Source: a bacterium (lineage in GTDB: Bacteria > Hinthialibacterota > Hinthialibacteria > Hinthialibacterales > Hinthialibacteraceae). Taken from it: a stretch of 64,000 nt of DNA. Made by a program: the position numbers and the translations under genes. The DNA is taken from assembly GCA_016125385.1 (NCBI GenBank), contig WGLV01000022.1, positions 124,001-188,000 on the forward strand. Reading direction: 5' to 3'. Under the pieces are notes generated by a model, which had not been told where the DNA came from, made no database searches, and saw only the letters and a list, made by a program, of their open reading frames with translations. Below, piece after piece: positions 1 to 64,000 of the stretch (positions within the stretch are counted from its first letter, which is position 1; each line of letters begins with the position of its first letter).

Positions 1-162
1 AGGAGGCGATCGCATCATAATATGATTCAATCAGCAGTCGGCTTTGTCACGCAACCATACTGTTTTTATTGCTTTTGTGTTGCAATCTCATGAGTGCCGA
101 AATAGTCTTGATGGATTCATGCCGATAGGTTGTTGTATCAAAAAAAAGTTCTCTGGAGCGAA

Positions 163-1500
163 ATGGTTATGGAACGGAGACGGTTCATTCAATCCGCGGC
201 GGTTACGTTTTCAACCGCGTTGACGGCGGCGAACGCCAGACGCGTCATGGGCGCGAACGATCGCATTATGCTGGGCGGAATCGGCGTCGGCGGTCGCGGC
301 CAGCAATTGCTGAAGGATTTTCTGAAGTGGAACGAAATCGATATCGCGGTTCTATGCGACGCGAATGAAAAACGCGACGGCGTCGGCCAGCTCGCCGAAT
401 TGATCGATACCATGCGAGGCCACGCGCCCAAACGCGAATATGACCTGCGCAAGGTCCTGGAAAACGACGAAGTCGACGCTGTGGTCATCGCCACGTGCGA
501 CCATTGGCACGCTCCCGCCGCGGTGTGGGCCTGTCAGCACGGCAAAGACGTGTACGTCGAAAAACCGCCATCCCACAACATCTGGGAAGGGCGCAAGATG
601 GTTGAAGCCGCTCGCAAGTACAATCGCGTGGTCCAGTGCGGAACGCAAAACCGCAGCGCGCCGTATAACCGCAAAGCGCTTGAATACATCCAGAGCGGAG
701 CGCTGGGCGAAATTCACCTGTGCAAAGTCTTCAATCTCAAAGACGGCGGACCGTTCACGATGGGACCGGATGGCCAGCCCCCCGCCGGATTTCATTACGA
801 CCTGTGGCTTGGCCCCGCCGCTCAACGTCCTTACAACAGCGATATGGTTCAGAACTGGAAAGTCTTCTGGGATTTCACCGCCGACGACCTCGCCGATGAC
901 GGCGTTCATCAGCTCGACCTCGCGCGGATGCTGACCGGCGACAAGGTTCCCGGCGCCGTTCATAGCAGTGGAGGCCATCTGGCGTTTCAGGACGATCGCG
1001 AAACGCCCGATACGCTTGTCACCACCTATGAGTTCGACGATTTCATCATGACTTTCGAATTATCGCAGTGGGCGTCCTATATGAAAAAAACGTCGTATGA
1101 CATCCGCAATGGCGACAAGTTCCCCCAATGGCCGCAAAGCGCGACCCGGATTGAATTGTACGGCACGAAAGGCCGGATGATGATGGGGCGGCATGGCGGC
1201 GGCTGGCAGGCATTCGGGCCGGATATGCAGGTCATCGCTCAGGAATATGGCCGTTTCCCTGACGATCCTCACAAGCAGAACTTTATCGATTGCCTCAAGA
1301 GCCGCGAAAGGCCCAACGCCGACGTTGAGATCGGCCATCTCAGCGCGTGTCTCATTCACCTGGCGTCCGTTTCGTATCGGGTCGGCGGGCATAAGTTGAA
1401 ATATGACGCGAATGCGGAGCGCTTTCTCAACGATGACGACGCGAACGCGCTGGTCAAGCGCCATTACCGTGAGCCCTATGTGATTCCTGAAAATGTCTGA
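163..1500 (+). CDS. Tat-exported Gfo/Idh/MocA-family NAD(P)-dependent oxidoreductase
   Basis: Predicted sugar or sugar-derivative dehydrogenase. The N-terminus (MERRRFIQSAAV) carries an RR-F motif and a hydrophobic stretch, a twin-arginine signal, so the protein probably works outside the cytoplasm with a pre-bound nucleotide. A Rossmann segment follows (IGVGGRGQQ), then CDANEK and the family EKP motif (YVEKPPSHN). The C-terminal half has the alpha/beta domain with WDFTADDLADDGVHQLD, typical of the secreted branch. I chose ATG 163 because GGAG lies 4 bases upstream; an in-frame TTG at 130 has no such site, and ATG 169 is an alternative. The next gene overlaps its end by 8 bases, so the two are probably cotranscribed. 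A second Tat-exported paralogue is at 26748-28094. The substrate cannot be read from the sequence. Confidence 0.9.
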   Translation: MVMERRRFIQSAAVTFSTALTAANARRVMGANDRIMLGGIGVGGRGQQLLKDFLKWNEIDIAVLCDANEKRDGVGQLAELIDTMRGHAPKREYDLRKVLENDEVDAVVIATCDHWHAPAAVWACQHGKDVYVEKPPSHNIWEGRKMVEAARKYNRVVQCGTQNRSAPYNRKALEYIQSGALGEIHLCKVFNLKDGGPFTMGPDGQPPAGFHYDLWLGPAAQRPYNSDMVQNWKVFWDFTADDLADDGVHQLDLARMLTGDKVPGAVHSSGGHLAFQDDRETPDTLVTTYEFDDFIMTFELSQWASYMKKTSYDIRNGDKFPQWPQSATRIELYGTKGRMMMGRHGGGWQAFGPDMQVIAQEYGRFPDDPHKQNFIDCLKSRERPNADVEIGHLSACLIHLASVSYRVGGHKLKYDANAERFLNDDDANALVKRHYREPYVIPENV

Positions 1501-3364
1501 CCGATCCAACCCGATCGTCTGGACGCCTCTGGCGGAGTGGGAACGCGCCTGGTGGGCGAAAAACCGCGAAGCGCTGATCGAACATCAACCCGATCTGCCC
1601 GCTCGAATCGAAGCGCAGTTCGACCGCCGCGACGTTCTGATCGGGCGTTCGCCCGACGGGCTGTACTTCTGCCGTTACCGGCGAAATGAACGGGAGTTTT
1701 GCGTCTTTGGCGACCGGCCCGCCGATGAAGAGGTCAAGGCGCTGGGTGAGCCGATCGCGCGGGGGTTCCATGACGGCAAATGGATCGCGGTGACGCTGGG
1801 CTGCGGGATGGGAGTGTTTATCCCGGCGGTGGTGAACTATCTCAGCCAGCATCACACGGGCGAGCCTAAAGGCTTGCTGGTGATGGAGCAGGACCCCGCG
1901 CTGCTGGCGGCGGCGCTCTCGTTTTACGATTACAGCCGCGCGATTTCAACGGGGCGCGTGTTGTTTATCGCGGGGCCGAATCTCGAGCAGGAAGCCGAGC
2001 GGATCTGGCGCGTACACCATCTCGAAACGCTGGACGCTGGCCAGATTGGCGTTTATCCCGGCTACCGGATTCGCGATCCGGAGCGGTTGAAAGATTATCA
2101 GCACGCTCACCAGTCGCTTCTCACCCTGCATGAAGAAAACCGCTCGGCGTATTTCGGGCTGCTGCGTCATTGCGAGACGTACTGGTCAACGCCGAAGACC
2201 TCCATTCAGCGCGTCTGGACCCACGTGACTGATGATCGCGGCGCGGGAAGCGTATTGCTGGGGCTGATTGATGGTTTTTCAGAGGCCGGTCTCGAATCGC
2301 GCGCCTTGCGATTGAAAGACCGCCTGTTCACCCGATTCCATCGCAGTGCGTATGATTTCTTCGAGTTTCATCCCGATCTGATCCTCTGCGCGAATCATTC
2401 ATCCAACTACGTCTCCTCTTTCGCGCATCAGGCGCCGATCCCTCGTTTGGTTTGGTACGTCGATCATCCACGGAACACGGTTGAATACGCGTATCATGAT
2501 CGCGACTTGCTGCTGCTGGCGGCGGAGAATTTCCGCGCGGAGGCTCAGTCGCGCGGCGGCCGGGTGCTGGGCGTATTACCGGTAGGGGCGTGGGGCGAAA
2601 TGACGCCTCCTCCGCTTCAACCGGAATGGAGGCATGACGTGAGTTACGTCGGGTCGGTGATTGATTCGGCGAAAATATTGAGCGGCCTGTCACCATCGGA
2701 TCGGGATTGGGTCGAAGCCATCGTCGCGGCGCAACTGGCCGAGCCTATGCTCGATCTGAATGAGATGATTGCTCGAAACCCCGCTCCGCATGGCGCGGCC
2801 TTCCGGCTTATGGAGATCATCAAACCGCTTCAGCCCAAAACGCGTTACATGACCGACAAGCAGGCGATTTCATATTTCCTGTACGGCGAAGCGAACACCC
2901 GCCGTCGGCTTCAGTACATCCTGTCGATCGGCGAAGAGCGTGGCTTGGGGCTTTACGGCCCGGATGACTGGTTGCGTCTCTTGCCTGAGCGTTTACAGCC
3001 TCATTATCACGGATCGATTGATTCGGCGGATGATCTGACCCGGCTCTATCAGGAAAGCCGCGTCAACCTGTCGATCAATGCGCTGCAGGGGTTTGGCTTT
3101 TTGAATCCGCGCGTGTTCGAGGTCCCTTCGGCGGGTGGATTCCTGGCGGCGGAGTGGTCGCCGGGATTGGAAGACGCCTTCGATGGAGAAAAAGAATTGT
3201 CGTGGTTTAAGAACGAAGAAGAACTGAATGCGTTAATCGATCGGGCGTTGAGCGATGAAGGCGGCCGCATGGCGATGGTCTCCCGCGCACGCAAACGAAT
3301 TCAGGCCGAACATACCTATGCCCACCGCGCGAAAGCGATCCTGCGAATGATGGAGGAGAAATAA
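1493..3364 (+). CDS. Maf-like/CgeB-like glycosyltransferase family protein
   Basis: A 623-residue cytoplasmic protein. The N-terminal third (LGCGMGVFIPAVV, then LLVMEQDPALLAAAL) resembles the motility-accessory-factor/DUF115 fold that binds nucleotide-sugars in flagellin glycosylation. The C-terminal half matches the CgeB/glycosyltransferase group 1 type: a DLILCANHSSN segment, VSYVGSV, GLYGPDDWLRLLP and the conserved SINALQGFGFLNPRVFEVPSAGGFLAAEW acceptor/nucleotide region near residues 525-555. No signal peptide or membrane segment is visible. Its ATG lies inside the last codons of the upstream oxidoreductase, which implies translational coupling, and a small XRE regulator starts one base after its stop. 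The likely role is glycosylation of a surface protein or polysaccharide. The architecture call is from motif recognition, not alignment. Confidence 0.7.
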   Translation: MSDRSNPIVWTPLAEWERAWWAKNREALIEHQPDLPARIEAQFDRRDVLIGRSPDGLYFCRYRRNEREFCVFGDRPADEEVKALGEPIARGFHDGKWIAVTLGCGMGVFIPAVVNYLSQHHTGEPKGLLVMEQDPALLAAALSFYDYSRAISTGRVLFIAGPNLEQEAERIWRVHHLETLDAGQIGVYPGYRIRDPERLKDYQHAHQSLLTLHEENRSAYFGLLRHCETYWSTPKTSIQRVWTHVTDDRGAGSVLLGLIDGFSEAGLESRALRLKDRLFTRFHRSAYDFFEFHPDLILCANHSSNYVSSFAHQAPIPRLVWYVDHPRNTVEYAYHDRDLLLLAAENFRAEAQSRGGRVLGVLPVGAWGEMTPPPLQPEWRHDVSYVGSVIDSAKILSGLSPSDRDWVEAIVAAQLAEPMLDLNEMIARNPAPHGAAFRLMEIIKPLQPKTRYMTDKQAISYFLYGEANTRRRLQYILSIGEERGLGLYGPDDWLRLLPERLQPHYHGSIDSADDLTRLYQESRVNLSINALQGFGFLNPRVFEVPSAGGFLAAEWSPGLEDAFDGEKELSWFKNEEELNALIDRALSDEGGRMAMVSRARKRIQAEHTYAHRAKAILRMMEEK

Positions 3365-3365
3365 G

Positions 3366-3620
3366 ATGAGGAAGTCCCTTGTTTCAGATACCATCCCTTG
3401 GCGCGAAGCGTTTCCTGAAATGACGCCGGAACAGGAGCCTGGGATCGTTCTAAGAGGAATGCGATATATGGAAGGATTCACTCAAGGCGAATTGTCGAAA
3501 ATGACGGGCATCGCGCGGCGCCACATTTCTGAAATGGAAAACGCCAAACGCACGATCGGCAAGGAAAACGCAAAAAAACTCGCGAAGGCCCTCAACACCG
3601 ACTATCGGCTTTTTTTATAA
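3366..3620 (+). CDS. Small XRE-family helix-turn-helix protein
   Basis: An 84-residue protein whose residues 30-80 form a compact Cro/C1-type helix-turn-helix: FTQGELSKMTGIARRHISEMENAKRTIGKENAKKLAKAL. The recognition helix is around ARRHISEMENAKR. The first 30 residues (ending PGIVLRGMRYMEG) resemble the N-terminal extension of HigA/antitoxin-like regulators. It starts one base after the stop of the glycosyltransferase gene, so translation is probably coupled. No toxin partner is visible on either side, so calling it an antitoxin would be speculation. Confidence 0.75.
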   Translation: MRKSLVSDTIPWREAFPEMTPEQEPGIVLRGMRYMEGFTQGELSKMTGIARRHISEMENAKRTIGKENAKKLAKALNTDYRLFL

Positions 3621-3659
3621 AACCGCTTTCCTTTTCAATCACTTTTTTTTATGACGTCC

Positions 3660-3695
3660 TCCCATACGGCGTTTAAAAACAAGCGCCGCATGGGA
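3660..3695. other. Strong RNA/DNA hairpin, 12-bp arms
   Basis: TCCCATACGGCG (3660-3671) and CGCCGCATGGGA (3684-3695) are inverted repeats with one mismatch and a 12-base loop. No run of T follows on either strand immediately after the stem, so it does not look like a simple intrinsic terminator. It lies 40 bases after the XRE stop codon and could end that transcript, or be part of a structured RNA. Confidence 0.5.
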
Positions 3696-4168
3696 ATGAA
3701 ACAGTCCGCCTGCGCCGTGCCGGATGCGTTGAGAAGACCAGACTCAATAAGGTGGGTTCTACAGTACGCGCAACGCCTTCCCGTATAGGGCATGACGCGC
3801 AACGGACGACAAGAACCCGGGGTAAAACGATATAGCCTCTCAGACATGATCCCGGTGCACGAACGCCGCAGAGTCTGTTTCAATTCCCAATACGGCGCTT
3901 TCTCGTCTCATTCGCTCCACTCAACACGATCTCTTCCCGATCGCGCTCGCGGTGGAGTATGAATATAGTATAAACGCGTTCTGAATTCATCAATTCTTTT
4001 TGATCGGGATTTCACGATTCTCTTCGTTCGGGGCGTAAAAATTTTGCGAGAGACTTTTTACAGTTTGTTACGCTTCATTCGTGGACAATCACGCTTCCGG
4101 CTCCTACTATTTATAGAGCATAAGAATATCTTCACATCCTGTTCATCCATCCCGCGGTTATAACTGGA

Positions 4169-4275
4169 GCGTTTGTCAAAGATACGTTCGTATGGAATAT
4201 TCGAATAAACGGCGGAATTCACACGGAGAACGTGATCTTCGCCACGATAGAATCCGAACGTTGCTTTGAAGACGT
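4169..4275 (+). repeat. Dispersed palindromic element, copy 1
   Basis: Aligns with the copy at 26581-26690: GCG-TTTGTCA, then ATACGTTCGTAT, a central imperfect stem (AATTCAC...GTGATCTT around GGAGAAC) and the closing arm AATCCGAACGTT. The outer arms ACGTTCG and CGAACGT are complementary. It sits immediately upstream of the secreted-protein gene at 4309. Confidence 0.6.
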
Positions 4276-4308
4276 AACAAAATTCTCTCACGGAAAGGGA
4301 CGTCAAAG

Positions 4309-4842
4309 ATGAAGTGGAACACGAAAGTATTCGTCTGGACGGTGGCGGCGGTAAGCGTATTGATCGTGAGCGCATGGGCGGTTGAAAACCAGACCAGCGA
4401 TCCCTCCTCGAAATCCACGCTGGATTTTAACGAAAACGATCCCAAAGATTACCCCCTCACCACCCAAATCAATATCGATATCAAGGGTTTGGCCAATTTC
4501 GGGACGGTGTACATGCTCGAAGGCATCGACAATGAAACCACCGTCATTTCTGAAGGGGGAAAAACCAGCGCCGGCGCCACGCGCTGGGCGCGTCTGGTGT
4601 TTCATGGAGTCTTCGATAAACGCATTCGCGACTGGCGTATCGACGTAATCAGTGGAAAAGTCGACAAGCGCGACATCCAGGTTGACCTGTATAACAAGGG
4701 CGGCCGCCGGGTTATGCGCTACATGTTCCGTAACTGCTGGCCGGTGCGTTTCACCCTGCCTCCGCTTTCGGTCGACGGCGCGACGCGCTATCAGGAACGG
4801 GTTGAATTCGTCTACGACACGTTTGACGTGATCGATAACTGA
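4309..4842 (+). CDS. Secreted protein of unknown function
   Basis: A 177-residue protein that begins with a typical signal peptide (MKWNTKVFVWTVAAVSVLIVSAWA, cleavage probable after the alanine near residue 24). The mature part has alternating hydrophobic/polar strands (LANFGTVYMLEGIDNETTV, WARLVFHGVFDKRIRDWRIDVISG, RVMRYMFRNCWPVRFTLPPLS), consistent with a beta-sandwich. It ends YQERVEFVYDTFDVIDN, reminiscent of T4-like/Afp conserved phage tail tube proteins (gp19 family), but with an export signal; that resemblance is weak. GGAAAGGGA lies upstream of the ATG. The next gene, also secreted, follows 45 bases later, so an operon is likely. No function can be assigned. Confidence 0.7.
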   Translation: MKWNTKVFVWTVAAVSVLIVSAWAVENQTSDPSSKSTLDFNENDPKDYPLTTQINIDIKGLANFGTVYMLEGIDNETTVISEGGKTSAGATRWARLVFHGVFDKRIRDWRIDVISGKVDKRDIQVDLYNKGGRRVMRYMFRNCWPVRFTLPPLSVDGATRYQERVEFVYDTFDVIDN

Positions 4843-4887
4843 TTCCGCGGCGAAACGGCTGAAACGTTAAGAAAGCGAGGCGCGAAA

Positions 4888-6111
4888 ATGATTGGACGAA
4901 CCTTGGCAGCGGCGTCCATGATCCTTACGCTCGCCGCCGTTTGTCATGCCGCAAGCAATCCGGCGGTGGACATCAAGACGGCCTACGGCGAATCGGATCT
5001 TTACGTGTTGTATAAAGATGGAACCATTATGACCGTCGGCACGGCGGTCAATTACGGCCAGACGTCGAATGTTGACGTAATCGAAATGGAACTGACCCCA
5101 AGCCGCAACGGATATTACGTCCTCGACGCGGAGGGGCATGTGCATACCTTCGGCGACGCCCTGCCCATTGGAGAACCCGTGCTGGGCCGTACCGAAAAGA
5201 TCGTCGATATGGAAGTGACTTCCGACTTGACGGGGATGTATTTCCTGACGCAGGAAGGAAAGATCTATACGGCGGGTGAAGCCGTTTTCCGTGGCGAATT
5301 CGTCATGGATGGCGCGGTGGATTTTGAACTCACAACCGACAGCCAGGGCTATTACGTATTGTACGATGACGGCGAAATCGCCTTTTTCGGCGATGCGTCC
5401 GACTCCGGTACACTGACCTCTTCCAAGCAGAAGGCGGTCGATCTTCAGGTCGTCAACGGCGGTTATTACGTGCTGTATTCCGACGGTGCGATTCAGCCCT
5501 TCGGTCAGGCGACATCCCTCCCGCCGGTTAGTGGACTGCAATCTCCCGCTGTTTCATTCTCGTTCACCAGCCAGGGCTACCGCGTCGTCGATCAGAGCGG
5601 AACCGTCTTCAGCGTAATCCGCCCTGAACTTCAGAGCCTGACGCAAAGCATCTCCGGCGCCGGCGGCTTTTCCACATGGTACGCTCAAACCGGCGCCGCT
5701 CCGGCTCAAACGACTCCAACCCCTAAACCCGGTGATCCATTCTTCACCATCGGCGGAACCAGCTTCAAGCAGAAGGTCATCGCTAAACTGCCCCTTGATT
5801 CCACCGTCCCCGATTTCATGACCACCGGTCAGGTATCGCTGCCCAAGGGCGGCGTTATTCTTGTGACCGGCGTATCGGATGGCCCCGCCCGCAGGTTGCG
5901 ATATTTCGCGGCTGACGCGGCGGTTGGTGCGGGATACTCCGGCGTTCTGTTCGCTGAATTGACTTCGGGCCGGGGCGCTGCTGAAATTCGTGGAATTTCG
6001 TATAGCGACAAGGGGTTGAACGTTCTGGTGAGCGATTACGACGGTTTGTACCTGTTGCTGATCGAAGGCGTGTTTGAGTCTTCAGGAATCACCGGCTTCC
6101 AGAATTTGTAA
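4888..6111 (+). CDS. Secreted beta-propeller-like repeat protein
   Basis: A 407-residue protein with signal peptide MIGRTLAAASMILTLAAVCHA. Residues about 25-230 consist of five or six repeats of roughly 40 residues, each with a core of the form YYVLYxDGxIxxFGxA: LYVLYKDGTIMTVGTA, YYVLDAEGHVHTFGDA, MYFLTQEGKIYTAGEA, YYVLYDDGEIAFFGDA and YYVLYSDGAIQPFGQA. This suggests propeller blades. A threonine/proline-rich linker (QTTPTPKPGDP, near residue 275) leads to a separate C-terminal domain of about 120 residues. GAGG precedes the ATG. Its role outside the cell is unknown; ligand binding or surface display are both possible. Terminator at 6139-6170. Confidence 0.75.
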   Translation: MIGRTLAAASMILTLAAVCHAASNPAVDIKTAYGESDLYVLYKDGTIMTVGTAVNYGQTSNVDVIEMELTPSRNGYYVLDAEGHVHTFGDALPIGEPVLGRTEKIVDMEVTSDLTGMYFLTQEGKIYTAGEAVFRGEFVMDGAVDFELTTDSQGYYVLYDDGEIAFFGDASDSGTLTSSKQKAVDLQVVNGGYYVLYSDGAIQPFGQATSLPPVSGLQSPAVSFSFTSQGYRVVDQSGTVFSVIRPELQSLTQSISGAGGFSTWYAQTGAAPAQTTPTPKPGDPFFTIGGTSFKQKVIAKLPLDSTVPDFMTTGQVSLPKGGVILVTGVSDGPARRLRYFAADAAVGAGYSGVLFAELTSGRGAAEIRGISYSDKGLNVLVSDYDGLYLLLIEGVFESSGITGFQNL

Positions 6112-6138
6112 TACACACTTTGCAGGCGATTGAATATT

Positions 6139-6170
6139 ACGCCGCGCGGCCTTGGGCTTCGCGGCGTTTT
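6139..6170 (+). terminator. Intrinsic terminator
   Basis: ACGCCGCG (6139-6146) pairs with CGCGGCGT (6160-6167) and is followed by TTTTTATT. It lies 28 bases after the stop of the repeat protein. Confidence 0.8.
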
Positions 6171-6207
6171 TATTCGGTTTTCAAAGGCGGAAACCGTGAA
6201 AGCGCGT

Positions 6208-6213
6208 TATAAT
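6208..6213 (+). promoter_or_regulatory. Probable -10 box for the serine hydrolase gene
   Basis: A perfect TATAAT lies 47 bases before the ATG at 6260. I see no good -35 hexamer at 16-18 bases, so this is a partial promoter call. Confidence 0.4.
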
Positions 6214-6259
6214 AGGCCGAGTTTTTTATGACTCTATCAAAATTATTGGAGCCGGAAAT

Positions 6260-7537
6260 ATGATGATGCGTATCTGCTCAGCCGTAATCATAATGTTTTC
6301 CGCGTTAGGCGTGATGGCGGGCGTTCCCGACCCGCTGCCCTGGGCTAATCCCTGGAACGTGGGTATGGATTACGAATACGTGAACCGTGCGTTTGATGAA
6401 GTCACAAACGCCATTCTCGACGGCGAGGCCCCGGGCGCGGTTGGAATGATCATCAAGGATGGCCGCATCATCGCTCGGCGCGCGATGGGCAACCTTCAAA
6501 CCGATTCCATGTCGCGTTCGGCCACTGGGGAAGTGATCTATTCCCCCGTCCATCAGCGCATGATCGAGACGGCGGTGTTCGACCTCGCGTCGATGACCAA
6601 GCCGGTCTCGACGGTTACGTCGATCATGATACTGGTCGAGCAGGGCAAGATCGATCTTGGCGCTCCGGTTGCGCAATACATCCCGTCCTTCGCGGGACGC
6701 GCCAAGGGCGAAGTCACGGTTCGCCAGCTGCTGACGCATACTTCGGGGCTGCCTAGCTGGTACATGTTTTATCAGACCTGCGTCGACCGCACCGACGTAT
6801 ACCGCACCATCGACGAAGACATTTCGCTTGAATACAAGCCGGGCGACAAGCGCATCTACAGCGATCTTGGCTTCATCACGCTGGGCCGTCTGGTCGAGGT
6901 CGTCTCCGGCCAGCGTCAGGACGCCTTCACGCGAGACCATATCTTTAAGCCGCTGGGCATGAACTCGACCATGTACCTCCCCCAGTTGGAAGACCGTATC
7001 CGCGTCGCGCCAACCGAGTTCGACTCGATGCGCGGCCGCGAACTGCAGGGCATCGTGCATGATGAAAACACGCGGGTGATGGGCGGCGTATCGGGTCACG
7101 CCGGGTTGTTTTCCACCGCCAACGATCTCGCCATCTTCGCGCAGATGCTGCTCAACAAGGGAGAGTTCAACGGCGTGCGTATTCTTAAACCCGAAACCAT
7201 CGACCTGATGCTGACCTCGCAGATCACCGAAGAGGCGCAGGCGGCGGGCAGCGGGTTTCTGCGTTCGCGCCGCCAGTTGCTTGGCTGGTGGGGTATGGAT
7301 GAAAACGCGACGTTGAACGGGCTGGGCGGTCTGCCATCCAAAACCGCCTTCGGACATCAGGGCTTCACCGGCCCCATCATCTGGATCGACCCTGAGCACA
7401 AGGCCGCCGCCATGCTGCTCAGCAACGCCGTGCATCCCCGTCGCGAGGACGCCGTCAAGACCGATCTCTACCGCGCCTTTTTCATCAACGTCAGCAAGGC
7501 CCTCGTCGGCCCCAAAAACGTCACCATTCAGGAATAG
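6260..7537 (+). CDS. Secreted serine hydrolase of the beta-lactamase/class C-like family
   Basis: A 425-residue exported hydrolase related to class C beta-lactamases, DD-peptidases and EstB-type esterases (PF00144). A signal peptide covers about residues 1-20 (ICSAVIIMFSALGVMAG). The catalytic SxxK motif is SMTK in FDLASMTKPVSTV near residue 112. The second motif is YSD in KRIYSDLGF, and the third is HQG in AFGHQGFTGP near residue 365. RQLLTHTSGLPSW and GVSGHAGLFSTANDLAIF are family signatures. An upstream TATAAT at 6208-6213 and GGAG before the ATG support the start. The substrate (peptidoglycan stem peptide, ester or lactone) cannot be told. Confidence 0.9.
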   Translation: MMMRICSAVIIMFSALGVMAGVPDPLPWANPWNVGMDYEYVNRAFDEVTNAILDGEAPGAVGMIIKDGRIIARRAMGNLQTDSMSRSATGEVIYSPVHQRMIETAVFDLASMTKPVSTVTSIMILVEQGKIDLGAPVAQYIPSFAGRAKGEVTVRQLLTHTSGLPSWYMFYQTCVDRTDVYRTIDEDISLEYKPGDKRIYSDLGFITLGRLVEVVSGQRQDAFTRDHIFKPLGMNSTMYLPQLEDRIRVAPTEFDSMRGRELQGIVHDENTRVMGGVSGHAGLFSTANDLAIFAQMLLNKGEFNGVRILKPETIDLMLTSQITEEAQAAGSGFLRSRRQLLGWWGMDENATLNGLGGLPSKTAFGHQGFTGPIIWIDPEHKAAAMLLSNAVHPRREDAVKTDLYRAFFINVSKALVGPKNVTIQE

Positions 7538-7563
7538 ACTATTCCTCCGATTCTGATTCATGC

Positions 7564-7592
7564 AAACGAGGCGGATTCGTTCCGCCTCGTTT
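7564..7592. terminator. Bidirectional terminator between convergent genes
   Basis: AAACGAGGCGGA (7564-7575) pairs perfectly with TCCGCCTCGTTT (7581-7592) around a 5-base loop. An outer pair, CTGATTCA/TGAATCAG (7554-7561 and 7595-7602), extends the structure into the stop of the minus-strand gene. It separates two convergent genes. Confidence 0.85.
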
Positions 7593-7598
7593 ATTGAA

Positions 7599-8357
7599 TC
7601 AGATATACCGCTCCGCCCAGGCGGCGATGACGGCGCCGGCGTAGCGCGCGTCTTCCGCCTTGGAGAGCAGGTGATCGGCTTGGTCGAGCGAGACGAAACT
7701 CTTGGGGTGGCGCGCCCACTGGAACGATTTCGCGGCGTTTTCGATATCGACCGTCCGGTCGAGCGGCGAGTGCAGAATTAACAGGGCGCGGTCGAGCGAT
7801 TCCAGCGCGGATCGATGATCGAGCCGGTTTAGCTCGTCGAAAAACTCTTGCGTAAGCGTGTACGTATTCCCACCGATGTTGACCTTGGCGCGGCCTTCGC
7901 GTTCGAGACCATCCAGTTGATCGGCCAGCAGGTTCGAGAGATGACCCGGTACGGCGGGTGCGGCCAGCAGCGCCACCGCTTTTGATTCAGGAATCTTCGG
8001 CGCGGCGTGGACCGAGGCGGCGCCGCCCATCGAATGTCCGATCAACAGCGTGGGAGCCTGGTGGTGTTCGCGCAGCCAGGCCGCCGCCGCGATCAGGTCT
8101 TCCACGTTTGATGAAAACCCGGTGGCGGAAAACTCGCCCTCGCTTTCACCCAGGCCGGTGAAGTCGAAACGCAGCGTCGAATACCCTCGGCTGGTCAATT
8201 CATGACTGATATAGCGCAGCGCCTTGTAGTCTTTATTACAGGTAAAACAGTGCGCCATCAGCGCACACGCTCGGGGCTCTCCTTCATTCGGCGTGTTAAG
8301 CATCGCCGAAAGCGCGGCTCCGTGACTTCCTTGAATTGAAACCTTCTTCGATTTCAT
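7599..8357 (-). CDS. Cytoplasmic alpha/beta hydrolase
   Basis: A 252-residue alpha/beta hydrolase of the YcjY/dienelactone-type group often found fused to or beside OsmC proteins. Seen: HCFTCNKDYKALRYIS after strand 1 (oxyanion region), LRFDFTGLGESEGEF, the nucleophile elbow GHSMGG, LLILHSPLDRTVDIENA carrying the acid residue, and the histidine in LDQADHLLSKAEDA. The start is set at ATG 8357 (MKSKKVSIQG), where GAGGATTC gives a good ribosome-binding site; upstream in-frame codons lack one. No signal peptide. The natural substrate is unknown. Confidence 0.88.
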   Translation of the reverse strand: MKSKKVSIQGSHGAALSAMLNTPNEGEPRACALMAHCFTCNKDYKALRYISHELTSRGYSTLRFDFTGLGESEGEFSATGFSSNVEDLIAAAAWLREHHQAPTLLIGHSMGGAASVHAAPKIPESKAVALLAAPAVPGHLSNLLADQLDGLEREGRAKVNIGGNTYTLTQEFFDELNRLDHRSALESLDRALLILHSPLDRTVDIENAAKSFQWARHPKSFVSLDQADHLLSKAEDARYAGAVIAAWAERYI

Positions 8358-8867
8358 GAATCCTCGCTTTGTGGTTATTGGTACGCGTCGGCTTGAGCAT
8401 AGCCGGTGATCGCTGGAAAGAAAACACTCCCCACAACCTCGAAAAGCGTCTGACAAACCATCTCTCTTGGGGCATGTAAGTTTGATGACAATATCAATTC
8501 ATATAATAATTTATCGTTTTTGTTAATTTATTTATTTTTATCCAACTGAGATACATTACAAAGTATGCCTTGTTGATAAAACACTTGTTAAATCAGGATT
8601 TAACAGGATTTTTTGGGGTATATGACCCGGTGGATTGGGCCTTTTGCCCCGTTCATTCGATAGGATTTCCATGTTCGTTAACAACGATATACGAATTTAG
8701 GAATAAATTCATAAGTTGTTAATGACGGAATATATCTTGCATTATAAGAATAATGAAATGAATTAGTTAAGTGAAGTAATTATTTTAGTGTTTGATTAAT
8801 AAAATCAACTTGATAAAACTTTTTGCCGAAAGGCGAAACATTTCTCCAATACAGGGGGTCTGTGAAC
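8358..8867. other. AT-rich intergenic region between divergent genes
   Basis: About 510 bases, markedly AT-rich from 8480 to 8820. It must hold the promoters of the divergent hydrolase and cytochrome genes. TTGCCGAAAGGC at 8824-8835 forms a small GCC-GAAA-GGC hairpin just before the cytochrome ribosome-binding site. No gene or recognised riboswitch is visible. Confidence 0.5.
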
Positions 8868-10667
8868 ATGCATCTGGGTAAGACCACAGCGAAACTGGTA
8901 GCGTGTCTGGCTGTGTTCGCCTGCTGCGTATCGTATACATACGCACAAGACGAATAACCAGCTGGACCCGAAGCGAGCATCTCGCTTCGCGGAGTGACTG
9001 AGCAAGACCTGACGGATGAAAACATCACGACAGGACGAGCGACGGGGCTGCCCGTGGTTGGCGTTGAAACCACGGTATATCTCGTCGGAGGGGGAAGCGT
9101 GGCGGAAGGCGCGACGATTGCGGCGTATGCCTGGACCATCACCGGTCCGGACTTCTCGGCGGAATCTTCGGATCAGAATCCGACCTTCAGCCCGCCCAAA
9201 GTAGGCGTCTACACGGTGAAATTGGTGATTACCGATTCCAACGGCGCCCAGAGTGAAGCGGCTGAAACCACCGTGACCGCCGCGAAATACATGGGCATCA
9301 GCAACTGCTCGGCGTGCCACAGCGGCGCTCTGCCCACCGTGGCCGACAAAGTAACCGGATGGAAAGAAACCGGCCACGCGACTTTCTTCAGTGAAGAGAT
9401 CGACAATGGCGGCAGCCACTATGGTGAAAACTGCATCCATTGTCACACGGTCGGCTATGACGAACTCGCTAACAATGGCGGATTCGACGACGTACAGGCC
9501 GAAGCGGGCTGGGTTTTCCCCGCCACCATCGAAGAAGGAAACTGGGAAACGCTGGAAACCGTGTATCCCAAACTGGCCAATCTCGCCAATATCCAGTGCG
9601 AGAGCTGCCACGGCCCGGGAAGCCAGCACAACGGCAATCCGGCCGGTATCGCGGTCAGTCTCGATGCCAATACATGCGGTTATTGCCATGACGCGATGAC
9701 CCACCACGTGAAGAACTACGAGTGGGACACCTCAATGCACGCCAATCCGACGGCGTATCCAACCGGCCCCGGTCGTGAGGGCTGTGTGGAATGTCACTCT
9801 GGTATTGGTTTCGTGCAGACCCATGACCCCGACTATGCGGATGAGGAAATCTCGACCGACGCGGCGCCCATCAGCTGTGCGGTTTGTCATGATCCTCACA
9901 ACGCCGACAATCCCCATCAGGTGCGAGCCATGGGCGATGTCGAATTGGGCAATGGCGTCGTGGTTTCGGCGGATGAAGCCGGTATGGGCGCGCTCTGCAT
10001 GAACTGCCACAAATCACGTCAGAACGCGAGCGAATACGCGGTGGAATATCACTCGCACTTCGGTCCCCATCACGGTCCCCAATCGGATCTGCTGAAAGGG
10101 ACGGGCGGTTACGAGTATGAAGGCGTTGTCTACGCTGCCTTCTCGCCTCACATGAAACTGACCGGCGATTCATGCGTTTCCTGCCATATGTCGGCGACTC
10201 CGGCGGATGCGCCTTCGCGTTCCGTTGGCGGTCACTCGTTCCGTATGAGCGCGGCGGCGGGCTTGCTTGAAAATGTGACGGAAGACGTGGAAAACACGGC
10301 GGTCTGCTCCGCGTGCCACGGCGACGTTCCTTCATTCAACTACCTCGCCAAGGGCGATTACGACGGCGACGGCGAGCAGGAAGGCATTCAGGATGAAATC
10401 CACGGTCTGCTGGCCCTGGTCGGCAAGCAACTGCCTCCCTACGGTGATGAAGCCTTCACGGTTACGGAAGAGTACAACACGGAAGAGTTGAAAGCGGCCT
10501 ACAATTGCACCTTCATCGAAGAAGACAAGAGCGGCGGCGTTCACAATCCGAAGTATTCCGTCCAGTTGCTTCAGAGTTCGTATCACGCGATGACGGGTCA
10601 GGACGTGCCCAACGCCGACATCATCATCACGTGGACCACGAACGTGTCCGATTGGAGTGAGATGTAA
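8868..10667 (+). CDS. Secreted multiheme c-type cytochrome with PKD-like domain, interrupted by an in-frame TAA
   Basis: The ATG at 8868, preceded by AGGGGG, encodes a signal peptide (MHLGKTTAKLVACLAVF through AQDE) and then meets TAA at 8955-8957. The same frame continues without another stop to 10667. After the stop come PAGPEASISLRG, a PKD-like beta domain (about residues 55-130, ending GVYTVKLVITDSNGAQ), then nine CxxCH haem sites: CSACH, CIHCH, CESCH, CGYCH, CVECH, CAVCH, CMNCH, CVSCH and CSACH. A c-type cytochrome must be exported, so a start at the downstream GTG (8994) without a signal peptide would give no functional product. The gene is therefore either a fresh nonsense mutant, a sequencing error, or read through. 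The likely role is periplasmic or outer-surface electron transfer. Terminator follows at 10743. Confidence 0.8.
8955..8957 (+). other. In-frame TAA stop inside the cytochrome gene
   Basis: Codons read GAA TAA CCA directly after the signal peptide, in the same frame as the nine-haem domain. UAA is not a known selenocysteine or pyrrolysine codon. A single base change from GAA, CAA or AAA would explain it. Confidence 0.8.
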
Positions 10668-10742
10668 GTAATTGCGCTTCGCGCATCAAGAGACGGTCGC
10701 CTTCCGGCGATCCGTTGGACAAACACTCTTGTTATGTCGTGG

Positions 10743-10773
10743 AAAGAGGAACCTCCGGGTTCCTCTTTTTTTT
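10743..10773 (+). terminator. Intrinsic terminator after the cytochrome gene
   Basis: AAAGAGGAACC (10743-10753), loop TCCG, GGTTCCTCTTT (10758-10768), with a run of eight T. It also faces the end of convergent comB. Confidence 0.92.
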
Positions 10774-10788
10774 CCCCCGATTCGCGGC

Positions 10789-11523
10789 TCAGATCGAGAC
10801 GCGGTTCCCCTTCATCTCGGGCGTAAGAACGCTGGTGTCCACCTTCACGCACTCGGGCAGGTCCTCTCCCAGGCCGATCTCATCCAGATAACGGCCGTGG
10901 ACGGAGGTATTCACCATGTTGAGAAGATTCCCCTGATACATGTGGTACAGATCGACGGCGGTGCGGGCGGCGTCGGTAACGTCGGTAAAAACGCCGGGCG
11001 GTTCGATCATATTGGCGATCACGCCGCCAAGACAAACCGCGTCTTCCAGACAGTACATCCCCTCACGGCCCGAAACGACGAATAAAATTTCGTCGGCTTC
11101 GCCCTGATATTGCTTGAGCCGGCTTGCCAGCGCGCTCATGTTGCTGAACGCGGCGATGAAAACCTTTTTGGCGTGGCGCGCGGCGGAGAGCGCGCGGGTT
11201 CCATTGGTAGTCAGCTGAATCAGCGTCTTGCCGTTCACGGCTTCGGCGGTGAATTCGCGCGGCGAGTTCCCCAAGTCATAGCCTTCCCGCTTCAGGCCGT
11301 CTTTTTCCCCACAGAGCAATACCGGCAGCCCCTGCTCGTTCAACAGGGTATACATGTCGCGGGCCGATTCCTCGCTCGGCTGCGGCATCACCGCCCGCGC
11401 CCCGTTTTGCAGCGCGCGAATCATGACGGTGGTGGCGCGTAATACGTCCGCGACGGCCACGATGCTGTTTTCCAACTTACGATTGGATAGTTCATGCCAG
11501 GTGAATAATAAGTCGAACTTCAC
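10789..11523 (-). CDS. comB: 2-phosphosulfolactate phosphatase (ComB family)
   Basis: A 244-residue phosphatase that, in characterised members, hydrolyses 2-phosphosulfolactate to sulfolactate in coenzyme M or sulfolactate synthesis. Family signatures seen: VVAVADVLRATTVM-like motif near the N-terminus (VAVADVLRATTVMIRAL), LLCGEKDGLKREGYDLGNSPREF and LIQLTTNGTRAL. The start is taken as GTG 11523 (reading MKFDLLFTW), which has AAGGAGA 8-9 bases upstream; longer frames lack a site. No other coenzyme M gene is in the window, so the role here may be sulfolactate or an unrelated phosphoester. Confidence 0.88.
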   Translation of the reverse strand: MKFDLLFTWHELSNRKLENSIVAVADVLRATTVMIRALQNGARAVMPQPSEESARDMYTLLNEQGLPVLLCGEKDGLKREGYDLGNSPREFTAEAVNGKTLIQLTTNGTRALSAARHAKKVFIAAFSNMSALASRLKQYQGEADEILFVVSGREGMYCLEDAVCLGGVIANMIEPPGVFTDVTDAARTAVDLYHMYQGNLLNMVNTSVHGRYLDEIGLGEDLPECVKVDTSVLTPEMKGNRVSI

Positions 11524-11584
11524 GAGTGCGTCTCCTTCACTTGTGCGATTCCGCGCACGCGGTATACCCTCAAACAATTGAAAA

Positions 11585-11655
11585 GCGGTTGTCAATAATA
11601 GGTTCGTTTTGAACCTGGGTACAACCCGCGAAAATCATAAGGATATCTGGTTATC
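11585..11655 (+). repeat. Dispersed palindromic element, copy 2 (degenerate right half)
   Basis: GCGGTTGTCA at 11585, then GGTTCGT, GAACCTGGGTACAA and CGAAAATCATAAGGA align in order and spacing with the copy at 26581. The right arm of the central stem has decayed. It lies between divergent comB and the sbcC-like gene. Confidence 0.6.
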
Positions 11656-11715
11656 TCCTTCACCGATCCGGTCTGAATTCCGGAGGTGGATAAATTCACG
11701 GATGGACGCGTTGCG

Positions 11716-14700
11716 ATGATTCCGATCGAGCTGCGGTTGAGAAACTTTTTGTCGTATGGTGATGACGTCGATCCGCTCGACTTCACCACCTTCCGCATGG
11801 CGTGCCTGACCGGCAAAAACGGGCATGGCAAATCCGCGCTGCTCGACGCTGTGACCTGGGCGGTGTGGGGCGAGGCCCGCAAGGCGAGTTACAGCCGAAC
11901 GCCCGACGCCGATCTGATCCGTCTCAACGCCGAAGACATGTCGGTCGAATTCACCTTCATCCTCAATGACCGCGAATATCAGGTTCAGCGCGAATTCGCC
12001 CGCAAACAGCGCTCCAGCCGCCTGGAGTTCCGCGGCCGCGAGCGGGGCGAAAGCGCGTTCCGGGTACTGACCGGCGCCAACAAACGCGAAACCCAGCAGC
12101 GCATCATTGAAACGATCGGCCTCGATTACAAAACCTTCGTCAATTCGTCTTTTCTCCAACAGGGCCGCGCTGACGCCTTCACCCGCCAGTCGCCGCGCGA
12201 CCGCAAGGAGATCCTGGGAACCATTCTCGGACTTGGGTATTACGATCGCCTGCTCGAAGAAACCAAATTGCGCCTCAGCGAAAGCAAATCCTCCAGCCGC
12301 TCGTATGAGGAAACGTTGCAGGCCCTCGACGAAGAGCTGAAAGAAGAAGACGAAGCCCGCGCCCGGTTGGACGAGTTGAATAAAACCATTGCTGAACTTG
12401 GCGAACGCCTGTCGGGCTTGCGAAAGCAGGAACAGGAGCGCCGTGAACGAATCACGTCTCTTGAATTTCAGCGTAAACGCATGGATCAGATCGCTCAGGA
12501 AGAAGCCGCCGCACTGCGCCGCAAAGACGGCCTCGCCCAGCGCCTGAACGATCTCAAGACCGAGCGTGAATCGCTGGCCGCGCTGTTGTCTCGTGAGAAT
12601 GAAATCGCCTCCGCCAAACAGCGTCACGATGACATCGGCGTTGAACTGCGCCGCCTGCTGGATGTGGATGCCGAGGCCCAGTCGCTTCAGACTGAGTGCC
12701 AGCGCTTGCAGGGATCGATCGACGCGGAGCGCGCGCGCCTGCGCGAAGACGCGGCGTCAAAATCCAGTACCCTTCAACAAATCGAATCCGCGTTGAAAGA
12801 AGGCGAATCATTGCTCGCTCGCCGTGATTCGATTGAAGCCGAATACAAGCGGTTTCAGGCTGACCGCGAGATGGAGCGGGAGCTGGAAGCCGTCCATCGC
12901 GACGTCCAGTCGCTTGAACAACAAAAGCGCGAACTGGAAACGAAGATCGAAAACGAAAAACAGACATTGCTCAATCAGGCCGCCGAATTGCGCGGACGCT
13001 GTCAGGACCTCCCCGCGTTGCGGGATGAAGTCGAACGTCTTAAGCGGGATTCCGCCAGCCAACCTGAGTTGACTCGGGAGGTGGAGGCGCTTTGTGAAAA
13101 AGCGAAATCCATCGAAGAACAAGGCGTGAGCCTGAACACCGCGCTTGATTCCGCCGCGAATGAAATGAAACGATTGAAAGACGCGCTCAATGAGGCGCAT
13201 GAAAAAACGGCGCTTGCCCGGCGCGGTGAAGCCACCTACTGTCCGTTGTGCCGCCAGCCACTGGCTCCCGATGCCCGCCATGAACTGGAACAGCATCTGC
13301 GCGCTGAAATTCAATCCTGTGAAGAACGCATCGCCCGGCTGACGGAACAGATAAAAGAAGACGAGCGCCGCCGCGATGAACTGCGCGGCGTTTATAAACA
13401 GGCGCGCGAAGAAACAGCCGGCGCCGAGCAACGCCTCGCCCAAGTCGCCTCGCGGGTTGAAGCCCTTCCCGCGCGTGAGAAAGAACTCGCCGCGCGGGAA
13501 GAATTGCTTCAACGGGGAGAGGCGCTCGCTCGCCAGGTCGAGACAGGAGCCTTCGCACAGACGTTGCGTGAGTCGTTGAAAGATACCGAGTCGCGCATCG
13601 CCGCGCTGCAATACGACCCTGCTTCACATTCTGAGCTGCGCGAACGCCTGCGTGAGAGCGGCGAGTGCGTGGCGGCGTGGAACCGCCTGCGTGAAGAGTT
13701 GCCCCTGCGCGAACGGCGCGCGGCCGAGGCCAAGCGCTTGCGAACCGAACTCGCCGCGCTGAACGCAACGCTCGCCAGTGACGCCTTCGCTGAAGACGCG
13801 CGCAAGGCGCTCGACAAGGCGCGTGAAGCGCTGGCCCCGCTCACTGCCGCGCTGGCGTTCCGTAAACCGCTACAGGACGAGCAGTACAACTTGCGTAATG
13901 CGGTCGACGACTGGAACCGCCTGGGTTACGCTCGCGAACGCCTCCCCGCGATTGAAAAAGACGAGCGATCCGCGCGGGATGAATCAACCGAACTCAACGC
14001 GCGCTTCACCGCCTGGGTTGAAGAGAAAAAAGCCATCGAACCGGCCCTCAAGACCTTGCTGAATGAAGAATCCGCGCTGGCCCATATCCGTCAGGTGATC
14101 TCCGAACGTGACGTGGAATACGCCGAGGTCCAGCGCGCGCTGGGCGCCGCGCAGGAACGTCTGGATCGGCTGAGCCGCCGCCGGGAAGAGCGCAAAGCGT
14201 TGCGTGAAAAACTCGCGGACTCTCAACGCGACCGCAAATTGTATGAAATCCTTCGAGGCGCGTTCAGCCGCGATGGCATCCCCGCGATGATCGTCGATCA
14301 GTCTCTCCCCGAACTGGAGAACGACGCCAATCGCCTGCTCCATCGCCTGACCAATGGTATCTGCTCGGTCGCTCTTGAATCGCAGCGCGAAAAAAAATCG
14401 GGCGGATCCACCGAAACGCTCGATATCCGCATCTCCGACGACGCGGGAACGCGCGATTACGAAATGTACAGCGGCGGTGAAGCGTTCCGCACCGACCTCG
14501 CGTTACGCATCGCGCTGTCTCAGCTGCTTTGCCGCCGCGCGGGCAGCCGCTTGCAGTTGCTGGTGATCGACGAAGGCTTCGGGACGCAGGACGCCGAGGG
14601 GCTTCTCAACATCATTGAGGCCATCGGCGATATTCAGGATGAATTTGAAAAAATCATTGTCGTGACCCATCTGGAAGAACTGAAAGAACGATTCATGGTG

Positions 14701-14760
14701 CGGATTGACGTTAACAAGGAACCCGGCGCCGGTTCACGCTTTCAGGTAGTGCATACCTGA
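11716..14760 (+). CDS. sbcC: SbcC/Rad50-like ATPase (exonuclease subunit)
   Basis: A 1014-residue SMC-like ATPase that, with SbcD/Mre11, opens and trims hairpin or blocked DNA ends. Walker A is GKNGHGKSALLDAVTWAVWGEA near residue 32; the Q-loop region is SSFLQQGRADAFT. Two long coiled-coil arms flank a zinc-hook CPLC at about residues 509-512. The C-terminal lobe has the ABC signature YSGGEAFRTDLALRIALS and Walker B LLVIDEGFGTQD, ending in an H-loop-like VTHLEEL. ATG 11716 (MIPIELRLRNFLSY) fits the family N-terminus; an upstream GTG at 11686 is less likely. No sbcD lies next to it, which is unusual because the two are commonly adjacent. Confidence 0.9.
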   Translation: MIPIELRLRNFLSYGDDVDPLDFTTFRMACLTGKNGHGKSALLDAVTWAVWGEARKASYSRTPDADLIRLNAEDMSVEFTFILNDREYQVQREFARKQRSSRLEFRGRERGESAFRVLTGANKRETQQRIIETIGLDYKTFVNSSFLQQGRADAFTRQSPRDRKEILGTILGLGYYDRLLEETKLRLSESKSSSRSYEETLQALDEELKEEDEARARLDELNKTIAELGERLSGLRKQEQERRERITSLEFQRKRMDQIAQEEAAALRRKDGLAQRLNDLKTERESLAALLSRENEIASAKQRHDDIGVELRRLLDVDAEAQSLQTECQRLQGSIDAERARLREDAASKSSTLQQIESALKEGESLLARRDSIEAEYKRFQADREMERELEAVHRDVQSLEQQKRELETKIENEKQTLLNQAAELRGRCQDLPALRDEVERLKRDSASQPELTREVEALCEKAKSIEEQGVSLNTALDSAANEMKRLKDALNEAHEKTALARRGEATYCPLCRQPLAPDARHELEQHLRAEIQSCEERIARLTEQIKEDERRRDELRGVYKQAREETAGAEQRLAQVASRVEALPAREKELAAREELLQRGEALARQVETGAFAQTLRESLKDTESRIAALQYDPASHSELRERLRESGECVAAWNRLREELPLRERRAAEAKRLRTELAALNATLASDAFAEDARKALDKAREALAPLTAALAFRKPLQDEQYNLRNAVDDWNRLGYARERLPAIEKDERSARDESTELNARFTAWVEEKKAIEPALKTLLNEESALAHIRQVISERDVEYAEVQRALGAAQERLDRLSRRREERKALREKLADSQRDRKLYEILRGAFSRDGIPAMIVDQSLPELENDANRLLHRLTNGICSVALESQREKKSGGSTETLDIRISDDAGTRDYEMYSGGEAFRTDLALRIALSQLLCRRAGSRLQLLVIDEGFGTQDAEGLLNIIEAIGDIQDEFEKIIVVTHLEELKERFMVRIDVNKEPGAGSRFQVVHT

Positions 14761-14853
14761 ATCGAAAAATAGGATTTGTTTGTTGCACTGGGTTGAGCGA
14801 AAGTGGATCATAGGGTGAAACAAGGAGTCGGATTTCACGGCGGGGAGGCTGAT

Positions 14854-16329
14854 ATGAGTGAGCGGTTATCACGGAGAAGTTTCATGGCGGGGAGCGCGGC
14901 AGCGCTTGCCAGCGCTGCGATGCAGAGTGCGTCCGGTTCTACCGGCGACCCCGCGCCGCCCAACGTCCTGCTCATCTTTCCCGATCAGTTGCGCGCGCAG
15001 GCTCTGGGCTGCATGGGCAACCCCGACGTCAAAACGCCGCATATCGACCGCCTTGCCTCGGAAGGCGTTCTTTTCCGTCAGACCTTCGCCAACACGCCGG
15101 TCTGCTGTCCGGGGCGCGCCTGCATGATGACCGGGCGTTACGCCAGTTCGCATGGCCTGATCGCCAACGATCTGCGCCTGCGTGAGTCTGAAACCACGAT
15201 GGCCGAACTGTTCGCCGGGCATGGGTACGCAACCGGTTTCATCGGCAAGTGGCATCTCGACGGCGGCCCGCGTGAACCGGGCTTCGTCCCCCCCGGTCCC
15301 AGGCGGCAGGGCTTCCAGTTCTGGGCGGCGCATGAATGCAGCCATGCTCATTTTAAAAACCATTACTTCCGTGACGACGATACCCCGATTCCCATCGAGG
15401 GCTTTGAGCCGAAAACATGGACCGATCTCGCCATCGAATTTATCGAGACCAATCGCCAACGCCCGTTTTTTCTCACCTTAACGATGGGGCCTCCTCACGA
15501 TCCATACGGCGCGCCGAAAGAGTATGAAGCCCTTTACGATCCCGCGCCGCTGACGCTTCGCCCCAACTGGCGCGAGGGCGTGAACGGTGGTTCGCGTCAG
15601 AATCTGGCGAAATATTACGCCGCGATCACCGCCATCGACGATCAGATCGGCCGCCTGATGGATCGGCTGAAATTGCTCGGGCTGGATGAAAACACGATTA
15701 TTCTCTTTACCTCCGATCACGGCGACATGCTTGGTTCACACGGCATGCGGCTCAAACGAAAACCATTCGAGGAATCGATCCGGATTCCCGGCATTATGCG
15801 CCATCCCGCGTCCATCGACTCCAACCGCGCGACGGATGCGCTGTTTTCCCATGTCGACTTCGCCCCCACGCTGCTTTCAATGTGTGGTTTGCAACCGCCC
15901 GCCTCCATGCAGGGGAGCGATCTCTCCTCCGCCGTGCGGAATGATTCCGCAATAAGTCCCGATTCCGTCTTCTTTCAGATTTTCGGCCCCTACGACCCCG
16001 GTCAAGTTGAAAACGGCTGGCGCGGCGTCCGTACCGATCAGTATATGTATGCTCGTTTTGAAGACCGGCCCTGGCTTCTTTTTGATCTGGACGCTGATCC
16101 TTACGAAATGAATAATCTGGTCGAGAATGCCCAACATAAACAGATTGTTGATGATATGGATCGCCGCTTGCAAGATTGGATGAAGCGCACCGGCGATTCG
16201 TGGACCAACGATTGGAAAGTCCGGGTCGAGCAGGGCGGGGCGCTGTACAAACACAAAACTTTTTATACGGTGGATGAGTACATCCAGTGGGCGAAAGAAA
16301 ACCCCGATCTCGCCCCGGTCAAACCTTGA
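14854..16329 (+). CDS. Tat-exported sulfatase
   Basis: A 491-residue sulfatase of the alkaline-phosphatase superfamily. The N-terminus SERLSRRSFMAGSAAALASAA is a twin-arginine signal. Then PNVLLIFPDQLRAQALG gives the first metal-binding aspartate, and CCPGRACMMTGRY contains the formylglycine site; the usual CxPSR/CxPAR is here CCPGR. The second metal site is FTSDHGDMLGSHG, and LTMGPPHDPY is also conserved. It most resembles choline-sulfatase or polysaccharide-sulfatase types, and probably removes sulfate esters from extracellular glycans. ATG 14854 is chosen because GGGGAGG lies 6-7 bases upstream. No maturation enzyme for formylglycine is in the window. Confidence 0.92.
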   Translation: MSERLSRRSFMAGSAAALASAAMQSASGSTGDPAPPNVLLIFPDQLRAQALGCMGNPDVKTPHIDRLASEGVLFRQTFANTPVCCPGRACMMTGRYASSHGLIANDLRLRESETTMAELFAGHGYATGFIGKWHLDGGPREPGFVPPGPRRQGFQFWAAHECSHAHFKNHYFRDDDTPIPIEGFEPKTWTDLAIEFIETNRQRPFFLTLTMGPPHDPYGAPKEYEALYDPAPLTLRPNWREGVNGGSRQNLAKYYAAITAIDDQIGRLMDRLKLLGLDENTIILFTSDHGDMLGSHGMRLKRKPFEESIRIPGIMRHPASIDSNRATDALFSHVDFAPTLLSMCGLQPPASMQGSDLSSAVRNDSAISPDSVFFQIFGPYDPGQVENGWRGVRTDQYMYARFEDRPWLLFDLDADPYEMNNLVENAQHKQIVDDMDRRLQDWMKRTGDSWTNDWKVRVEQGGALYKHKTFYTVDEYIQWAKENPDLAPVKP

Positions 16330-16350
16330 GGAGGGATTGAAGTTTTAACA

Positions 16351-16408
16351 CAGATTTCATGTTTGCAAAACGGATTTTACGGTATAGTATTACATCAAAT
16401 GAAATCTG
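16351..16408. repeat. 10-bp perfect inverted repeat with 38-base loop
   Basis: CAGATTTCAT (16351-16360) and ATGAAATCTG (16399-16408) flank a TATAGT box at 16383-16388, upstream of the PhoH gene. It could be an operator or a leader stem; no T-run follows. Confidence 0.4.
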
Positions 16409-16556
16409 AGGGACGCCTTGTTGCCGTATCTACTGTCTGCGTCTGATTCATTGCGGTTGAGTGGATATTTCCCGCCCCGAAACGCGGTACGGATTGATCC
16501 GTCTTTTTCTTTCCCCTTTGAAATAATCTATTCCACCAGGCTGAATGGAGGATTCC

Positions 16557-17744
16557 ATGCGGAAGAATTATGTAATCGATACAAGCGTCTTGCTCGACAA
16601 TCCCAGTTGCATCCAGATATTGCGGAATGGCGCTGAAAATGAAATCTTCCTGCCGCATACCGTCATCCACGAACTGGACGGCCTGAAAAACGACAAACGC
16701 CTCGCCCCCATCGTCTCGCGCGTCGTGGATGAAATCGAATCGCACGACTACGTCAAACTGATCGGCGCCAACGGCAAGAAAAATCCATCTCACGGCGATC
16801 AGGAAATCCTGAATGAAGTCAGGGACGCCGGCATTCAGGAACCCATCATCGTAACCAATGACAAACTCTTCCGCGTCCTCTGCCGGTACCACAACATCAA
16901 AAGCGAACCCTTCGAACAATCGATTCCGTACCAGTCCGAATCGCAGATTTACACTGGCTTCACTCAGGAAGACGACGCCTTCATCCCTAACTCCTTCACC
17001 TGGATCGAAGGCAAGCCGGTGATGAACATCACGCCGCATGAAAAACGCCTCATCGACTACGAACACAAGGTCTGGAACGTCAAACCGCTCAACGTCTATC
17101 AGAATCTCGCGTTTGAGCTGATGCTGGCCGAACACATCAACCTCGTCACCATTCAGTCGAAAGCGGGTTTCGGCAAAACCTACCTGGCTCTCGCCACCGC
17201 CATGCAGCAGGTGATTCAGGAAAAGAAATTTCAGAAGATTTTTCTGGTCAAGCCAACCATCGAAGTGGGTGACAGCCTTGGCTTTCTGCCCGGCGACGTT
17301 GACGACAAGGTCGAGCCCTACGTGCGTTACCTGCGCGGCCTGATCTATAAACTCCACATGCTGCGCGGCAGCAAGTGCAGCCGCATCTTCACCGAAGACT
17401 CGACCCCCCAGAAACTCAAACTCAACGCCGACCTGTTTGAAATTCTGCCCATCGCCTACATTCGCGGCATGAACATCGAAAACGCCATCATCATCATCGA
17501 CGAAACCCAGAACCTCTCTCGCGTCGAGGCGCGCAGCCTGCTCACCCGCATGAGCCACGGAACCAAGTGCATCTGCCTGGGCGACGTCGAACAGATCGAC
17601 AACCGCTACCTGAGCAAGTTCAACAACGGCCTGAACTGGATCGTCAAAACCTGTCTCGGCGAGCCCGGGTACGGACACATCGTGCTCAAGGGCGACCGCA
17701 GCCGCGGACCGATCTGCGACATGGTCCTGCGCAACAACCTCTAA
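16557..17744 (+). CDS. PIN domain-PhoH ATPase (PhoH2/YlaK type)
   Basis: A 395-residue fusion of an N-terminal PIN nuclease domain (about 1-130) to a PhoH helicase-like ATPase (about 175-395). In studied PhoH2 proteins this combination unwinds and cleaves RNA. PIN acidic residues are seen in YVIDTSVLLDN, HELDGL and VTNDKLFRVL. Walker A is SKAGFGKTYLALA and Walker B is IIIIDETQN, followed by CICLGDVEQIDN. ATG 16557 is preferred over 16545 because GGAGGATTCC precedes it directly. No antitoxin (PhoAT) gene is adjacent, so it is the stand-alone form. Confidence 0.92.
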   Translation: MRKNYVIDTSVLLDNPSCIQILRNGAENEIFLPHTVIHELDGLKNDKRLAPIVSRVVDEIESHDYVKLIGANGKKNPSHGDQEILNEVRDAGIQEPIIVTNDKLFRVLCRYHNIKSEPFEQSIPYQSESQIYTGFTQEDDAFIPNSFTWIEGKPVMNITPHEKRLIDYEHKVWNVKPLNVYQNLAFELMLAEHINLVTIQSKAGFGKTYLALATAMQQVIQEKKFQKIFLVKPTIEVGDSLGFLPGDVDDKVEPYVRYLRGLIYKLHMLRGSKCSRIFTEDSTPQKLKLNADLFEILPIAYIRGMNIENAIIIIDETQNLSRVEARSLLTRMSHGTKCICLGDVEQIDNRYLSKFNNGLNWIVKTCLGEPGYGHIVLKGDRSRGPICDMVLRNNL

Positions 17745-17751
17745 ACGCCGT

Positions 17752-18576
17752 TCATTCAGAACCGCTCTCGATCGACGCCGCGTCTGCTCCAGGCGCGGCG
17801 TTTTCATGATTCTTCTTGCGGTTCTGATCCAGCAGCCATTCGTACAGTTCGGGGTCGTTGTATGCCTTTGAATCGATGTTATGACCCGCTTCGGGATAAA
17901 TCGTGTAACGCACGTGACCGAATGGTTTCAGCGCGCCGATCATTTCCAGCCCCCGGCTGAGCGGCACGATGGTATCGGCTTGCCCGTGAAACACCCACGC
18001 GGGCAGATGAGCCAGCTTGACCCGCGCCAGCCGGCCGTCGCCCGCGCCCGACACGGGAGCGATGGCGGCGAACAGGTCGGGGTATTCCAGCGCCATCCTC
18101 CACGTGGCGTGGGCGCCCATGCTGTGCCCGGTCAGGTAAATCCGGTCGGTATCGACGCCGGGGAAGGGCATCGTCTCCACCATCGAACGCAGAAATGGAA
18201 TGTTCCATCCATCCGGCGTAACCGGCGCCACCACGATGCAGGGCAGTTCGGGATGATCGAGCGCGTACTTGATCGGGCCGTAATCTTTGCCTTTCATCAC
18301 GTCGCTTCCCATCCCCTGACCGTGCAGAAAGACGATCGCCGGCCACCGGGCTTGCGTCTCGCCGTATCCCCTGGGCAGCCACGCCAGAAACTCATACCCC
18401 GCGCGTCCGGTGACGAGTTTTCCCGTCATCGGGGCGGGCGATGGCTTGGTGGTGGGCTGAAGAGTGGGCGCTTGCGCCGTGACGGGGCCGGGCGCCTTGG
18501 GCTGGTGATCGGTTCGCGTGATCCCCCATCCAATGGCGGCGAGAAGGATGACCAGAATAAGAATCCGCTGAATCAT
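17752..18576 (-). CDS. Secreted alpha/beta hydrolase (LpqC/PHB-depolymerase-like esterase)
   Basis: A 274-residue esterase. A signal or anchor segment is MIQRILILVILLAAIGWGI, followed by a proline/threonine-rich linker (residues 28-52). The hydrolase domain shows PAIVFLHGQGMGSDV (oxyanion loop), IYLTGHSMGAHATWRMAL (nucleophile serine), HGQADTIVPLSRG (acid) and the histidine in PEAGHNIDSK. This layout matches polyhydroxybutyrate depolymerase or feruloyl-esterase-like enzymes. GGAGG lies 7 bases before the ATG. It converges on the PhoH gene with only 7 bases between stops. Confidence 0.88.
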   Translation of the reverse strand: MIQRILILVILLAAIGWGITRTDHQPKAPGPVTAQAPTLQPTTKPSPAPMTGKLVTGRAGYEFLAWLPRGYGETQARWPAIVFLHGQGMGSDVMKGKDYGPIKYALDHPELPCIVVAPVTPDGWNIPFLRSMVETMPFPGVDTDRIYLTGHSMGAHATWRMALEYPDLFAAIAPVSGAGDGRLARVKLAHLPAWVFHGQADTIVPLSRGLEMIGALKPFGHVRYTIYPEAGHNIDSKAYNDPELYEWLLDQNRKKNHENAAPGADAASIESGSE

Positions 18577-18767
18577 GAAACATCCTCCAGAATATCAACG
18601 TGGATTCATGGATGCGCTAGCCATAAAAGAATCATGTAAAAAGTTGTCACGGCGCTTTTACATTGTGAACCTTCGGACGTTTATCGGGTGGATGAACTAT
18701 ACTTCTCATTGGACGGCGAATGGAGCCATGCTCTCACCGTCCGGACAATGAAAGAAGGGATTACGCC

Positions 18768-19217
18768 ATGATCGCCACAAAGAAAGAAAACAACCGGTTT
18801 CATGCGGCGGCGATGGGCGTAACCATCGAAGAACACACCCTGCTGGAAATGCTTCTGGCTCCGCTGGGCGGTGTATTGACTGTGTCTGACGATGAGTTAA
18901 GCCTTTGGGAAGCCGCCAAATCCCGCGAGTTCAACGCGCTGATACTGGCGCAGAAAACCTATGGATCGGACCCCGGCGCCTATGCCTGGCTGCTGAAAGC
19001 CGCCTGCCCTCACGCCCGCGTTATTCTGATCTTCGACTCCCCCGATCACGGACCCGCGCGCGATCTGTCTGAACTCCCCGGCGTGTTCGTGTTGAAACGC
19101 CCGTTTGAAGCGGCGGCGTTAGCCGAGTGCCTGGGGATATCATTGACGCCCGCGCTGGTGGATGAGCGCGAAGGCGCGCAATTCGCCGAACGCTTCTCCG
19201 CGCCCTGGGTTAGATAA
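18768..19217 (+). CDS. Pseudo-receiver-like protein (degenerate response-regulator domain)
   Basis: A 149-residue protein with the alternating strand/helix pattern of a CheY-like receiver, but the phospho-acceptor position after strand 3 (ALILAQKTYGSD) has no aspartate. The conserved lysine-proline of the loop after strand 5 survives (VFVLKRPFEAAALAECL). There is no output domain. The ATG at 18768 has GAAGGGA 8 bases upstream; the in-frame ATG at 18720 does not. A TATACT box sits at 18698-18703. It probably acts as a non-phosphorylated binding partner. Family membership is inferred from pattern only. Confidence 0.55.
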   Translation: MIATKKENNRFHAAAMGVTIEEHTLLEMLLAPLGGVLTVSDDELSLWEAAKSREFNALILAQKTYGSDPGAYAWLLKAACPHARVILIFDSPDHGPARDLSELPGVFVLKRPFEAAALAECLGISLTPALVDEREGAQFAERFSAPWVR

Positions 19218-19232
19218 GCGAAAACAGGCCTC

Positions 19233-19264
19233 CGGGTGAGCCGCCGCCGTTGGCGGCTCGCCCG
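19233..19264. terminator. Hairpin between convergent genes
   Basis: CGGGTGAGCCGCC (19233-19245) pairs with GGCGGCTCGCCCG (19252-19264) with one G-T pair and a 6-base loop. There is no T-run, so termination would be weak or Rho-assisted. Confidence 0.5.
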
Positions 19265-19266
19265 CG

Positions 19267-21612
19267 TTACTCATGCGCGCGCCAGTCGATGCAATTGGCC
19301 GGCGGCTGAACGGAGTAATCGTTCGCGGCGATCTCCACTTCGCTGTTCAAGCGATACGGTTCGTCTGAAAAATTCACCGTCACGATAAAACCGTTGGCGT
19401 ACACTGTTTGTTGTACGTTCCAGTCGTCCGTGAGGATGCGGTGGTCGATCATTTCCGATGCGGCGATGCGTCTCACCAGCGGGCATATCCGTTGATAACT
19501 CGCCGCGAATCGCTCCTTGTTTTCTTTCCAGTATGAATACGTGAACATATACATCGGCGGCGTACCGTATAAAACGTTGAACAGATCGCGTTTATCCCAC
19601 ACGGCGGGCAGTTTGTTGTTGTAATCGCCCCAATACCACTGCGCGACAACGCAATCGTGATAGACCAGTTCCCATAGCGGCAGCCGGTATTTTTGTCCGA
19701 GTTGAAACTTGGAGATATTTTCGGGAACTTCATTCCAGATGCGCTGCATGTCGCGGCCCGCGTCGGGCACGCGGTACGGCCCCAGGCTGAGCATGCCTTC
19801 AAAATAATCCGCGTAGGGAACCGCCGCGTCGTGCCCGGTTTCCGAACCGCACACCAGTTTGTATTCGTCCGAGACCACACTCAATAACTGCATTTTGTAA
19901 TAGCGGCTGTCCGAGCGTGTCATGAGGTGATCGGGGTCGTAACACTCGCGCCATGGCGACGCGGTGGTAGTGTCGATAAAACGGCTGCGATAGGCGTGCG
20001 TTTTGAGTTCCTCGCCGATGCGCTCGAGCGCGTAGGCGGGCGCCGGCTTGTCGCACAACACGCCGCAGTCGTACCACCCGCCGTCTTTACCCTCGATTGA
20101 CCAGCCGTGCCGCCAGTTTCCATTCTCATCCAGCATGAGGTCGTCCGGCCACGCGGCGGTGGGCCAGTCCGGATGGGTGTATTGAATTTTCGAAAAATTG
20201 GCCGGGTCCATCACGTCCTGATAGATGTCGTACCGGCTGGTGAGTACGCCGCGCTCGTTCATCGCGTCGATGACGGAGGGGCTTTCCCGATGGCTCCACA
20301 GAATGCGGTCCATGCCGAGCGCGGCCATTTCGTTGACGATGCCGAGCGCGTTCGATTCCCAACACCAGATGTTGGCGGCGCCGAGCAAAAGATCGATGGC
20401 GGGTTTTTGCGCCTTTTTTTCGGCGAACGTCTTCAACAGCCCCGTCTTCCGCGCGTAAGCACGGTAACGTTTGCAGATTTCGACGTGGTCGCCCTCATCG
20501 AAGAAAACGTACCGCAGGTTCCGCTCATAGCCGAACCGCCCCATCTCCGCCTGCCAGCGCGGCGCGCCGCACAATAATCCGCCCCGCCGGATGACGCGCA
20601 GCATGGCGTCATTGGGAGTCTCAAAAATCGCCATCATGGCCGCGCCGCGATCGGCCGCTCCCCAGAACGGCATGCAGATGCCGTGACCGCCGTATGCGAT
20701 CAACCACTGCTCGTTGACGCTGGCGTCTTCAACTGGATAAGAAATCCCCTCGTTCATGGGGACGATGACGCGCGATCCGGCGGGCGTGACGAAGGGCGGG
20801 GGATAGTCGATATCTTTCGTCATGACGCCTTCGCCGTCGATGGCGAGCGTCAATTCGGCGTCGTCGCCCGCCAGCCGCCAGCGCAGAATCAGATTGAGGC
20901 TTGAACCCGCGTCCATCCATGCGAGATCGACTCCATCATCCACCGGCGTGGCGGCGAGAAGATATCCGCTGACGGCCGAGTCGTCCTGCCGCCATTCGCG
21001 CCCGTTGCGCCGGTCGGTGACGGTGAAGCTGTTGCTGTGCGTATTCAGTTCAACGGTGAGCTTATTGTTCTGAAAACCGATTGCGTCGGGCAGGTCGCCG
21101 CGCAGATCGTCAATGTTGCCTTGCCGATCGATGGCGAAATCGTCGATCCACACCGTCGCGGGTTTCTCGCCGATCACGCGGGGCTGAATGGTCGCGACTC
21201 CCTGCGGGATGACGAACCGGCTGACCGTCTCCGTCCAGTCATGGGAGCCGTTGAGCGTCTTGCCGCCGAGAAACCAGTCGGTGACCTCGCCTTTGGCGTC
21301 GCGCGCGATGGCGCAGATCGAGGCCGAACCGCCGCCCTCCACACGCAGCCAGGCGCTCAGTTCAAACAGATCGCCCGTCTTGACCGGTAGCGTTTCATTA
21401 TGCGTCAGGCTCCAGTCGTTTTCTCCGCTATGTTCGACCTTCGCGGCGAATCGCCCGTCATGCGTCGTATCCCGGTCGAGGCTCAGGCGCCCGGCGTTGG
21501 CGGCGCGTGTCCACAGCGCCCCCCAGTGCGTCAAACCTTGTTCGAAATCTCCGTTCACGGCGAGATTGGCGAGCAGCAACATCATGAGAATGGATGAACC
21601 GGCGGGAAACAT
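19267..21612 (-). CDS. Secreted glycoside-hydrolase-like protein with N-terminal carbohydrate-binding-type domain
   Basis: A 781-residue exported protein. Signal peptide MFPAGSSILMMLLLANLA is followed at once by a CBM4/9-like jelly roll (VNGDFEQGLTHWG through TVWIDDFAIDRQG, about residues 19-165). A beta-rich domain follows (about 180-330), then a probable TIM barrel with ILWSHRESPSVIDAMNERGVLTSRYDIYQD and RFIDTTTASPWRECYDPDH (aspartate/glutamate-rich loop near 560), and a small C-terminal sandwich. The overall plan resembles the DUF5696/GH101-like group, but I cannot place it in a numbered family. GGAG lies 8 bases before the ATG. Likely extracellular glycan degradation. Confidence 0.65.
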   Translation of the reverse strand: MFPAGSSILMMLLLANLAVNGDFEQGLTHWGALWTRAANAGRLSLDRDTTHDGRFAAKVEHSGENDWSLTHNETLPVKTGDLFELSAWLRVEGGGSASICAIARDAKGEVTDWFLGGKTLNGSHDWTETVSRFVIPQGVATIQPRVIGEKPATVWIDDFAIDRQGNIDDLRGDLPDAIGFQNNKLTVELNTHSNSFTVTDRRNGREWRQDDSAVSGYLLAATPVDDGVDLAWMDAGSSLNLILRWRLAGDDAELTLAIDGEGVMTKDIDYPPPFVTPAGSRVIVPMNEGISYPVEDASVNEQWLIAYGGHGICMPFWGAADRGAAMMAIFETPNDAMLRVIRRGGLLCGAPRWQAEMGRFGYERNLRYVFFDEGDHVEICKRYRAYARKTGLLKTFAEKKAQKPAIDLLLGAANIWCWESNALGIVNEMAALGMDRILWSHRESPSVIDAMNERGVLTSRYDIYQDVMDPANFSKIQYTHPDWPTAAWPDDLMLDENGNWRHGWSIEGKDGGWYDCGVLCDKPAPAYALERIGEELKTHAYRSRFIDTTTASPWRECYDPDHLMTRSDSRYYKMQLLSVVSDEYKLVCGSETGHDAAVPYADYFEGMLSLGPYRVPDAGRDMQRIWNEVPENISKFQLGQKYRLPLWELVYHDCVVAQWYWGDYNNKLPAVWDKRDLFNVLYGTPPMYMFTYSYWKENKERFAASYQRICPLVRRIAASEMIDHRILTDDWNVQQTVYANGFIVTVNFSDEPYRLNSEVEIAANDYSVQPPANCIDWRAHE

Positions 21613-21811
21613 GGCGCATACTCCAGGATGAATGAAAATCGCGTTGTCAGGAACGCTTGAATAATCGGTTTTCAGTTTCGCAGAATTCCCGCCGATGTGA
21701 AGATGGGGGGATGAAATTCAGACGACCGGCCATGCAATTTCACTTTTTCGCTTTTCGAGAGCCGCCGCCTCCGGTATGATTGCCCAGTTACCTTGATTCT
21801 GGGATGGAGAG

Positions 21812-22633
21812 ATGCCGCGAAAACTCGACTATAACGCACGAATCACTCAAAGAATTGAAATCGCTCCCGGATTGATCATTTTGCGCATCACCCCGGATGG
21901 AGAACTCTTCCCCTTTCTCCCCGGACAATACACGGTGCTCGGCTTGCGGCGGGGCGAGCCGCGCTGTGAAGGCAGTGAACCCGAATCCGATGAACTCCGT
22001 CAGCGAGACTCGGACGAGATGATCCGCCGCGCTTACTCCATCGCGTCATCCAGTCTGGAGCGCCATCATATCGATATCTATCTCGCGTTGGTGACCAGTG
22101 GAGAACTCACTCCGCGACTCTTCAATCTGAAAATCGGCGACCGGCTTTTCGTCGGGCCCAAGGCGACCGGCATGTTTACTCTCGATTGCGTCGCGCCCCA
22201 CAAACATGTATGCCTGGCTGCCACCGGCACCGGTCTTGCGCCGTATATCAGCATGGTCCGCACCCAGCTGACCGAGAATCCCGAACGCAGGTTTTCCATT
22301 GCGCATGGCGCCCGTTATTCATGGGATCTCGGTTACCGCGATGAACTTATCACCCTCGACCGCTTCTGGTCCAATCTGACCTACGCTCCCATCATTTCGC
22401 GTAAGCAGAGCGACCCCGACTGGCAGGGCCGCGTCGGATACGTACAGACCGTACTGGAGGAATGGCTTCAGGAAGGCGAAGGCCGCGAACCGATGCGCCC
22501 CGAGACCCACGATGTGTTTTTATGCGGAAACCCCGGCATGATTGAACAGGCGGCGGAATTGCTTGAACGCCACGGCTTCAAAAAAGACGAGCGCAAAGAC
22601 CCCGGAACGATTCATATTGAAGAATACTGGTGA
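21812..22633 (+). CDS. fpr: Ferredoxin/flavodoxin-NADP reductase
   Basis: A 273-residue FAD enzyme moving electrons between NADPH and ferredoxin or flavodoxin. The FAD motif is RAYSIASS (family RxYS), followed by GELTPRLFNLKIGDRLFVGPKATGMFTL. The NADP-binding site is LAATGTGLAPYISMVR, then VFLCGNPGMIEQAAELL. The C-terminal HIEEYW ends in an aromatic residue that stacks on FAD in the Azotobacter/E. coli Fpr subclass. Compared with that class it carries an acidic insert (CEGSEPESDELRQRDSDE, residues 53-70) before the FAD motif. GGATGGAG precedes the ATG. Confidence 0.93.
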   Translation: MPRKLDYNARITQRIEIAPGLIILRITPDGELFPFLPGQYTVLGLRRGEPRCEGSEPESDELRQRDSDEMIRRAYSIASSSLERHHIDIYLALVTSGELTPRLFNLKIGDRLFVGPKATGMFTLDCVAPHKHVCLAATGTGLAPYISMVRTQLTENPERRFSIAHGARYSWDLGYRDELITLDRFWSNLTYAPIISRKQSDPDWQGRVGYVQTVLEEWLQEGEGREPMRPETHDVFLCGNPGMIEQAAELLERHGFKKDERKDPGTIHIEEYW

Positions 22634-22662
22634 GAGTGGAGAAAACGAAAACCCCGCGAGAC

Positions 22663-23142
22663 TCAACCTCGCCGGGTGTGCATGCCTGACTTCGGACCCG
22701 ATGAACCCGAGCCTGAGCCGGAAGCCGATTTGTTGGTGCTGATGAGAGATTGAATCTTCCCGCTGTCGGCGCAGTTCCGGCACATGTTGCGGCCCGCCAG
22801 AATGGGAGCCCCGCAACTGTTGCAGAACCCGATGCCGCCGACGTTTCTGGTGTCGATCATCTTCTTGTTGATCCAGCGCAGAACGCGGCGTTCCAGTTCG
22901 CGCAATACGCCGCTTTCCTCATAATTCTCGACTTTGTCGTTGCGGTCGCGCAAAAAGTCATCGAGGTTGTGATAAAGTTCGGCGACGACGTCGTCGATGG
23001 TGGCTGAACGATCTTTGAAATTACGCAGGTGGCCCTTGCAGCAGATGAGCAGATATGAATCCTCATCCTGGCAACAGATGTCCGATCCCCGTTTGGTGAT
23101 CGGGCCGCCGCACACCGCGCATTCAGTACGTAACTCGTCCAT
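22663..23142 (-). CDS. Double zinc-ribbon protein of unknown function
   Basis: A 159-residue cytoplasmic protein with two cysteine clusters. The N-terminal one is CAVCGGPI with downstream CC pairs (DICCQDED, LICCKGH). The C-terminal one is CNSCGAPILAGRNMCRNC, a classic zinc ribbon. Between them is a helical, charged segment (residues 45-95). The tail is low-complexity (SASGSGSGSSGPKSG). The pattern recalls the flagellar-operon YvyF/TIGR03826 family, but no flagellar genes are near. ATG 23142 has GGAG 7 bases upstream. Function unknown. Confidence 0.65.
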   Translation of the reverse strand: MDELRTECAVCGGPITKRGSDICCQDEDSYLLICCKGHLRNFKDRSATIDDVVAELYHNLDDFLRDRNDKVENYEESGVLRELERRVLRWINKKMIDTRNVGGIGFCNSCGAPILAGRNMCRNCADSGKIQSLISTNKSASGSGSGSSGPKSGMHTRRG

Positions 23143-23334
23143 CCCCGGGCTCCACAAGCGTTACAATTATAGAGAGTCTAATTTAATCATATTCGTTTTT
23201 CCGGCAAATGAAAAGCCTTTTTTGCTCTCTGAGCAAACGCGCGAAATAAAATAGTAAGTCAATGAAATTCATGATAAAAGGTGATTTCGATTGAGTCAAA
23301 TTCGCGGCGCCTGGCGTCGGCGGAATGCGCCCCA

Positions 23335-23364
23335 TTGAAACCCCGGCTTGTTCTTTCGTACAAT
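23335..23364 (+). promoter_or_regulatory. Sigma-70-type promoter for the acetylxylan-esterase-like gene
   Basis: TTGAAA (23335-23340), an 18-base spacer, then TACAAT (23359-23364). It is placed about 57 bases before the ATG at 23421. Confidence 0.55.
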
Positions 23365-23420
23365 ACAAAATGTCATGAGTAGGATGTTGAAACGTGAAAA
23401 TTGATTCAGGGAGAAAAAAC

Positions 23421-25454
23421 ATGAAGCGATGGAGCGCCTGGTTTCTGATTTTCATACTCAGCGTGACGTTGGCTCAATCCGGACGGTGGGCTCTGGGCCA
23501 GACGGCCGACGAACGCGCCGACTCGATTCGCAACAATCGCCTCTACTTTCTTCCTCATCAGTACGCCAATAAGTTTGAATGGCTTCAGCGCCGCGAACGG
23601 CTGATCGATGATGTCCGTGTGGCGATGGGGTGCATGCCCTGGCCGGAAAAGACGCCGCTCAATCCTCACGTTTTCGATCGCCTCGAACGCGACGGCTATA
23701 CCATCGAAAAAGTTTACTTTGAGAGCTTCCCCGGCGTATACGTCACCGGCAACCTCTACCGTCCAGCCAAGGGGCGGGGGCCGTATCCCGCCATCCTTTC
23801 ACCGCATGGTCATTGGGGCGCGGGTCGTCTCGCCGATGAAGAAACCGGATCGGTTCCCGCGCGGGCGATCCACTTCGCGCGGCATGGAATCATTACCTTT
23901 AATTACGACATGGTCGGTTACGTCGACAGCAAACAGATCGGGCATGACTTCGGCGGCGAGCGCGAATGGCTGTGGGGGCTGTCGCTGCATGGGTTGCAAT
24001 TCTGGAACAGCATCCGCGCTATCGATTTCCTGACATCGCTGCCGGACGTCGATCCGGACCGGATCGGCTGCACCGGCGCTTCCGGCGGCGGAACCCAGAC
24101 CTTCTTCCTTACCGCGGTGGATAACCGAGTGAAAGTCTCCGCGCCGGTCAACATGATCTCGTCGCGTTTTCAGGGCGGCTGCCTGTGTGAAAACGCCCCC
24201 GCCTTGCGCCTCGAGGCGAACAACATGGAATACGGCGCGCTGATGGCGCCCCGGCCTCTGCTGATGGTTTCAGCCAGCGGCGACTGGACGACGGAAACCC
24301 CGCTGGTCGAATATCCCGCCATTCGCTCCATTTACCGGTTGTACGGCGCGGACGACGCGCTCAAGACCGTCCAGATCGATTCGCCCCATAATTACAACCA
24401 GCGCAGCCGCGAGCAGGTCTATGGCTGGTTCGATCATTGGTTGAATGGAAAAGAAGGGACCGAGCCCGAACCGGAGGAGCCCTACTCGGTTGAAAAGCCG
24501 GAAGACGTTCGCGTTTTCCCCAACGGTCTCGACGATTATCCGCCCGGCGCGAAAAATGGAGACGAATTGCTCGCCTGGTGGATCGGCCAGAGTGAGAAGC
24601 AACTGGCCGCTACCCAGCCCGATTCTGAACTTCAGCTGAGTACGCTTCGCAATCGTGGCTTGACCGTGCTGCGTCACGCGATGAACGTCGAAGTCCCCTC
24701 GATTAACGATCTGTTGGTCGAACGCCCCGAGCCGGAAAAACGCGAGGGCTATTCGATTCAGCAGTATGTGATTCAACGCAAAGGGAAGGGAGACCGCGTC
24801 GAGGCGACGCTGTTGATCCCCACCCAGCGCGATGAACGTATGATCGGGACGCTGCTGGTTCATCCCCAGGCGCAGGCCGCCTTGATGGAAGGGGAAGGCG
24901 AGAACATCGCCCCGGGCGCGCTGGCTCAGCGGCTGCTTGAGCGCGGCCATGAAGTAATGATCGTCAACGTGTTCAACTCGGCGCTGACGCCCGAAAATCG
25001 CGGCGTTGATTCCGTCGCGCATTTCTTTACCTACAACCCCAGCGACGTCGCCTTGCGCGTACAGGATATCCTCACCGCGTATGCGTTGCTCAATGGCCGT
25101 TTCGAGGTCGAACGCGTTCAGTTGGCTGGATTCGGCGAGGGCGGTCTATGGACGCTTCTGGCCGCCGCGCTGGCGCCGGAACTCGATTCTGTCGTGATCG
25201 ACGCGGCTGGATTCGATTCGGATGACGATTTCGCCTACCTCAAGCGTCTGTTCGTTCCTCATCTGCGCCGCGCGGGCGATGTGCGCATGGCTCAGGCGGT
25301 GATCGCGCCCGCGCCGCTGTTGATTCACGATACGGCGGGCGTCTTCCAGACCGATTGGGCCGAGCGCGCCTATCGCACCCTGAACGCTTCCGGCTCCTTT
25401 AAATCGATGTCCGCCCCCGCCGGCGACGACGTCATCCTCGACTGGCTGAATTAA
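23421..25454 (+). CDS. Secreted acetylxylan-esterase-like alpha/beta hydrolase, possibly two-domain
   Basis: A 677-residue exported hydrolase. Signal peptide MKRWSAWFLIFILSVTLAQS. Residues about 40-350 form an acetylxylan-esterase/Abhydrolase_7-like domain: GVYVTGNLYRPAKGRGPYPAILSPHGHWG, HDFGGEREWLWG, IGCTGASGGGTQTFFL (nucleophile serine), and SPHNYNQRSREQVYGWFDHWL with the histidine. Residues about 440-675 look like a second, degenerate hydrolase fold (VQLAGFGEGGLWTLLAAAL, GFGEG where GxSxG is expected). ATG 23421 has GGGAGA 6 bases upstream. Probably deacylates xylan or another acylated glycan. Terminator at 25508. Confidence 0.82.
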   Translation: MKRWSAWFLIFILSVTLAQSGRWALGQTADERADSIRNNRLYFLPHQYANKFEWLQRRERLIDDVRVAMGCMPWPEKTPLNPHVFDRLERDGYTIEKVYFESFPGVYVTGNLYRPAKGRGPYPAILSPHGHWGAGRLADEETGSVPARAIHFARHGIITFNYDMVGYVDSKQIGHDFGGEREWLWGLSLHGLQFWNSIRAIDFLTSLPDVDPDRIGCTGASGGGTQTFFLTAVDNRVKVSAPVNMISSRFQGGCLCENAPALRLEANNMEYGALMAPRPLLMVSASGDWTTETPLVEYPAIRSIYRLYGADDALKTVQIDSPHNYNQRSREQVYGWFDHWLNGKEGTEPEPEEPYSVEKPEDVRVFPNGLDDYPPGAKNGDELLAWWIGQSEKQLAATQPDSELQLSTLRNRGLTVLRHAMNVEVPSINDLLVERPEPEKREGYSIQQYVIQRKGKGDRVEATLLIPTQRDERMIGTLLVHPQAQAALMEGEGENIAPGALAQRLLERGHEVMIVNVFNSALTPENRGVDSVAHFFTYNPSDVALRVQDILTAYALLNGRFEVERVQLAGFGEGGLWTLLAAALAPELDSVVIDAAGFDSDDDFAYLKRLFVPHLRRAGDVRMAQAVIAPAPLLIHDTAGVFQTDWAERAYRTLNASGSFKSMSAPAGDDVILDWLN

Positions 25455-25507
25455 CACAAATACAGGAGCGATAGGATAGTCGCTCCCGGTATGAATCGGC
25501 CGATTCG

Positions 25508-25538
25508 ATCACCCGGCGTCAGCCGGGTGATTTTTTTT
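25508..25538. terminator. Intrinsic terminator between convergent genes
   Basis: ATCACCCGGC (25508-25517), loop GTCA, GCCGGGTGAT (25522-25531), followed by eight T on the plus strand. Confidence 0.9.
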
Positions 25539-25540
25539 CG

Positions 25541-26551
25541 CTATTTTCCCGCTGCCTTCCGAAACGCCTCATACACGATCGGGTCGTCCTTTGTCCCGTT
25601 AAATTCAAACGGCTGATATTGATTGACCGTGTTATTCATATACCCCCATGAGGCGCCGTGTTTGACGCAGGCCCTCAACGCGCTCGCGGCTTCTTCGCCG
25701 GTCTTGTCGTCTTCGTTGCACACGATGGGCTTGCCGAACGGCTTGAGCGCTTCGATTCGTTCGCCGATTTGCTCCACCGGCGTTCCGTTGAAGTGGATCA
25801 GGATAAAATCGGCTTCGTGCGCGATGGCGGCGTCCATCCGGCCGTCGCCGACTCCGCTGGCGGCGACCAGCAGCCCCGGCGCGACTTGATGCGCCAGCTG
25901 GATCAGTTCGACTTCGCCCTCCGGTGTTTTCAGAATGGCGTGATCGAATCCGCCGTGGCTGAATTCATTGGCGATTTCGATGGCCACGTTGCGGTAGCCC
26001 TGTTGCTTCACCCATTTTACCGCGTTGACTACGCCCGTGCGCACAGCGTCCGCGTCGCGCAATACCTGGTCCTGCCGCTGATAGAACAGCCCCAGAATGA
26101 CGGCGCATCCCTCGCGCCCGCAGGCTTCGATGACGCGCGCGATGCGCTTCATGTATTCGGGGCGTAACGAGCCGTCCGGATTGAACGCGCTGTTCAGCGC
26201 CTTTTCGTATCCCGGCATGCCGCCCTGCAGGTTGAAGGTGAACGCGTTGACGCCGCTGGCGGCGTATTCGGGCAACGCGCGCAGAAAAGCGTAGGTATTG
26301 GCTTCTGAATCGAAATCGGAGCGGTTGCGGTCTTCAAACGTCGCGTTCACCATGCGCACGTTCATCAACAGGCCTTCCGCTTCGCTGCCTTGATTGGTCA
26401 ATTCACCGTTCAGCGTCCAGCGGCCGTTTTCGATCCCAAGGGTGGGCGATGACTCGGCGTTTGCTTCCGCTGTGGTTGTGATTATCGTGCTGATGACAAA
26501 CGCGGCGGCGATCAGCGCGGTACGTACTCCGAGCCTGATAAAATGCGTCAT
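25541..26551 (-). CDS. Secreted GH5-like TIM-barrel glycosidase
   Basis: A 336-residue exported protein with signal peptide through about residue 30 (TALIAAAFVISTIITTTAEANA). The barrel shows EYAASGVNAFTFNLQGGMPGYE, then VIEACGREGCAVILGLFYQRQ, the acid/base motif VAIEIANEFSHGG (family NE pair appears as ANE), and the probable nucleophile in KPIVCNEDDKTGE. This is the clan A arrangement seen in GH5 and relatives. GGGGAGG precedes the ATG. A dispersed palindromic element lies just upstream. The glycan target is unknown. Confidence 0.72.
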   Translation of the reverse strand: MTHFIRLGVRTALIAAAFVISTIITTTAEANAESSPTLGIENGRWTLNGELTNQGSEAEGLLMNVRMVNATFEDRNRSDFDSEANTYAFLRALPEYAASGVNAFTFNLQGGMPGYEKALNSAFNPDGSLRPEYMKRIARVIEACGREGCAVILGLFYQRQDQVLRDADAVRTGVVNAVKWVKQQGYRNVAIEIANEFSHGGFDHAILKTPEGEVELIQLAHQVAPGLLVAASGVGDGRMDAAIAHEADFILIHFNGTPVEQIGERIEALKPFGKPIVCNEDDKTGEEAASALRACVKHGASWGYMNNTVNQYQPFEFNGTKDDPIVYEAFRKAAGK

Positions 26552-26576
26552 ATTTATGCCTCCCCGGATTCATATG

Positions 26577-26690
26577 TATAGCGGTTGTCAGAATTACGTT
26601 CGTATTGGACCTTGGTACAATCGCCGGAAATCACAAGGAAACGTGATTTTCGGCACGGCTAATCCGAACGTAACTATGGCGATAAATATA
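26577..26690 (+). repeat. Dispersed palindromic element, copy 3 (best preserved)
   Basis: A central hairpin CCGGAAATCAC (26624-26634), loop AAGGAAAC, GTGATTTTCGG (26643-26653). It is enclosed by outer arms TTACGTTCG (26593-26601) and CGAACGTAA (26665-26673), and ends in GATAAATATA. About 110 bases in total. Confidence 0.75.
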
Positions 26691-26747
26691 GACAAACGGG
26701 GCGGGATTGCTCCCGCCCCGGCGTTATCGTGCTTTTCGAGTCGTGAA

Positions 26748-28094
26748 TCAGAGATACGACCACGGCTCGCGGGGATCGCGGTCGAGGTGCTGGTTGCCCT
26801 TGGCGGCGTTGGAACCCACGAAGGTTTCCTTCTCGTAATCCCACTCCAGCTTTTCGCCGACCCAGCCGCAGATGTTGGTGAGGTGGCACAGCGTAACCGA
26901 GCGGTGTCCAACCTCGGCGGGGGTGATGGGCGTTTCGCGCGACTTGACGCAATCCAGAAAATTCTGAAAGTGGTCGTCACTCTTGTAGAGATGAACGTCG
27001 CTGTCTTTCAGCGGTTCCTGATAAATTGATTCCGGCGTGCTTTTGGTGTCGCCGCGCTGAACCCAGATTTCGCCCTTTTCGCCCACGAAGGTGATCCCGT
27101 GTTTGATCTTGCTGCCGAAGTACAACGGGGTTCCGTCGCCGTAGGTGAACTTCATGTCGAAATTGGTGAAGGTCGTGTAGAAGCCGGGTGAGGTTTCCGC
27201 CGTACCTTCAACGAAGCGCGGCCCCTTGCCGTCCATGCCGAGCCCCCACTGCGCGATGTCGAGATGGTGAGCGCCCCAGTCGGTGACCATGCCGCCTGAA
27301 TAATCGAAGAACCAGCGGAAAGTCACATGGCAGCGCAACGGATTATACGGATACTCCTTGGTGGCGCCCATCCACATATCCCAGTTCAAACCGGGCGGAA
27401 CCAGCTCGTTCGGAACCGCCTGCGTCTGGGGAGCGCCGCCCACGCCCACCCGCACTTCCTTGATTTTGCCGATACGCCCGCTCTGCACGTATTCACAGGC
27501 TTGGCGGAACTCGCTTGACGAGCGTTGCTGCGAGCCGGTCTGAAACACGCGGCTGTTGCGCTTGACGGCGTCGACGATGGCGCGGCCCTGTTTAATGGTG
27601 AGCGATAGCGGTTTTTCACCGTAGACGTCCTTCCCGGCGTCCATCGCGTCGATGTAAATCTTGGCGTGCCAGTGATCGGGCACGGCGACGGATACCGCGT
27701 CGATGTCCTTGCGTTCCAACAACTGGCGATAGTCGAGGTACGGTGCGGCGGCCGGGCTGGTGATCTTGGCGGGGCGCATCTCGCCGCCGCCGCCGTCCAC
27801 CCATTTGCGATCGATGGTTTGCTGATCGTCGAGAAATTTAAGCCCATGTAATAAAAACGGCATGTCGAGATCGCATACCGCCGCGATCTGAACCTCTTTC
27901 TTTCGGAAGAAGGTATGCAGGTGATCGGTGCCGCGCCAGCCCAGGCCGATGATGCCCATGACGATGCGGTCGTTGGCGCCCATGACCTGCTGGGGAACAA
28001 ACATCGGCGCGCTGCTCATGAAACTGGCCGCGATCGCGGCGCCGCCGGTCTTTTTCATGAATGAACGGCGAGTGGTTGAAACGTCCTTGCTCAT
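26748..28094 (-). CDS. Tat-exported Gfo/Idh/MocA-family oxidoreductase
   Basis: A 448-residue dehydrogenase, paralogous in design to 163-1500. The N-terminus TTRRSFMKKTGGAAIAASF is a twin-arginine signal. MGANDRIVMGIIGLGWRG gives the Rossmann loop, VAVPDHWHAKIYIDAMDAGKDVYGEKPLS contains the catalytic-loop EKP motif, and VTDWGAHHLDIAQWGLG holds the conserved histidine pair. The C-terminal TPAEVGHRSVTLCHLTNICGW is typical of the secreted planctomycete/PVC-like branch. ATG 28094 has GGAGAGGA upstream; longer frames do not. Probable sugar oxidation or glycan modification outside the cytoplasm. Confidence 0.9.
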   Translation of the reverse strand: MSKDVSTTRRSFMKKTGGAAIAASFMSSAPMFVPQQVMGANDRIVMGIIGLGWRGTDHLHTFFRKKEVQIAAVCDLDMPFLLHGLKFLDDQQTIDRKWVDGGGGEMRPAKITSPAAAPYLDYRQLLERKDIDAVSVAVPDHWHAKIYIDAMDAGKDVYGEKPLSLTIKQGRAIVDAVKRNSRVFQTGSQQRSSSEFRQACEYVQSGRIGKIKEVRVGVGGAPQTQAVPNELVPPGLNWDMWMGATKEYPYNPLRCHVTFRWFFDYSGGMVTDWGAHHLDIAQWGLGMDGKGPRFVEGTAETSPGFYTTFTNFDMKFTYGDGTPLYFGSKIKHGITFVGEKGEIWVQRGDTKSTPESIYQEPLKDSDVHLYKSDDHFQNFLDCVKSRETPITPAEVGHRSVTLCHLTNICGWVGEKLEWDYEKETFVGSNAAKGNQHLDRDPREPWSYL

Positions 28095-28459
28095 TTCTCG
28101 TATCCTCTCCACGTAATGGAATGTATCGGGACGGGGCGCGGAGACGGCCGCGACGGCTACGCGATCCGATTTTGTTCTCCGAATGACTCTCTGACCTCGT
28201 TCCAGCGCTCGACAAACGCCAACCGGCATCCTACCATATCCGGTACGGAAGATATACCCGCCCCGCTGGAGGTTGTATATCGAAGCGGGCGCCGGGTGGG
28301 CTAGCCTTTTGTTTACGAGGATTGACTCAGCCTGTCAAAAGGCTAGACTATTTCTTCGCCCCCAAGGGGTATTTTTTTTGTTTCCCGGCATGATTTCCGT
28401 AACTCTTTGCCAAAAGGGGCCTTGGATGGCCTTTTATCACGAAGTGATGGTGCGGTTTT
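28095..28459. other. Divergent intergenic region upstream of secE
   Basis: About 365 bases. It contains the inverted repeat and promoter listed at 28301-28349 and a GGGG-T8 stretch at 28366-28379. No tRNA-Trp, rpmG or tuf gene, often found before secE, is present. Confidence 0.6.
28301..28349 (+). promoter_or_regulatory. secE-operon promoter with overlapping 11-bp inverted repeat
   Basis: TTGACT (28322-28327), a 16-base spacer, TAGACT (28344-28349) makes a sigma-70-type promoter. A perfect inverted repeat, CTAGCCTTTTG (28301-28311) and CAAAAGGCTAG (28336-28346), puts one arm across the spacer and -10 and the other just upstream of -35, as an operator would. Confidence 0.55.
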
Positions 28460-28711
28460 ATGAACGAACACCTTCTGAAACGAATCATCGACGCCCTGAA
28501 AGGGTCGCGATTGTCGAATACCAAAACCGGTGATTTCATCGTCGGCGTCCTCACTGAGCTCGACGCGGTCACCTGGCCGACCAAAGAAGAGGTCTATAAC
28601 TCGACGGTCGTTGTGTTGATCACGGTCGTTATTTTCGCGATGTACAGCGGAATATGGGACGTCGTGATGAACTTCGTCCGCCAGGCGATGATGCCGCTGT
28701 ATGGGGGCTGA
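28460..28711 (+). CDS. secE: Preprotein translocase subunit SecE
   Basis: An 83-residue inner-membrane protein that clamps SecY in the Sec translocon. It has the conserved amphipathic segment and hinge ELDAVTWPTKEEVYNST, followed by one transmembrane helix (VVVLITVVIFAMYSGIWDVV, about 48-68). The short single-helix form matches most non-enteric bacteria. Its place directly before nusG is the classic order. The ribosome-binding site is weak. Confidence 0.95.
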   Translation: MNEHLLKRIIDALKGSRLSNTKTGDFIVGVLTELDAVTWPTKEEVYNSTVVVLITVVIFAMYSGIWDVVMNFVRQAMMPLYGG

Positions 28712-28727
28712 TCGGAGCGCTTTGACA

Positions 28728-29270
28728 ATGGCATTACAATGGTACGCCCTGCATACCTACGCTGGCGCCGAAAATAAGGTCAAGGAAAGCATTCTGGCCA
28801 CCGTGCGCGCGGAGGGGATGGAAGAACGCATCCAGCAGATCCTGATCCCGACGGAAGAAGTCGTCGAGATTCGGGAAGGCAAACGCATGGTCTCCACCCA
28901 GAAGATGTTCCCCAGCTACGTCATCATCCAGATGGATTATGACGAAGAAACCTGGTCGATCATCAAAAACACCCCCGGCGTTACCGGGTTCGTGGGGACG
29001 GGGCGCACTCCAGTCGCGCTGACTCCCGATGAAGTTGACAACATCATGCAGCACATGACCGCCACCGAAGACAAGCCTCGGCCCAAGATCGTCTTCGAAA
29101 TCGGCGAAAACGTCAAAGTGATCGAAGGCCCGTTTTTCAACTTCACGGGCTATGTGGCCGAGATCAACGAAGAACGCGGCCGGCTCAAGGTCATGGTCGA
29201 TATCCTCGGCCGCTCCACGCCGGTTGAACTGGATTACCTGCAAGTCGAAAAAATAGTTGAAGAATCCTAA
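28728..29270 (+). CDS. nusG: Transcription termination/antitermination factor NusG
   Basis: A 180-residue elongation factor that links RNA polymerase to Rho or the ribosome. NGN domain (about 1-115): MALQWYALHTYAGAENKVKESI, MFPSYVIIQMDYDEETWSIIKNTPGVTGFVG. KOW domain (about 125-175): GENVKVIEGPFFNFTGYVAEINEERGRLKVMVDILGRSTPVELDYLQVEKI. The start at ATG 28728 gives the standard N-terminus and has GGAG upstream; 17 bases separate it from secE. Confidence 0.97.
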   Translation: MALQWYALHTYAGAENKVKESILATVRAEGMEERIQQILIPTEEVVEIREGKRMVSTQKMFPSYVIIQMDYDEETWSIIKNTPGVTGFVGTGRTPVALTPDEVDNIMQHMTATEDKPRPKIVFEIGENVKVIEGPFFNFTGYVAEINEERGRLKVMVDILGRSTPVELDYLQVEKIVEES

Positions 29271-29300
29271 AGACGGTTGTTGAGTTAAGGGAGTAAGACG

Positions 29301-29732
29301 ATGGCTCCACCCAAAAAAATGCTCGCCCAGGTCAAACTGCAGTGTCCCGCGGGTCAGGCGAATCCCGCTCCCCCCGTCGGCCCCGCGCTGGGTCAGCACG
29401 GCATTAACATCATGGACTTCTGCAAGCAGTTTAACGAACGAACCAAAGACCAGATGGGGATGATCATCCCGGTGGTGATTTCGGTCTATCAGGACCGCTC
29501 TTTCACGTTCATCACCAAGACGCCCCCCGCCGCCGTTCTCATCAAGAAAGCGGCGAAACAGGAAAAAGGTTCGCCCGTGCCCCAACGGGATAAAGTCGGT
29601 AAAATCACCCGTCAGCAGGTCGAAGAGATCGCGCAGTTGAAAATGCCCGATCTGAACGCCTTCGACGTCCAGGCGGCCGCTCGCATGATCGCGGGTACGG
29701 CGCGCTCGATGGGTATTGAGGTGGTGGACTAA
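29301..29732 (+). CDS. rplK: Ribosomal protein L11
   Basis: A 143-residue 50S protein at the GTPase-associated centre. The N-terminal proline-rich motif ([30 protein letters not shown]) and the C-terminal RNA-binding half (KIPDLNA-like [26 protein letters not shown]) are complete. GGGAG lies upstream. Its stop overlaps the rplA start as TAATG. Confidence 0.98.
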
Positions 29733-30442
29733 TGGCTAGTCACGGAAAACGGTATCGCAATCTGACGGAAAACTTCGTCCGTCAGGAAACGCATCCGATT
29801 CAGGAAGCGATCGAGATGGTCAAAAAACGCGCGAACGCCAAGTTCGACGAAACCATTGAGTTCGTCGCCAACTTGGGCATCGACGTGAAAAAGGCCGATC
29901 AGCAGGTGCGCGGAACGGTTTCGCTGCCTCACGGCACGGGCCGCACCGTTCGCGTGCTCGTCTTCGCTGAAGGCGATCAGGCTACCCAGGCGAAAGAAGC
30001 CGGCGCCGATTTCGTCGGCAGCGACGATCTCGCCAAAGAGATCCAGGGCGGCTTCACCGATTTCGACGTCGCCATCGCGACGCCCGACATGATGCGAGTC
30101 GTCGGCCGTCTCGGTAAGGTGCTGGGCCCCCGTGGTCTCATGCCGAACCCCAAGACGGGTACCGTGACCAACGAAATCGAAAAAGCGGTTCAGGAATTCA
30201 AGGCGGGCCGTATCGAATACCGCGCCGACAAGGCGGGCAGCGTCCACGTCCCGGTCGGCAAGGCATCCTTCTCGCCTGACAAGTTGCTTGATAACATCCG
30301 CACGATCATCACCCAGCTTCAGCGCGTCAAACCCTCGGCCGCGAAGGGCACGTATTTCAAGAGCGTGTTCATCTCCTCGACCATGGGCCCCAGCGTGAAG
30401 TTGGACCCGAACGATCTGCGCGAATTGTCTCGCGCGGCGTAA
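29732..30442 (+). CDS. rplA: Ribosomal protein L1
   Basis: A 236-residue protein of the L1 stalk and, in many bacteria, translational repressor of its own operon. Complete family motifs: [54 protein letters not shown]-type segment ([16 protein letters not shown]), and [21 protein letters not shown] at the end. It overlaps rplK by one base, so translation is coupled. Confidence 0.98.
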
Positions 30443-30500
30443 ATAGATATCGATCCGGCGCAAACGCGCCGTTGACGTATCGCATCGATAAGGGCGTTCA

Positions 30501-30643
30501 GTCAAAGACAGCTGGTTCCCTCACGGGGTAAAAACCTCCAGCCGAGATTGAGCCAACCGGTTGCGGCGTGTAAATGTGCGCTCGCTCCGCGTCTGGTTTT
30601 GAGCGATTCAGGGCTCAATCTCGAAAGGGATTGAGCCTTTTTT
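30501..30643 (+). ncRNA. Ribosomal protein L10 leader with transcription attenuator
   Basis: The conserved L10-binding part is AAAGACAGCTGG (30505-30515) with pairing CCAGC at 30538-30542. Next, GAGATTGAGCC (30544-30554) can pair with GGCTCAATCTC (30612-30622), an antiterminator. The latter instead forms an 11-bp terminator stem with 30627-30637 around a GAAA tetraloop, followed by TTTTTT. The two structures exclude each other. In known cases L10(L12)4 binding stabilises the terminator. Unusually, the next gene is a histidine phosphatase, and rplJ starts about 760 bases further on. Confidence 0.82.
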
Positions 30644-30663
30644 CATGGCTCGGGTTAGACCGA

Positions 30664-31329
30664 ATGAAGATCGTGTATTTCGTCCGTCACGGCGAGACCG
30701 AGTTCAATCGCCAGAAACGCCTGCAGGGATGGCGCGATTCGCCTCTGTCCGATGCCGGGCGCGCTCAGGCCGAGCGCGTGGCGCTCGCGGTTCAGACGCT
30801 GGAAGTCTCGCGTGGACTGGTCAGCCCGCTGGGCCGGGCTCGCCAGACGGCGGAAATCATTCAGCGCCACAAGGCGGTGTCGCTGGAACCGTCCGATGAC
30901 CTGCGGGAAATCTCGTTCGGCGACTTTGAAGGGAACACTCTTGATGAGATCGAGGTCAAATTCCCCGGTCAATGGGAACGCCGCCAGAGCGAAAAATGGA
31001 CGTATTGCCCGCCGGGCGGAGAAGCGAATCGGGATGCGTTGCCGCGCGCGTTAAACGTGATCGCCCGCATCGAAGCCGATTCGGATGACGCTCCCTGGCT
31101 GATCGTGGCTCATTTCGCCATAAACCGCCTGATCTTTTCGACGATGGCGGGCTTGGAGCCTGAAGAGATCATGCGGGTTTACGTCCCTCATGAAGCGATT
31201 TACCGGGCTGTTCGCGAAGAGGGCGGCCCCTGGCGAATCTCGTATTGGGACGTGAGAGAAAACGGCGCCGGGTTTCAGGATGGCGTGCTCATCCAGCAAC
31301 GCCCTGAAAACCAGCCCATGGGCGCCTGA
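30664..31329 (+). CDS. Histidine phosphatase family protein (phosphoglycerate-mutase-like)
   Basis: A 221-residue branch 1 histidine phosphatase. The catalytic RHG motif is in VYFVRHGETEFNRQKRLQGWRDSPLSDAGRAQAE; SPLGRARQTAEII carries the second arginine; FGDFEGNTLDEIE the catalytic acid region; and IVAHFAINRLIF the second histidine, with HFA where HGG is usual. Members include cofactor-dependent mutase, alpha-ribazole phosphatase and nonspecific phosphatases. The start at ATG 30664 gives the family N-terminus but has a poor ribosome-binding site and lies just 20 bases after the attenuator. It sits inside the rplA-rplJ interval, which is atypical. Confidence 0.88.
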   Translation: MKIVYFVRHGETEFNRQKRLQGWRDSPLSDAGRAQAERVALAVQTLEVSRGLVSPLGRARQTAEIIQRHKAVSLEPSDDLREISFGDFEGNTLDEIEVKFPGQWERRQSEKWTYCPPGGEANRDALPRALNVIARIEADSDDAPWLIVAHFAINRLIFSTMAGLEPEEIMRVYVPHEAIYRAVREEGGPWRISYWDVRENGAGFQDGVLIQQRPENQPMGA

Positions 31330-31406
31330 CCGGAAGTGAAAAACGGGCGCGCTGACGCGTCCAGCCAATATCCAAACTGTTGAACTCCGAAGGGAGGTGA
31401 AGTTGC

Positions 31407-31940
31407 ATGCCGATGAAAAAAGCCGAAAAGATTCAGCTGAGTGAAAACTACGGCGAAATGGTCGAACAGGCCTCATCGATCCTGCTTTTTGATTATCGCG
31501 GTCTGACGGTGGAACAGGTTTCCGACCTCCGCGGCAAACTTCGCCAGGCGGGTGGAAATATGCGGGTAGTTCGTAACCGCATGCTGAAACGCGCCATCGA
31601 GACCAAGGCGTACAGCGAGCCGATGAGCGAATTCCTCAAAGGCCCCACGGCGGTTGTTTTCTCGGGTGAAGACCCGGTTGGACCGGCCAAGGCGCTGGTT
31701 GAATTCGCCAAGAGTCACGAGATCGTCAAGATCAAATGCGGCTCGGTTTACGATGCGTATCTGGCGGCCAATCAGGTCGAAGTTCTGGCCAACACCCCGC
31801 CGCTCGAACAGCTCCACTCCAAGATTCTGGGTGGTATCAAGGCTCCGGCCACCAACCTGCTGGGCCTCATCAAGGGCGCTCACAACAAGATTCATGGTCT
31901 GATCAAGGCGTATGCCGACAAACTCGAACAGGCGGCCTGA
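31407..31940 (+). CDS. rplJ: Ribosomal protein L10
   Basis: A 177-residue stalk-base protein that binds L7/L12 dimers. Seen: ILLFDYRGLTVEQVSDLRGKLRQAGGNMRVVRNRMLKRAIE, LKGPTAVVFSGEDPVGPAKALVEFAK, and a C-terminal helix (HNKIHGLIKAYADKLEQAA) for L12 binding. GGGAGG lies 9 bases before the ATG. The usual leader regulating it lies beyond the upstream phosphatase gene. Confidence 0.97.
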   Translation: MPMKKAEKIQLSENYGEMVEQASSILLFDYRGLTVEQVSDLRGKLRQAGGNMRVVRNRMLKRAIETKAYSEPMSEFLKGPTAVVFSGEDPVGPAKALVEFAKSHEIVKIKCGSVYDAYLAANQVEVLANTPPLEQLHSKILGGIKAPATNLLGLIKGAHNKIHGLIKAYADKLEQAA

Positions 31941-31986
31941 CCGCTGTTCACCAGAATAAAAAACAAATCTCTCAAGGAGACATGAA

Positions 31987-32373
31987 ATGGCTAGCGAAAA
32001 GATTGAACAGATTCTCGAGTTGGTGGGCGGCCTGACGCTGCTCGAAGCCAAAGAACTGGCGGATGAATTCGAAGAGAAATTCGGCGTGACCGCGGCGGCC
32101 CCCATGATGATGGCGGCCATGCCGGGCGCGGGCGGCGGCGGTGAAGCGGCGGCGGAAGAAAAGACCGAATTTGACGCCGTTCTCGTCAGCGCGGGCGCTC
32201 AGAAGATTAAGGTCATTAAAGTCGTGCGCGAATTGACCGACCTCGGCCTGAAAGAAGCCAAAGACCTCGTCGACAACTGCCCCAAACCGGTCAAGCAGGC
32301 TGTCAGCAAGGAAGAAGCCGAATCGATCAAAGCCAAGCTGGAAGAAGTCGGCGCCACCGTCGAAGTCAAGTAA
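31987..32373 (+). CDS. rplL: Ribosomal protein L7/L12
   Basis: A 128-residue stalk protein that recruits translational GTPases. N-terminal dimer domain ([28 protein letters not shown]), alanine/glycine hinge ([19 protein letters not shown]), and C-terminal factor-binding domain ([40 protein letters not shown]). AAGGAGA precedes the ATG. A terminator follows directly and rpoB does not. Confidence 0.98.
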
Positions 32374-32395
32374 TCGCATTTCTTGCGTCGAATTC

Positions 32396-32425
32396 AAAAG
32401 GCGGACTCTCGGGTCCGCCTTTTTT
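32396..32425 (+). terminator. Intrinsic terminator after rplL
   Basis: AAAAGGCGGAC (32396-32406), loop TCTCGG, GTCCGCC (32413-32419), with a run of six T. It closes the ribosomal cluster. Confidence 0.92.
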
Positions 32426-32501
32426 ATGTAAAAATATTTGGCTTCAGACCAATGTACTTTATTAGCGGAGTAATCAAGAATTTTAGTACGATTTTAATAC
32501 G

Positions 32502-32538
32502 ATTATCATTTTGATAATGGATTTTATCATTTTGATAA
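32502..32538. promoter_or_regulatory. Twin palindromic operator-like sites
   Basis: ATTATCATTTTGATAAT (32502-32518) and TTATCATTTTGATAA (32524-32538) share the core TTATCATTTTGATAA. Their centres are 21 bases apart, two helical turns, as for cooperative binding of a dimeric repressor. No gene starts directly downstream. Confidence 0.5.
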
Positions 32539-32655
32539 TAACGTGGAGTAATAAAGTCGTTTATCTAACGTTGAACTTGGAGTAGATAAGTGACTGTATG
32601 AAGAAAAATCCGGGAGAAATACTGTTGAAGCGACCAGTATTCGAGTACAAATGAA

Positions 32656-32682
32656 AAGGGACGGCGAATTCCGCCGTCCCTT
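32656..32682 (-). terminator. Intrinsic terminator for the arsR-family gene
   Basis: AAGGGACGGCG (32656-32666) pairs perfectly with CGCCGTCCCTT (32672-32682). Read on the minus strand it is followed by TTTT. It lies 35 bases after the minus-strand stop. Confidence 0.8.
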
Positions 32683-32717
32683 CAAACCAAATGGAATCAA
32701 TCAGTAGTTTTGGGCTT

Positions 32718-33044
32718 TCAACCAATCGCGCGACGAAGTTTTTCGTATTCGAGAAAGTCTTCTTTTAACGACTGGCATACAATGTCACAGACCTGAAATA
32801 CCATGCTGTTGCTGACCTGGTATAAAACTTTTGTGCCTTCCCGCCTGAACGTAACCAACCCCGCTTTATGAAGCGCGTTCAGGTTCGCGGAGGCGGTTCC
32901 ATGTTTCAGACCGGCGTGCTCGGCGATTTCGCTGACGCTAAGTTCCCTGTCTTTAAGGAGATGAATAATCCTCAACCGCGTGGGTTCCGACATGGCCTTA
33001 AACCGCTGGGCGATCAGTTCAAACAATTCTTCATTTAATTGCAT
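32718..33044 (-). CDS. ArsR-family winged-helix repressor
   Basis: A 108-residue dimeric regulator: RFKAMSEPTRLRIIHLLKDRELSVSEIAEHAGLKHGTASANLNALHKAGLVTFRREGTKVLYQVSN is the full HTH_5 winged helix. The metal-site motif CVC of classical ArsR is absent from the recognition helix. Two cysteines near the C-terminus (VFQVCDIVCQSL) could form a thiol switch as in the SqrR/BigR persulfide sensors, although those use different positions. ATG 33044 has GAGGGAG upstream and gives the usual family start. It is divergent from the CoA-disulfide reductase/rhodanese gene, a plausible target. Confidence 0.85.
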   Translation of the reverse strand: MQLNEELFELIAQRFKAMSEPTRLRIIHLLKDRELSVSEIAEHAGLKHGTASANLNALHKAGLVTFRREGTKVLYQVSNSMVFQVCDIVCQSLKEDFLEYEKLRRAIG

Positions 33045-33350
33045 GGCGGTGAACTCCCTCAGATTCTCGAAGTTGTATAGACTTTTTTCACCCAACGTGA
33101 TGCAATCGGCAAATCATGAATCCAGCAGAATCATTCGCATTTTGAAAAACCATTTCATTGCGGTTCTACTAAAAAGCAAGATGTTTGCCAATATGCTAGC
33201 AATACTTTACAATAATTCAGTGTAATAATATGAGGCAATCAATCTCTGATGAAAACTGGACTATACTCATTTTCAGAGGCGGATGCGGTAAGTATGATTT
33301 ATAAGTAATGGCTCATTACTGCGTGTGAAGATTCACAAGGAGCGAAACGC
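33045..33350. other. Divergent intergenic region, arsR to CoA-disulfide reductase
   Basis: About 306 AT-rich bases. It must contain both divergent promoters. I see no clear palindrome matching the twin sites at 32502 and no gene. Confidence 0.4.
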
Positions 33351-35036
33351 ATGAACAATACCAGCGGCAAGAAAATCGTGGTCATCGGCGGCGTGGCGGG
33401 TGGAGCGAAAAGTGCGGCCAAGGCGCGGCGTGAAGACCCGGACGCGATCATCGATATATTTACGGATGAAGAACACATATCGTACGCGGGCTGCGGTGAA
33501 CCGTATTACATCGCCGACGAAGTAAAGCAGGAAGAAGCCCTGCTTTCACGTACGCCGAAACAATTCGCCGAAGATCACAATATCACCGTTCACGTGAGTC
33601 ATCGCGTGACTCGAATCAATCCGGTGAATAAGACCGTTACGGTCGCTGATCTCAAGAGCGGCCGCGAGTTTGAAGAACCTTGGGATGCTCTGGTCATCGC
33701 GACCGGCGCTTCGCCGATCGCTCCGCCGATTCCCGGCGCCGATCTGCCCGGTGTTTTTCAATTGCGTACAATTCCCGATACCCGCGCGATCCGCGCGCTG
33801 GTCGATAGCGGAAAGGTGAAGCGGGCCGTGGTGGTGGGCGGCGGATACATCGGTCTGGAGATGATCGAAAGCCTCGCCGCGCGTGGATTACATGTCACCG
33901 TGGTTGAAAAAGCGCCGCAGCTGGCGCCGCCGTATGACGAAGACGTCGCCGTTCATATCCAGCGCGAGTTAAAAGCTTACGGCGTTGATGTCAGGCTCAA
34001 TCAATCGGTTGAAGAAATCGTCGGTACGCCCTCAAGCGGCGTAACCGGCGTGAAGGCGGCGGGTGAGTTGATTCCCGCTGAATTGGTGTTGATGTCGGTG
34101 GGGGTGCGGCCCAACGTTCAGCTCGCCAGAGAAGCGGGGATCGAACTCGGTTCCACCGGCGCCATCAAGGTCGACAAGCGCATGGAAACCAGCATCCCGG
34201 GTATCTTCGCCGCCGGCGATTGCTGCGAAACCATTCACATGGTGACCGGAAAACCGGTCTGGATTCCTCTCGGTTCCACCGCCAACAAACAGGGACGCGT
34301 GCTTGGAACCAACATCGCGGGAGGAAACGACCGTTTCGCCGGCGTGTTAAGCACCAGCATCTTCCGCGTCTTTCGCATGAACGTGGCGCGTACCGGCCTC
34401 ATCGAACGCGAGGCGCGGGCGGAGGGCTACGACATCGAAATCGCGGTGGTTCCCGGGTTCGACCGTCCGGGGTATATGCCTGGCGCGGAACGCATCGCGA
34501 TCAAGCTGATCGCGTCAAAGTCCAATCGCCGTATTCTGGGCGCGGAAGTCTGGGGCGCGGGGCAGGTCGACAAGGCGATCGACACCATCGCTACCGCGAT
34601 CTATTTCAAGGCGACGGCTGACGATCTGCGCCAGCTCGATCTCGCGTATGCGCCGCCTTTCGCGCCCGCGCTGGGCAACGTCATCGTCGCGGGCAACGTG
34701 ATGCAGAACAAACTCGACGGCGCCGTTGAGGGCGTCCAGCCGCGCGACGTGCTGGAAAAAAAGGCGCATCATGAAGATTTCGTCTTTCTTGATGTGCGTG
34801 GACCCAGGGCGATGAAAGAAGTCTGCCTGACCGATTGCGCGAACATCCCTGTGGCGCAGTTACGCGCTCGTCTGGATGAACTGCCCCGTGACAAAGAGAT
34901 CATCACCTCCTGCACGGTGGGGCTGAACGCCTGTAACGCGTATCGGATTCTGAAGCACGGAGGGTTCACCCGCGTGAAATACATGGATGGTGGAATTGTC
35001 TGCTGGCCCGATCCTCAGAAAGGCCCCGCTTCCTGA
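33351..35036 (+). CDS. CoA-disulfide reductase-rhodanese fusion
   Basis: A 561-residue flavoprotein fused to a C-terminal rhodanese domain (about 460-555). Reductase: FAD-binding VVIGGVAGGAKSAAKARRE, the single active-site cysteine in HISYAGCGEPYYIAD (family xxCGxPYY), NAD(P)-binding VVVGGGYIGLEMIESLAARG, and IPGIFAAGDC. Rhodanese: FVFLDVRGPRAMKE, then the active-site loop TSCTVGLNACNAYRIL. Characterised homologues reduce CoA persulfide or disulfide and handle sulfane sulfur. GGAG precedes the ATG. The divergent ArsR regulator suggests induction by sulfur compounds or oxidised thiols. Confidence 0.93.
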   Translation: MNNTSGKKIVVIGGVAGGAKSAAKARREDPDAIIDIFTDEEHISYAGCGEPYYIADEVKQEEALLSRTPKQFAEDHNITVHVSHRVTRINPVNKTVTVADLKSGREFEEPWDALVIATGASPIAPPIPGADLPGVFQLRTIPDTRAIRALVDSGKVKRAVVVGGGYIGLEMIESLAARGLHVTVVEKAPQLAPPYDEDVAVHIQRELKAYGVDVRLNQSVEEIVGTPSSGVTGVKAAGELIPAELVLMSVGVRPNVQLAREAGIELGSTGAIKVDKRMETSIPGIFAAGDCCETIHMVTGKPVWIPLGSTANKQGRVLGTNIAGGNDRFAGVLSTSIFRVFRMNVARTGLIEREARAEGYDIEIAVVPGFDRPGYMPGAERIAIKLIASKSNRRILGAEVWGAGQVDKAIDTIATAIYFKATADDLRQLDLAYAPPFAPALGNVIVAGNVMQNKLDGAVEGVQPRDVLEKKAHHEDFVFLDVRGPRAMKEVCLTDCANIPVAQLRARLDELPRDKEIITSCTVGLNACNAYRILKHGGFTRVKYMDGGIVCWPDPQKGPAS

Positions 35037-35102
35037 TTAACCTGAGCCAAATCGGTTCCCATGACGTCCCGCTCGCTTACCAAAGCATCCGGGGCGTATT
35101 GC

Positions 35103-35882
35103 CTATTCTTTCGTATACGCCATGCAGAAACAGGATATCGAATGGAAGCGCGGCGGACGCCACGGAACGCGATCCGGCGCCGTCTTGCGGATGTAATCCG
35201 TAGTGACGTGCTTGGCCGGATCGAACTGCTTCAGCAATTCCAGATACGCCTGATCCGGCGTAAACGTCTGCTCCAGCAGTTGAAGCATGCGCGCCACCAG
35301 CTTGAGCGGGATGTCGCGAGTTCCATCCAGCGATACGTCGATCGTCAGAATCAGCCTTCCCCCCGGTTTGAGAATCCGCCTGAAATCCGCGATCACGGGC
35401 GCGGGATCGCCCAGATGTTCGATCACGGAGATGCAATAAATGGCATGCAGCGCCTCATCGAGAAAGTCGGTATTTTTAATATCGCTGATCCGGTATCGCG
35501 CCCGGCTGTGGGCAGGCGGGTTCAGCGTCTTGGCGTCGATAATGGTTTGCGGGTCGCCATCGCCGCAGATAACCATCAGACGAGGGTCTTGCGATATCAG
35601 GTAATGCGGAAAGAACGTCAGGCCCGAGCCCGCGTCAAAGACGAACAACTCAGGCTCATTATTGGTCGCTATGAACGGTTTGAGTTGTTGATAAACCCAG
35701 GGATATTCCCATTGCCTGAAACAATGCCGGACCGGGTTTTTCCCCCACTTCGATTTATAAGAATCAAGCGCGTGCCCGTTCGCTTCAACGAACGCATCGC
35801 TGAACTGGACCATCTCCTGATAGAGAGAATCGTGATTGAGTTCTTCGTATAAAGTGATATCAGGAAATCCGTCCGTCAGCAT
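35103..35882 (-). CDS. Class I SAM-dependent methyltransferase
   Basis: A 259-residue methyltransferase: LFVFDAGSGLTFFPHYL is motif I, LMVICGDGD the acidic end of strand 2, IYCISVIEHLGDPAPVIADFRRILKPGGRLILTIDVS motifs IV-VI. The first 70 residues and the segment 200-240 are specific and unrecognised. GAGG lies 7 bases before the ATG. It starts 9 bases after the end of the large glycosidase-like gene and probably shares its transcript. The substrate is unknown. Confidence 0.85.
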   Translation of the reverse strand: MLTDGFPDITLYEELNHDSLYQEMVQFSDAFVEANGHALDSYKSKWGKNPVRHCFRQWEYPWVYQQLKPFIATNNEPELFVFDAGSGLTFFPHYLISQDPRLMVICGDGDPQTIIDAKTLNPPAHSRARYRISDIKNTDFLDEALHAIYCISVIEHLGDPAPVIADFRRILKPGGRLILTIDVSLDGTRDIPLKLVARMLQLLEQTFTPDQAYLELLKQFDPAKHVTTDYIRKTAPDRVPWRPPRFHSISCFCMAYTKE

Positions 35883-35891
35883 GGTCGAACC

Positions 35892-38717
35892 TCACTGCGT
35901 AAACGAGTCGATTTTCATATAGGGAATCTCGGGGCTCGCGGGGTAGAGCCGCGCGTTGCCCAACCGGTCGTTGATCTCAACCGCATAGATCAGGCCCTGC
36001 GGCGTTAGCGGAACGGTAGCGAAAAACTGGGGATCGTTACGCTGCATGGGCGTCCGGTTCCAAGGTGATGAACCATCCGGATTGCTGGTGGCGCCAATCG
36101 GCCGCCAGAGCAGGTTGGCCTCGGCTACTCCGGTCAGGTCGATGAAATCGCCCAGGATGGTGGCGTGATCGCGTGCGTCATTGATGGAGTGCCGCAGGTA
36201 ATCCATCCTCGGAGGCTGATCGTCGTTCGATACGGTCACCGTGTACGGGCGGCCGGTTTTGGGGTCGCGGATGTCGGTCGATTTTCCATTGATCTTCACG
36301 ATGAAATAGTATTCCAGCCGCCCCGCCACCATCAGATCGGATGCGATTTCGGCGTAATAGATGCCATCGACGCGAGTCGGTTGCATGAGCAGCTGTTTCG
36401 TGTCGCCCGCGCTGTTGCGGTAAACCAGCGTCAGATCCTGCGCCAGCATGCGCGGTGGAATCGACGCGGTGACCAGAAACGGCTCGTGCGGCGTAACGCG
36501 TGGGGTGGGCCAGTGCCCGATTCGCCCCGTCCAGTTCTGATCCTGCGTCCAATAGGTGTACGCCTGCGATACGAGAGCCTGATCTGAATCGAATGGCGTT
36601 TCCATGTCGCTCCAGTGTTTCTGCTGAAAACCCTGGGGAGTAAACACGGTCATGGCGCGAAAGCGCTTTCCGGTGAAATCGAGCAGTTCTTTCCAGTCAT
36701 TGGTGGATTGTTTCAGTTTTTCCGTGCAGGCGACGATGGCGGCCGCATCGTTGGTATTCTGGTAAAGTCCATACTGCACGGCCGCGTCGATCTGATCCAG
36801 CCAGCATCGCCCCAGCGTTTCGACGAGCTGAAAATCGAGCGACCATGACCGCCATTCCTGATAGCGCTTGATCTCCCGGTCTGAAAGAAGCCCCTGCGCC
36901 CCCTTCGCTTGAGGATGAATTTTTGCGTTAAGCGCGTTCATCGCTTCGCTGGCCCGGGCGGCGCCGTCGAGCGCCTTGACCAGCGCTTCTCGCGGAGAAC
37001 GCCGCCCGTCGGTTTTACTGGCGATGAGAAAATCAACCTCATCGCGGACGGATCGCGTGGAGAATGGCTCCGCCACCGGTCTCACCAGCCAGTCGGCCAG
37101 TGCGGCGGGCGGGCGCATCACGATCGGCAGGCGGCGCGATTCATCCATCAGGGGAAGAAGCGGCTGCAGGGCGGGCAAAACGCCACTGGCTTGTTGCAGC
37201 GCGTTAAATACGGCTTCACCCGCATCCTGTCCAAATCGCGTTTGAAAATCCTGAATGAATACGGAATTCGACTCCTCAGGGTTATACCCCAGGCGTCCCC
37301 AGAGGTCGTATGCGTACCAGTCGCGATCGTGCATCCAGTTTGAATACCGCAAATCGGGTGGGGAGGTTTTTGAGTCGGGGGCGCGGTGCGGCGCGTATGG
37401 CGCGGCAAGTTCCACGATGAACCCATTCGCCGAACCGATCCGCGCGGCGCGCATGATGTTGCGGATGAAATCCGCGTCGCCCCACGGAACCGTTTCCATA
37501 AGCGGATACGCCTGAATCCGGAACAGCAGCGCGTAAGGGCGGGGAATCGTCAGCATGCGCCATGTCTCTTCCGCCTGCGCGGCGGAACCCGCTTCGCCCG
37601 GCAGGATGTAATCGAGTCCCCAGCGAGCGGCGTTGAGGGGAACCTCGGCCACCGTGCCTCCCTGATACTGCCGGCTGAGCGCGTCGGCCATGCCGGTGGC
37701 GCCCGCCTCGCTTGCCAGCATTAGTTGCGTCTTGCCGCCCGCGTCGGTCATTCCCCCCAGTATGGCGAGAAAGGCGTCGCGTTGCGCCGTCCCGTCGGGC
37801 GCGAGTGAAAAACCGAATCCCGAAAGCAGCGGGCAGGCATCCAGCAGGCTCTTGACGCCGAGACGAAGGTCGCCGGGCGCCAACGCGCCGGGATCGGGCG
37901 GCGTCGTTTCAAACGTGACGTTGATCGCATACTCCGAAGCCATCTGCAAAATGCGATTGAGGCTGGCGCGGTTGCGCGACGCGGTTTCCGGGTCGGCGCC
38001 GCTTTCGGTCGAGAAAAACGGCGCCGCGTTGACGAATCCCGCGCGCTCCATGTCGAACACGCCGCGTAACGCGATCAGGTTGAATCGAGCTCGCGCCGCC
38101 CGATCGAGAAAACTCGTCCAGAAGGCTTCGGAATGAAACCATGAAAATGAATCTTCCAGCGCGTCGCGGGTCACGTTAACCAGCACGCCTCTTACCAGCG
38201 CGGTGGGAGCGCCTCGGCGTTCTTCCACCCGATCGAAAATGCTGGCGCCGGATGAAGGCGCTTCAAGTTGACCGGCGAGATCGAACGCGCCGTACATAGC
38301 CCCGGCGGCGTCGCGCCCGATTGTGTAGATCCGTGTTCCGCCGTCCCGCTGAAAACGCATGATGGAAAACGATTCGGGGCGGTCAGAGACGACGTCTGCG
38401 AATAACTTGGCCTGTTCGGGAGGAAACGCGTTCGGATCGAACGGCGCGACGATGATCTCCACGTCGGGTGAACCCACGCCTGCGGCGGCGGGGCCTTCGG
38501 CGACCGAAACGTCCCACTCGCGCGCACGGAAAACGTCTTCCAGCGCGCGCATCCCCTTGCGCACTGGAGCGGAAGGGGGTGACTCGGGTGTGACGATTCG
38601 GACGGTTTCGGCGCGAGGTGAACCAATCAGGCAGATGAAGACGGCGAGAAACAGAGCCGCGCGCGCCCATGACGCGCTTCGTGCGAACAGAATCGAGTTC
38701 CATTTCGAGGCATGCAC
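35892..38717 (-). CDS. Large secreted GH67/GH20-type N-domain protein
   Basis: A 941-residue exported protein. A signal peptide lies near residues 15-36 (SWARAALFLAVFICLIG). Residues about 40-150 form the alpha-glucuronidase/hexosaminidase N-terminal fold, with the signature RIYTIGRDAAGAMYGAFDLAGQLE. A TIM-barrel-like region follows (ARFNLIALRGVFDMERAG, YAINVTFETTPPDP, PLNAARWGLDYILPGEAG), then a long helical region and two C-terminal beta-sandwich segments ending KIDSFTQ. GTG 38717 is preferred because GAGGGAG lies about 10 bases upstream; a TTG further upstream is also open. Probable glycan hydrolase of unknown specificity. Confidence 0.62.
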   Translation of the reverse strand: MHASKWNSILFARSASWARAALFLAVFICLIGSPRAETVRIVTPESPPSAPVRKGMRALEDVFRAREWDVSVAEGPAAAGVGSPDVEIIVAPFDPNAFPPEQAKLFADVVSDRPESFSIMRFQRDGGTRIYTIGRDAAGAMYGAFDLAGQLEAPSSGASIFDRVEERRGAPTALVRGVLVNVTRDALEDSFSWFHSEAFWTSFLDRAARARFNLIALRGVFDMERAGFVNAAPFFSTESGADPETASRNRASLNRILQMASEYAINVTFETTPPDPGALAPGDLRLGVKSLLDACPLLSGFGFSLAPDGTAQRDAFLAILGGMTDAGGKTQLMLASEAGATGMADALSRQYQGGTVAEVPLNAARWGLDYILPGEAGSAAQAEETWRMLTIPRPYALLFRIQAYPLMETVPWGDADFIRNIMRAARIGSANGFIVELAAPYAPHRAPDSKTSPPDLRYSNWMHDRDWYAYDLWGRLGYNPEESNSVFIQDFQTRFGQDAGEAVFNALQQASGVLPALQPLLPLMDESRRLPIVMRPPAALADWLVRPVAEPFSTRSVRDEVDFLIASKTDGRRSPREALVKALDGAARASEAMNALNAKIHPQAKGAQGLLSDREIKRYQEWRSWSLDFQLVETLGRCWLDQIDAAVQYGLYQNTNDAAAIVACTEKLKQSTNDWKELLDFTGKRFRAMTVFTPQGFQQKHWSDMETPFDSDQALVSQAYTYWTQDQNWTGRIGHWPTPRVTPHEPFLVTASIPPRMLAQDLTLVYRNSAGDTKQLLMQPTRVDGIYYAEIASDLMVAGRLEYYFIVKINGKSTDIRDPKTGRPYTVTVSNDDQPPRMDYLRHSINDARDHATILGDFIDLTGVAEANLLWRPIGATSNPDGSSPWNRTPMQRNDPQFFATVPLTPQGLIYAVEINDRLGNARLYPASPEIPYMKIDSFTQ

Positions 38718-38829
38718 TGGAAGCCGTCTCCCTCGTGGTCCCAATGATCAATGAATAAACAGGATATCCTGACGCTTATTCTAGCGATTCGCTGAACAAA
38801 GTACATTCGTTTTTGTGACGGTGGATGTA

Positions 38830-41760
38830 CTATTCACCCATCATGAACGTATACACGTCGCCGCTGTTTACGCCGCTGACTCGAATCCCCGGTTGTCCAT
38901 CGTTTTCGCTCCGGCTCCATTCCACGGCGGCTTGATCGTCCGCTCCGGCTCGTTTGCGCGTGATGTTCAGTGGGGCGTTATCATCGAACCACGCTGAGGG
39001 CGCGGCGAACAACTCCACCATCGCCCCGTCGTTACAATGAAACACGGTCAATTTGGCGTGATTCGGGTCGAGCCATTGCAGTGCGCAGTCGATCGTTTCG
39101 TTTGATCGAAGCAGGGGACGAAGCCGGTTCGATTCATCCACTTCATGCGCGTTCAGCAGGGTAATGTTCCATAATCCGGCGGCGGGGCCCTGGGTCATGC
39201 GGCAGACGCCGTCCGCTGCGTAATCGCCCAGCCGCAGCAATCCTTCATCGCGGCTCTGAATGAAGATCGAGGTGGGGTTCAGGCTGGCCGAATAAGTGCG
39301 GTGGCCGCGCCGGCCGATGACGGCGAAAACCCCGGTGCGTTCGTTGCGCGCGAGAAATCCGCCGGGTTTGATCCGATCCGTCCCCAGCATGCCGCTTTCA
39401 AGGTGCCATTCCTGATTGCTCCGGTTCGCCCAGACGTTCAGTCCGTTGGCGTATTCGATGTGCAACCGGTTGTAATTGACCAGTTCGGATAACGATCGTT
39501 TCAATAGAACGCCCTTGGCGTCGAACGCCTGTCCGCTTTCGTCAAAATACTCGATTTTGGATGGGGCGTTGAATGGATCGAGAATCTCGGCCATGACCGG
39601 TTTCAGCAAACCGTATGCGGCTACGGCGTCGCGCGCGATTTCACGAGCCGACTGCCCCGGTTTCCAGATCGCGTCGCTCAAATGCGGAACGCGGCCAAAA
39701 CAGACCGTCGCGGTCAGATACTCATCCATCGGGAAGAATCGCGCGTCGACGGTTTCATCGTCCGGTTCTCCCAGAAACGCGGCGTATCCACCAAAACCCG
39801 TGACCGGTCTCCGCGCCCGCTGATTGCGAAGCGCGTCGTCAACGTAAAGAGGAAACTCACCGGGTAATAAATAGGGAAACGGCATGTTCCAGGCGAAGCG
39901 GTATACGGCTTCCGTCAAATGTGGATCGCTGGGCGGCGCGATGTGCATGACGTCGATGTTGGTCTCGCCGGCTTCCGCGTCGGCGGTCGGCGTCTCGGAT
40001 GAAGCCGGCTCCGCGACGCTGAGAAACGTCCCTTCGCCGTCGTCTTCCTCCAGTTCCGCGATGGAAGTCGATAGAAACGGAGTCATGTCGATGGCGGCTT
40101 CATGCGGCATGCCGGTCGCCAGCCTGACGCCGGATGCGATGAGCGATTGTTCCAGCGATTCCAGCGACGCTTTCGCGCCCCAGGCGTCCGATTGCATGGC
40201 GGTGGCGTTGTGTTCATCGCGCGCGCGCTCATCCCAGTTATGCAATACCATCAGCGTATCGTCGAGCCCCATCGCCTTGAACTGTTCGAGAAACGTCTTC
40301 GCCGTGGCGAACGCATCGCCGCGTGGACCGGAACGGCAGACCAGCGAATACGCGGTCTGCCAGGCGCGCGAGCCGGGGCTTTCCCAGCGCGATTTCTCTT
40401 CATTCCAGATCAACAATGAATAGTCGCCGTCGCGCGCTTCCTCATACGACCAACCGCGCTGACCCTGCACGCCGGAAAAATCGTTCAGGCTGTCATAAGT
40501 TTCATCGCCCTGCTTGATCTGAATGCGGAACTTCACCTCGCCGTCCGTCATGATCGCGGGAGTACGGCAGACGAATAGCAGTTCGTCTCCCTCGGTCATG
40601 GGAAACTCGCCGGTCAATCCGGTCGCGGGCTTGTCTTTCGGGTTCAGCCATTGGCTGAAAAGCAGCTTCGGTTCGCCGCCGGATGGATACAGTACGACTT
40701 CGCATTGAGCGTTCCGCTGTCCCGCCAGTTCAATCGTTCCGTTCAGATTGATAAAACCGTTTTGTTGCGCTTTCCAGCGCCGCGCCAGCGAAAGAGCGCT
40801 CAGCCCCGTCGGGAGAAACGGCGTTTCATTCCATTCCATGACGATGCGGTTTCGCAGATCGGCGGCGGCGGGGTCGTCGGCCGCGGGGCGAGAGGGCAAG
40901 ACTTCCAGCGGATCATCGCTGATGGTGAGGTACGCGGTGACGTGCAGCGGATCGTGCGGCTCGCCGGGCGTCTCTTCGATCCAGGCGGGCGTGTTCGAAG
41001 CCGTCGTCATGCGGGTATTAAACGCCTTCGATGCATAGGTGAATCGATTACAGTTGCTGAGAAAGGGGTCGATGTACGTCGACAGATAATACTCGCCCAG
41101 CGATTGCATGATGGGGAAAGGCGCGGTTGGCAGTTGCATGACGCGGCCCCGGCCCAGGTAACGCGCCCGGCCGAATGAAAAACCAACGTACCGGAAGCCA
41201 TCCTTTGGGCCGGTGAGGTCGCTCAGCCGCATGATCAGCGTCTTGCCGCGCAGGCTGAATTCATACCGTTTGCGCAGGCTTACCCCGCCGATCGTATCTT
41301 CATAATCGAGCGAAAGTCGGTTGCCCTCGAGCTTCTGATCGATCAGTTGCGTCTTGCCTTCGCTGGCTACTTTGAGCGGGCTCAGCAACTCCCCGGAAGC
41401 GTCCTTGATCCAGAATCCCGCCTGATAGAACGGAATGAAACGCTGGATCGTGTTCAACCGTCCCGTCACCTGAATCATACCCAGCGCCATACGCGGATCG
41501 GATAACCGCAGGCTGTACTCGACCGGCGATTGTTTGGAGATGTCGCTGAACGTGTATTCCTGCGTGTTCAATGCGAATCGCGCCGAGGCCGATTCAGGCG
41601 ACGCCAGCAGCGAAGCCACCGGCGGCGCCGACAACGGCGCCGCGTTGACGCCGGCCGCCGCCATCACAAAGAGCGGTATCCAACAGAGAATTTGAATAAT
41701 TCCGGTCCTGCGGCGCGGCTGTTCCGAAACCTCCGCGCCTCGCTTACGATATTCGTTCAC
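38830..41760 (-). CDS. Very large secreted beta-rich protein, putative glycan-active
   Basis: A 976-residue protein with an N-terminal export signal (IIQILCWIPLFVMAAAGVNA). Sequence features include a galactose-mutarotase-like first third (DYEDTIGGVSLRKRYEFSLRGKTLIMRLSDLTG), a possible catalytic barrel (DTLMVLHNWDERARDEHNAT near 500, MPHEAAIDMTPFLST), an acidic insert (ELEEDDGEGTF), and a C-terminal sandwich. The architecture recalls GH101-like/DUF5696 proteins, without convincing catalytic motifs. The GTG at 41760 has GGAG 6 bases upstream. It is first in a minus-strand run with 35892-38717 and the methyltransferase. Function not assignable. Confidence 0.55.
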   Translation of the reverse strand: MNEYRKRGAEVSEQPRRRTGIIQILCWIPLFVMAAAGVNAAPLSAPPVASLLASPESASARFALNTQEYTFSDISKQSPVEYSLRLSDPRMALGMIQVTGRLNTIQRFIPFYQAGFWIKDASGELLSPLKVASEGKTQLIDQKLEGNRLSLDYEDTIGGVSLRKRYEFSLRGKTLIMRLSDLTGPKDGFRYVGFSFGRARYLGRGRVMQLPTAPFPIMQSLGEYYLSTYIDPFLSNCNRFTYASKAFNTRMTTASNTPAWIEETPGEPHDPLHVTAYLTISDDPLEVLPSRPAADDPAAADLRNRIVMEWNETPFLPTGLSALSLARRWKAQQNGFINLNGTIELAGQRNAQCEVVLYPSGGEPKLLFSQWLNPKDKPATGLTGEFPMTEGDELLFVCRTPAIMTDGEVKFRIQIKQGDETYDSLNDFSGVQGQRGWSYEEARDGDYSLLIWNEEKSRWESPGSRAWQTAYSLVCRSGPRGDAFATAKTFLEQFKAMGLDDTLMVLHNWDERARDEHNATAMQSDAWGAKASLESLEQSLIASGVRLATGMPHEAAIDMTPFLSTSIAELEEDDGEGTFLSVAEPASSETPTADAEAGETNIDVMHIAPPSDPHLTEAVYRFAWNMPFPYLLPGEFPLYVDDALRNQRARRPVTGFGGYAAFLGEPDDETVDARFFPMDEYLTATVCFGRVPHLSDAIWKPGQSAREIARDAVAAYGLLKPVMAEILDPFNAPSKIEYFDESGQAFDAKGVLLKRSLSELVNYNRLHIEYANGLNVWANRSNQEWHLESGMLGTDRIKPGGFLARNERTGVFAVIGRRGHRTYSASLNPTSIFIQSRDEGLLRLGDYAADGVCRMTQGPAAGLWNITLLNAHEVDESNRLRPLLRSNETIDCALQWLDPNHAKLTVFHCNDGAMVELFAAPSAWFDDNAPLNITRKRAGADDQAAVEWSRSENDGQPGIRVSGVNSGDVYTFMMGE

Positions 41761-41919
41761 AAGTGACTCCACTGAAGTTCATCAGGAATGATCGGTTCTG
41801 ACGCGGCGCCGCGCCTTCTTCAATCAACGGATGACGGCGAGTTGAAGATACAGGCGATTCGGCCAGGCCGCATGAACGGTACAGTATAAATCAAGGATGT
41901 GAGAAGGCGAACGGCGGCA

Positions 41920-42765
41920 ATGACGCGAAATATTCGCATGGACGTGGAATACGATGGCGCTAATTATCGGGGATGGCAGTCCCAACCCGGCGAACCAACT
42001 CTCGAAGACGCCATTCGCGAGGCGGTCGAAAAGATCGTCAATCACCCGGTCACGCTATACTCGTCCGGCCGTACCGACGCGGGCGTCCACGCCGAACAGC
42101 ATGTAACCCATTTCCGAACCGATTCTGATGTGCCCGAATACAATTTGCTTCGGGGAGTCAATTCCATCACGCCGCGCGATATTTCGATTTACCGCGTGAT
42201 GGAAATGCCGCTGGAGTGGAGTGCGAGACATGACGCCGTCGAGCGTGAATACGCGTACCGCTTTTATAACGATCTCGTCCCCAGCGTTTTCTGGCGAGGC
42301 CGCAGTTATTGGGTTCGCGACCGGATCGATGTGGAGGCGATGCGTGAGGCGGCCCGGCATTTAATCGGACGCCATGATTTTGACGCATTTCGCAGCCTGC
42401 ATTGCGACGCCGAACACGCCGTGCGCACCCTTCATCTCATCGAGTTTCATGAAGATTTTCCCCTGATCCGCATGCGCGTCGTCGGCGACGCCTTCCTTCG
42501 GCATCAGGTTCGCATCACGGCGGGCACGTTGCTTGACGTGGGAGTTGGCAAACTCCGCCCGGATGAAGTCAAAACCATTCTCGAAAGCCGTGACCGCGGC
42601 CGCGCGGGTATCACCTTGCCGGGCTGCGGGCTGACCTTGGTTGCGGTACGCTACACGGGTGATGAACGCCCTTCAGGCTCATCCTCTTCAGCAAACGATT
42701 TCCTCCAGCAGCGCGCTTCCCTCGATCGATCCACCCGCTTCCGCGCGCCGGGTTATGACGCCTGA
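41920..42765 (+). CDS. truA: tRNA pseudouridine synthase TruA
   Basis: A 281-residue enzyme making pseudouridine at tRNA positions 38-40. Catalytic aspartate in YSSGRTDAGVHAEQHVTHF; other family motifs are EYDGANYRGWQSQP, VEREYAYRFYNDL, FDAFRSLHCDAEHAVRTL and GDAFLRHQVRITAGTLLDVG. Beyond the family end (AVRYTGDE) there is a serine-rich tail of about 35 residues. ATG 41920 fits the family N-terminus; an upstream GTG at 41899 is also open. Divergent from the large secreted gene. Confidence 0.96.
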   Translation: MTRNIRMDVEYDGANYRGWQSQPGEPTLEDAIREAVEKIVNHPVTLYSSGRTDAGVHAEQHVTHFRTDSDVPEYNLLRGVNSITPRDISIYRVMEMPLEWSARHDAVEREYAYRFYNDLVPSVFWRGRSYWVRDRIDVEAMREAARHLIGRHDFDAFRSLHCDAEHAVRTLHLIEFHEDFPLIRMRVVGDAFLRHQVRITAGTLLDVGVGKLRPDEVKTILESRDRGRAGITLPGCGLTLVAVRYTGDERPSGSSSSANDFLQQRASLDRSTRFRAPGYDA

Positions 42766-42890
42766 ACCGCATGGCGTTATAGCATTCACCAAAAATAATC
42801 TCGCCGGGCGAGTGTGCATTTCGCCGATTTTCTTATATCGTTATAGATAGAGACGTGAAAGATGGATTATCGAAGCCGTAAGGAGAGAGC

Positions 42891-43460
42891 ATGACGTACA
42901 AAACGGGTGCGTCTCAAGCATTTACGCTGATTGAGCTGCTGGTGGTGGTGGCGATTATCAGTATCCTCGCCTCCATCGCGTTGCCCAACTTTCAGCACGC
43001 GCAGGTCAAGGCGAAGGTGACGCGCGCCTTCGCCGATATGCGCACCCTCTCCACCGCCGTCGAGGCCTACGCGCTCGATCATAACGTCTATCCGCTGGAT
43101 GGAAACGATTACTTTGAGCGCGATGAAGCGCTCTACGAACAAACGCGCATCCAGCAGGTGTTAACCACACCGATCGCTTATGTCTCTGAAATCTTTCCCG
43201 ATATTTTTCACAATCGTGAAGTCCAGATATACGATCCGCTGGTACAGCGTTATTTCAAAGATAAAGGCCCTTACCCCTACGTGTACCAGACGAAGGATAA
43301 CTTCTTCAAACACATGGGCGCTCCGCACGCCTACTTCATCTTCAGCTTCGGCCCCGATCAGGATTTCGACAACCCCGCCGCCGACCCGAAGGATTTCATC
43401 CTGTACGACGCCACCAACGGCGTAATTTCCGATGGAGACCTTCTGCGCAAAGGTCCCTGA
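42891..43460 (+). CDS. Type IV pilin/pseudopilin-like prepilin protein
   Basis: A 189-residue protein with a prepilin leader and the canonical N-methylation/hydrophobic helix: QAFTLIELLVVVAIISILASIALPNF, with processing expected between the alanine and phenylalanine. The next part resembles GspG-type pseudopilins (KAKVTRAFADMRTLSTAVEAYALDHNVYPLDGND). The C-terminal 90 residues (YFIFSFGPDQDFDNP, LYDATNGVISDGDL) match the DUF1559-free GspG-like group common in PVC/FCB-like genomes. AAGGAGAG precedes the ATG. No other secretion or pilus gene is nearby, so it is an orphan. Confidence 0.88.
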   Translation: MTYKTGASQAFTLIELLVVVAIISILASIALPNFQHAQVKAKVTRAFADMRTLSTAVEAYALDHNVYPLDGNDYFERDEALYEQTRIQQVLTTPIAYVSEIFPDIFHNREVQIYDPLVQRYFKDKGPYPYVYQTKDNFFKHMGAPHAYFIFSFGPDQDFDNPAADPKDFILYDATNGVISDGDLLRKGP

Positions 43461-43563
43461 AAACAAAAATCAGGTTATTTTTGTCGTTCACCCCGTCAGG
43501 GGCGGGTGTCTGTAGCCCAGCCTTTGAAGGCCGGGGCCTCCTCGACGGACGGCGCTGCCGAAG

Positions 43564-45522
43564 TTACCGATTCGTTAGTTTCTCGATAATCGCATCCACG
43601 TCGTAAACGCAACCGCCCCAAGTCCCGCCTCCGGCCTGTTGCAGGGCCGCCCATAATCGCACGCTTTCCGGCAGATTGGGATCGGGGCTCAACGGGGGCG
43701 CCGTCCGCTCCGAGAGAATTTTGGTCCCGTGCTCGGCGCTCCAGTCGCTTGGCTGGCTGCCCGCTTCGCCGATCAGGTTCACGTTGCCCTGCATGGCGTT
43801 GCGGTCGATGCGGATCTCAATCGTGTCGCCGTCGCGAACCTTACCGATCGGGCCTCCCGCCATCGCTTCCGGGCCGATATGGCCGATGCACGGCCCGCTT
43901 GAGAATCCCGAAAAACGCCCGTCTGTCAACAGCGCGAGATGGTGCAGCGCCTTGGTATACTTGATCGCCGAAGTGATCTGCGAGGTCTCCGGCATGCCAG
44001 CGCCCATCGGTCCCCGGCAGATCAGCACGATGACGTCATCGGGGCCGATCCGGTCCGAGCCGGTGGATTTAATCGCGCGGATGGCGTCGAACTCCTCGGT
44101 GAACACCCGCGCCGTCCCGCGTTTAAAGTATACGTTCCCGGGGCAGAGTTCCGCTTCGATGGCGGTGCTTTTCACGACCGATCCTTCCGGCGCCAGGTTG
44201 CCTTGGGGAAAGATAACCGTGCTGGTGAGGCCGCGTTCCGCCGCGGCTTTGGGAGACATAATGATTCGCTCCGGATCGACGCCGTCCTGTTGATACAGAA
44301 TTACCTTGAAGCGCTTCCTCCGCTCCGATCTCTCCCACCAGTCGAGATTTTGTTCCAGCGTCATCCCTGAAACCGTCCTGACGCGCAGGTCGAGCGCGCC
44401 CAGTTCGCGCAGTTGAAGCATCACTTCGGGCACGCCGCCCGCGAGATAGACCTGAACGGTTCGGTAATTTTCCGGCCCGTTGGGCAACACGTCGACCAGG
44501 CGCGGCACGGTGTCGTTAACCGTGATCCAGTCATCCACGGAGGGGCGTTCGACGCCCGCGCAAAAGGCGATGGCGGGCAGGTGCAGCAGCAGGTTGGTCG
44601 AACCGCCCACCGCGGCGTGAACCGCCATCGCGTTGCGAAACGCGCCCGGCGTGAGGACGTGTTCGACGTTCATGCCGTTTCTCATCATCTGGTGAACCGC
44701 GCGCGCCGAGGCGGAGGCCATCTCCAGCCACGCTTCCTCACCCGATGGAACCAGCGCGGTATGCGGCAGCGAGAGCCCCAGCGCCTCGCCAATTACCTGC
44801 GACGAGGCCGCCGTGCCAAGAAACTGGCATCCGCCGCCCGGGCTGCCGCAGGCTTTACACCCCAGTTGCGCGGCTTCCTCCAGCGTGATCTCGCCGTGCG
44901 CGTAGCGAACTCCGATCGACTGCACCGTTCCAGCGTCTTCGCCGTCCTCGGCGGGCAGCGTGACCCCGCCGGGAATCAGGATCGCGGGGCGGCCTTTGGT
45001 CTCCGCCAGCGCCATCATCATGGCGGGCAATCCCTTGTCGCAGGTGGCCACGCCGATCAGCGCGCGCCGGGTGGGCAGCGACCGGACCAGTCGGCCAAAC
45101 GCTTCGGCGGCGGTGTTGCGGTAGGGCAGGCTTTCCATCATCGCGGTGGTTCCCTGCGAACGCCCGTCGCAGGGGTCCGAGCAATAGCCCGCGAAGGGAA
45201 GACAATCGAGTTCTTTCAGCGTTTCCGCCGCCCGTTTGATCAGCAGTCCCAGTTCCCAGTGGCCGGTGTGATATCCCAGCGCGATGGGCGTCCCGTCGTC
45301 GGCGCGCAGCCCGCCCAGCGTGCTGAGAATCAACACGTTATCGTGATTGACCTGTTCGGCGCGCCATCCCATCCCGGCGTTTTCTGTGAGGGCGAATACG
45401 TCGCCGCTGGGGCTGTTGCGCAACATTTCGCCGGTCAGCGGCAAAACGCCTTCCGGACCGGGGGCTTTGCTGCGGATCGAATAGATTGATTCAGGCGCAT
45501 TGAGAAATTCGGGAACGGTCAT
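43564..45522 (-). CDS. yjhG: D-xylonate/sugar-acid dehydratase, IlvD/Edd family (YjhG type)
   Basis: A 652-residue iron-sulfur dehydratase, nearly the length of E. coli YjhG, whose sequence it follows closely: PSGDxFALTENAGMGW, SDPCDGRSQGTTAMMESLPYRN, GVATCDKGLPAMMMALA, CKACGSPGGGCQFLGTAASSQV, GGSTNLLLHLPAIA, LDWWERSERRKRFK, and GGTWGGCVYDVD at the end. Cysteines in SDPCDG, ATCDKG and GGGCQFLG are the cluster ligands. It converts D-xylonate (or a related aldonate) to the 2-keto-3-deoxy acid. The in-frame ATG at about 45522 has AGGAG 8 bases upstream; longer frames lack a site and fail to match the family. Confidence 0.93.
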   Translation of the reverse strand: MTVPEFLNAPESIYSIRSKAPGPEGVLPLTGEMLRNSPSGDVFALTENAGMGWRAEQVNHDNVLILSTLGGLRADDGTPIALGYHTGHWELGLLIKRAAETLKELDCLPFAGYCSDPCDGRSQGTTAMMESLPYRNTAAEAFGRLVRSLPTRRALIGVATCDKGLPAMMMALAETKGRPAILIPGGVTLPAEDGEDAGTVQSIGVRYAHGEITLEEAAQLGCKACGSPGGGCQFLGTAASSQVIGEALGLSLPHTALVPSGEEAWLEMASASARAVHQMMRNGMNVEHVLTPGAFRNAMAVHAAVGGSTNLLLHLPAIAFCAGVERPSVDDWITVNDTVPRLVDVLPNGPENYRTVQVYLAGGVPEVMLQLRELGALDLRVRTVSGMTLEQNLDWWERSERRKRFKVILYQQDGVDPERIIMSPKAAAERGLTSTVIFPQGNLAPEGSVVKSTAIEAELCPGNVYFKRGTARVFTEEFDAIRAIKSTGSDRIGPDDVIVLICRGPMGAGMPETSQITSAIKYTKALHHLALLTDGRFSGFSSGPCIGHIGPEAMAGGPIGKVRDGDTIEIRIDRNAMQGNVNLIGEAGSQPSDWSAEHGTKILSERTAPPLSPDPNLPESVRLWAALQQAGGGTWGGCVYDVDAIIEKLTNR

Positions 45523-45828
45523 CGAAGCGGCTCCTGATGTGTGGGAAAGTGATCGATGATATCGATTGCTGATGCTCCGTAGGATATCGCGTGGAACGCC
45601 GCCGCGGAAACCCCGATGAAATACAAAACCTCCGGCGATCCGGCGGCGTGTGTGTTGCCATGATGTCGCTTTTTTATAGAGGCGCCGATCATTCATCCCT
45701 GTTGAGTAGGCAACCGAATTCCTCGCTCATTGCGAAATGGGGCCATCGGTTTCATGAAAACCGGCGCTATGGTACAGTGCGGTAATCCTGAAATTTCGTG
45801 GATTCATTCCCTCCAGTAAAAGAAGATT

Positions 45829-47331
45829 ATGAAAAAAACACGATGGCTTTATCGATTCGCGCTGCTGATTTTTACCCTGCAATGGGGGCTCACTGCTCAA
45901 GCCGATCGGCTCCCCTGGTTTACAATTCATATCACCGATCAGGAAACCGGCGGGGGAATCCCAATGGTTGAACTCAAGACGGTGAATGAAGTTCGGTTTT
46001 ATAGCGACAGCAACGGAATTATCGCTTTTTATGAACCCGGTTTGATGAATCAGGAGGTCTTTTTTCATATCTTCAGTCATGGTTACAGCACGCCGGAGGA
46101 CGGGTTTGGATACAAAGGAGTGCGCCTTCGCGTGGAACCGGGGGAAAAGGCTGAAATAAAACTCAAACGCGAAAATATCGCCGAACGCCTCTATCGTATC
46201 ACCGGCGAGGGAATCTACCGTGACAGCGTAATGGTCAATGAGCCTGTTCCATTGAAAGAACCGGTGCTGAATGGCGAGGTGATGGGGCAGGACACAGTGG
46301 AGTCCGTCCTGTACAAGGGGAAAATTTACTGGTTCTGGGGAGACACCAATCGCCCTGCTTATCCTCTGGGAAATTTCAAAACCTCCGGAGCTACATCGGA
46401 CCTCCCTGAAAAGGGAGGCCTCTCTCCCGATCGGGGAATCGATCTGCGCTATTTCGTGGATTCCAACGGTTTCTGCAAAGCGATGTGTCCGGATATCGGC
46501 AACCTGATCTGGATCGATGGGCTGATTGCGATAAAAGATCACGATGGCGATGAGCGCTTAATCGCGCATTACGCGGACGTGGTAAGTCTGGGATCCATAC
46601 GGGGACACGGTCTGCTCATTTTTGATGACGAAAGTCAGACGTTCAAAAAACTGAAAGAGTTCAGCCTGGAGAAACGCTGGCAGTGCCCGCAAGGACACCC
46701 GTTTCTTGTAAAAGAAGAGAACGGCGCGGATTACTACTATTTTCCGTCGCCTTTCCCAACGGTACGGGTGGAGGCGGATTTCGACAAGATTCAGGATCAG
46801 TCTCAATATGAAGCCTTCGCGCTTTCGCCTGAAAACAATTCACAAGGTTATGAATGGGTGCATGACGCCACGCCAATGAATTTTGAACGGGAACAGAAAC
46901 TGGTTAAAGAAGGCGTATTGAAAGAATCGGAAGCGCGCTTTATGCCCCAGAATATCGAAGATGGACGGCCTGTGCAAATTCAAGCCAGTTCAGTGTATTG
47001 GAATGACTATCGCGGCAAGTGGATCATGGTCGGCCAGCAGGTGAGGGGTTCATCGTCCTTTTTGGGTGAAATCTGGTACGCTGAATCCAAATATCCCGAG
47101 GGCCCCTGGCGTTGGGCGCAGAAAATTATCACGCACGAAAAATATACATTTTACAATCCAGCTCAACATCCTTACTTTGATCGTAAAGGCGGCAGGATGA
47201 TCTATCTGGAAGGGACATATACCAGAAGTTTTTCCGCCAGTACATACGCCACGCCGCGCTATGATTACAATCAGATCATGTATCGTCTCGACCTGGATCG
47301 CCTCGATCTGAATAAACTGTCACGCGAATAG
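45829..47331 (+). CDS. Secreted DUF4185-like beta-propeller protein
   Basis: A 500-residue exported protein: signal peptide MKKTRWLYRFALLIFTLQWGLTAQA, then a small carboxypeptidase-regulatory-like sandwich (about 30-120: HITDQETGGGIPMVELKTVN). A five-bladed propeller of GH43/DUF4185 character follows (DTVESVLYKGKIYWFWGDTNRP near 155, GHGLLIFDDESQTFKKL, QASSVYWNDYRGKWIMVGQQ, YNPAQHPYFDRKGGRMIYLEGTYT at the end). Conserved catalytic residues of GH43 are not evident, so glycan binding or hydrolysis are both possible. It is divergent from yjhG. A strong terminator follows. Confidence 0.72.
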   Translation: MKKTRWLYRFALLIFTLQWGLTAQADRLPWFTIHITDQETGGGIPMVELKTVNEVRFYSDSNGIIAFYEPGLMNQEVFFHIFSHGYSTPEDGFGYKGVRLRVEPGEKAEIKLKRENIAERLYRITGEGIYRDSVMVNEPVPLKEPVLNGEVMGQDTVESVLYKGKIYWFWGDTNRPAYPLGNFKTSGATSDLPEKGGLSPDRGIDLRYFVDSNGFCKAMCPDIGNLIWIDGLIAIKDHDGDERLIAHYADVVSLGSIRGHGLLIFDDESQTFKKLKEFSLEKRWQCPQGHPFLVKEENGADYYYFPSPFPTVRVEADFDKIQDQSQYEAFALSPENNSQGYEWVHDATPMNFEREQKLVKEGVLKESEARFMPQNIEDGRPVQIQASSVYWNDYRGKWIMVGQQVRGSSSFLGEIWYAESKYPEGPWRWAQKIITHEKYTFYNPAQHPYFDRKGGRMIYLEGTYTRSFSASTYATPRYDYNQIMYRLDLDRLDLNKLSRE

Positions 47332-47386
47332 ATTTTGATTGATACTTTCGTTGGCGTGGCGAAAGCCGTGTCAAAATCTTGATGTA

Positions 47387-47420
47387 AAACGATACCCCCG
47401 GCGAACCGGGGGTATCGTTT
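47387..47420. terminator. Bidirectional terminator, 15-bp perfect stem
   Basis: AAACGATACCCCCGG (47387-47401), loop CGAA, CCGGGGGTATCGTTT (47406-47420). It lies between convergent genes and is flanked by short T-runs on both strands. Confidence 0.88.
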
Positions 47421-47450
47421 CGTAAAACCGTTTAACCGGCTTCCGCTGGA

Positions 47451-48092
47451 TTACTGCCCTTGTCCTGCTTCGGGCGTGGGGACGGCTTCTGGATTCGGGT
47501 TTTTATACAACTCCGACGCGTTGACGGCGATTACCCGCACGAAATCTTCATACGCACCCGCTGCTTTGATCTTGCCCGCGAAAATAAACCGGTCGCCGAC
47601 GGAAAACGTGCTGACCAGTTCTGGTGAAATATTCAGCAGCAACACATAGGGCCTGACGCGATCTCCGCCGTCCATTTCGATTTGCAGCGCCTTTTGACCG
47701 TCATTCATGTCGCGAATCTCGGTGACCTCGCCCGACCAGCCGCCGATCTGCAATCCGTAGATCTTTTTTCCGTAATCGTTCAACTGATCGAGATTCATCA
47801 TATACATGGTTTGCTTCAGCCAGTCGAACGTCGGGCCTTCCTGCGCGGGCGCCGAAGGGGTTAACGATTGAACCAGCGGCGGCATGGCGACCGGAGCGGG
47901 CGTCGGCGTCGCGGTGGGCGGCGCGGGCGTTGCGGTGGCCGCGGGCAGCGGGGTCTCCGTTGGACGCTGGGTCGGGGTCTCAAACTTGATGTCCAGAGCC
48001 GATTGGTGATCGGATGACCCCGAATCTCCACAACCAATGGCGAATAGCGTGACGAATACGGTTAGCGCGAGAGGTGCAATGCGTTTCATCAT
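47451..48092 (-). CDS. Lipoprotein of unknown function
   Basis: A 213-residue lipoprotein: signal MKRIAPLALTVFVTLFAIGC with lipobox FAIGC, so it is membrane anchored. A long proline/threonine linker follows (TPTQRPTETPLP, ATATPAPPTATPTPAPV; residues 35-70). The C-terminal domain (about 85-205) resembles an OB-fold: YGLQIGGWSGEVTEIRDMNDGQKALQIEMDGG, FSVGDRFIFAGKIKAAGAYEDFVRVIAVNASELY. GGAG lies 9 bases before the double ATG. It is downstream of the heparinase-like gene but 146 bases away. Confidence 0.75.
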   Translation of the reverse strand: MMKRIAPLALTVFVTLFAIGCGDSGSSDHQSALDIKFETPTQRPTETPLPAATATPAPPTATPTPAPVAMPPLVQSLTPSAPAQEGPTFDWLKQTMYMMNLDQLNDYGKKIYGLQIGGWSGEVTEIRDMNDGQKALQIEMDGGDRVRPYVLLLNISPELVSTFSVGDRFIFAGKIKAAGAYEDFVRVIAVNASELYKNPNPEAVPTPEAGQGQ

Positions 48093-48238
48093 GAAGACTG
48101 ACTCCATCTTTCATGGGACTGGATTGAATAAAATCGATGCAAATCGGCATCGATACGGTTAACGGTTTGAGAGCCTGTATGTTAACGCGAAATTATACCG
48201 GCGCCAGACACGCTTTCGCGTCGGAGGTTCCCGTGCGC

Positions 48239-50629
48239 TCAATATTCGAATGAAACCCTCTCGCCGCTCCGGCTCAAGGCGCCGATGACGCTTGCCTCGC
48301 CCTTCAGGCCGAGGCCTTCAATTAGCGTCCCCGCGTCGTTCTGCAACAGCAGTTTCGTCTCGCCGTCCGGCGTCGGTACGGTTACGGCGAAGCCTCCGGC
48401 GATCTCCTCGATCGATGGCGTGCGATCCATCGTCTCGGAAGAACGGTAGGGCTGAAAAACGGTAACGAAATTTTGTGTTTCAGAGCGATTTTCCGGCGTC
48501 GCGGTCAGATGATATTCAACCAGTTTGATCCGTTCGCGCGGGGGCGGATCGAACCGGTCGGTTTGTGACAGAGACAGATCGCGCGGCCACAGAAAACTGA
48601 CCTTGCACGCCGCCGCGCCGTTTACTTCCCTCACGTCGAGGGCACTATGAACCTTCATCTCGTTGACGGCGTGCAGCCGCCATTCAAACGAAACTGGCTT
48701 GGGAGCCTTCAGCGTGTCGAATACCACCACGGCGTATGGTTTAATGAATAGAATCCTGCGCGTGAATCGTTCGAGTTTCCCACCGTAAGCCTGACCGGCT
48801 TCGCCTTCCACGTAATCCACGTATTCGCCGGTTTCAAAGCGGCTGATTTCGCCCACGGCGGCGGCGGAGTGCTTGATCTGCCCCTCGCCGTTAATCGTCA
48901 CGCAGTTCGTCGATTTCGTATGCCACATCCAGTTCTGGTGATGGGGGCTGCCATAGATGTCGCGCCGCCCGGTGCGGATAAACAACCGTTCGCCGAACGC
49001 ATAAAGCAGAAACGAGTTTTGCGATTCATACCCGTGACTTTGCGTGCCGAACGGGCTGCTTTTGAAGACGACTTCCACGTTGTCCTTCGCATCGAGCAGG
49101 TTGGTGTTCAGCATGGCCTGTCCCACGCCGTGAAACGCCCGCGATGTCGGCAGGCCGGTGGGCGCTTTGGGCTCGACCTGGGGCAGGGCGCCGCGGATAA
49201 AGCCGATGTAGCCGTTGTCTTCCGTCGGCCCGCCCTGCGTCTCAACGTACCACTCCCAGTACGGATTCCGCGCCTGCGCGGCGAGAATCGACATCAACGG
49301 AACGTTGTTCTCTGATTTACGGTAGCCATTCAGATCGCCGAATCCGCCGCCCTGCGTCCCCGGCGGCATCAGGTAAAGTGGATAATACCCGACTTGCGCG
49401 AAATAGGGTTTTTTGAACGCGTCGATGCCCATCGCCACCCGCATCACGTCGGCCCACCAGGTAAAACGCGCCATGTAACTGTTCCAGTACGAATTCCCCT
49501 CGTGCCAGCCGCCGTCCGAATCGCTCCACACCGGGTAGACGCATTTGAACTCATTCGCCGCGAACCATGCCCAGTCGCCCGCTTCGGGAATCTCGCCCAG
49601 AAACGCGATACCCACCTCGCCGAGAAAATGCCACGCCCGGTTCGCGTGACTTTCGTACGGCGTCCAGAACTGTTTGGGGTACAGGTGGTCGTACATTTCC
49701 TGGCCGCGAATCCGCATGACCGCGCGGCATTTCTCTTTTTCCGCTTCGCTGAGCAGATCGTTCACGAAGGTGTACGTGCGCGAAAAATAATAGTTGTACG
49801 GCATTCCCGCTTCGTCGTTATAACGAAAACCGGTGGCCCCGGTGGGGTTCCATTCGGCGCAGTCCATCAGGATGCGCTTCGCCAGTTGGCCGTATTCCTC
49901 TTTCCCGCCGATCAGCCGGGTAAAGGCGAGTGTGGCGGCGCCGTTGAGCGCGCTGATGGTATAGGTTCGGTTTCCCCACCAGATTTCACGCCATTCCTCG
50001 CTTTTGCGTTCAACATCATCCGGGTAGAGCGGAGGTTCGCTGGTGGGCGGTGGATTCTTGATCAGTTTTTCGCATTGGTCGACCAGGGCGTCGAAACGCG
50101 GCTTGAGATCGCTTTGTGCGCGGCGGCGGTACTCGGCGATCTCTTCGGGCCGCACAAACAGGCGGGGGTGTTCGGTTGGAATCCGCGCCAGCAGATCCGC
50201 CTTGGCGGGCAGCGGAAGTTCATTGGCGCCGGGCGCGATAGTAAAGCGGCGTGGCAGGCTCCATTCAGATTCGGCGCCCTGTTTGTCTCGAAAACGGAAA
50301 CGCCAGTACCATTCGCCCTCCGGCAGGGTTTCCGCCGGTGCGTGGACGTTAAACTCGATACCATCGGCCTGGTAGCCGATGCGGGCAAAATCCTTCTCCC
50401 GGCTGCATTGCAGCTCATATACCGCCGCGCCACGCTGCGGGCGCCAGCAGAACCCGGGAGGCGTTTCATGCAACGTCTCATCCACGGCGGGGCGGAATCC
50501 CCATTCTTTCTCCCGCGCGGGCGTTTCGTCGATTTCGTACGGTGCGGCCGCGTGAATCGGCGCGGCGCCGAGCGATAGAAACAGTGAGACGCATAGAGTG
50601 AATCGGCTCATCATGACGGCGAATTTCAT
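48239..50629 (-). CDS. Secreted heparinase II/III-like polysaccharide lyase (DUF4962 N-domain)
   Basis: A 796-residue exported lyase-like protein. Signal peptide FTLCVSLFLSLGAAPIHA. Residues about 30-130 form a fibronectin-type domain (PPGFCWRPQRGAAVYELQCSREKDF, WYWRFRFRDKQGAESEWSLPRRF). The alpha/alpha toroid follows with HPRLFVRPEEIAEYRRR, ESHANRAWHFLGEVGIAFL, VYPVWSDSDGGWHEGNSYWNSY (conserved tyrosine/histidine region). The C-terminal beta-sandwich has GVGQAMLNTN, SHGYESQNSFLLYAFGERLFIRTG and YVEGEAGQAYGG. This is the DUF4962 + heparinase II/III layout of alginate or uronate-polysaccharide lyases. GGGGAGA precedes the ATG. It starts 15 bases after the CinA-like gene. Confidence 0.88.
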   Translation of the reverse strand: MKFAVMMSRFTLCVSLFLSLGAAPIHAAAPYEIDETPAREKEWGFRPAVDETLHETPPGFCWRPQRGAAVYELQCSREKDFARIGYQADGIEFNVHAPAETLPEGEWYWRFRFRDKQGAESEWSLPRRFTIAPGANELPLPAKADLLARIPTEHPRLFVRPEEIAEYRRRAQSDLKPRFDALVDQCEKLIKNPPPTSEPPLYPDDVERKSEEWREIWWGNRTYTISALNGAATLAFTRLIGGKEEYGQLAKRILMDCAEWNPTGATGFRYNDEAGMPYNYYFSRTYTFVNDLLSEAEKEKCRAVMRIRGQEMYDHLYPKQFWTPYESHANRAWHFLGEVGIAFLGEIPEAGDWAWFAANEFKCVYPVWSDSDGGWHEGNSYWNSYMARFTWWADVMRVAMGIDAFKKPYFAQVGYYPLYLMPPGTQGGGFGDLNGYRKSENNVPLMSILAAQARNPYWEWYVETQGGPTEDNGYIGFIRGALPQVEPKAPTGLPTSRAFHGVGQAMLNTNLLDAKDNVEVVFKSSPFGTQSHGYESQNSFLLYAFGERLFIRTGRRDIYGSPHHQNWMWHTKSTNCVTINGEGQIKHSAAAVGEISRFETGEYVDYVEGEAGQAYGGKLERFTRRILFIKPYAVVVFDTLKAPKPVSFEWRLHAVNEMKVHSALDVREVNGAAACKVSFLWPRDLSLSQTDRFDPPPRERIKLVEYHLTATPENRSETQNFVTVFQPYRSSETMDRTPSIEEIAGGFAVTVPTPDGETKLLLQNDAGTLIEGLGLKGEASVIGALSRSGERVSFEY

Positions 50630-50644
50630 AAGAATCTCCCCGAA

Positions 50645-51943
50645 TTATTGAATGTCCAGCAAGCGGCTGCGCAGTTTGTCCAGCGCCGAGTTCAGCAGGC
50701 GGCTGTGCGAATACTCGCTCGTATCGCGTACCGAAAAACGCTCGGTCATCGCTTCGTCTCCATCCATCAGAACGTACCAGGCGAAGCGCCCGCCTGAATC
50801 TTCAAACGCCTCGCCCACCGCCAGCCCCATCGAGGCGCCGGTCTTTTTTCGGGCTGCGGCCACCAGCGCTTGAGCGCGTTGCAATGGATCGGCGGGATAG
50901 TCGCCGGTCAGGTTCAGCATGTCCCACAGGACGCGATCGTCGGGCGCGACGTACCCGCCCTCGAAGACGGCGGGCGCGCCTTCCGCATGGTACAACGCGG
51001 CAGATACCGCTCCGCCGCTGCCCGCTTCCACCGCCACCAGCGTTTTGTTCTTTTCCGCCAGCAGTTCGATAATGCGTTCTTCCAGCGTCTGCCCCCGATC
51101 TGAATACATGGCGCCGTTGAGATGGACGATCAGCTTTGATTCAAGATCGCGTAGCGTTTGACGTTCTTCCGGCGAATCGCCGGGCATGAAGAAGGTCAGG
51201 TCGACGCGGCCGAATTCAAACAGCGATGAAATCATTAATTCCGGCGGCAGTTCGACGTACTTGTGCAGGGTTTCATCGATCTGCGATTCGCCGATGTTGA
51301 CGAAGCGCATGGTCAGCGAAGCGCCCACGGTATGGATGCCGAATCGTTGCGATAGCCTGGGAATCAGTTCGTTCTTCACCATCGGCTGCAATTCGCGCGG
51401 CGGCCCGGGCATGCAGGCGATGACTCGATCGCCGTCGTCAAAGACGAGGCCCACGGCGGTTCCATTGGGATTGGGCAGATAGTCGCCCCGTTCCGGCGTC
51501 ATCGCCTGGCGGCGCATGTTGGCGCGCAGGTCGTCCTTCGATGACGCGTTGAAACGCCTCATCAATTCCGCGATCACGTCTGGATTCTCTTTCAATGGAA
51601 TCCCGGTGAATCTCGTCAGCGCCTGCCGGGTGACGTCATCGTCGGTGGGGCCGAGCCCGCCGGTGACGAGAATCAGCTTGACCTGGCGGCTGAAGAAATC
51701 CAGCGCGCGAAACAGGTCGTCGTACTCGTCGCCGACGCTGATCGAACCGACGCAGCGGCAGCCCAGCGGCCCCAGCGTGCGTGTGATGAAGTGAGTGTGC
51801 CCGTCGGGATACACGCCGCGTAACAATTCGCCGCCCGTGACGATAATGGCGTAATCCGTGGGCGCGTCGCCGCCCGTCTCCGCCGCCCGCGCGGCGCCGG
51901 AGAATACCATCACTAGAATGAACAGTCCAAATAATCGCTGCAT
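50645..51943 (-). CDS. CinA-like molybdopterin-binding-domain protein with signal peptide
   Basis: A 432-residue protein whose N-terminal domain is clearly CinA/MoaB-type: YAIIVTGGELLRGVYPDGHTHFITRTLGPLG, KLILVTGGLGPTDDDVTRQAL, FTGIPLKENPDVI, PNPNGTAVGLVFDDGDRVIACMPGPPRELQPMV. A C-terminal CinA-like domain (about 295-430; GMRSMG-type SGGAVSAALYHAEGAPAVFEGGYVAPD) follows, related to NMN deamidase. Unlike known CinA proteins, it begins with MQRLFGLFILVMVFSGAARA, a typical Sec signal peptide. ATG 51943 has GAGG 11 bases upstream. It lies between the GH5 and heparinase-like genes on one strand. An extracytoplasmic nucleotide or cofactor-processing role is inferred. Confidence 0.8.
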   Translation of the reverse strand: MQRLFGLFILVMVFSGAARAAETGGDAPTDYAIIVTGGELLRGVYPDGHTHFITRTLGPLGCRCVGSISVGDEYDDLFRALDFFSRQVKLILVTGGLGPTDDDVTRQALTRFTGIPLKENPDVIAELMRRFNASSKDDLRANMRRQAMTPERGDYLPNPNGTAVGLVFDDGDRVIACMPGPPRELQPMVKNELIPRLSQRFGIHTVGASLTMRFVNIGESQIDETLHKYVELPPELMISSLFEFGRVDLTFFMPGDSPEERQTLRDLESKLIVHLNGAMYSDRGQTLEERIIELLAEKNKTLVAVEAGSGGAVSAALYHAEGAPAVFEGGYVAPDDRVLWDMLNLTGDYPADPLQRAQALVAAARKKTGASMGLAVGEAFEDSGGRFAWYVLMDGDEAMTERFSVRDTSEYSHSRLLNSALDKLRSRLLDIQ

Positions 51944-52026
51944 ACCAGACCGCGCCTCGTGAGCGTCCCCGCCGTTTCCAGCGGGGACGGGATTCCGATA
52001 TCCGCCGTGACGGCGTAAAGAATCGA

Positions 52027-53097
52027 TCAACTCGCTTTCAACAGTTCCAGCATCTTGCGGTCGAGCTTGTGCCCGTCGAAGTCTTCATACGCCACATCTT
52101 CGCGTCCGCTGTCGGCGACGCCGAACGCGCCGCGCAGGTTCCATAACGACCAGCCCCATCCCGCGTCTTTCCACAGCGCCGTGCAATCTTTCATCCAGGC
52201 GAGCACGACGTCGTGAGGCGTGCGGTTATAAGCGCCCCACTCGCCGACGTGAACGCCGCAACCTTTCTCTTCCAGCGCCTTCCACGGAGCGATAAACCGG
52301 TCGTACAGCCATTGCTTGTCCTGCTCGCCGCTTTGCGTTTTCAACGGCCAGGTTGGTACGTCCCACTTGTCGGAACCGTTGATCCACGACGCTTTGTAGT
52401 GACTGATCTGGAACGGATTGTATCCGCGCGTGCTTTGCCCGATGCCGAGATCGGCCAGCGACATCACGGGCTTCTGTCCCCAGCTCAGCCCATCGACGAC
52501 GACCAGCCGCTCCGGGTCCGCGGATCGAATCGCTTCCACCGTGGCGGTCATTACTCGCGCGTAGGTCGCTTCGTCGAGGTCGCCCGGCGGTTCGTTGAGC
52601 AGGTCGAACGAAACTTGGGCGCTCGATATGCCCTTGTACCGCTCCGCGAATGATTTCCATTGGCGGGTAAACTGGCGCAACGCCTCATCGTCTTTCCACA
52701 GGTTGAGCGGTTCCTTGGGTGGATTGACGCAATACCCGGGGCCGCGATGCAGATTCAGATTGATATGGACCCCGTATTGCTTGCCGAATTCCACTGCCTG
52801 ATCGATGTGTTTGAGAACGCCTTCATCGTATTCGTCCGGTTTTTCCTGATTCGTCCAGCAGCGGTAATCCATCGGCAGCCGCACAAAGTCGAATCCCCAG
52901 TCTTTCATCCACTGAAAATCGCGTTCTTGATACGGCGCGTTCTGGCGCAGGGTAAACTTCTCCAGCAGGTTAAACCCGCGCCAGCGAGGCAGTTTGGCGG
53001 CGGTGGGTTCGGGCATCCCGGCGGCGAGAATCGAGGTCGGCAGCGCCGACGCGGCGGCCAGAGCGGCGGATCGTTGAATGAACTGGCGTCGTTTCAT
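52027..53097 (-). CDS. Tat-exported GH5 family glycoside hydrolase
   Basis: A 356-residue endoglucanase/mannanase-like enzyme. MKRRQFIQRSAALAAASALPTS is a twin-arginine signal. Family 5 signatures: WRGFNLLEKFT, WMKDWGFDFVRLPMDYRCW, VEFGKQYGVHINLNLHRGPGYC, acid/base glutamate in VSFDLLNEPPGDLD, and nucleophile glutamate in GVHVGEWGAYNRTPHD. WSLWNLRGAFGVADSGR contains the conserved tryptophan. AAGGAACC precedes the ATG. It heads the minus-strand cluster with the CinA-like and heparinase-like genes, pointing to plant or algal cell-wall polysaccharide use. Confidence 0.92.
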   Translation of the reverse strand: MKRRQFIQRSAALAAASALPTSILAAGMPEPTAAKLPRWRGFNLLEKFTLRQNAPYQERDFQWMKDWGFDFVRLPMDYRCWTNQEKPDEYDEGVLKHIDQAVEFGKQYGVHINLNLHRGPGYCVNPPKEPLNLWKDDEALRQFTRQWKSFAERYKGISSAQVSFDLLNEPPGDLDEATYARVMTATVEAIRSADPERLVVVDGLSWGQKPVMSLADLGIGQSTRGYNPFQISHYKASWINGSDKWDVPTWPLKTQSGEQDKQWLYDRFIAPWKALEEKGCGVHVGEWGAYNRTPHDVVLAWMKDCTALWKDAGWGWSLWNLRGAFGVADSGREDVAYEDFDGHKLDRKMLELLKAS

Positions 53098-53193
53098 GAT
53101 GGTTCCTTCTGTTCTGTTGATGATTTATGTGCTATAGCGGAGTTCCAATATATCAAATGGGCCGAACGATGGGATAGAGGAAGGATAAAGATC

Positions 53194-54156
53194 ATGAGAA
53201 AACCCCTGCGCACCGCCTCCGTGCAGTTCGAGCACGTCAACGGCGATAAACCCGCCAACCTCGCCGTGATGCGGGGATTCGTGGAGCGGGCGGCGCGGCA
53301 AGGCGTCCAGACCTTGGCGTTTCCCGAATGCTGCATCAGCGGCTATTGGGGGCTGCGCGATTGGAGCCGCGAACGCCTGACCGGACTCGCCGAGCCGGTG
53401 TTCGATGGCGAGAGCGCACGGACGCTTGCGGCGTGGTCGGCTGAGTTCGGCATGACGATCGGCGCCGGGCTGATCGAGCGCGACGGATCGCGATTGTTCA
53501 ACACCTACGTCGTCGCCATGCCGGACGGCGCCATGCAACGCCATCGCAAAATCCACGCGTTCGTCAATGAAGCCCTCTCGTGCGGTGATGAATTCACCGT
53601 CTTCGATACGCCTCACGGCTGGCGCATGGGCGTTCTGATCTGCTACGACAACAATCTGGTCGAGAATGCGCGCATCAACGCCCTGATGGGAGCTGAACTG
53701 ATACTCGCGCCTCACCAGACTGGCGGATGCCGCTCGCGCAGTCCTCACGCGATGGGAGTGGTAGATCGCGCGCTGTGGGACCGTCGCCATGAGGAGCCCG
53801 GAGCGATCGAGGCGGAATTCCACGGTGAAAAAGGGCGCGGCTGGCTGATGCGCTGGCTGCCAGCGCGAGCGCATGACAACGGACTGTTTTATCTATTCAG
53901 TAATGGAGTGGGCGTCGATGACGATGAGGTTCGGACCGGAAACGCGATGATTCTCGATCCTTATGGACGCATCCTCACGGAGACGGGGAGAGCGGGGGAT
54001 GACATGGTGATCGCCGATCTCGATCCGGATTTGCAGCCGATGTCGACCGGACGCCGCTGGCTCAAGGCGCGCCGTCCTGAACTCTACGCCAAACTGACCG
54101 AACTCACCGGAAACGAAGCCCCCATCCGCGCGATACGAATGGGAGAAGACGGCTGA
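53194..54156 (+). CDS. Carbon-nitrogen hydrolase (nitrilase superfamily)
   Basis: A 320-residue cytoplasmic amidase. Catalytic triad: glutamate in LAFPECCISGYWG, lysine in QRHRKIHAF, cysteine in GVLICYDNNLVENAR. RTASVQFEHVNGDKPANLAVM is the usual first strand/helix, and NAMILDPYGRILTETG is the conserved late motif. The gene is divergent from the GH5 gene. ATG 53194 is chosen because AGGAAGGA precedes it and gives the family N-terminus; the open frame running far upstream is only the antisense of GH5. The substrate (amide, nitrile or N-carbamyl compound) is unknown. Confidence 0.9.
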   Translation: MRKPLRTASVQFEHVNGDKPANLAVMRGFVERAARQGVQTLAFPECCISGYWGLRDWSRERLTGLAEPVFDGESARTLAAWSAEFGMTIGAGLIERDGSRLFNTYVVAMPDGAMQRHRKIHAFVNEALSCGDEFTVFDTPHGWRMGVLICYDNNLVENARINALMGAELILAPHQTGGCRSRSPHAMGVVDRALWDRRHEEPGAIEAEFHGEKGRGWLMRWLPARAHDNGLFYLFSNGVGVDDDEVRTGNAMILDPYGRILTETGRAGDDMVIADLDPDLQPMSTGRRWLKARRPELYAKLTELTGNEAPIRAIRMGEDG

Positions 54157-54163
54157 ATAAAAA

Positions 54164-54193
54164 CCGGGGCGAGACGGTATCGCCTCGCCCCGG
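54164..54193. terminator. Hairpin between convergent genes
   Basis: CCGGGGCGAG (54164-54173) and CTCGCCCCGG (54184-54193) form a perfect 10-bp stem with a 10-base loop. No T-run follows on the plus strand; four T lie beyond it on the minus strand. Confidence 0.6.
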
Positions 54194-54215
54194 ATGGTCA
54201 TAAACCGTGTTGCGC

Positions 54216-54851
54216 TTATTTCGGAATGTTTTCGCTCAAGAGCCTTCCGCTGTGATCGATCGCGCCGGGATACATCGTCAACAATTCGTCATACAGCGCC
54301 CTGGCTTCCTCATCCTTCCCGTCCTGCTTGTATTGATACGCCAACAGAAAACGCGCGTACGCCCCCACCTGTACGCCGTCTCCGTAGAAGCAGTCGCCAA
54401 AATCCTTGATGGCGCGTTGATAATACTCAAGCCGCTTGTCTCCTTCCGACATCTGCCCCAGATATAACACCGCGCATCCCGTCCGGTTGGCGTGCATATA
54501 CTCGCGCGTGAGTTTCTCCAGACTGGCGACGGCCTCTTCCGAACGCCAGTTCTTGTTCGCGACCTGGTACAACTGCTCGATCTCGGCCAGTTGCGACTGA
54601 CTGTACTTCTCACGGTCCTGCATCATGCGCTCGCGCGCTTTTGTCTGCATGGCCTCGCGGTTAGAGGAGGCGGTGAGCTGGCTCTTGACCGGCAACACGA
54701 TCTTCTCCAGCGCGGCGATGCGTTCTTCCAGCTGAGCGATTTTGGCTTGCAGTTGTTTGATGACGGCGTCTTTGTCGTCCTGACAATGCCCGCTCAGTGG
54801 CGCCAGAGACAAGACGAACAGCGTGGCGATGGCGATTGACTTTTTCATCAT
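54216..54851 (-). CDS. Secreted coiled-coil/TPR-like protein
   Basis: A 211-residue exported protein with signal peptide MMKKSIAIATLFVLSLAPLSGHC, where the C is not in a clear lipobox. A heptad coiled coil follows (DAVIKQLQAKIAQLEERIAALEKIVLP, about 28-55). The rest looks like TPR helices (AVASLEKLTREYMHANRTGCAVLYLGQMSEGDKRLEYYQRAIKDF, DEEARALYDELLTMYP), similar to the YbgF/CpoB plan of coiled coil plus TPR in cell-envelope biology. That comparison is by layout only. A palindromic element lies just upstream. Confidence 0.72.
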   Translation of the reverse strand: MMKKSIAIATLFVLSLAPLSGHCQDDKDAVIKQLQAKIAQLEERIAALEKIVLPVKSQLTASSNREAMQTKARERMMQDREKYSQSQLAEIEQLYQVANKNWRSEEAVASLEKLTREYMHANRTGCAVLYLGQMSEGDKRLEYYQRAIKDFGDCFYGDGVQVGAYARFLLAYQYKQDGKDEEARALYDELLTMYPGAIDHSGRLLSENIPK

Positions 54852-54890
54852 CCGTTTCCCCCGTTTGTGTGAATGGTGAATGTTGTGGCT

Positions 54891-55000
54891 CCGGTCGTCT
54901 GAATTATGGTGTTATTGCACCTCATGCCAATCGGCGGATGTCACACTGAAACGTGATTTCCGCGCCGATGAATCCAGACATAACTCTGACGATAAATATA
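54891..55000 (+). repeat. Dispersed palindromic element, copy 4
   Basis: Aligns along its length with the copy at 26581: GGTCGTCTGAATTATGG, TATTGCACCT, CCAATCGGCGG, TGTCACACTGAAACGTGATTT, then GATAAATATA at the right end. Upstream of the minus-strand gene at 54851. Confidence 0.65.
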
Positions 55001-55196
55001 ACAAAACTATACGCGGATGCTGCGGGGTTATTTCGAAAATAAAAGACGATAATTACGATGGGGTTGATAATGAATCACTGAATCGATTGACGCTTCAGGG
55101 TGGGAGTTTCATTTTGGAGAACTCCCGTAGGGGTTATGAAATCCGAGAGAAAATCGAGTGTGAATGGAGGGAAGAAGGCGGAGTTCGGCGGTTCGC

Positions 55197-55334
55197 TCAG
55201 GCGCTGAACCCAAACGTTGAATTGAAGTGAAGTTGATACTGCGGACGCCGGCGCCGCATGAACGAATGGGGATGCAATTCTTGCATACCGCACTCGTTCT
55301 GATCGTCTTTGGTTTCCTGGTTTACGTCATTCAT
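55197..55334 (-). CDS. Tiny candidate gene, 45 residues, unknown
   Basis: ATG at 55334 with CAGGAAAA about 6 bases upstream encodes a hydrophilic peptide starting MNDVNQETKDDQNECGMQ and ending FGFSA before TGA. It follows another tiny gene on the same strand by 23 bases. Evidence is only the start signal, position and shared transcription direction; it could be chance. Confidence 0.25.
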   Translation of the reverse strand: MNDVNQETKDDQNECGMQELHPHSFMRRRRPQYQLHFNSTFGFSA

Positions 55335-55357
55335 CGTGATTTTCCTGGTAAGCCGCC

Positions 55358-55543
55358 TCAGCCAATCCAGCGGATATCGGTCTCACCCTGCTTGGGGCTC
55401 AGTTTGACCGGGCAGCCGCGATTTTCGAGATACTGTTCAAAGCGGCGCATTCTCAAGTTACGTTCGTCGGTTCCATTGAAACGGGACGTTGTACTTGAAG
55501 GTCCTGCGGGGCGGGCGTCACGCCTATGCCTGTTACGTTCCAT
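55358..55543 (-). CDS. Small basic protein candidate, 61 residues
   Basis: ATG at 55543 has AAAGGA about 9 bases upstream. The product is basic and polar (MERNRHRRDARPAGPSS, then MRRFEQYLENRGCPVKLSP and a WIG end), with no signal peptide or known motif. A sigma-54-like promoter at 55594-55609 on the same strand would give a leader of about 40 bases. I recognise no family. Confidence 0.35.
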   Translation of the reverse strand: MERNRHRRDARPAGPSSTTSRFNGTDERNLRMRRFEQYLENRGCPVKLSPKQGETDIRWIG

Positions 55544-55593
55544 GATGAGGATTCCTTTCCAGAATCGGGATTCTTGATACATCTCCCAATAGA

Positions 55594-55609
55594 TGCAGAG
55601 AATGTGCCA
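55594..55609 (-). promoter_or_regulatory. Sigma-54-like -24/-12 promoter
   Basis: On the minus strand: TGGCAC (55609-55604), then after ATTCT the element CTGCA (55598-55594). This gives the GG and GC pairs the correct 10-base gap. The -24 box is perfect and the -12 box has one change from TTGCA. An AT-rich stretch lies upstream. Transcription would start near 55583, before the small gene at 55543. Confidence 0.45.
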
Positions 55610-56010
55610 AAATGACTTTTTCTGTATAAGTGGCTTGTTTGATTTGGCTTAAAGATGAGATCGCCCATTGGCGACTCGGATATTGGTAGAAAAAGCGTAC
55701 GAAATTGAATACCCCTATCTCAAAATTGCACACCCGGTAATCTTCTGGAATTCTTACGTTTATGTCATCTCTCGTTTCTGTTGACTCGGGTTCCGGCGGA
55801 TGAATAGGTCGTGGATATCTATGGGATTAACTTGATATTATATATAACAATCTGTTTTAATTGATTTTGTTCAAAAAGTGTTGATGGTTCCTATTTTCTT
55901 GACTATAGTAACGAGTGGGGAATTTTATCGCAGTGGTGGCAAAATGCCTCTGTGCGGTAAATCGCCTGAGGGTTATTCTCGATCTTGCATCGAAAGACAG
56001 GCGGTTGGGT

Positions 56011-58167
56011 ATGGGTTCGTGGCGGTTGCTGCTCTATGTAATTTCATGGCGCTGCTTTGTTGTCATGTTGTTAGCGTTTTTATTCGCCTCGCTTGCTAGG
56101 CGTTATACGCCCCGGTTGAGCTATTTGTTCTGGTTTTTCGTTCTGCTGAATCTCTCGACTCCCTCGGGATATCTCTCTTACCCGCTTCCCGCCGGTGAGT
56201 TGATCTCCTCGTTTGAATCGGCTTGGCTGGTGGAGACGGAAAACACTGTTTCCCCGCCGTCTGAAGCCGAGCATGTCGTTTTCAACGATCAGACTCTCGC
56301 CATGCCGCCAACCCCGGCGCCGGCTGATCCTTCAGCCTCGCGATTTCAGCAACCCGTCTCATTCTGGCGGACGCTCCAGCGCTTGTCTCCCGTGATTCTG
56401 GCCTGCTGGTGTCTGGTTTCGATCATCATTCTCCTTGCTCAATGCATCCGTTTTTTCTATTTCCGCCGCCGTTACCATCGCCTTGAAGAAATCAGAGCGG
56501 GTCGCGCGTATCGTCTGTATTGCGATGTTGCGCAAATGGCTGGGATGAAACCGCCGCGCCTGCTGGCGTGTGAAGAAAAACGCGTCTCGCCTTATTCAAT
56601 CAGTTTCCGGGGACATTGGCGCGCGGTGGTGGCCCCTCGCGATTTTCTGGAGAGCGCCGATGACGATTCTTTGCGCGTCGTTTTCGCCCATGAATTGATG
56701 CACATCCGCCATGGAGACAGTTGGGTAAATCTGTTCCGGCTGGCGCTGTTCGTTTTGTTTCACTATCACCCCGTCCGCTTGATCGCCGACCGGGGCTTTG
56801 AAGACGAACGCGAAATCAGCCGCGATATCGAGGCGCTGCAGCTGCTTGGCATGCCACCTCGGCGTTATGCGGTGATCCTGATCAAGGCGTTTATTCGTTT
56901 TGACCAGTTCGCTCAATCTCCTCTCGCCGTTTCCACTTTCTCTCTCCGCAGGCCTGGCCGGGTCGATCGCGTCCGGATTCTTGCGGAACACCGCAATCTG
57001 GCTGGACGAGGCGCCGCGTTTATCCTGGTTCTTCTCGCCTTGTTCGCGGCGATGGACTTCGTAGACCCTGTCTTGTTCGCCCGTTCCGCCACGCCGTGGA
57101 CGATCGAACTGAACGATACGCCTCATCGCGGACGCTTATATAAGGGGCGTACTATTTTCGATCCGCTCGCGCGTGAAATGGGCTCTCTCGCGCGGTACGA
57201 TGAGCGGCGTTTATGGGTAATGGAACCGTCTCATGGATTGTCGGTGTATGACTGGGATGGTCAATCGGTCCCATCTCGCATTGATTCGTGGACGTTCGAT
57301 AATCGAACGGCGCCGTCTTCCCGTATGTTCGGAGCCGGATTCGGTGTCCGTGACGGTATTGCGTATGTTGGCGCGACGCCGCGTTCGCTGACTATCCCCT
57401 CCATGATTTATTGCCTTCGTCTGGAATCCGGTGGCCGCCTTCGCTTTGTGGGAAGCCAGTCCACGCCGTTTATCACCGCATTCGCGGAGATCGGCGGGGT
57501 GCTATGGGTTGGCGCCTATGATTTTGAGACCGGAATCTCCAGCCTGACGCTCTACCGTAATAATGGCGGCGCCAATCTGCGCACGATCGATTCCATGTAT
57601 TTTCCGGCGGATCCGGTAACGGCGATCGAGCGATTGCCCCTCGCGGGTAAAATCGCTGTGGCGCACGGATCGCGCTTGAGTCTGTTTTTGTCGCACGATT
57701 CGCTCGAAGTCGCCGGCGAGTTTGATTGTGGCGGCGAAATCGGTTGCATCAGAGAGTTGAGCGGCGGGCGGCTGGCTGTGATCGGCGTTGAGAAAAACAG
57801 GGAAGAAAATGGTGAAAAACAAAAGACGCAACGCCCCTTTATTTGTCTGTATGAACCTGTGCTGACCGATTATTCCCTTGAAAGCCGCCTTCGGTTTACG
57901 CGCGAGTATGAATCCCGGCTTGGGATGATCGTTGACGCGGCGGCGGTTGATAATCGGCTGTTAATCGCCGGACCTGGGTTTGGAACGGCGTTGATATCGT
58001 TTGAAGAAGCCCGGCCCCGTTTGGTGGAATATCGCCGCGACGCCTTGCTCACCATGGTTGGAATGGACGATTCATTGTTGTTTTTATACCCCGTCTCCTC
58101 CTGGATGCGCAAATCCGATCTTTTAACCGATTCCAGCGCGCCTGAAAAATGGGTGACGTTACACTGA
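56011..58167 (+). CDS. M56-family (BlaR1-type) membrane metallopeptidase with large sensor-like tail
   Basis: A 718-residue membrane protein. The N-terminal membrane part has helices at LLLYVISWRCFVVMLLAFLF, SYLFWFFVLLNLS and VILACWCLVSIIILLAQ. The zinc-protease motif is HELMH in RVVFAHELMHIRHGD, inside a domain typical of BlaR1/MecR1 (CEEKRVSPYSISFRGHWRAVVAPRDFL). A further helix (AAFILVLLALFAAM, near 360) leads to an extracytoplasmic tail of about 340 residues with repeated beta strands (SVYDWDGQSVPSRIDSW, IGGVLWVGAYDFETG), propeller-like rather than the penicillin-binding domain of BlaR1. No BlaI/MecI repressor is adjacent. ATG 56011 has a weak ribosome-binding site. Confidence 0.82.
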   Translation: MGSWRLLLYVISWRCFVVMLLAFLFASLARRYTPRLSYLFWFFVLLNLSTPSGYLSYPLPAGELISSFESAWLVETENTVSPPSEAEHVVFNDQTLAMPPTPAPADPSASRFQQPVSFWRTLQRLSPVILACWCLVSIIILLAQCIRFFYFRRRYHRLEEIRAGRAYRLYCDVAQMAGMKPPRLLACEEKRVSPYSISFRGHWRAVVAPRDFLESADDDSLRVVFAHELMHIRHGDSWVNLFRLALFVLFHYHPVRLIADRGFEDEREISRDIEALQLLGMPPRRYAVILIKAFIRFDQFAQSPLAVSTFSLRRPGRVDRVRILAEHRNLAGRGAAFILVLLALFAAMDFVDPVLFARSATPWTIELNDTPHRGRLYKGRTIFDPLAREMGSLARYDERRLWVMEPSHGLSVYDWDGQSVPSRIDSWTFDNRTAPSSRMFGAGFGVRDGIAYVGATPRSLTIPSMIYCLRLESGGRLRFVGSQSTPFITAFAEIGGVLWVGAYDFETGISSLTLYRNNGGANLRTIDSMYFPADPVTAIERLPLAGKIAVAHGSRLSLFLSHDSLEVAGEFDCGGEIGCIRELSGGRLAVIGVEKNREENGEKQKTQRPFICLYEPVLTDYSLESRLRFTREYESRLGMIVDAAAVDNRLLIAGPGFGTALISFEEARPRLVEYRRDALLTMVGMDDSLLFLYPVSSWMRKSDLLTDSSAPEKWVTLH

Positions 58168-58370
58168 ACCATGCTGAAACCCGCCTGCATAACTTCCCGG
58201 AGAATCGCACTCGCCTCGCCGACCGGCTGAATCATTGGATCGCTGGCGCCGAACACCGGTTCTCTCGATAAATCGCCCCATCGCTCCGCGCTCGGTATTC
58301 AGAGAAAAACCGGCCTTCGTTGATTGATGTCGGCGGAAATCCGAAAGCATGGTATGATGAAAAAATTATA

Positions 58371-58478
58371 ACGGCTGTCAAAATGATGTTCTTGATGAGT
58401 TCGAGTACAATCGACGAAAATCACTAGAAAACGTGATTTTAGCACGATCGCTCGGGACGTTTCTTTGACGGCATGGCC
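58371..58478 (+). repeat. Dispersed palindromic element, copy 5
   Basis: Aligns base-for-base in spacing with the copy at 26581: CGGCTGTCA, GAGTACAATCGACG, and a perfect central hairpin AAAATCAC (58417-58424)...GTGATTTT (58433-58440) around TAGAAAAC, then GCACG. It lies between the M56 peptidase gene and the next small gene. Confidence 0.7.
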
Positions 58479-58844
58479 GGTTATTCATCCCACGTGGCGC
58501 GCGATATGAAGGTGCAGGACCTTGCGGAATTATTTTTTGTGGTGGGTAAGCATCATCCCGATCAAAAACAGGTCAATCCGCTGTTTTTCGATTTGCCGGG
58601 CGATGAAATCGCCATCCCTGTCTGGACGGCCAAAACCCGCGCCTATTCCTGGTTGGAATGGACCTTCCTCCGCGCGGAATACGATATTGTCGAAGTCAAA
58701 CGCGATGAATTCATCGCCAATCTGATTGGAACGCGATGTTCGTGTCTTCTGATCGATCCCGAGGCGGATGATAAAACCTTCCCCCCCGAAAAAGTCGTCG
58801 CCATCCCGCGCATTCCCGGTCCCCCGCCTGATAATCTGATCTGA
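58473..58844 (+). CDS. Hypothetical protein, 123 residues
   Basis: A cytoplasmic protein with no recognised domain. It is rich in alternating strands (LAELFFVVGKHHPDQ, NPLFFDLPGDEIAIPVWTA, WTFLRAEYDIVEVKRDEFIANLIGT) and ends PGPPPDNLI. The start could also be ATG 58506 (112 residues); neither has a good ribosome-binding site, and the 58473 start falls in the right end of the palindromic element. A 25-base tandem duplication spans its stop codon. Codon use looks like its neighbours, so it is probably a real gene. Confidence 0.55.
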   Translation: MAGYSSHVARDMKVQDLAELFFVVGKHHPDQKQVNPLFFDLPGDEIAIPVWTAKTRAYSWLEWTFLRAEYDIVEVKRDEFIANLIGTRCSCLLIDPEADDKTFPPEKVVAIPRIPGPPPDNLI

Positions 58845-58880
58845 GACGTCCCCGTATAATCTGATCTGAGGCGTCCCCGT
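58831..58880 (+). repeat. 25-base tandem duplication over a stop codon
   Basis: Two consecutive units of 25 bases starting ATAATCTGATCTGAG and ending CGTCCCCGT (58831-58855 and 58856-58880) differ at one base. The first unit includes the stop of the upstream gene. Confidence 0.8.
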
Positions 58881-58884
58881 ATTT

Positions 58885-59481
58885 TTATTCGGCTGAAGGC
58901 TGGTTGTGAAACAGAAAAAAAGACATGCTGGGTTTGTGCGGGTTCTGCTCCTGCTCAATCAACCGGGTTGCGAATCCCCGCTGCTTGATTTCACTCAGAT
59001 GATCCCTGAACAGAATGTGAGGCGCGGTGGAAGGTTGCGCTTCGCGGTTGATGTAAAACAGCGTGTAAGTTGAATGACCGAACGCGCGCCGCAGGTAGGC
59101 CTCGTATTCATCCGGTTCCACCACGTGATAGAGCACGTCGAGCGACATCGCCATGTCATACCGCTCCAGCGTCGCCTCGGGTAAGGCGTCGAACCGGAAA
59201 CCGGGGCGATCGGCGTACATCGCGCGGCAGCGCTCCACAACGGATGGCGATACATCGAGTCCGTAATACTGCTCGACAGGCAGTTGCGCCACCTGAGTTC
59301 CGTCGCCACAGCCGAAGTCGACGATGCTTTTGATTTGAAAATGCCTGATGACGGCCGTCACGTAGGCGCTTTTAAACTGGCCCAGCACGCCTTTGCTGCC
59401 CGAGCCGCTGTCTCCGCCCGCCGCGTAGCGCTGGTCCCAGAATTGAGAGGCTTTGAAGTTCGGATCGAGTGGTTCATTCAT
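58885..59481 (-). CDS. SAM-dependent methyltransferase
   Basis: A 198-residue class I methyltransferase: FWDQRYAAGGDSGSGSKG is a typical N-terminal segment, IVDFGCGDGTQVAQL is motif I, YYGLDVSPSVVERCRAMY the ribose-binding acid, and YDMAMSLDVLYHVVEPDEYEAYLRRAF motif IV and beyond. This resembles small methyltransferases found in polysaccharide or O-methylation loci. The start at 59481 (MNEPLDPNFKASQFW) is chosen on conservation; ribosome-binding sites are weak at all options. Substrate unknown. Confidence 0.85.
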   Translation of the reverse strand: MNEPLDPNFKASQFWDQRYAAGGDSGSGSKGVLGQFKSAYVTAVIRHFQIKSIVDFGCGDGTQVAQLPVEQYYGLDVSPSVVERCRAMYADRPGFRFDALPEATLERYDMAMSLDVLYHVVEPDEYEAYLRRAFGHSTYTLFYINREAQPSTAPHILFRDHLSEIKQRGFATRLIEQEQNPHKPSMSFFLFHNQPSAE

Positions 59482-59708
59482 GCCATGATTACCAGTGAGA
59501 TAGAATCGGTTCACGATAACCGGCAAACCATAGCATGATTGCTCTGAATGCGCTATTCATGGACGGGATCGAATCCCCGGCGTTCGAAATTTCGTGTTTT
59601 TCGCTTGACCGGAAACGTAGATCGGATTGACTATTCAGAATTGGCGCCGATTTTTTACCAAATGCACGATGAAGATTAAACGCGGCGCTTCGTCTTGAAA
59701 GGACGAAT

Positions 59709-60977
59709 ATGAGTGGGATCAAACGGAGCGACCCTCTGTTGAAGGCGATGCGCGATCGCAAAAACGAAGTGATCGAGCTGACGCAAACCCTGTGCGGCTT
59801 CGCGACGGAAAACCCGCCCGGACGCTTCTTCGAACCGTGCGTCGACTATCTGCGTGAAGTGTGCGAGTCGATGGGGCTCACGGCGCAAAAAATTCGAGTC
59901 CCCGCCGCCTATCAGAAAAAATATGCGCCTGATTACGCTCAAGACGAACCACGTTTCAACCTGATCGCGCGTTGGGACGTGGGCGCGAAAAGAACGCTCC
60001 ACTTCAACAGCCATTACGACGTCGTCCCCGTCTCGCCCAACTGGAAAACCAATCCTTTCAAACCGGTGGTGAAGGGAAAACGCCTCTACGGGCGCGGTAC
60101 GCAGGATATGAAGGGCTGCCTGGCCGCTTCGCTTTTCGCGGCTCGCGCGATGCTCGCTGAAAAGATCGTCCCTCCCTGGAACATCGAATATTCATTCACC
60201 TGCGATGAAGAAATCGGCGGCGAATGCGGAGCGGGGTATATTGCCCGCAAAAAACTCATAAAACCCGACGCCTGCATCGTCTGCGAGGGCGGCTGGGGCG
60301 ATCTGATTTCGTTCGGTAATCGCGGCGTTTTGTGGGCGGAGGTGTGCGTCCGGGGGCAGGCCGGTCACGGCTCGAATCCGGCGGCGGGCGTGAACGCCTT
60401 CGAACAGGGGATGGACCTGGCCCGCCGTTTTCAACAATTGCATAAAAAACACGCACGGCGCAAAACCCGGGCGAAGATGAATAATCCCGAAGCGCAACGC
60501 CCCACAATGACCCTGGGTGGAGTTTCCGGCGGTGGATCGAAGATCAATATCATCCCCGATGAATTCAGGTTTACCATCGACCGTCGTCTGATCGCCGAAG
60601 AAGACGTGAACCAGATCATGGCTGATTACCGCGCCGTGTTGGAAGAAGCGAAATCTCAAGATGCCGGCTTGAAGGCGGAAATCCGGTTTTTAACCGGTTA
60701 CAACGCGGGGTTGACCGACCCCGCCCATCCGTTGTGCCTGACCGCTCGAGACGCCGCGCAAAAAGTGAATGGCGGCTCCGCTGAAATCCGCATGTTCGGC
60801 GCGTTCACCGATCTGCATTTTTTCACCAACCTGATCAAATGCCCCACGATTGGGTATGGCGTGGTTGGTGACGGCTTGCATAGCGATGAAGAATATTGCC
60901 TGACCGACTCACTGGTGAATACCGCCCGCGTCTACGCTGAAATCGCGCTCACTCTCGACGCCGCCTGGAAGGGCTGA
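59709..60977 (+). CDS. M20-family metallopeptidase/deacylase (ArgE/DapE group)
   Basis: A 422-residue dizinc enzyme. Zinc and catalytic residues appear in LHFNSHYDVVPVSPNW (first ligand H and catalytic D), YGRGTQDMKGCLAAS (bridging D), FTCDEEIGGECGAGYIA (general base and ligand E), VCEGGWGD, the dimerisation/lid domain with RGQAGHGSNPAAGVNAFE, and the final ligand histidine in GVVGDGLHSDEEYCL. It cleaves peptides or N-acyl amino acids; ArgE, DapE and peptidase annotations cannot be separated here. AAAGGACG precedes the ATG. It converges on the CHAT gene with 9 bases between. Confidence 0.9.
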   Translation: MSGIKRSDPLLKAMRDRKNEVIELTQTLCGFATENPPGRFFEPCVDYLREVCESMGLTAQKIRVPAAYQKKYAPDYAQDEPRFNLIARWDVGAKRTLHFNSHYDVVPVSPNWKTNPFKPVVKGKRLYGRGTQDMKGCLAASLFAARAMLAEKIVPPWNIEYSFTCDEEIGGECGAGYIARKKLIKPDACIVCEGGWGDLISFGNRGVLWAEVCVRGQAGHGSNPAAGVNAFEQGMDLARRFQQLHKKHARRKTRAKMNNPEAQRPTMTLGGVSGGGSKINIIPDEFRFTIDRRLIAEEDVNQIMADYRAVLEEAKSQDAGLKAEIRFLTGYNAGLTDPAHPLCLTARDAAQKVNGGSAEIRMFGAFTDLHFFTNLIKCPTIGYGVVGDGLHSDEEYCLTDSLVNTARVYAEIALTLDAAWKG

Positions 60978-60986
60978 CTGCCGTTT

Positions 60987-63737
60987 TCACCCTCCGCTTG
61001 ATACCTTCACGCCGGACGACTCCAGCCGGTCGAACTGCTCGTCGATAAACTCGGCCAGCCGGTCGATGGAGGCCCGCACCGCTTCCGCCCGCGGGCTTCG
61101 CAGAAAGAAGGCGCTCCATTGCGCCCGGCGAGCGTGAGCGCGCGCCTGTTTGAGAAGGGTGACGTCGCGTTCGAGAAAGGCGAGCCGCGCTTCGGCTCGT
61201 GCCAGCGTATCCAGATAGGCGAAGTTCCGTTCATCCTTGGCGACCGCGCGTGTGGCCATCCCGATGGCGGCTTCATACGTGCGTTTTTTCTCGCGCGGCT
61301 CATTCAGGGTTTCCGCGAGAAGTATCTGATCCATCGCGGCGATGTTGTCGAAATAATCCTTGAACTGAGCTTCGGGATCGAGATCGATGGCGAGATCGAG
61401 ATAGCGGCGGCATTCCAGCAACAGCGATCGCTTCGACGCCAGATCGCGGTTGGATTCCGCCCTGAAAAGAATCGAGTCGGCGTACACCACCGAGAGCAGC
61501 CAGTCGTATGCGGCGGCGGCCTGCACCGAATCGGGCACGTCGCCGATGGCGCGCTGGCGCAATGCGCGCTCGATAATCTGGCTGACGCGCTGATCGCGGA
61601 TATCGTCCCCGGTTGAAACCTTCCGCGTCTCGATCGCCTGCCGGATGGTCGCCGATTCAAAGCGGACCGATTCTTCCAGCCAGAAATAACAGACGATCAA
61701 CAGCGACAGGCCTCCCAGCAGGGGCAGAAACTTGCGCCATGAAAACTGCACGGCGGGTTTTTTCTTTTTTGATGCGCGCCAGCAGACCTCTTTCAGTATC
61801 TTGATGGTCGACATGCAGAACAGCGCGATAATCATCAGCGCGCCGGTCAGCCAGCCCAGTTTCCGGTAAAGCCTGACCCCTCCCTCGAAATAGATGAACG
61901 AGCCGTCCGTCGCGAGCAGCGCCGCCACCGCCGCCGCCAGAATATAAAACGTGCCGTATGAATGCAGCGAGTGTTTCCGCATCACGTGATACCGGCTTCC
62001 CGCCAGCAGAAACACGCCCACCGCGCCGCTTAACAGGCCGACAAGGCTGTACCAGAAAACCCGCGCGGTGAAGGGAACATAAGGCGCCATCGCGACCACC
62101 TGCGAGGTCAGCAGGTCGAGCCGCGAGAATGAATACTCAAACAGAAATCCGAACGCGGCGGCCGCCGCCAGCGACGCGGGCAGTGCGCACAACCAGATCG
62201 GTTGCGGCGACGCGTCCGGCGATTCCGTGCGCCGGATCACCGCGCGGTGATTGCAGCGCGTGAGCCACGCCGCGAACACCGCCGCCGCCAGAAACGACAA
62301 CGGACCCACCAGAAACACGCGGATCAGTTCGCTGACGATTTCGCTGTAGGTCAGATGGCGTGACATGACCCCCTCAGGCAATACGAACGCGAGGTTCTGT
62401 ACGCCCATGAACACACCCATCATCAACGCGATCAGAAAACCCAGTGAAAGGTGGTCGGTGTAATCGCTGGGATTCAACCAGTCGGCGAAACGCGTATACA
62501 GCCGTTGAATGTTTCGCTCGACGAATCCCCGCCCGCGCGGGATGAAAGTGATGTCGGCGGGCAGATAAGCCCGAAAGCGGCCCCAGACCGGCGCGGCGTC
62601 GCTCTCCGGGCCGCGCAGGGCGCGCCGGGCCGATTCAACCGCGCCGATTACCGTTGGGTTCAGATGAGGCGATTGCAGGGGTTGGTCCATGCAGAGCGAT
62701 TGGTAAAAACGCCGCGCCGCCAGAATCGGTTTGTCGTCGTCCTGAATATCCGCCTGATACCCAAGTACGCAGAGCCCCAGCTGATGAAGCCCCGAGGCGA
62801 AACCCGCCGAATACCGCCCCCGCCGTGACGATCCGCAGGCGTTCAGAAAAAGAATCGCGGGGATGTCGTGCTCGGGATGTTGCTCCCGCAACAGGTTCAA
62901 CATCTCCCTCATGCGCGCGACCGTGACGTAATCGGGCGTTCCATCGCTGTTTTCAAAACAGAGACAGGGTTCGTCGTCGATCATGACGCCGTGCCCGATG
63001 AAATGCAGAATATGAATTCCCCCGTGCGCCGGCCGCAGCGCGCTTTCCAGTTCGCTGAAAGTGCGCACGCCGCCCGGCGCGCGGCGGGAGGCGCGGGGCG
63101 TCACCCGAATCAGCCCTCGCGTCCAGTCTTCCAGGTCGCGCACGGCTTCCACTTCATCCGCGCCGCGTGGAATCGCTTCCAGACCGGCTTCGCCCAGCTG
63201 CTCCTCACCCGCGTAGACGAAGGGAGTCACCAGCAGAATGCCCCACGACGACACCTGGATCTGGTTCGATCCGTTCTGCGACTCTCGCGCGTGCGAACGC
63301 ACGATCTGCAACCGGTACCGCCAGCTGATAAAGGTCTCCCCGTCGTGCAGTAACTCCCACGGCAGGTCTTCCAGCGCCAGACAGCGTTCTTTGCTTTCCC
63401 GGGAGGGAATAGGGAATTGTAAAACCAGCGCGCGCCCGGTTTCATTGTCGCGTGGATTGGCGAATGTGCGGATCAGCGCGCCCTGCGCTTCCGGACCCAG
63501 CAACTCGTACAGATGACGGCCCGTCTCGATGGCGTGGTGGTCCAACCCGGCCATCCACGCCCCCCCGGCGTGATCGCCGAGTTGAATACGCAGGTCTCCC
63601 GCTCCGGTGAAACGCCGGGTTGGCCAGGGCAGGCGAACCACGGAGTGCTTACCGGTCTGATAATAAAAATCCGCGACCAGTTCGCCCTCTTCTTCGCGGG
63701 GTTCGCTGAAACTCCAGTTGAGACGAAGGTCTCCCAT
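60987..63737 (-). CDS. Membrane-anchored CHAT-domain (caspase-like) protein
   Basis: A 916-residue protein with three parts. Residues about 100-400 are a CHAT caspase-fold protease: catalytic histidine His249 in HILHFIGHGV and cysteine Cys301 in AILFLNACGSSR, both intact, with ALEDLPWELLHDGE upstream. Residues about 430-690 hold seven probable transmembrane helices (for example FLIALMMGVFMGV, FLVGPLSFLAAAVFAAWL, WLCALPASLAAAAAFGFLF, YSLVGLLSGAVGVFLLAG, YILAAAVAALLA, ALMIIALFCM, LPLLGGLSLLIVCYFWL). Residues about 700-910 are helical and TPR-like (YDWLLSVVYADSI, YEAAIGMATRAVAKDERNFAYLDTLARAEARLAFL). No effector or sensor gene is adjacent. CHAT proteases elsewhere act in regulated proteolysis, including defence (TPR-CHAT); that role here is inference. 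The ribosome-binding site is weak. Confidence 0.82.
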   Translation of the reverse strand: MGDLRLNWSFSEPREEEGELVADFYYQTGKHSVVRLPWPTRRFTGAGDLRIQLGDHAGGAWMAGLDHHAIETGRHLYELLGPEAQGALIRTFANPRDNETGRALVLQFPIPSRESKERCLALEDLPWELLHDGETFISWRYRLQIVRSHARESQNGSNQIQVSSWGILLVTPFVYAGEEQLGEAGLEAIPRGADEVEAVRDLEDWTRGLIRVTPRASRRAPGGVRTFSELESALRPAHGGIHILHFIGHGVMIDDEPCLCFENSDGTPDYVTVARMREMLNLLREQHPEHDIPAILFLNACGSSRRGRYSAGFASGLHQLGLCVLGYQADIQDDDKPILAARRFYQSLCMDQPLQSPHLNPTVIGAVESARRALRGPESDAAPVWGRFRAYLPADITFIPRGRGFVERNIQRLYTRFADWLNPSDYTDHLSLGFLIALMMGVFMGVQNLAFVLPEGVMSRHLTYSEIVSELIRVFLVGPLSFLAAAVFAAWLTRCNHRAVIRRTESPDASPQPIWLCALPASLAAAAAFGFLFEYSFSRLDLLTSQVVAMAPYVPFTARVFWYSLVGLLSGAVGVFLLAGSRYHVMRKHSLHSYGTFYILAAAVAALLATDGSFIYFEGGVRLYRKLGWLTGALMIIALFCMSTIKILKEVCWRASKKKKPAVQFSWRKFLPLLGGLSLLIVCYFWLEESVRFESATIRQAIETRKVSTGDDIRDQRVSQIIERALRQRAIGDVPDSVQAAAAYDWLLSVVYADSILFRAESNRDLASKRSLLLECRRYLDLAIDLDPEAQFKDYFDNIAAMDQILLAETLNEPREKKRTYEAAIGMATRAVAKDERNFAYLDTLARAEARLAFLERDVTLLKQARAHARRAQWSAFFLRSPRAEAVRASIDRLAEFIDEQFDRLESSGVKVSSGG

Positions 63738-64000
63738 AAGTCATGATCCGCGCCTTCCAACGTCGAAAGCGTCCCTGAGTTCAACACATTGTAAGAAGCC
63801 GGAAAGCAACAACTTAATAGAATAGTTCGAACCGCCGGGCCTGACTAGCAATCCATTAAATTCTTCATTTCGTGGTACTATATAGATGTCGGAAAACGTC
63901 CGATTTCTGAAATATAACACCGTGTATTCCGATATCATCCATAGCCAGATGATTCCAGGCAACGATGATTCTGAGTGTATCGCGTTATAGAATCAAAACG
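63738..64000. other. Terminal intergenic region
   Basis: About 260 bases, more AT-rich than the genes. TACTATATAG near 63875 resembles a -10 region for a gene beyond the window. No supported gene is visible. Confidence 0.4.

Follow-up and report, generated by a model that had tools for sequence, protein, structure and literature searches.

Belinky et al. (PMC7918605) argue that many bacterial genes contain in-frame stop codons and that readthrough may occur at some of them. Single-nonsense pseudogenes and stop polymorphisms of this kind carry one in-frame stop in a gene that is otherwise open and well preserved (PMC7918605), as does the gene described here. Systems of stop-codon recoding, that is selenocysteine at UGA, pyrrolysine at UAG and programmed readthrough, also resemble the present locus in having an in-frame stop, an open frame after it and a hairpin. 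Here, however, the codon is UAA, no dedicated tRNA was found, the stop is not conserved and the hairpin is unexceptional. In E. coli, both RF1 and RF2 recognise UAA, and UGA is the codon at which readthrough was demonstrated; the same work calls such events rare among bacteria (PMC5373646). A survey of 191 prokaryotic genomes for additional amino acids encoded by stop codons turned up no promising candidate (PMC1914089). Our literature search returned no multihaem cytochrome gene interrupted by an in-frame stop.

At the protein level, the interrupted gene belongs with a nonahaem PKD-type family. Its members L003, L004, L005 and L008, from the same bacterial family, and L022, from the genome itself, share with it a signal peptide, a PKD-like part at the N-terminus, an identical order of nine CxxCH motifs and a conserved C-terminal part. 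Unlike the interrupted gene, these members are free of stops, fall in a different clade and lie upstream of genes for a tetrahaem c554-type cytochrome and a beta-barrel-like protein. Domain-level sequence matches over the Pfam cut-off were also obtained with the MtrC/MtrF-like (PF22113) and cytochrome c7 (PF14522) families. MtrC, however, has a ten-haem arrangement, whereas the protein considered here would have nine haems together with a PKD domain, and its gene has no partner genes beside it.

The window, that is the whole stretch of 64,000 nucleotides analysed, contains the features collected in Table 1. Translation from ATG 8868 gives MHLGKTTAKLVACLAVFACCVSYTYAQDE, then the in-frame TAA, then PAGPEASISLRGVTEQDL... 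in the same frame. The first-pass annotation had described a signal peptide, a TAA and an open frame to 10667 with a PKD-like domain and nine CxxCH motifs, and all of this was recovered from the sequence, its translation, the Pfam search and the motif count. ATG 8868 is preceded, about 9 nt upstream, by a plausible ribosome site, AGGGGG, and the signal peptide has a basic start followed by a hydrophobic core. In the body, the K319L-like_PKD match has an E-value of 9.4e-7, and exactly nine CxxCH motifs start at body residues 117, 159, 214, 240, 276, 307, 347, 406 and 450. The codon usage of the body is genome-like in its own frame only (score 0.213 and GC3 0.69, against -0.416 and -0.353 in the shifted frames). 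The signal-peptide part scores lower than the body (-0.002) but falls in the range spanned by 213 signal-peptide-like N-termini from the same genome, of which 32% score as low. The pairing of signal peptide and body is not a matter of chance, since intact homologues keep the same order in one frame. A frameshift in place of a nonsense codon was ruled out: both sides of the stop share one frame, and the remaining forward frames are closed between 8840 and 9020. Downstream of the gene, the terminator scan flagged no candidate, the terminator-like hairpin of Table 1 included.

Table 1. Features of the interrupted gene and of related loci. Positions without prefix refer to the window; G000 is the genome that contains it.
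Feature	Position	Strand	Basis
Signal-peptide ORF, 29 codons, ending at the TAA; likely cleavage after TYA	8868..8957	+	sequence, translation; cleavage by eye
In-frame TAA, within the linker of variable length that joins signal peptide and conserved body	8955..8957	+	sequence; homologue comparison
Perfect 9-bp hairpin, CGAAGCGAG-CAT-CTCGCTTCG; probably incidental	8969..8989	+	folding
Nonahaem cytochrome c body, 569 open codons and terminal TAA (10665-10667)	8958..10667	+	translation, Pfam, codon usage
PKD domain PF22352 (body residues 37-107)	9066..9278	+	Pfam
Span of the nine CxxCH haem-binding motifs	9306..10319	+	motif search
Terminator-like 11-bp hairpin and T run	10743..10768	+	hairpin search, sequence
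Multihaem cluster with the paralogue L022	L105:5549-12849 (G000:C32)		neighbour-gene inspection; shared in part with family genomes
L113, alpha-L-rhamnosidase (GH78-type) with signal peptide; one in-frame TAG, 935 codons in all, rest open	L113:1835-4639 (G000:C74)	-	
L191, 640 codons, no Pfam match; one interior TAG	L191:6218-8137 (G000:C63)	-	

Among 61 related and reference genomes searched, same-family homologues were found in five (G001-G005), each of another genus, with 33-36% identity. No closer copy is present among the 14 genomes of the phylum that were compared, and homologues occur in all nine genomes of a second phylum. A genome-collection search for close orthologues returned a sole match, on a Verrucomicrobia contig (L032). 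Wherever the N-terminus of a homologue is covered (G001-G005, the second phylum, L032 and a paralogue in the same genome), the signal peptide leads into the body without a stop. The TAA is thus confined to the window copy and has no counterpart in any relative compared. Nine haem motifs are found in nearly all full-length homologues; in six aligned members, which conserve the motif order, the C and H of the motifs are invariant columns. One homologue (L006:1156-2988, in G005) has eight CxxCH motifs, the second one being altered, and a shorter C-terminus. The first-pass annotation had suggested looking for a sense codon at 8955 in homologues; no homologue with a covered N-terminus has a stop between signal peptide and body. 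Identity to the nearest relatives is only about 30-38%, and the TAA falls just past the cleavage site in a linker that varies in length and does not align, so that the ancestral codon is unreadable from the alignment.

The same genome contains a second, intact copy (L022, contig C32). In a maximum-likelihood tree, this paralogue groups with the homologues of G001-G005, and the window copy is joined with L032 (support 97/93), the branch of L032 being long. No orthologue of the window copy was found in the five genomes G001-G005. The neighbours of the paralogue encode an 11-haem/cytochrome b561 protein, a tetrahaem c554-type cytochrome, a weakly beta-barrel-like protein and another 11-haem cytochrome. 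At L003, L004, L005 and L008, a tetrahaem c-type gene comes next, followed by a gene resembling an outer-membrane protein. The layout of the paralogue's cluster suggests a possible porin-cytochrome conduit. None of these cluster partners lies alongside the window copy, the flanking genes of which are on the opposite strand. A role in extracellular electron transfer, which the first-pass annotation had proposed for the window gene, is plausible for the family and putative for this copy, which stands without the cluster partners of its paralogue. The window copy looks dispensable, because it is solitary and grouped with the Verrucomicrobia sequence while the intact paralogue holds the cluster partners. 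It thus looks like an extra, patchily distributed copy, the loss of which would be tolerated.

Single in-frame stops were also searched for in 2.40 Mb of the genome (43%, with slight overlap of some stretches, about 1636 gene-like frames). Two kinds of target were considered: a signal-peptide ORF with a long coding frame continuing in frame behind its stop, and coding frames that become one when a single stop is bridged. Two further genes broken by a single in-frame stop were found, L113 and L191. In L113, the position of the TAG is occupied by Trp in three family relatives and in two solved relatives. In L191, the TAG separates 547 from 92 codons, and relatives in three family genomes, at 42-46% identity, are continuous. 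The remaining hits have the appearance of tandem genes, antisense shadows or upstream ORFs that arose by chance. From L113 and L191 it is clear that this genome has isolated nonsense codons, or isolated errors of the consensus, that share no common context. A system of stops placed after signal peptides was rejected, there being only two real cases in the 2.40 Mb scanned (the window gene and L113) and the interior stop of L191, with stops and contexts that differ.

Taken together, these data suggest that the window gene is a spare copy bearing a nonsense allele of recent origin, which we consider the probable explanation. A single nonsense substitution just past the signal peptide would recently have inactivated a solitary nonahaem, PKD-bearing cytochrome c gene. 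Ribosomes would begin at ATG 8868, produce a signal-peptide stub of 29 residues and halt at the TAA. The haem-binding body would not be produced in exported form, and no holocytochrome would result. Such a loss would be affordable to the cell because the intact paralogue and its cluster partners sit on another contig. Three elements of this account are inferred: the presence of the TAA in the DNA of the organism, the loss of the protein and the recency of that loss. If the gene is dead, its inactivation would be recent, since no other disruption is present in 1.7 kb. With no further stop, frameshift or lost haem ligand in the body, a simple model allows at most about 18-46 mutations (1-2.7% of its length) at the 95% level, on the assumption that the body has evolved neutrally ever since the stop appeared. 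It should be noted that the intact body equally fits a working gene, in which the stop is either a consensus error or read through.

Of the three origins that the first-pass annotation had put forward (a nonsense mutation, an assembly error or programmed readthrough), the first is the best supported, and the last fares badly. Programmed or regulated readthrough of the UAA would yield a controlled amount of full cytochrome, aided by the hairpin at 8969-8989. The intact body after the stop, the C directly following the stop codon, the hairpin beginning 12 nt past the TAA and the argument that some bacterial in-frame stops are read through (PMC7918605) are all consistent with it. Reading of the UAA would require a suppressor tRNA, near-cognate decoding or a stimulating element. 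No suppressor tRNA was found, none of the 44 tRNA genes detected in the genome having an ochre-reading (UUA) anticodon. The hairpin, considered as a readthrough signal, looks ordinary for the gene: the 66-nt stretch after the TAA has a z of -1.35 against shuffles, and along the gene 130 of 549 60-nt stretches show an equal or better fold. Moreover, no relative compared has a stop, and the two other interrupted genes found in the genome carry unrelated nonsense codons, TAG in differing contexts, and lack a similar hairpin. The recognition of UAA by both release factors, the rarity of bacterial readthrough, demonstrated in E. coli at UGA (PMC5373646), and the survey of 191 prokaryotic genomes (PMC1914089) also argue against it. 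Programmed UAA readthrough is thus unsupported beyond the open frame, and we consider it very unlikely. Readthrough at a low, regulated rate, by which the exported nonahaem cytochrome would be scarce or condition-dependent and the UAA would act as a chromosomal switch in a free-living bacterium, is highly improbable. Genuine readthrough of the TAA would represent a rare case of controlled UAA recoding in bacteria, in an electron-transfer gene.

The main rival of the nonsense allele is an error of sequencing, of the consensus or of strain mixing, the gene of the organism being intact with a sense codon. A consensus error fits the sequence equally well, the intact body being its one piece of positive evidence: 569 codons and nine haem motifs are perfectly preserved. 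The assembly comprises 77 contigs (estimated completeness 95.8%, estimated contamination 0.82%), as in a metagenome-assembled or draft genome, and single-base errors would also account for the other two isolated stops. On the other hand, the contig is 427,691 bases long, which suggests adequate coverage, and the sequence itself gives no pointer to an error. Substitution errors are rare in short-read assemblies at high coverage. On balance, an error is possible but rather unlikely. The body could also be translated apart as a cytoplasmic protein, by re-initiation after the TAA at GTG 8994 or later. GTG 8994 is in frame, 36 nt past the stop, but it lacks a ribosome site at the proper distance, has no hydrophobic segment behind it and is not matched by such a start in the homologues. 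Haem attachment to CxxCH motifs occurs outside the cytoplasmic membrane; without export, the motifs of such a protein would receive no haem. Re-initiation is very unlikely, the least probable of the explanations considered.

The stop looks like the ordinary inactivation of a spare copy, or like one wrong base in the assembly, and not like a new translation control. In either case its main importance is for annotation: a gene called automatically from GTG 8994 would yield a cytochrome without signal peptide, which would be misleading. Elsewhere in the window, a 407-residue protein with no Pfam match is encoded after the gene at 4309-4842, which itself combines a signal-peptide-like start with a T4 gp19-like tail-tube domain (PF06841, E 1.6e-11).

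Follow-up and report, generated by a model that had tools for sequence, protein, structure and literature searches.

A 114-bp palindromic element that occurs five times in the window, the 64-kb stretch of DNA analysed here, is very probably a MITE, a transposable element that does not move autonomously, here with TA ends as in the Correia/RUP type. This reading is well supported by its defined, TA-ended terminal inverted repeats (TIRs), by some 70 copies, dispersed and differing in age by degrees, and by a sibling family that shares the ends but has another interior, and anatomy and distribution together suggest that the family has been mobile within a restricted lineage. It represents a previously undescribed MITE family in an uncultured lineage, its copies spanning a wide range of ages, and since its ends and its core can be scored separately, it could help to decide if passive loss or co-option is the fate of bacterial MITEs that lie upstream of genes.

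The consensus unit measures 114 bp, a length on which the young copies agree, and is bounded by imperfect TIRs of about 26 bp ending in TA (TATAgcGGTTGTCAgAaTTACGTTCG and TATAttTGTTGCCAaAgTTACGTTCA in the 114-bp family consensus; TATAGCGGTTGTCA...TGGCAACAAATATA in short form). Young copies begin with TATAGCGGTTGTCAGAATTACGTTCG on the left and with TATATTTGTTGCCAAAGTTACGTTCA on the opposite strand, and they keep TA at both termini, the flanking sequence beyond it being random. No longer direct repeat was seen at the ends, and the TA is a candidate target-site duplication. The centre of the unit is a 12-bp stem closed by an 8-nt loop, mostly AAGGAAAC, and the left arm bears an additional near-dyad, TTGGACCTTGGTACAA, an 18-nt bulged segment. 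The family shows two of the features by which MITEs are recognised: terminal inverted repeats at fixed ends, and a short (<200-300 bp), multi-copy, non-coding unit, here one of 114 bp with 72 copies detected by a covariance model, almost all of them intergenic. Individual copies depart from this plan. The L012/L068 copy (G000:C33:26348-26465) has its hairpin tip in inverted orientation, unlike the rest of the family, as though flipped inside the stem. Locus L077 (995-1362; G000:C2:34694-35061) carries three head-to-tail copies with a period of 116 and a 92% match, and the repeated unit is a diverged family member whose arms are altered while the core hairpin is unchanged.

The five copies in the window, all on the + strand, were first pointed out by a sequence-only reading; they exist, align along their length and are exactly the matches, and the only ones, that the family model finds there. 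The reference copy (26577..26690) is full length and young, with about 91-95% identity to the youngest copies. Its left TIR, TATAGCGGTTGTCAGAATTACGTTCG, occupies 26577..26602 and its right TIR, the reverse complement of TATATTTATCGCCATAGTTACGTTCG, 26665..26690; between them lie the left-arm bulge TATTGGACCTTGGTACAA (26603..26620), with the near dyad TTGGACC TT GGTACAA, and the core hairpin (26623..26654), in which a 12-bp stem (26623-26634 paired with 26643-26654) encloses the 8-nt loop AAGGAAAC (26635-26642). Folded as a single strand, this copy reaches -44 kcal/mol (z -6.1 against shuffles), and the other four score z -2.3 to -3.8. The diverged copy at 4165..4280 ends 28 nt upstream of a gene at 4309; that gene (4309-4842) encodes a T4 gp19-like tail-tube-domain protein (PF06841) with an N-terminus resembling a signal peptide. 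The copy at 11581..11694 is degraded, the 3' half of its hairpin being gone, and lies between divergent genes, a ComB-type phosphatase (10789-11475) and an SbcC/Rad50-like gene starting at 11686. Of the two remaining diverged copies, one (54887..55000) lies upstream of a minus-strand gene (54216-54851), and the right end of the other (58367..58479) overruns the start codon of a gene at 58473. Two tandem 25-bp repeats, ATAATCTGATCTGAGACGTCCCCGT, 96% identical, occur at 58831-58880. Searched across the whole genome, the covariance model assigned E-values of 1.4e-28 (26577), 8.6e-19 (4165), 4.4e-17 (54887), 5.3e-17 (58367) and 2.3e-8 (11581).

The finer details first proposed for these copies fared unevenly. 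The common core AAATCAC-N8-GTGATTT is intact at 26577 and 58371 but inexact in the other three, its pairing mostly kept with substitutions at 4169 and 54891 and the 3' half of the hairpin lost at 11585; the outer arms ACGTTCG/CGAACGT, thought to recur, are exact in two of the five (4169 and 26577). The sharing of GATAAATATA by two copies was borne out for 26577 and 54891. Four copies had been placed just upstream of a start codon, and in fact all five are no more than about 35 nt away from a predicted start codon.

Further copies, the lack of which would have counted against the family, were found genome-wide. BLAST with the 26577 copy against its own genome (G000; 5.53 Mb in 77 contigs) returned 41 matches, seven of them, the query copy included, at least 90% identical over the full length, and a covariance model (R1) built from 24 copies gave 72 matches at a cut-off of E<=0.01. 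Divergence among the copies is graded, from 97% identity down to barely recognisable, and 66 of 71 are intergenic according to gene calls made with a crude codon-usage gene finder of our own. Outside G000, R1 matched 25 places in G001, which belongs to a different genus of the same family, and one place, weak and of sibling type, in G004; it matched nothing in the other genomes searched at family, order or class level (three others of the family, eight others of the class). This patchy presence favours the MITE reading. The CinA-like protein has its closest named relatives, at no more than 41-52% identity, in MAGs labelled Omnitrophota, Verrucomicrobia and others. BLAST against plasmids found no copies, and no Rfam RNA family scored above its gathering threshold. 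A core-only model retrieved almost exclusively loci that also bear the arms, which shows that arms and core travel together. The idea of the core as a free-standing motif elsewhere was rejected on the same result and on the absence of its exact sequence from 84,980 reference genomes, a set that may omit the window's own genome. Chance likeness of unrelated intergenic dyads is effectively refuted by the genome-wide copies, for which E-values reach 1e-39 in BLAST (non-self matches) and 1e-29 with the model in the same genome.

Alongside distant copies of the 114-bp family, G001 carries a separate family of about 107 bp, TATAGTGGTTGCCAGAATTATGTGCGGATTG...CGCACATATTTTTGACAAACGCTCTA, to which most of its weaker R1 matches belong, with ends homologous to those of the 114-bp family and an unrelated interior; the left-end consensus sequences are identical at 26 of 31 bases. 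Loci L122-L131 of G001 illustrate this sibling MITE family, present in dozens of copies whose homologous ends read TATAGTGGTTGCCAGAATTA and whose inner hairpin is unrelated. Matches to the TIR pattern number 49 in G000 against 7 in a backwards control, and 81 against 20 in G001. Two families that have homologous ends but differ inside would be expected if one end-recognising enzyme served both. Such a transposase, of the IS630/Tc1-mariner type, would recognise the ends in trans and insert at TA; it was presumably present in an ancestor and has since been lost or is missing from the assembly, and the copies would have spread in bursts and decayed afterwards. Searches of the assembly with IS630 models agree with the earlier remark that a transposase is lacking: DDE_3 and NF033545 find none in G000 and support no credible one in G001. 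The single NF033545 match in G001, an open frame of 100 aa that lies at the end of a contig, was discarded as an IS630 partner; by our own reading it looks like the helix-turn-helix portion of an IS of a different type. The IS630-type genes of G005 and G006 lack matching ends. The missing partner counts against the MITE reading, though weakly, because draft assemblies often lose multi-copy insertion sequences.

The strongest competing explanation, though unlikely, is that the hairpin is regulatory, whether exapted or so from the start, and acts as RNA or DNA to control adjacent genes, its core being under selection. Covariation in the stem, which had been proposed as a check, was found. Among 21 copies in the core alignment, pairing holds in 93.7% of cells but drops to 33-50% when the partner strand is slid, and both sides are changed in 10 cells, against 3.8 in shuffles (0/500 reach 10). 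With 71 copies, both-side changes occur in 99 cells against 63 in shuffles (again 0/500 reaching 99), the clearest covarying pair being a G-C flipped to C-G, in 39 versus 14 copies. Because related copies inherit changes jointly, this covariation supports selection without proving it. An arms-only model with the core masked (R2) gave 60 matches at E<=0.1, and among those of moderate to strong divergence, the 32 that retain a core have a mean identity to the consensus of 0.85 in the core stem and 0.68 in the TIRs (Wilcoxon p=1e-6). The difference is notable since ascertainment by the arms should favour the arms, and it counts against simple neutral decay of a MITE, though TIR diversity between founder lineages could alternatively account for the lower TIR identity. 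The core has moreover been deleted from several arms-bearing copies (L089, L105, L113, L114 and L116) and from most of the extra arms-only matches, which argues against a regulatory hairpin.

Genomic context bears on the same question. Older copies lie mostly just upstream of genes, and five of the 11 youngest copies, one of them doubtful, lie between convergent genes compared with one of the 55 others (Fisher p=3e-4, with bins chosen post hoc); of the intergenic bases in the window, 13% fall between convergent genes, 57% between divergent and 30% between tandem ones. A regulatory hairpin would fit this shift with age, but copies in tandem settings follow no orientation rule (20 versus 15), the family is missing from sister genera, and outward hybrid promoters with a -35 box in the TIR and a -10 box in the flank were rejected, no -10 box being common to the ends at promoter spacing and -10-like boxes not being enriched at gene-facing ends (p=0.84). 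At L089 in G000 and L034 in G001, homologous flanking genes (62-67% identical) enclose a family copy in the same gap and orientation, upstream of an orthologous substrate-binding-protein-like gene. This speaks for regulation, but the G000 copy has no core. The pair may be an ancient shared insertion, and a single coincidence of orthologous position is not improbable, about 0.2 being expected by chance on a rough estimate, so that it constitutes no proof. At both loci the family member sits downstream of a conserved promoter-like stretch.

The two explanations can also be combined, in that an old MITE family may have had its central hairpin turned into a recurrent cis-regulatory element, in which case selection, acting through compensatory changes, would preserve the hairpin in copies that precede genes, the ends used in transposition would decay and copies at other sites would disappear; this remains a tentative proposal of low probability. 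Under the MITE reading itself, the long palindrome would let read-through transcripts form a stable hairpin, copies near start codons may alter expression, and some old copies were possibly retained for that effect. The recurring regulatory element of the sequence-only reading is thus possible for old copies, as a suggestion, and its MITE/REP-type family is well supported as a MITE and unsupported as REP. Palindromes of the REP/BIME type, moved by a RAYT (Y1) transposase that recognises hairpins, would likewise be extragenic with a bulged stem-loop, but the present unit, which is 114 bp long and has TIRs ending in TA, differs from 20-40-bp units tagged by GTAG/CGTC and no alternating BIME-like clusters were seen, which makes this origin very improbable.

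Among known systems, the Correia repeat enclosed elements or NEMIS of Neisseria are 100-160 bp long with TA ends and TIRs beginning TATAG[CT]GG, and are intergenic, many lying 5' of genes, with transcripts that fold into long stem-loops (PMC2649163, PMC2229807). The 114-bp family resembles them in size range, TA ends, intergenic sites and many gene-upstream copies. In contrast to a Correia/NEMIS TIR (TATAG[CT]GGATTAAC...), its own TIRs have only TATAGCGG in common before diverging (GGATTAACAAAAATCAGGAC versus GGTTGTCAGAATTACGTTCG), so that membership was rejected; its core is a hairpin with no IHF site shown, and its host lineage is unrelated. RUP of Streptococcus pneumoniae is 107 bp long, has about 108 intergenic copies and a TA target, and is believed to owe its mobility to IS630-Spn1 (PMC2229807). 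By description it is similar to the 114-bp family in length, intergenic copies and TA ends, whereas no partner insertion sequence was found for the latter with IS630 models in G000 and G001. The TA ends of the 114-bp family fit a MITE derived from IS630/Tc1. The Nezha-type MITEs of cyanobacteria are TIR-bearing, IS630-like elements with TA targets, and by general description they may offer a further likeness to the 114-bp family.
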